This document shows positions 1 through 9,144 of a stretch of 9,144 bases of DNA, one piece after another (position 1 is the stretch's first letter; every line of letters begins with the position of its first letter). The notes under the pieces were generated by a model. That model had not been told where the DNA came from. It worked only from the letters and a program-made list of their open reading frames with translations, and ran no database searches. The translations under genes were made by a program, and so were the position numbers. The stretch lies in the NCBI GenBank assembly GCA_023259315.1, contig JAHFQL010000045.1, positions 1 through 9,144 of the forward strand, given 5' to 3'. The stretch is from Candidatus Woesearchaeota archaeon (lineage in GTDB: Archaea > Nanoarchaeota > Nanoarchaeia > Woesearchaeales > GW2011-AR4).

Positions 1-1973
1 GATTCCAAAGCGCTTTGGAATGATCTCATCTTACCACCTTCCTTACCTACAGGAAATAATGTGTGGGGTTCTCCATCCATTTTTCTCACTTTAGCTTTTT
101 CCGGCCTTCCCATTCTCGCTCCAATGAAAGTTCCGGATTTATCTCTTAATTTTATTTTTGATGCAAGATTTATTATCTCAAGAACATCTTCAGATTCAAT
201 ATCCTTATAAGTTTCATAGAAATTTTTTCCATTAAGGCTGAAGAGATTGTAAAAAATTTCTGCCTCTTCTTTTTCTATGACAGTTAATTCATTATTCACA
301 AAAATATGAGGAACTCCAAGAATCTCCAATACTCTTTTGCCGACTTCGTTTTTTGGCAATATCATTTTGATTATATTATTGTTTTCAAATTCTATTTTTG
401 CTGACGCAAACCATTTGATAATTTCCGTAAAATCCGCTCTTGAGATTGTCTTCCAATGATAAGTGTAATATGGGTGAAGCGGCACTTGCAGGCTTTTACT
501 TAGAATTATTGCCGTCTTCCCGTCGGGTTTTTCTGTAAGATAATTTCTTATTAATCTTTCAAGATGTTCCTGATTTATATTTGTAAGCTGTGAAAGTTTG
601 TAGTAATCGAGCGCTCCAAATAAGTTTACCATCTCCTTCTCAACTTCAAGCACCCACCACTCTTCGCAGTAGCCCGCCGGCACCAGAGTATGCGCCCTGT
701 TATAAAAATCCCCGTAACTTACTAAGATGTCACCCAAGAATAAAATCTCCTTAATTGAATTTGAAAATTGTTTTGCTTTCTGCTCTGTGTCAATTAAGAC
801 CACGCTGCCGTCATTTAATTTTACTATCGGCCCTTCTATAGTATCACAAATTGTTATAGCTGTTGCCTTGCCCGGCCTTTCAACTTTTAATTGTGTCCCG
901 ATTGCAAGATATTTGTTAAGGACTATCATGGTTGCCGGATGGATTGCTGTCGCTGAATATCCTGATGTCCTGCACCTCCCATATCTTAATCTGAATCCGC
1001 CGACGGCAGAAGGGTGTCCCAGAACAGGCCTGCCGGCAACTAAATCCTGTATGTAAGTGTAGATGGGAACTATCCCTTTTTTGGAAAATTTTTCTTTTGC
1101 TTTTATTTCTTTTTGAAGGGAAATAAATTCCTGCAGGAATGCCCAGTGCCCCAAATCAAATTGCTCACTCCATTTCTTCGTTTGTGACCATACTTTCGCG
1201 GCTTTTTGCGCAACACATTCACCTAAAACAAGGCAGGGCCCGCTCCTGATTCTGTTTGTTTCTATTCTTCCAATATCTTTATAATTAGAAACTTCAATAT
1301 CTTCTGAAGGGTCGCCGTCTATTTCAACAGGAAGATTGCTGACTAAGAATCTTATTTCTTTTTCGCTTGGAAGGTATTGGAGGTTTGTGACACGCTCATG
1401 ATAATCGTAAAGCTCGGTTACCATTCTCCTTATTTCTTTTTCCGAAGGGTCATAAACATCATAGCCCATATTTTTTCTTATGTAGTCTGCCAGAACTACG
1501 CTCACTGCACCAGCTGTTCCACCGGCGCTTCTTATGGGCCCGGCGTACATCAAAGCAAGATATTCCTTTCCGTCATTTCTTTTTTTAACTTTTAGCTCAA
1601 CGAATCCTTCGAGGGGTGAAGCTACAACGCCGAGCGTCAGGTAAGCCAACCCAACCCTGATTCCGGTCTCCATTGCTTCCTTTTTTGTTTCAAATTTGCA
1701 GAATTTTTCCTGCGTTATTTCCAAAGAAATTGTGAGAGCCACCCTCCAGTCAAGTTTGCCGTATTCCAGTTCCAGCTCCTTTATTCTTTTGGGTATTCCC
1801 TTATTCATTATTTGCGGTGCCGCAACGCTGACAAGCCCCTCAACTCGTTCAGCCATATTTTTTGCAAGAGGTATGTTTACCGTTTCTTCCGGGTCATAGC
1901 CTTTTGACCTCGCAATATTGGCTATCCTGTAAGTTTCTTCGATACTTTTTGTGTAGATTTCTTGATTTACCAT
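1..1973 (-). CDS. polC: DNA polymerase D large subunit DP2, N-terminal part (runs off the window)
   Basis: This is the catalytic polymerase subunit of the archaeal replicative PolD. The open frame reads 657 residues from ATG 1973 to the left edge without a stop; DP2 is usually about 1,100-1,300 residues, so roughly half is present. Recognisable DP2 blocks, in order, are an N-terminal ARSKGYDPEE and PLAKNMAERVEGLV region (residues 21-48), RSAGGTAGA (148-156), AGRPVLGHPSAVGGFRLRYG (313-332), IHPATM (344-349), LFLGDILVSYGDFYNRAH (411-428) with AGYCEEWW (433-440), and ARMGRPEKAK (619-628). The aspartates of the polymerase active site and the zinc fingers lie beyond the edge. No intein interrupts the visible part, although DP2 is a known intein host. 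The start follows the DP1 stop by one base (TAAGATG), with no clear Shine-Dalgarno, so translational coupling is likely. Identification is secure from the motifs. Confidence 0.97.
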   Translation of the reverse strand, partial: MVNQEIYTKSIEETYRIANIARSKGYDPEETVNIPLAKNMAERVEGLVSVAAPQIMNKGIPKRIKELELEYGKLDWRVALTISLEITQEKFCKFETKKEAMETGIRVGLAYLTLGVVASPLEGFVELKVKKRNDGKEYLALMYAGPIRSAGGTAGAVSVVLADYIRKNMGYDVYDPSEKEIRRMVTELYDYHERVTNLQYLPSEKEIRFLVSNLPVEIDGDPSEDIEVSNYKDIGRIETNRIRSGPCLVLGECVAQKAAKVWSQTKKWSEQFDLGHWAFLQEFISLQKEIKAKEKFSKKGIVPIYTYIQDLVAGRPVLGHPSAVGGFRLRYGRCRTSGYSATAIHPATMIVLNKYLAIGTQLKVERPGKATAITICDTIEGPIVKLNDGSVVLIDTEQKAKQFSNSIKEILFLGDILVSYGDFYNRAHTLVPAGYCEEWWVLEVEKEMVNLFGALDYYKLSQLTNINQEHLERLIRNYLTEKPDGKTAIILSKSLQVPLHPYYTYHWKTISRADFTEIIKWFASAKIEFENNNIIKMILPKNEVGKRVLEILGVPHIFVNNELTVIEKEEAEIFYNLFSLNGKNFYETYKDIESEDVLEIINLASKIKLRDKSGTFIGARMGRPEKAKVRKMDGEPHTLFPVGKEGGKMRSFQSALE

Positions 1974-1974
1974 C

Positions 1975-3480
1975 TTACTGGCCGAACTTCAGGATTTTTA
2001 CGTCCCGTGTTTTAAGGTTCACAATTGGAACTCTGCTTGGCTCCGGGTTATGCCCAACTTTTTCCTGGAATATTGTCTTGCCCTGCCAGCAGCTGCCGCA
2101 GATTAATGTTGTGTTTCTGTAATTTGCTGTAACTGATTTATGGATATGCCCGCTCAGGAAAAAATCCGGTATTCTGTCTATGACTAAAGGGTCTCTTTTT
2201 GCGTCCGGAATGTAAAGCGTTGATGTGTGTGTTGGAGCGAGATGCCTTCTTTTCAACAAAAATTTCATTATCAGGTCTGCCCTGTCATAACCTCCCTGGT
2301 TTCTCAAAGAGTCAACCTGGGCTACAAAATAATCGAAGGAGTAGCCATGGTACATCATAACATCAAAGCCCGGAAAATTTTCTGAAGAGTGTATATTAAT
2401 CATCGAAGGGTTTGAAACCATAATTGCATTGTTTAATTCGTGCATTGGCTTTGCATAATCTTTTGACAAAATTGGCTGTGGCTCTGAAATTCTCATTGCA
2501 TCGTGGTTCCCGGGGCATATAATTAGAGGAATATGCTGGGGTATCTGCCTCAGCAGCCCTGCGCATTCTTTATACTGCTGGTAAATATCTTTGATGAGCA
2601 GCTCCTTGTCCTGCTCAGGGTAAATACCAACACCGTCAACCAAATCCCCAGCAATGAAAATATACTCTACATTTTTTGATATGTTCCTTTGCTGCTCATT
2701 TCCCATTTCGCCGTTTATCCACCTCAGGAATTTCTCAAAATCTTCCGGCAGGAATTTTGAAGAACCGACATGAAGGTCTGACAGGAACAGAGCATATTTC
2801 TCATCGTCAGACTTCTTCAATTCTTTGGTTGTGGGAACGTCTGGCCAGATTATATTATTTGCAAAAATCAATGTGTCAACGTTTACCCCGACAACACCTA
2901 TGACTTCGTCCAGAACAACATCCTTTGCCTCGTTATAAAGTGCCGGCTTGTTCTTGTTTACCAATACTCTCCTCCTACCAGTTGGGTCTTCAAGCACAAA
3001 TAGAATATTTCCGTTCTTGGTTGTTTGCTTATCACTAACAATCCCTATGATTACTGCAGGCTCTTTATCTTTCTTGTTCATAATTTTGCTGATAGAAACC
3101 GTGCTTTTAAGCTCCTGCCTCTGCTTTAAAATTTTTTCTATTGCCCTGTACCTGTTGTTAAAGTAATCAACAAAATCCTGAATGTCCCTTTTTTTTGATT
3201 CTTCTTTGTAAGAATAGACTATTTTGATATTGTTCTCTTTTATTTTTGGCTGCGGTAATTTGGCTTCTGTTTCCTGCTGTTGACCACCACCAATTAATTC
3301 CTTTAAATCTATGCTTGCAACTGCCAAGTCTTCTGTTTTATTTTTTTTTAATATCTCAAAAATTTTTGAGATTTGCCCCTCGTCTTCTATGTGGCTTAAT
3401 AATTCTGAGCTTAACAAAATTCCATTTTTTAGAAATATATCGATAATGTTTCTTTTTTTCCTGATTAGTTCCTGCTCCAT
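1975..3480 (-). CDS. polB: DNA polymerase D small subunit DP1 (3'-5' proofreading exonuclease)
   Basis: The 501-residue protein has the DP1 layout. A helical N-terminal domain (about 1-60) is followed by a short low-complexity linker (GGGQQQE, 64-70), an OB-fold region (about 125-215, containing VIIGIVSDKQ and LEDPTGRRRVLV), and a calcineurin-like phosphoesterase domain (about 228-500). All metal-binding phosphoesterase motifs are visible: DLH (235-237), GDLVDG (278-283), GNHD (324-327), YHG (377-379) and GHIH (444-447), so the Mre11-like 3'-5' exonuclease should be active. In eukaryotic B subunits these motifs have decayed. It is shorter than Pyrococcus DP1 (about 610), mainly through a shorter N-terminal part. 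It lies between cdc6 (10-nt gap) and DP2 (1-nt gap). ATG 3480 is chosen because AGGGAG lies 6 nt upstream. Confidence 0.96.
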   Translation of the reverse strand: MEQELIRKKRNIIDIFLKNGILLSSELLSHIEDEGQISKIFEILKKNKTEDLAVASIDLKELIGGGQQQETEAKLPQPKIKENNIKIVYSYKEESKKRDIQDFVDYFNNRYRAIEKILKQRQELKSTVSISKIMNKKDKEPAVIIGIVSDKQTTKNGNILFVLEDPTGRRRVLVNKNKPALYNEAKDVVLDEVIGVVGVNVDTLIFANNIIWPDVPTTKELKKSDDEKYALFLSDLHVGSSKFLPEDFEKFLRWINGEMGNEQQRNISKNVEYIFIAGDLVDGVGIYPEQDKELLIKDIYQQYKECAGLLRQIPQHIPLIICPGNHDAMRISEPQPILSKDYAKPMHELNNAIMVSNPSMINIHSSENFPGFDVMMYHGYSFDYFVAQVDSLRNQGGYDRADLIMKFLLKRRHLAPTHTSTLYIPDAKRDPLVIDRIPDFFLSGHIHKSVTANYRNTTLICGSCWQGKTIFQEKVGHNPEPSRVPIVNLKTRDVKILKFGQ

Positions 3481-3486
3481 TTTATA

Positions 3487-3492
3487 CTCCCT
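3487..3492 (-). promoter_or_regulatory. Shine-Dalgarno for DP1
   Basis: AGGGAG on the minus strand overlaps the TAG stop of cdc6 and stands 6 nt before the DP1 ATG. It is the clearest ribosome binding site on the replication side and fixes the DP1 start. It suggests that DP1 is translated by re-initiation from the cdc6 message. Confidence 0.7.
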
Positions 3493-4699
3493 AAATTCGG
3501 ATATTTTCTTCCAATATATTTTTAATTCTTGGCAGAATGTTTTCAGGTATTTCTATAGATATTTCCCTAGTTCTCCCATACCTCCCCTTGGAAATTACTT
3601 TTGCGTTAACTATCCCAAGCATGTCGAACTCAGATATTATGTCTGATATTCTCCTTTGGGTAAGGATACTTGTGTTTGTTTTGTTGCATAGGGATTTGTA
3701 AACTTCATAAACTTCGCCAGTGAATATGTTGTTGTTTCTTTTTGGGTTTACCAGAATTATTGCATAAAGTAGTATTTGATATTGTTTCGGTTGTGTTGTT
3801 ACTATGTCTATTATTCTGTCCTTGTCTATTTTTTCTTCTGCTTCGTCAATGTGGGATATGTTTATTTTCTTTGAGCTTTTTCTGTCAGCCACTTCACCGG
3901 CAACCCTTAATAGTTCCAAAGCCCTCCTGGCGTCCCCGTGGTCGCGGGCAGCGTATGCGGCGCATTTTTCCACCACGCCCTGCTCCACAGCGTCTTTGTT
4001 GAACGCGATTTCCGACCTTTGCTTGAGTATGGTTTGAATTTGAAATGCATTGTACGGCGGAAAAACAATTTCCTCCTCTGACAGGGAAGACCTGACTCTC
4101 GGGTCAAGATTATCAACAAACATAACATCATTAGATATCCCGATTATTGAAATTTGTGATTCGGGGTTTTCTTCATTTATTCTTGTTAAGTTGTATAGTG
4201 CGTTGTCCCCCGTTTTGCTAACGAGCTGGTCTATCTCATCCAAAACCAAGATGTAGTTTTGTTTTTGTTTGTTTAGTGCCCTGAAAAATATTTTATAAAC
4301 TTCTTCTGTCGGCAATCCTGTCGGTGGTATTGATTTACCAAGCTCGCGAGCAAGCTGGGCGATTAACCTGTACTCCGTGTCTGTACTCCGCTTTAGCTTG
4401 CAATTAATATATATAACTTTCAGAGGAATGTTTTCCCGCTCTGCTGCCTCAGTAAGCTTTTGGGTTGTGTGCTTAACTGTAAGTGTTTTGCCAGTGCCGG
4501 TTTTACCATAAATAAAGATATTAGACGGCTTGTCTTTTTTTAAAGCTGGGGCGAGTATATTAGCTATTTGTTTTGTTTGTTCTTCCCTGTGCAAGACGTT
4601 TTCGGGAATATATGTTGATTGAAGTACTTTTTTATCAAAAAAGACACTTTCCTTCCTCAGAAACACCTCAAAGAACGTTTCCAACCCACCATCTTCCAT
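3491..4699 (-). CDS. cdc6: Origin recognition / replication initiator Orc1/Cdc6
   Basis: The 402-residue AAA+ initiator binds origin recognition boxes and loads the MCM helicase. An N-terminal lead with the typical SVFFDKKVLQSTYIPENVLHREEQ-type sequence (about 18-41) precedes the ATPase core. The core shows Walker A GKTGTGKT (65-72), Walker B LVLDEID (151-157), sensor 1 around N190 (IGISND), the DPRVRSSL box (199-206; R201 and R203 are arginine-finger candidates) and sensor 2 GDARRALELL (255-264). The C-terminal 100 residues look like the winged-helix DNA-binding domain, with RRISDIISEFDMLGIV (349-364) as likely recognition helix and GRYGRTREI (372-380) as wing. Length is normal for the family. 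It is the first gene of the cdc6-DP1-DP2 operon and reads away from the adjacent origin-like sequence, the usual place for an Orc1 gene. Whether it is the only Orc1 of the organism cannot be seen here. Confidence 0.97.
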   Translation of the reverse strand: MEDGGLETFFEVFLRKESVFFDKKVLQSTYIPENVLHREEQTKQIANILAPALKKDKPSNIFIYGKTGTGKTLTVKHTTQKLTEAAERENIPLKVIYINCKLKRSTDTEYRLIAQLARELGKSIPPTGLPTEEVYKIFFRALNKQKQNYILVLDEIDQLVSKTGDNALYNLTRINEENPESQISIIGISNDVMFVDNLDPRVRSSLSEEEIVFPPYNAFQIQTILKQRSEIAFNKDAVEQGVVEKCAAYAARDHGDARRALELLRVAGEVADRKSSKKINISHIDEAEEKIDKDRIIDIVTTQPKQYQILLYAIILVNPKRNNNIFTGEVYEVYKSLCNKTNTSILTQRRISDIISEFDMLGIVNAKVISKGRYGRTREISIEIPENILPRIKNILEENIRI

Positions 4700-4702
4700 A
4701 AA

Positions 4703-4722
4703 TTTCCAAGAGAAACGGAGGT
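4703..4722 (+). promoter_or_regulatory. Degenerate ORB-like site in the cdc6 5' region
   Basis: TTTCCAAGAGAAACGGAGGT matches the right-hand ORB copy (4860-4879) at 14 of 20 positions. It has the TTTCCA...GAAAC core followed by purine/G-rich sequence, which is the general form of archaeal ORBs. It lies between the cdc6 TATA box and its ATG, so bound Orc1 could block its own transcription. It is weaker than the two main copies. Confidence 0.5.
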
Positions 4723-4729
4723 ATTTAAA
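4722..4729 (-). promoter_or_regulatory. TATA box of the cdc6-DP1-DP2 operon
   Basis: TTTAAATA on the minus strand is centred about 26 nt upstream of the cdc6 ATG, the normal archaeal TATA-to-start distance, so transcription should begin at or within a few bases of the ATG (leaderless). No Shine-Dalgarno precedes the ATG, which agrees. A second candidate, TTATAAAA (4737-4744, minus), is about 41 nt upstream and would give a leader of roughly 15 nt. Confidence 0.6.
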
Positions 4730-4750
4730 CGTTTGGTTTTATAATCCCAC

Positions 4751-4772
4751 CCCACCATTTCCTATGGAAATT
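4751..4772 (-). repeat. Left origin recognition box (ORB-like), minus orientation
   Basis: On the minus strand this reads AATTTCCATAGGAAA followed by TGGTGGG, and the G-rich run continues as GTGGGATT. The near-palindromic TTTCC/GGAAA core plus G-string is the form of Orc1-binding ORBs in Pyrococcus and Sulfolobus. The first 15 bases are identical to the right copy in the opposite orientation. Its G tail points away from the AT-rich element and abuts the cdc6 promoter region. Confidence 0.8.
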
Positions 4773-4857
4773 ACATTCCTTCTTTATATTTAGATTATAT
4801 ATATTATATTTCTATATAGAAAATATTTTAATAATAATACAAAAAAACAAAAAAAAC
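4773..4857. other. AT-rich duplex unwinding element
   Basis: These are 85 bases with 10 G or C. The left third is pyrimidine-rich (CTTCTTTATATTTAG), the centre is TA-step rich (ATTATATATATTATATT), and the right end carries two A-tracts of 7 and 8 broken by single C. It is bounded exactly by the inverted ORB copies, as expected of the site where Orc1 melts the duplex. Confidence 0.75.
4809..4822. repeat. 14-bp perfect palindrome at the centre of the origin
   Basis: TTTCTATATAGAAA equals its own reverse complement. Its centre (4815.5) is within half a base of the midpoint between the two ORB copies (4815). Its arms TTTC/GAAA resemble the ORB core arms, with TATATA in place of CATAG. With a one-base bulge at 4823 the arms extend by three more pairs. 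Confidence 0.7.
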
Positions 4858-4947
4858 AATTTCCATAGGAAACTATGGTGTTGGTGAACCCAACAAAACA
4901 AAACCCACAAAAACACGTCAAAATATATAAAAATTATTTTAATAATA
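4824..4947 (+). repeat. Pair of 13-nt AT direct repeats
   Basis: TATTTTAATAATA occurs at 4824-4836 inside the unwinding element and again at 4935-4947, 111 bp downstream in the same orientation and on the other side of the right ORB. Both copies lie in very AT-rich DNA, so chance is a real alternative. The second copy may mark a second easily melted patch. Confidence 0.4.
4858..4879 (+). repeat. Right origin recognition box (ORB-like), plus orientation
   Basis: AATTTCCATAGGAAA is followed by CTATGGT and then GTTGGTG, giving the same 15-base core as the left copy in inverted orientation and a looser G-rich tail pointing away from the AT-rich element. The core-plus-tail form and symmetric placement support an Orc1 binding site. 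Confidence 0.8.
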
Positions 4948-4974
4948 TTTTATGGGGTATGGAGTTAGAAAAAG

Positions 4975-4991
4975 AATCCTACCCACCATTT
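4975..4991 (-). repeat. ORB half-site (G-rich tail copy)
   Basis: The minus strand reads AAATGGTGGGTAGGATT. This matches the tail of the left ORB (AAATGGTGGGGTGGGATT) apart from one missing base and one substitution. The TTTCC arm is not conserved (TTGTCAAGTT upstream), so this is a partial or decayed box, about 100 bp to the right of the right ORB. Confidence 0.45.
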
Positions 4992-5020
4992 AACTTGACA
5001 AACCCCAACCGGAGTTAAAT
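4988..5020. promoter_or_regulatory. Inverted repeat next to the sugar-operon TATA box, possible operator
   Basis: ATTTAACT (4988-4995) and AGTTAAAT (5013-5020) form a perfect 8-bp inverted repeat with a 17-bp spacer. The right arm touches the TATA box and covers the position of the BRE, where a bound regulator would block TBP/TFB. No regulator gene is in the window, so a partner cannot be named. Confidence 0.35.
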
Positions 5021-5027
5021 TTATAAA
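5020..5027 (+). promoter_or_regulatory. TATA box of the sugar operon
   Basis: TTTATAAA is centred about 26 nt before ATG 5050, with purine-rich BRE-like sequence upstream (CGGAGTTAAA). The spacing predicts a leaderless transcript, consistent with no Shine-Dalgarno before the ATG. It diverges from the cdc6 promoter across the origin. Confidence 0.65.
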
Positions 5028-5049
5028 GTTTGGTTATGGACTTAGAAAT

Positions 5050-5934
5050 ATGCAAATTTTGGTAACTGGGGGTGCTGGTTTTATAGGAAGTCATCTTGTA
5101 GACCTTCTTTCCCAAGATGCCGGTAGCAGGATTACAATTCTGGACAATTTTTACAGGGGGAGTATTGACAATATAAAACACCATCTAAAAAATAAAAATA
5201 TAACCTTAGTGGATGGAGACATAAGGAATTTTAAAACATTCAAAAATATTGGAAAATTTGATGTTGTCTACCATCTTGCGGCACAGTCAAACGTCATCGG
5301 CTCTTTTCTAAATCCAGATTACGCTTTTTCTTCAAATATCGGCGGTACATACAATTTGCTGAAATTCCTCGGCGGGCAGAATGCAAGGTTGATTTTCTCT
5401 TCGTCAAGGGAAGTTTACGGAAATCCAAATCACATTCCTGTAGACGAAAACCACCCTTTGCAGCCAATAAATCTTTATGGAGCAACAAAAGTTGCCGGTG
5501 AAATGCTGTGCAGGACCAATAAAAATCTGCGCCTTACAATTTTGAGGATAAGCAACGTGTACGGTACAAGAGACCGAGAAAGGGTCATTCCAATTTTCCT
5601 CAACAACGCAATGAAGAACAAAGATTTGAATCTTTTTGGGGGCAAGCAGGTAATGGATTTTGTGTGGGTTGGTGATGTTGTTGGCGCAATGGTGGAAATA
5701 TCAAATAACAGCAATTACTCTGGGAAGACTATAAATATAGGGACGGGAATTGGAATTTCAATAGGAGAATTGGCAAAAAAAATAATTGTGCTTGCAAAAT
5801 CAAAATCAAAAATAGTAAAAAACCCCCAAAGACCCGTTGATGTTAAAAAATTTATATGCAAAAGCAATTTAATAAAATTAAAAACGACAAAACTTGATGA
5901 AGGATTAAAGAGGATGATTAAGGGATGGAACTGA
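5050..5934 (+). CDS. NAD-dependent sugar epimerase/dehydratase (extended SDR family)
   Basis: The 294-residue protein is an extended short-chain dehydrogenase acting on nucleotide sugars. It has the N-terminal Rossmann motif GGAGFIGSH (7-15), acidic D32 ending strand 2 (NAD rather than NADP preference), GDI (56-58), HLAAQ (75-79), the catalytic serine region SSS (117-119), the Tyr-Lys pair YGATK (Y143, K147) and RISNVYG (166-172). It resembles UDP-glucose/UDP-GalNAc 4-epimerases and related dehydratases most, but the substrate cannot be read from sequence. It is slightly short for the family (usually 305-340); the missing part is in the C-terminal substrate domain. ATG 5050 is chosen because the Rossmann strand begins directly after it and the TATA box is about 26 nt upstream. 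The last 10 bases overlap the next gene. Confidence 0.92.
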   Translation: MQILVTGGAGFIGSHLVDLLSQDAGSRITILDNFYRGSIDNIKHHLKNKNITLVDGDIRNFKTFKNIGKFDVVYHLAAQSNVIGSFLNPDYAFSSNIGGTYNLLKFLGGQNARLIFSSSREVYGNPNHIPVDENHPLQPINLYGATKVAGEMLCRTNKNLRLTILRISNVYGTRDRERVIPIFLNNAMKNKDLNLFGGKQVMDFVWVGDVVGAMVEISNNSNYSGKTINIGTGIGISIGELAKKIIVLAKSKSKIVKNPQRPVDVKKFICKSNLIKLKTTKLDEGLKRMIKGWN

Positions 5935-6587
5935 CTATCATAATACCTGCGTACAACGAAGAGGAATCCATAAAAGACACCATCAGGAGCATTAAAAAAT
6001 ATAACCCCAAATGCGGGATAATAGTTGTCGATGACAACAGCAAAGATAAAACAAAAGATATTGCTAAAAATGAAAATGTAAAAGTAATCTCGCACAAGTC
6101 AAACCAGGGTTATGGAGCAGCATTGAAAACCGGAATGCTTGAAGCAAAATCAAAATATGTTGGATTTCTTGATGCGGATATGACTTATAACCCCAAATAT
6201 TTTCCCAAGATGCTGGATTATATGAAAAATGATAAGCTTGACATAATCTGGGGGAGTAGGTTTGGCGGTAACAAAAACAAAATGTCATTAATAAGAAAAA
6301 TCGGAAACAGGTTCTTCGTATTGTTTTTTTTCCTAATAACCGGAAAGAATGTTGGAGATTGTGCTTCCGGCCAAAGAATACTAAAAACCAATATATTTAA
6401 CAAAATAGAATTAGATACACTTCCCGATGGCCTGGAATTTACCCCAGCTTTATCAAAACGGATAATAAGCCGCGGGCTCAGGTACAAAGCTGTTCCAATT
6501 AATTATGAAAACCGGAGGGGCAGCTCAAAATTAAGCTTGATTAAGCATGGTTACAGAATGCTCAAAAATATAATTCTGGAAAAATAG
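5925..6587 (+). CDS. Family-2 glycosyltransferase, dolichyl-phosphate sugar synthase-like
   Basis: This 220-residue GT-A fold enzyme likely moves a sugar from a nucleotide donor to a polyprenyl/dolichyl phosphate on the cytoplasmic membrane face. Visible motifs are IIIPAYNEEE (5-14), VVDDNSKD (34-41), the metal-binding D-A-D (83-85), GSRF (110-113), a CASGQRILK segment (146-154) and RRGSSKL (197-203). The phenylalanine-rich stretch FFVLFFFLITG (130-140) is too short for a confident membrane helix, and there is no C-terminal transmembrane pair, so it is probably a peripheral, soluble-type enzyme. It starts inside the epimerase gene (10-nt overlap), so the two are translationally coupled. AAGGG sits one base before the ATG, and GAGG lies about 10 nt before it. 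Donor and acceptor are unknown; DPM1-type mannose or glucose transfer is the nearest analogy. Confidence 0.9.
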   Translation: MELTIIIPAYNEEESIKDTIRSIKKYNPKCGIIVVDDNSKDKTKDIAKNENVKVISHKSNQGYGAALKTGMLEAKSKYVGFLDADMTYNPKYFPKMLDYMKNDKLDIIWGSRFGGNKNKMSLIRKIGNRFFVLFFFLITGKNVGDCASGQRILKTNIFNKIELDTLPDGLEFTPALSKRIISRGLRYKAVPINYENRRGSSKLSLIKHGYRMLKNIILEK

Positions 6588-6590
6588 AAA

Positions 6591-6594
6591 GAGG
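6591..6594 (+). promoter_or_regulatory. Ribosome binding site of the second glycosyltransferase
   Basis: GAGG with a 4-nt spacer (ATTT) lies before ATG 6599, in the 11-nt gap after the previous stop. It supports this start codon over later in-frame ones. Confidence 0.55.
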
Positions 6595-6598
6595 ATTT

Positions 6599-7315
6599 AT
6601 GCCAAAAAAATATGAATTATCAATTATAATCCCAACTTACAATGAGAGAGAAATAATACAAGATTCTATAAACAGGATATTTGTAAATTTAAAAAGAGCT
6701 AAAGTTGATGATTCAGAGATTGTTGTCGTTGACGACAGCAGGGACGGCACTGAAAAAATATTAAATAATCTTTCAAAAATTCATGAAAATCTTAAAATAA
6801 TCCACAGGACTAAATCAAAAGGAGTCGGCTCCGCGATAAGGGAAGGAATCAAAAAAGCTTCCGGAAAATTCGGAATAGTTTTCATGTCAGACGCCCCAGA
6901 TGATATAAAATATATTCCTTCAATTCTGAAAAAACTCAATGAGGGATATGATTTTGTAAACACATCAAGATTTATGAAAGGTTCAAAAATAGAGGGCTAC
7001 CCATTCATCAAGACTTTTGCAAACAGGCTGGCAAATTATTCTGTAAGGATTGCTTTCATGAGGCTAGACTTGAAGGATTTCACAAGTCTGTTCAAGGGAT
7101 TCAGGCTAGCCAAAATAAAAGAACTGAATCTTGAAGCCAACGAATTTGACATAGGACTTGAGACTGTATTGAAGGCTATAAGGAAAAATTACAGGATAAT
7201 TGAAGTGCCTGTAAACTGGAAGGAGCGCGAAGCCGGAAAAAGCAAGCTTGTGCTCTCCAAACAAGCCCCCCAATACGCAAAAAGAATTTTAAAATTATTT
7301 TTCCTTTACCGGTAA
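6599..7315 (+). CDS. Second family-2 glycosyltransferase
   Basis: The 238-residue protein has the DPM1-like GT2 layout: IIIPTYNERE (9-18), VVVDDS (42-47), GVGSAIREGI (75-84), an acidic metal site written SDAPDD (97-102) where a D-x-D is usual, TSRF (122-125), the DFTSLFKGFR block (160-169) and EAGKSKL (211-217). It is a diverged paralogue of the preceding enzyme rather than a copy, so the two probably use different sugars or acceptors in one pathway. No transmembrane segment is evident; the C-terminus is basic and hydrophobic (AKRILKLFFLYR) and may touch the membrane. Its stop is one base before the methyltransferase ATG (TAAGATG), the same junction as DP1-DP2. The exact substrate is unknown. 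Confidence 0.9.
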   Translation: MPKKYELSIIIPTYNEREIIQDSINRIFVNLKRAKVDDSEIVVVDDSRDGTEKILNNLSKIHENLKIIHRTKSKGVGSAIREGIKKASGKFGIVFMSDAPDDIKYIPSILKKLNEGYDFVNTSRFMKGSKIEGYPFIKTFANRLANYSVRIAFMRLDLKDFTSLFKGFRLAKIKELNLEANEFDIGLETVLKAIRKNYRIIEVPVNWKEREAGKSKLVLSKQAPQYAKRILKLFFLYR

Positions 7316-7316
7316 G

Positions 7317-8546
7317 ATGAAATCCAAAAAATGCCGCATCTGCAGCAATCAGAATCTGAAAAAATTTCTTTCGCTAGGAACAACTCCATTGGCCAACAGC
7401 TTTCTTACAAAAGAGCAGCTAAAGGAAAAAGAAAAAAAATTTCCGCTTGAATTGTGCTTCTGCGGCAAATGCAAGTTTGTGCAGCTGACTTATATTGTCC
7501 CGTCTGAAGACATGTTCAGCAACTATGTTTACCTCAGTTCAACTACAAGAACTTTCCAGCTGCATTTTGCAAGAATGGCAGAAGAAATAACAAGAGATTT
7601 CAAGCTGGATAAAAATTCCCTTGCTGTTGACATTGGCTCCAACGACGGCATTTTATTGAAAGAATTTAAAAAATTTGGAGTGAAGGTTATTGGAGTAGAG
7701 CCTGCAGCAAATGTGGCAAAGATTGCAGAGCAGGCCGGCATAGAAACCATAAACGGATTCTTCAGCAAAAAAGTTGTAATGGAAATAATAAAAAGAAAAG
7801 GAAAAGCGGATGTAGTAACGGCCACAAATGTTTTTGCACATATCGATGATATCGACAGCGTAATAAAAAATGTTAAAGGTTTATTGAAAAGGGACGGGAC
7901 TTATGTAATAGAAATACAATATTTTGTTGATACCCTTGAGCAAATGACTTTTGACAATATCTATCATGAGCATATGTCATATTATACTTTGACTTCGCTG
8001 GATTTTTTTTTCAAAAAGCACGGAATGGAAATAATAAAAGTAAAAAAAGTCCCGACACATGGAGGGTCATTGAGAGTTTTTGTCCAGAGAAAAGAAGGCA
8101 ACAATAAAATTGACGGCTCTGTAAAACAGATATTGGAATATGAAAAAAAGTTTGGAGTTGATGATTTCGACACATATAAGAAATTTGCAGACAACGTCTA
8201 TAATATCAAAAATCGGTTGGTGGATTACATCAGGAAAATCAAAAAGGAAAACAAGAAAATTGCAGCTTACGGCGCACCTGCAAAAGGAAACACCCTTCTT
8301 AATTTTTGCGGCATCGGAAAAAATGAAATTGAATACATTGTCGAAGACAATCAATTAAAGCAGGGGATGTATTCACCAGGCACACACATACCGGTTGTGC
8401 ATCCAAAAGCACTCGATATAAAAAAGCCAGACTATATTTTGATTTTAGCTTGGAATTTTGCAGATGAAATTCTTGAAAAAACTAAGAAATACGGAGATAA
8501 AGGCGTAAAATTTATAGTACCTTTGCCGGAGCCAAGGATTGTTTAA
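7317..8546 (+). CDS. SAM-dependent sugar C-methyltransferase (TylC3/NovU/TcaB9 type)
   Basis: The 409-residue protein has the three-part layout of nucleotide-sugar C-methyltransferases. An N-terminal zinc-binding domain has cysteines C6, C9, C49 and C52 (CRIC...CGKC; C47 is extra). A class I methyltransferase domain follows with SAM motif VDIGSNDG (104-111), acidic GVEPA (126-130) and FAHIDD (173-178). The conserved IYHEHMSYY (215-223) contains the Tyr/Glu/His proposed as catalytic in TcaB9. The C-terminal Rossmann-like domain shows AAYGAPAKGNTLLNF (316-330) and ends in VPLPEP. The family methylates C3 of 4-keto-deoxysugars carried on dTDP, producing branched sugars. Length is typical. It closes the sugar operon, and its substrate could come from an SDR dehydratase such as the operon's first gene. 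A relative acting on another nucleotide sugar is possible. Confidence 0.9.
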   Translation: MKSKKCRICSNQNLKKFLSLGTTPLANSFLTKEQLKEKEKKFPLELCFCGKCKFVQLTYIVPSEDMFSNYVYLSSTTRTFQLHFARMAEEITRDFKLDKNSLAVDIGSNDGILLKEFKKFGVKVIGVEPAANVAKIAEQAGIETINGFFSKKVVMEIIKRKGKADVVTATNVFAHIDDIDSVIKNVKGLLKRDGTYVIEIQYFVDTLEQMTFDNIYHEHMSYYTLTSLDFFFKKHGMEIIKVKKVPTHGGSLRVFVQRKEGNNKIDGSVKQILEYEKKFGVDDFDTYKKFADNVYNIKNRLVDYIRKIKKENKKIAAYGAPAKGNTLLNFCGIGKNEIEYIVEDNQLKQGMYSPGTHIPVVHPKALDIKKPDYILILAWNFADEILEKTKKYGDKGVKFIVPLPEPRIV

Positions 8547-8568
8547 AAATATATTAAAAAATTTAAAA
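8545..8568 (-). terminator. T-tract terminator for the minus-strand epimerase gene
   Basis: Read on the minus strand just after the stop, this holds TTTT, TTTTTT and TTTTT runs separated by A-rich bases, with no stem-loop. Archaeal terminators are often such T-runs. It occupies the 28-nt gap between convergent genes; the plus strand has no comparable T-run here, so the methyltransferase message may read into the opposing gene. Confidence 0.4.
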
Positions 8569-8574
8569 CTGATT

Positions 8575-9144
8575 TTACATACGATTCTTAACTTCTGCCA
8601 CAAGCTCAGATTTAATTGAGTATTCCTCGGCTGCCCACCTTATGAACCTTTTAAGGCCAGTTCTCAGGTCAACTTTGGCCTCGTAATTCAAAAGCGATTT
8701 TATTTTTGTCAGGTCAGGGCATCTTCTCTTTGGGTCGGACTTGCCGTAAGCATCATTCAATCCGGGAGATTTATGAACCTGCACTTTATTGCCGAAAATA
8801 TCTGCTATTAAATTCGCAAGCCCAAGCATTCCAATCTCTTCTTTTTCATTTCCTACGTTAAAGCTCTCTTTGTTGTGCTCGGATAATAAAACTTTGAAGA
8901 ACCCTATCATTGCATCTGTTATGTAGCAGAATGTTCTTGTTTGGCTGCCATCGCCATAAACTGGAAGCGGATTCCCCTTAAATGCATTGGTTACAAAATT
9001 CGGTATAACCCTGTAATCATCTTCCCTCATTCCGGGCCCATAAACATTGAATGGTCTGACCATTTTTACAGGAACGTTGTGGATTTCATTGTAAGCAACA
9101 CACAAAGTTTCCCCCAATCTTTTTGACTCATCATAATTTGACCT
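8575..9144 (-). CDS. NAD-dependent epimerase/dehydratase, UDP-glucuronate decarboxylase-like (5' end beyond the window)
   Basis: The C-terminal 189 residues of an extended SDR sugar enzyme are present; the Rossmann glycine motif and about 120-140 residues lie past the right edge. The visible part opens with the catalytic YDESK (Tyr-x-x-x-Lys) followed by RLGETLC, then RPFNVYGPGMR, VYGDGSQTRTFCYITDA and a C-terminal DPKRRCPDLTKIKSLL. The YDESKR and DPKRRCPD signatures match UDP-glucuronate decarboxylases (UXS, making UDP-xylose) and close epimerases. A TTG at 9117 could pass as a start, but the frame stays open to the edge and the active-site tyrosine lies upstream of it, so it is not the start. 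It converges on the methyltransferase (28-nt gap) and belongs to a separate transcript, probably another part of a glycan locus. UXS activity is inference. Confidence 0.9.
   Translation of the reverse strand, partial: RSNYDESKRLGETLCVAYNEIHNVPVKMVRPFNVYGPGMREDDYRVIPNFVTNAFKGNPLPVYGDGSQTRTFCYITDAMIGFFKVLLSEHNKESFNVGNEKEEIGMLGLANLIADIFGNKVQVHKSPGLNDAYGKSDPKRRCPDLTKIKSLLNYEAKVDLRTGLKRFIRWAAEEYSIKSELVAEVKNRM

Follow-up and report, generated by a model that had tools for sequence, protein, structure and literature searches.

A putative oriC1-type replication origin with a central palindrome upstream of cdc6 in a woesearchaeon

Where does chromosome replication begin in DPANN archaea, and how is the starting site built? 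These organisms make up a large share of archaeal diversity and few of them are in culture, and we found no description of their replication start in the open-licence literature searched. Queries joining the origin recognition box (ORB) with DPANN or Nanoarchaeota returned no paper; those joining Woesearchaeota with replication origin or oriC returned only a paper on G-quadruplexes, and those on woesearchaeal winged-helix transcription factors only a bioinformatics survey, to judge from the accessible portions of these two sources. The question is raised in concrete form by a stretch of 9,144 nucleotides (hereafter the window) that its sequence identifies as woesearchaeal: the named relatives among the matches listed are Woesearchaeota, Nanoarchaeia or Nanoarchaeota. 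We argue below that positions 4700-4886 of the window are probably a chromosomal replication origin with a build like that of Sulfolobus oriC1 (probability roughly 0.85), a reading that is firmest for the close clade of relatives around the window. The site thereby offers an origin architecture for Woesearchaeota.

An origin-like layout next to cdc6

The GC content of the window is 37.7%, that of the 350-bp intergenic region 4700-5049 is 27%, and that of an AT-rich block inside this region is 11.8%. To the left lie the genes for the initiator Orc1/Cdc6 (3491-4699), the DNA polymerase II small subunit DP1 (1975-3480) and the large subunit DP2 (3-1973, partial, running past the window edge), all on the minus strand and thus leftward; the right-hand genes point rightward, beginning with a divergent NAD-dependent epimerase/dehydratase gene (5050-5934, plus strand, Pfam) that forms the right border of the intergenic region. 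A preliminary description of this DNA had placed cdc6-DP1-DP2 next to the element, and profile matches agree: Pfam Cdc6_C and Cdc6_lid and NCBIfam PRK00411.1-3 above cut-off for the initiator, Pfam and NCBIfam profiles for DP1, and Pfam for the partial DP2. The right flank (5050-9144) holds a sugar-nucleotide/glycosyltransferase/C-methyltransferase cluster. Among solved structures the initiator is best matched by 2qby_A, Cdc6 homolog 1 (E 1.1e-106), which we take to be a Sulfolobus protein; judged by this best match, the adjoining gene appears to code for an initiator of the Orc1-1 (Cdc6-1) type.

The window contains just two exact copies of the 15-mer AATTTCCATAGGAAA, one at 4758-4772 on the minus strand and one at 4858-4872 on the plus strand. 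The preliminary description had reported an identical, oppositely oriented pair bracketing 85 bp of about 12% GC, with G-rich tails pointing outward, and on both points it was accurate: the enclosed block (4773-4857, 11.8% GC) is a putative duplex-unwinding element, and TGGTGGGGTGGG follows the minus-strand copy and CTATGGTGTTGGTG the plus-strand copy. With its tail directed toward cdc6, the left copy forms ORB-B (4746-4772, minus strand), whose profile score of 34.8 is the highest among the three ORBs of the window; the right copy with its outward tail forms ORB-C (4858-4886, plus strand, score 29.0). Two elements are new to the present analysis. The first is ORB-A (AATTTCCAAGAGAAACGGAGGTATT, 4701-4725, plus strand), which faces ORB-B and lies between the TATA-like box of cdc6 and the start codon, its tail being overlapped by that box (TTTAAATA, 4722-4729, minus strand); the ORB-A alignment of relatives gives the TATA-like consensus AGGTATtTAAA. 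The second is a perfect 14-bp palindrome, TTTCTATATAGAAA (4809-4822), whose centre at 4815.5 is half a base from that of the AT-rich block at 4815. With up to three mismatches the 15-mer matches the window four times against 1.29 expected, and 7 of 200 shuffles reach four; weak matches therefore say little alone, and the weight lies on the two exact facing copies and on their conservation. The locus thus has an AT-rich unwinding block flanked by inverted ORBs, and ORB cores followed downstream by a G-rich stretch, as in an Orc1/Cdc6-dependent origin of the oriC1 type.

Which letters of the ORB matter was assessed by counting 56 ORBs, including two that had been mispicked (ORB-A of L001 and ORB-C of L016); the profile was built from the remaining 54. 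TCCA...GAA hardly varies (each letter is kept in 54 to 56 of the 56), the next base is A (45) or G (11), and a GG beyond the variable stretch is present in 51 and 52 ORBs. In the three-base centre the middle position is A in 41 of 56, and the other two are free. Relatives whose initiators are 77-83% identical carry the centres CACAG, CATAC, CACAC, CATAA and CACTG. The centre CATAG had been put forward as the mark of a lineage-specific ORB variant read by this Orc1; it is one of several centres among relatives. With a variable centre between fixed flanks, recognition by the initiator probably depends on those flanks and on the G-tail, and the idea of a special centre is rejected. The published ORB of Sulfodiicoccus acidiphilus, whose complement is TCCAGTGGAAACAGAGGGGT, has the same frame, with TCCAnnnGGAAAC and a downstream G run where the present consensus is roughly TTCCAnnnGAAAynnnGGgGT; in contrast to that archaeal ORB, as given in the accessible part of its source (PMC6647314), the three-base centre here is variable and has no fixed lineage-specific form.

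Conservation of the layout in relatives

A scan of GTDB genomes yielded 63 loci coding for a relative of the initiator, with titles mostly naming Woesearchaeota. The 18 nearest loci, from 17 genomes, are referred to as the close clade; their cdc6 upstream DNA was aligned with the window (L004 has only 94 bp of it), and genome-wide tests were run in relatives' genomes. The alignment, a check that the preliminary description had itself suggested, shows that the inverted ORB layout is conserved. Toward cdc6 the common order is ORB-C with its tail pointing away, the AT-rich block with the palindrome, ORB-B with its tail toward cdc6, and ORB-A facing ORB-B. The core starts of ORB-A and ORB-B are exactly 55 bp apart in 19 of 19 close upstream regions (the window and the 18 loci), with orientation kept, and the distance from ORB-B to ORB-C differs by tens of bases.

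Of the 64 upstream regions (the 63 loci and the window), 48 have an AT-rich block enclosed by the outward-tailed inverted pair, or 45 under a stricter cut, against 0.0 expected from shuffles (20 per region) and none in 63 stretches of the same length taken 1.5 kb past the cdc6 start. The enclosed block, 55 to 391 bp long, is kept across distant lineages. Thirteen regions also contain an inward pair, as expected where ORB-B and ORB-A are at least 60 bp apart. Sixteen regions have no pair: thirteen reach the contig end 67 to 403 bp upstream and L027 does so at 627 bp, the gene of L059 is truncated, and L022, with 700 bp upstream, has ORB-B and ORB-A without ORB-C. Distant ORBs score lower (down to 8.9, in L018) because the profile was trained on the close clade. 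On larger sequences the best profile matches cluster at cdc6: the top three on a 288-kb contig, and three of the top four both on a 311-kb contig and on a 919-kb chromosome. On the 829-kb chromosome of the relative AR20 the top two matches are at cdc6, with scores of 17.8 and 16.3, little above the next at 15.1.

Three further observations concern these loci. Contigs end within 750 bp upstream of cdc6, in or near the origin, in 19 of 63 cases and within 750 bp downstream in none, which shows a tendency of assemblies to break there. About 100 bp beyond ORB-C there is a second AT-rich imperfect inverted repeat (TTTATTATTATATAGTAATAAA-like), kept in many close relatives and degenerate in the window; tRNA and Rfam scans of selected loci gave no RNA match between the origin and the upstream gene, this repeat included. 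The genome bin G003 has two different cdc6 loci, L003 and L017, each with the palindrome, which points to a paralogue or a mixed bin.

The central palindrome and a candidate binding protein

With at most one mismatch, the palindrome lies inside the block in all 18 close origins (the window and 17 loci), and in each of them none of 200 dinucleotide shuffles does as well. Farther out (30 origins), it is present with at most one mismatch in 10 and with at most two in 15; the other 15 blocks have no copy within two mismatches, and for most of them some or most shuffles match as well. Its position is near-central in the 18 close origins, at a mean of 0.12 of the half-length, and the centre bias is weak in the 15 farther origins (p 0.008, or 0.066 without three near-copies). 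When up to 700 bp upstream of cdc6 were scanned without regard to the block, 29 of 64 regions gave the pattern and none of 63 control stretches did. A scored ORB pair is present in 25 of these 29 regions, and each time the match falls inside it, at 120 to 537 nt from the start of cdc6. A sequence-specific element midway in the unwinding block, one feature of the ucm/UBP type of origin, is thus present.

The palindrome also recurs elsewhere in these genomes. Seventeen close genomes hold 42 exact copies against one of the reversed word, and among 147 relatives the exact palindrome is found in 54 and the reversed word in 6. When the half-site was rearranged in 42 ways on two contigs, the true arrangement came first: it has 10 sites, 9 of them intergenic, where the others average 0.88 and 0.27 respectively. 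We fetched 90 sites: 30 exact non-cdc6 copies from 17 genomes, 42 one-mismatch non-cdc6 copies from six of those, and 18 exact copies from eight farther genomes, these last taken from among the matches listed and including at least two (L266 and L271) that are again cdc6 upstream regions. All but seven of the 90 (83) lie outside ORFs of at least 100 aa.

The most regular target is gyrA: 11 genomes have a site (exact or with one mismatch) at 80 to 96 nt upstream of its start. Among five gyrA promoters examined, an adjacent second copy is present in four and a TATA-like box follows in all five. This group had begun as a cluster of 13, from which L076 and L080 were dropped because they begin unlike GyrA; five of the remaining 11 were assigned by a letter test, and six, which read VRDGLKPV for ARDGLKPV, were assigned to GyrA by N-terminal sequence, L095 being a 79-aa piece. 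The GyrA of L066 (genome G011) matches an intein splicing domain; L076 and L080, short ORFs with the palindrome upstream, stood in the BLAST cluster of this GyrA and, judged by eye, may relate to the endonuclease part of an intein. Genes near sites also include scpB, a DHH-family gene and ftsZ, the last in one genome only and 288 nt away. A reading of the targets as a cell-cycle regulon was dropped as too narrow, since by eye they also include an Lhr-like helicase, CTP synthase, an SRP54-like GTPase, and Fic-like and membrane proteins.

What might bind the palindrome? Downstream of six copies lies a gene for a protein of 107 aa, which is found in 128 of the 147 relatives, with a single match in all but one (G032, two). 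The protein has no Pfam or NCBIfam family, no PadR profile match and no sequence relative in the PDB. Its AlphaFold model (mean pLDDT 87.1) is a winged helix with a C-terminal helix, and the best Foldseek neighbours are the PadR regulators 9qbd and 6abt (E 3.9e-4 and 8.6e-4, TM about 0.5), so that by this comparison the predicted fold is a winged helix of the PadR type. A conserved N-terminal GRP presumably resembles the core of an AT-hook. At the best 30 of the 128 loci the palindrome stands 27 to 46 nt before the start of this gene, mostly beside a TATA-like box, with 0 to 3 mismatches (at most two in 26); for the weakest, up to 15 of 200 shuffles are as good. The position next to the TATA-like box suggests that the protein represses its own gene.

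In 28 of 30 genomes outside the close clade, the protein and an origin palindrome (a core with at most one mismatch, lying in the block) are either both present or both absent: 18 have both and 10 neither; of the other two, one has the protein alone and one the palindrome alone. The Fisher p of 4e-6 overstates this association because there are very few independent changes on the tree; the agreement is largely due to one clade without both, and an independent-contrast test, with one or two changes on supported branches, was not significant. An origin site without a detected protein occurs at the close loci L009, L011 and L013 and at L031, and the protein without an origin site at L052. AR20 has no palindrome within one mismatch anywhere in its genome and no significant match to the winged-helix protein. 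The gene stands beside the origin, about 1 kb or less upstream of cdc6, in L049 (4828-5097) and L060 (601-906). Letters of the origin site and of the winged-helix promoter are of shared types in some farther genomes (L018-L021, L060); within the close clade no such covariation was found. We propose the PadR-like 107-aa protein as the best candidate binder of the origin palindrome, by analogy with UBP on the ucm element of Sulfolobus.

An alternative is that another regulator binds the palindrome, the winged-helix gene being no more than a target. The exact palindrome is carried by 48 of the 128 relatives that have the protein and by 6 of the 19 that gave no match, which shows no association at that level, and among 28 further winged-helix loci with upstream DNA a site within one core mismatch was found in only 14. 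Three of the six genomes with a palindrome and no protein match (G009, G011, G013, G039, G067 and G088) sit in a clade that otherwise has the gene, so that for G009, G011 and G013 missing sequence in the metagenome-assembled genomes is likely. This point, the site beside a TATA-like box in the best 30 of 128 loci, the adjacency of gene and origin in L049 and L060, and the agreement of protein and origin site in 28 of 30 genomes, which reflects very few independent changes, lead us to regard another binder as unlikely, though a real contender.

The palindrome might also serve the promoter of cdc6 or that of the divergent gene from a distance, without a part in origin firing. It does stand before other ORFs, 81 of the 90 fetched sites having the start of an ORF of at least 60 aa within 330 nt. 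Against this, the unrestricted scan placed it between the ORB pair wherever a pair was scored and never in controls, and it is near-central in the close clade, with the weaker bias noted farther out. We consider a pure promoter role improbable. In Sulfolobus, ucm mutants lose origin activity at a normal level of Orc1 protein, as stated in the accessible part of PMC12141716.

The preferred reading, in which the palindrome serves the origin, can be carried one step further, tentatively and at slightly short of even odds: Woesearchaeales may have a dedicated, widely conserved and nearly always single-copy PadR-like origin-centre protein that represses itself, binds the palindrome, and acts also at gyrA (mostly through tandem sites) and at further promoters, so that the opening of the origin is linked to supercoiling and expression.

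Strand composition and comparison with known origins

Is cdc6 also the point at which the strands change composition? The plain cumulative GC skew that the preliminary description had proposed as a check was computed in relatives, and its extremes lie away from cdc6; raw GC and purine skews likewise have their extremes elsewhere in these relatives. We then used the A-T skew at fourfold-degenerate (synonymous) sites with gene-strand effects removed, a measure picked after viewing the binned skews of three sequences (G001:C1, G007:C9 and G019). The corrected cumulative minimum is at 238.9 kb in G001:C1, 0.6 kb from cdc6 at 239.5 kb, and at 273.4 kb in G007:C9, about 1.6 kb from cdc6 at 274.9 kb. 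On the 919-kb chromosome of G019, cdc6 (637 kb) coincides with one of two minima of nearly equal depth; the second is at 209 kb. In each of these three sequences, none of 2000 gene-order shuffles reached the observed A-T skew range.

The second minimum of G019 is a matter of its own. This sequence (G019:C1, the genome of CP070803; L170-L215) has two near-equal A-T minima and two maxima, as for two origins. The 209-kb minimum is flanked by elongation-factor and ribosomal-protein genes; no ORB-like site accompanies it, and there is a 100-base N gap nearby. It may stem from an inversion, a misassembly or a codon-bias effect.

AR20 is the fairer test, because the measure was picked after the binned view of the other three sequences. 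An A-T step at least as large as that at cdc6 occurs there at 12 of 790 grid positions with 20-kb flanks, 1 of 770 with 30-kb flanks and 3 of 750 with 40-kb flanks. The corrected A-T cumulative minimum is at 708 kb, away from cdc6, with a range reached by 283 of 2000 shuffles, and the corrected G-C walk has its peak 4.6 kb from cdc6 (at 231 kb), likewise short of significance (347 of 2000 shuffles as large). Four relatives thus show a strand-composition switch at cdc6, weak in one (AR20), and it takes gene-strand correction to reveal it. Within the window, A-T skew on the plus strand comes to -0.01, -0.14 and -0.02 in three left genes and +0.12, +0.12, +0.14, +0.18 and +0.04 in five right genes, all from small counts. 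Together with the conservation upstream of cdc6, the strand-corrected skew in relatives supports the origin proposed in the preliminary description.

These results bear on the view that the ORB-like repeats are mere operators by which cdc6, with or without the divergent gene, is autoregulated, replication starting elsewhere. ORB-A does overlap the cdc6 promoter, and the haloarchaeal Orc1-2 is a regulator that is not an initiator, according to the accessible part of PMC9738581. The skew switch at cdc6 in relatives, the inverted pair with its AT-rich block of variable length kept across distant lineages, and an initiator whose best solved match is Cdc6 homolog 1 all speak against operators alone, which we consider very unlikely. 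Chance, by which AT-rich spacer DNA (the block is 88% AT) would throw up short palindromes by accident, as the 15 farther origins without a copy might suggest, has next to no probability and is already refuted for the close clade by the shuffles in each of the 18 origins, the first rank of the true half-site and the excess of 42 copies over one reversed word.

How would such an origin work? Orc1/Cdc6 from the adjoining gene would bind the facing ORB-B and ORB-C across the AT-rich block and direct MCM onto it, with forks leaving both ways. At ORB-A, Orc1 would shut down cdc6, giving simple negative feedback on the initiator; such autorepression is expected because ORB-A lies between the TATA-like box and the start codon at its fixed distance from ORB-B. 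The palindrome may be the site of a second, dimeric DNA-binding protein, also active at other promoters, and a dimer there could keep the duplex closed until firing, position MCM or aid its release. An origin/MCM action of this kind is the role proposed for UBP in Sulfolobus, as far as the accessible part of PMC12141716 describes it. The parallel would be a functional one, and the described binding modes differ.

The arrangement suggests that a sequence-specific element in the middle of an unwinding block is not peculiar to Sulfolobus and its kin, the candidate binder here being one small protein of no known family. If the reading of a dedicated origin-centre protein is true, mechanisms of the UBP-ucm kind would have evolved independently a second time, in a lineage whose origin is described in none of the papers searched.

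Comparison with known systems places the locus nearest to Sulfolobus oriC1 (Orc1-1, ORB2-DUE-ORB3), which likewise has three ORBs at its initiator gene, with an inverted pair enclosing an AT-rich block (PMC12141716, accessible part). Its ucm is, by the same partial account, also a short sequence-specific element in mid-block that occurs at many genome sites and is enriched between genes; compared by description, ucm differs in being 11 bp long and bound by a UBP monomer through beta-hairpins (PMC12141716), whereas here a 14-bp perfect palindrome is paired with a candidate binder of PadR-like winged-helix fold. The haloarchaeal oriC1 shares ORBs with G-rich ends around an AT-rich block beside cdc6; in contrast to the present origin, it is reported to have a G-rich inverted repeat inside each ORB, and the accessible part of its description mentions no such central palindrome (PMC4010727). 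The 107-aa protein resembles the PadR family in its predicted winged helix with a C-terminal helix and differs from it in matching no PadR profile or PDB sequence. Finally, the archaeal cell-division regulators CdrS and aCcr1 are, like the candidate, small DNA-binding regulators linked to division genes; unlike it, they are ribbon-helix-helix proteins, and the accessible part of PMC7617429 does not describe them as bound at origins.
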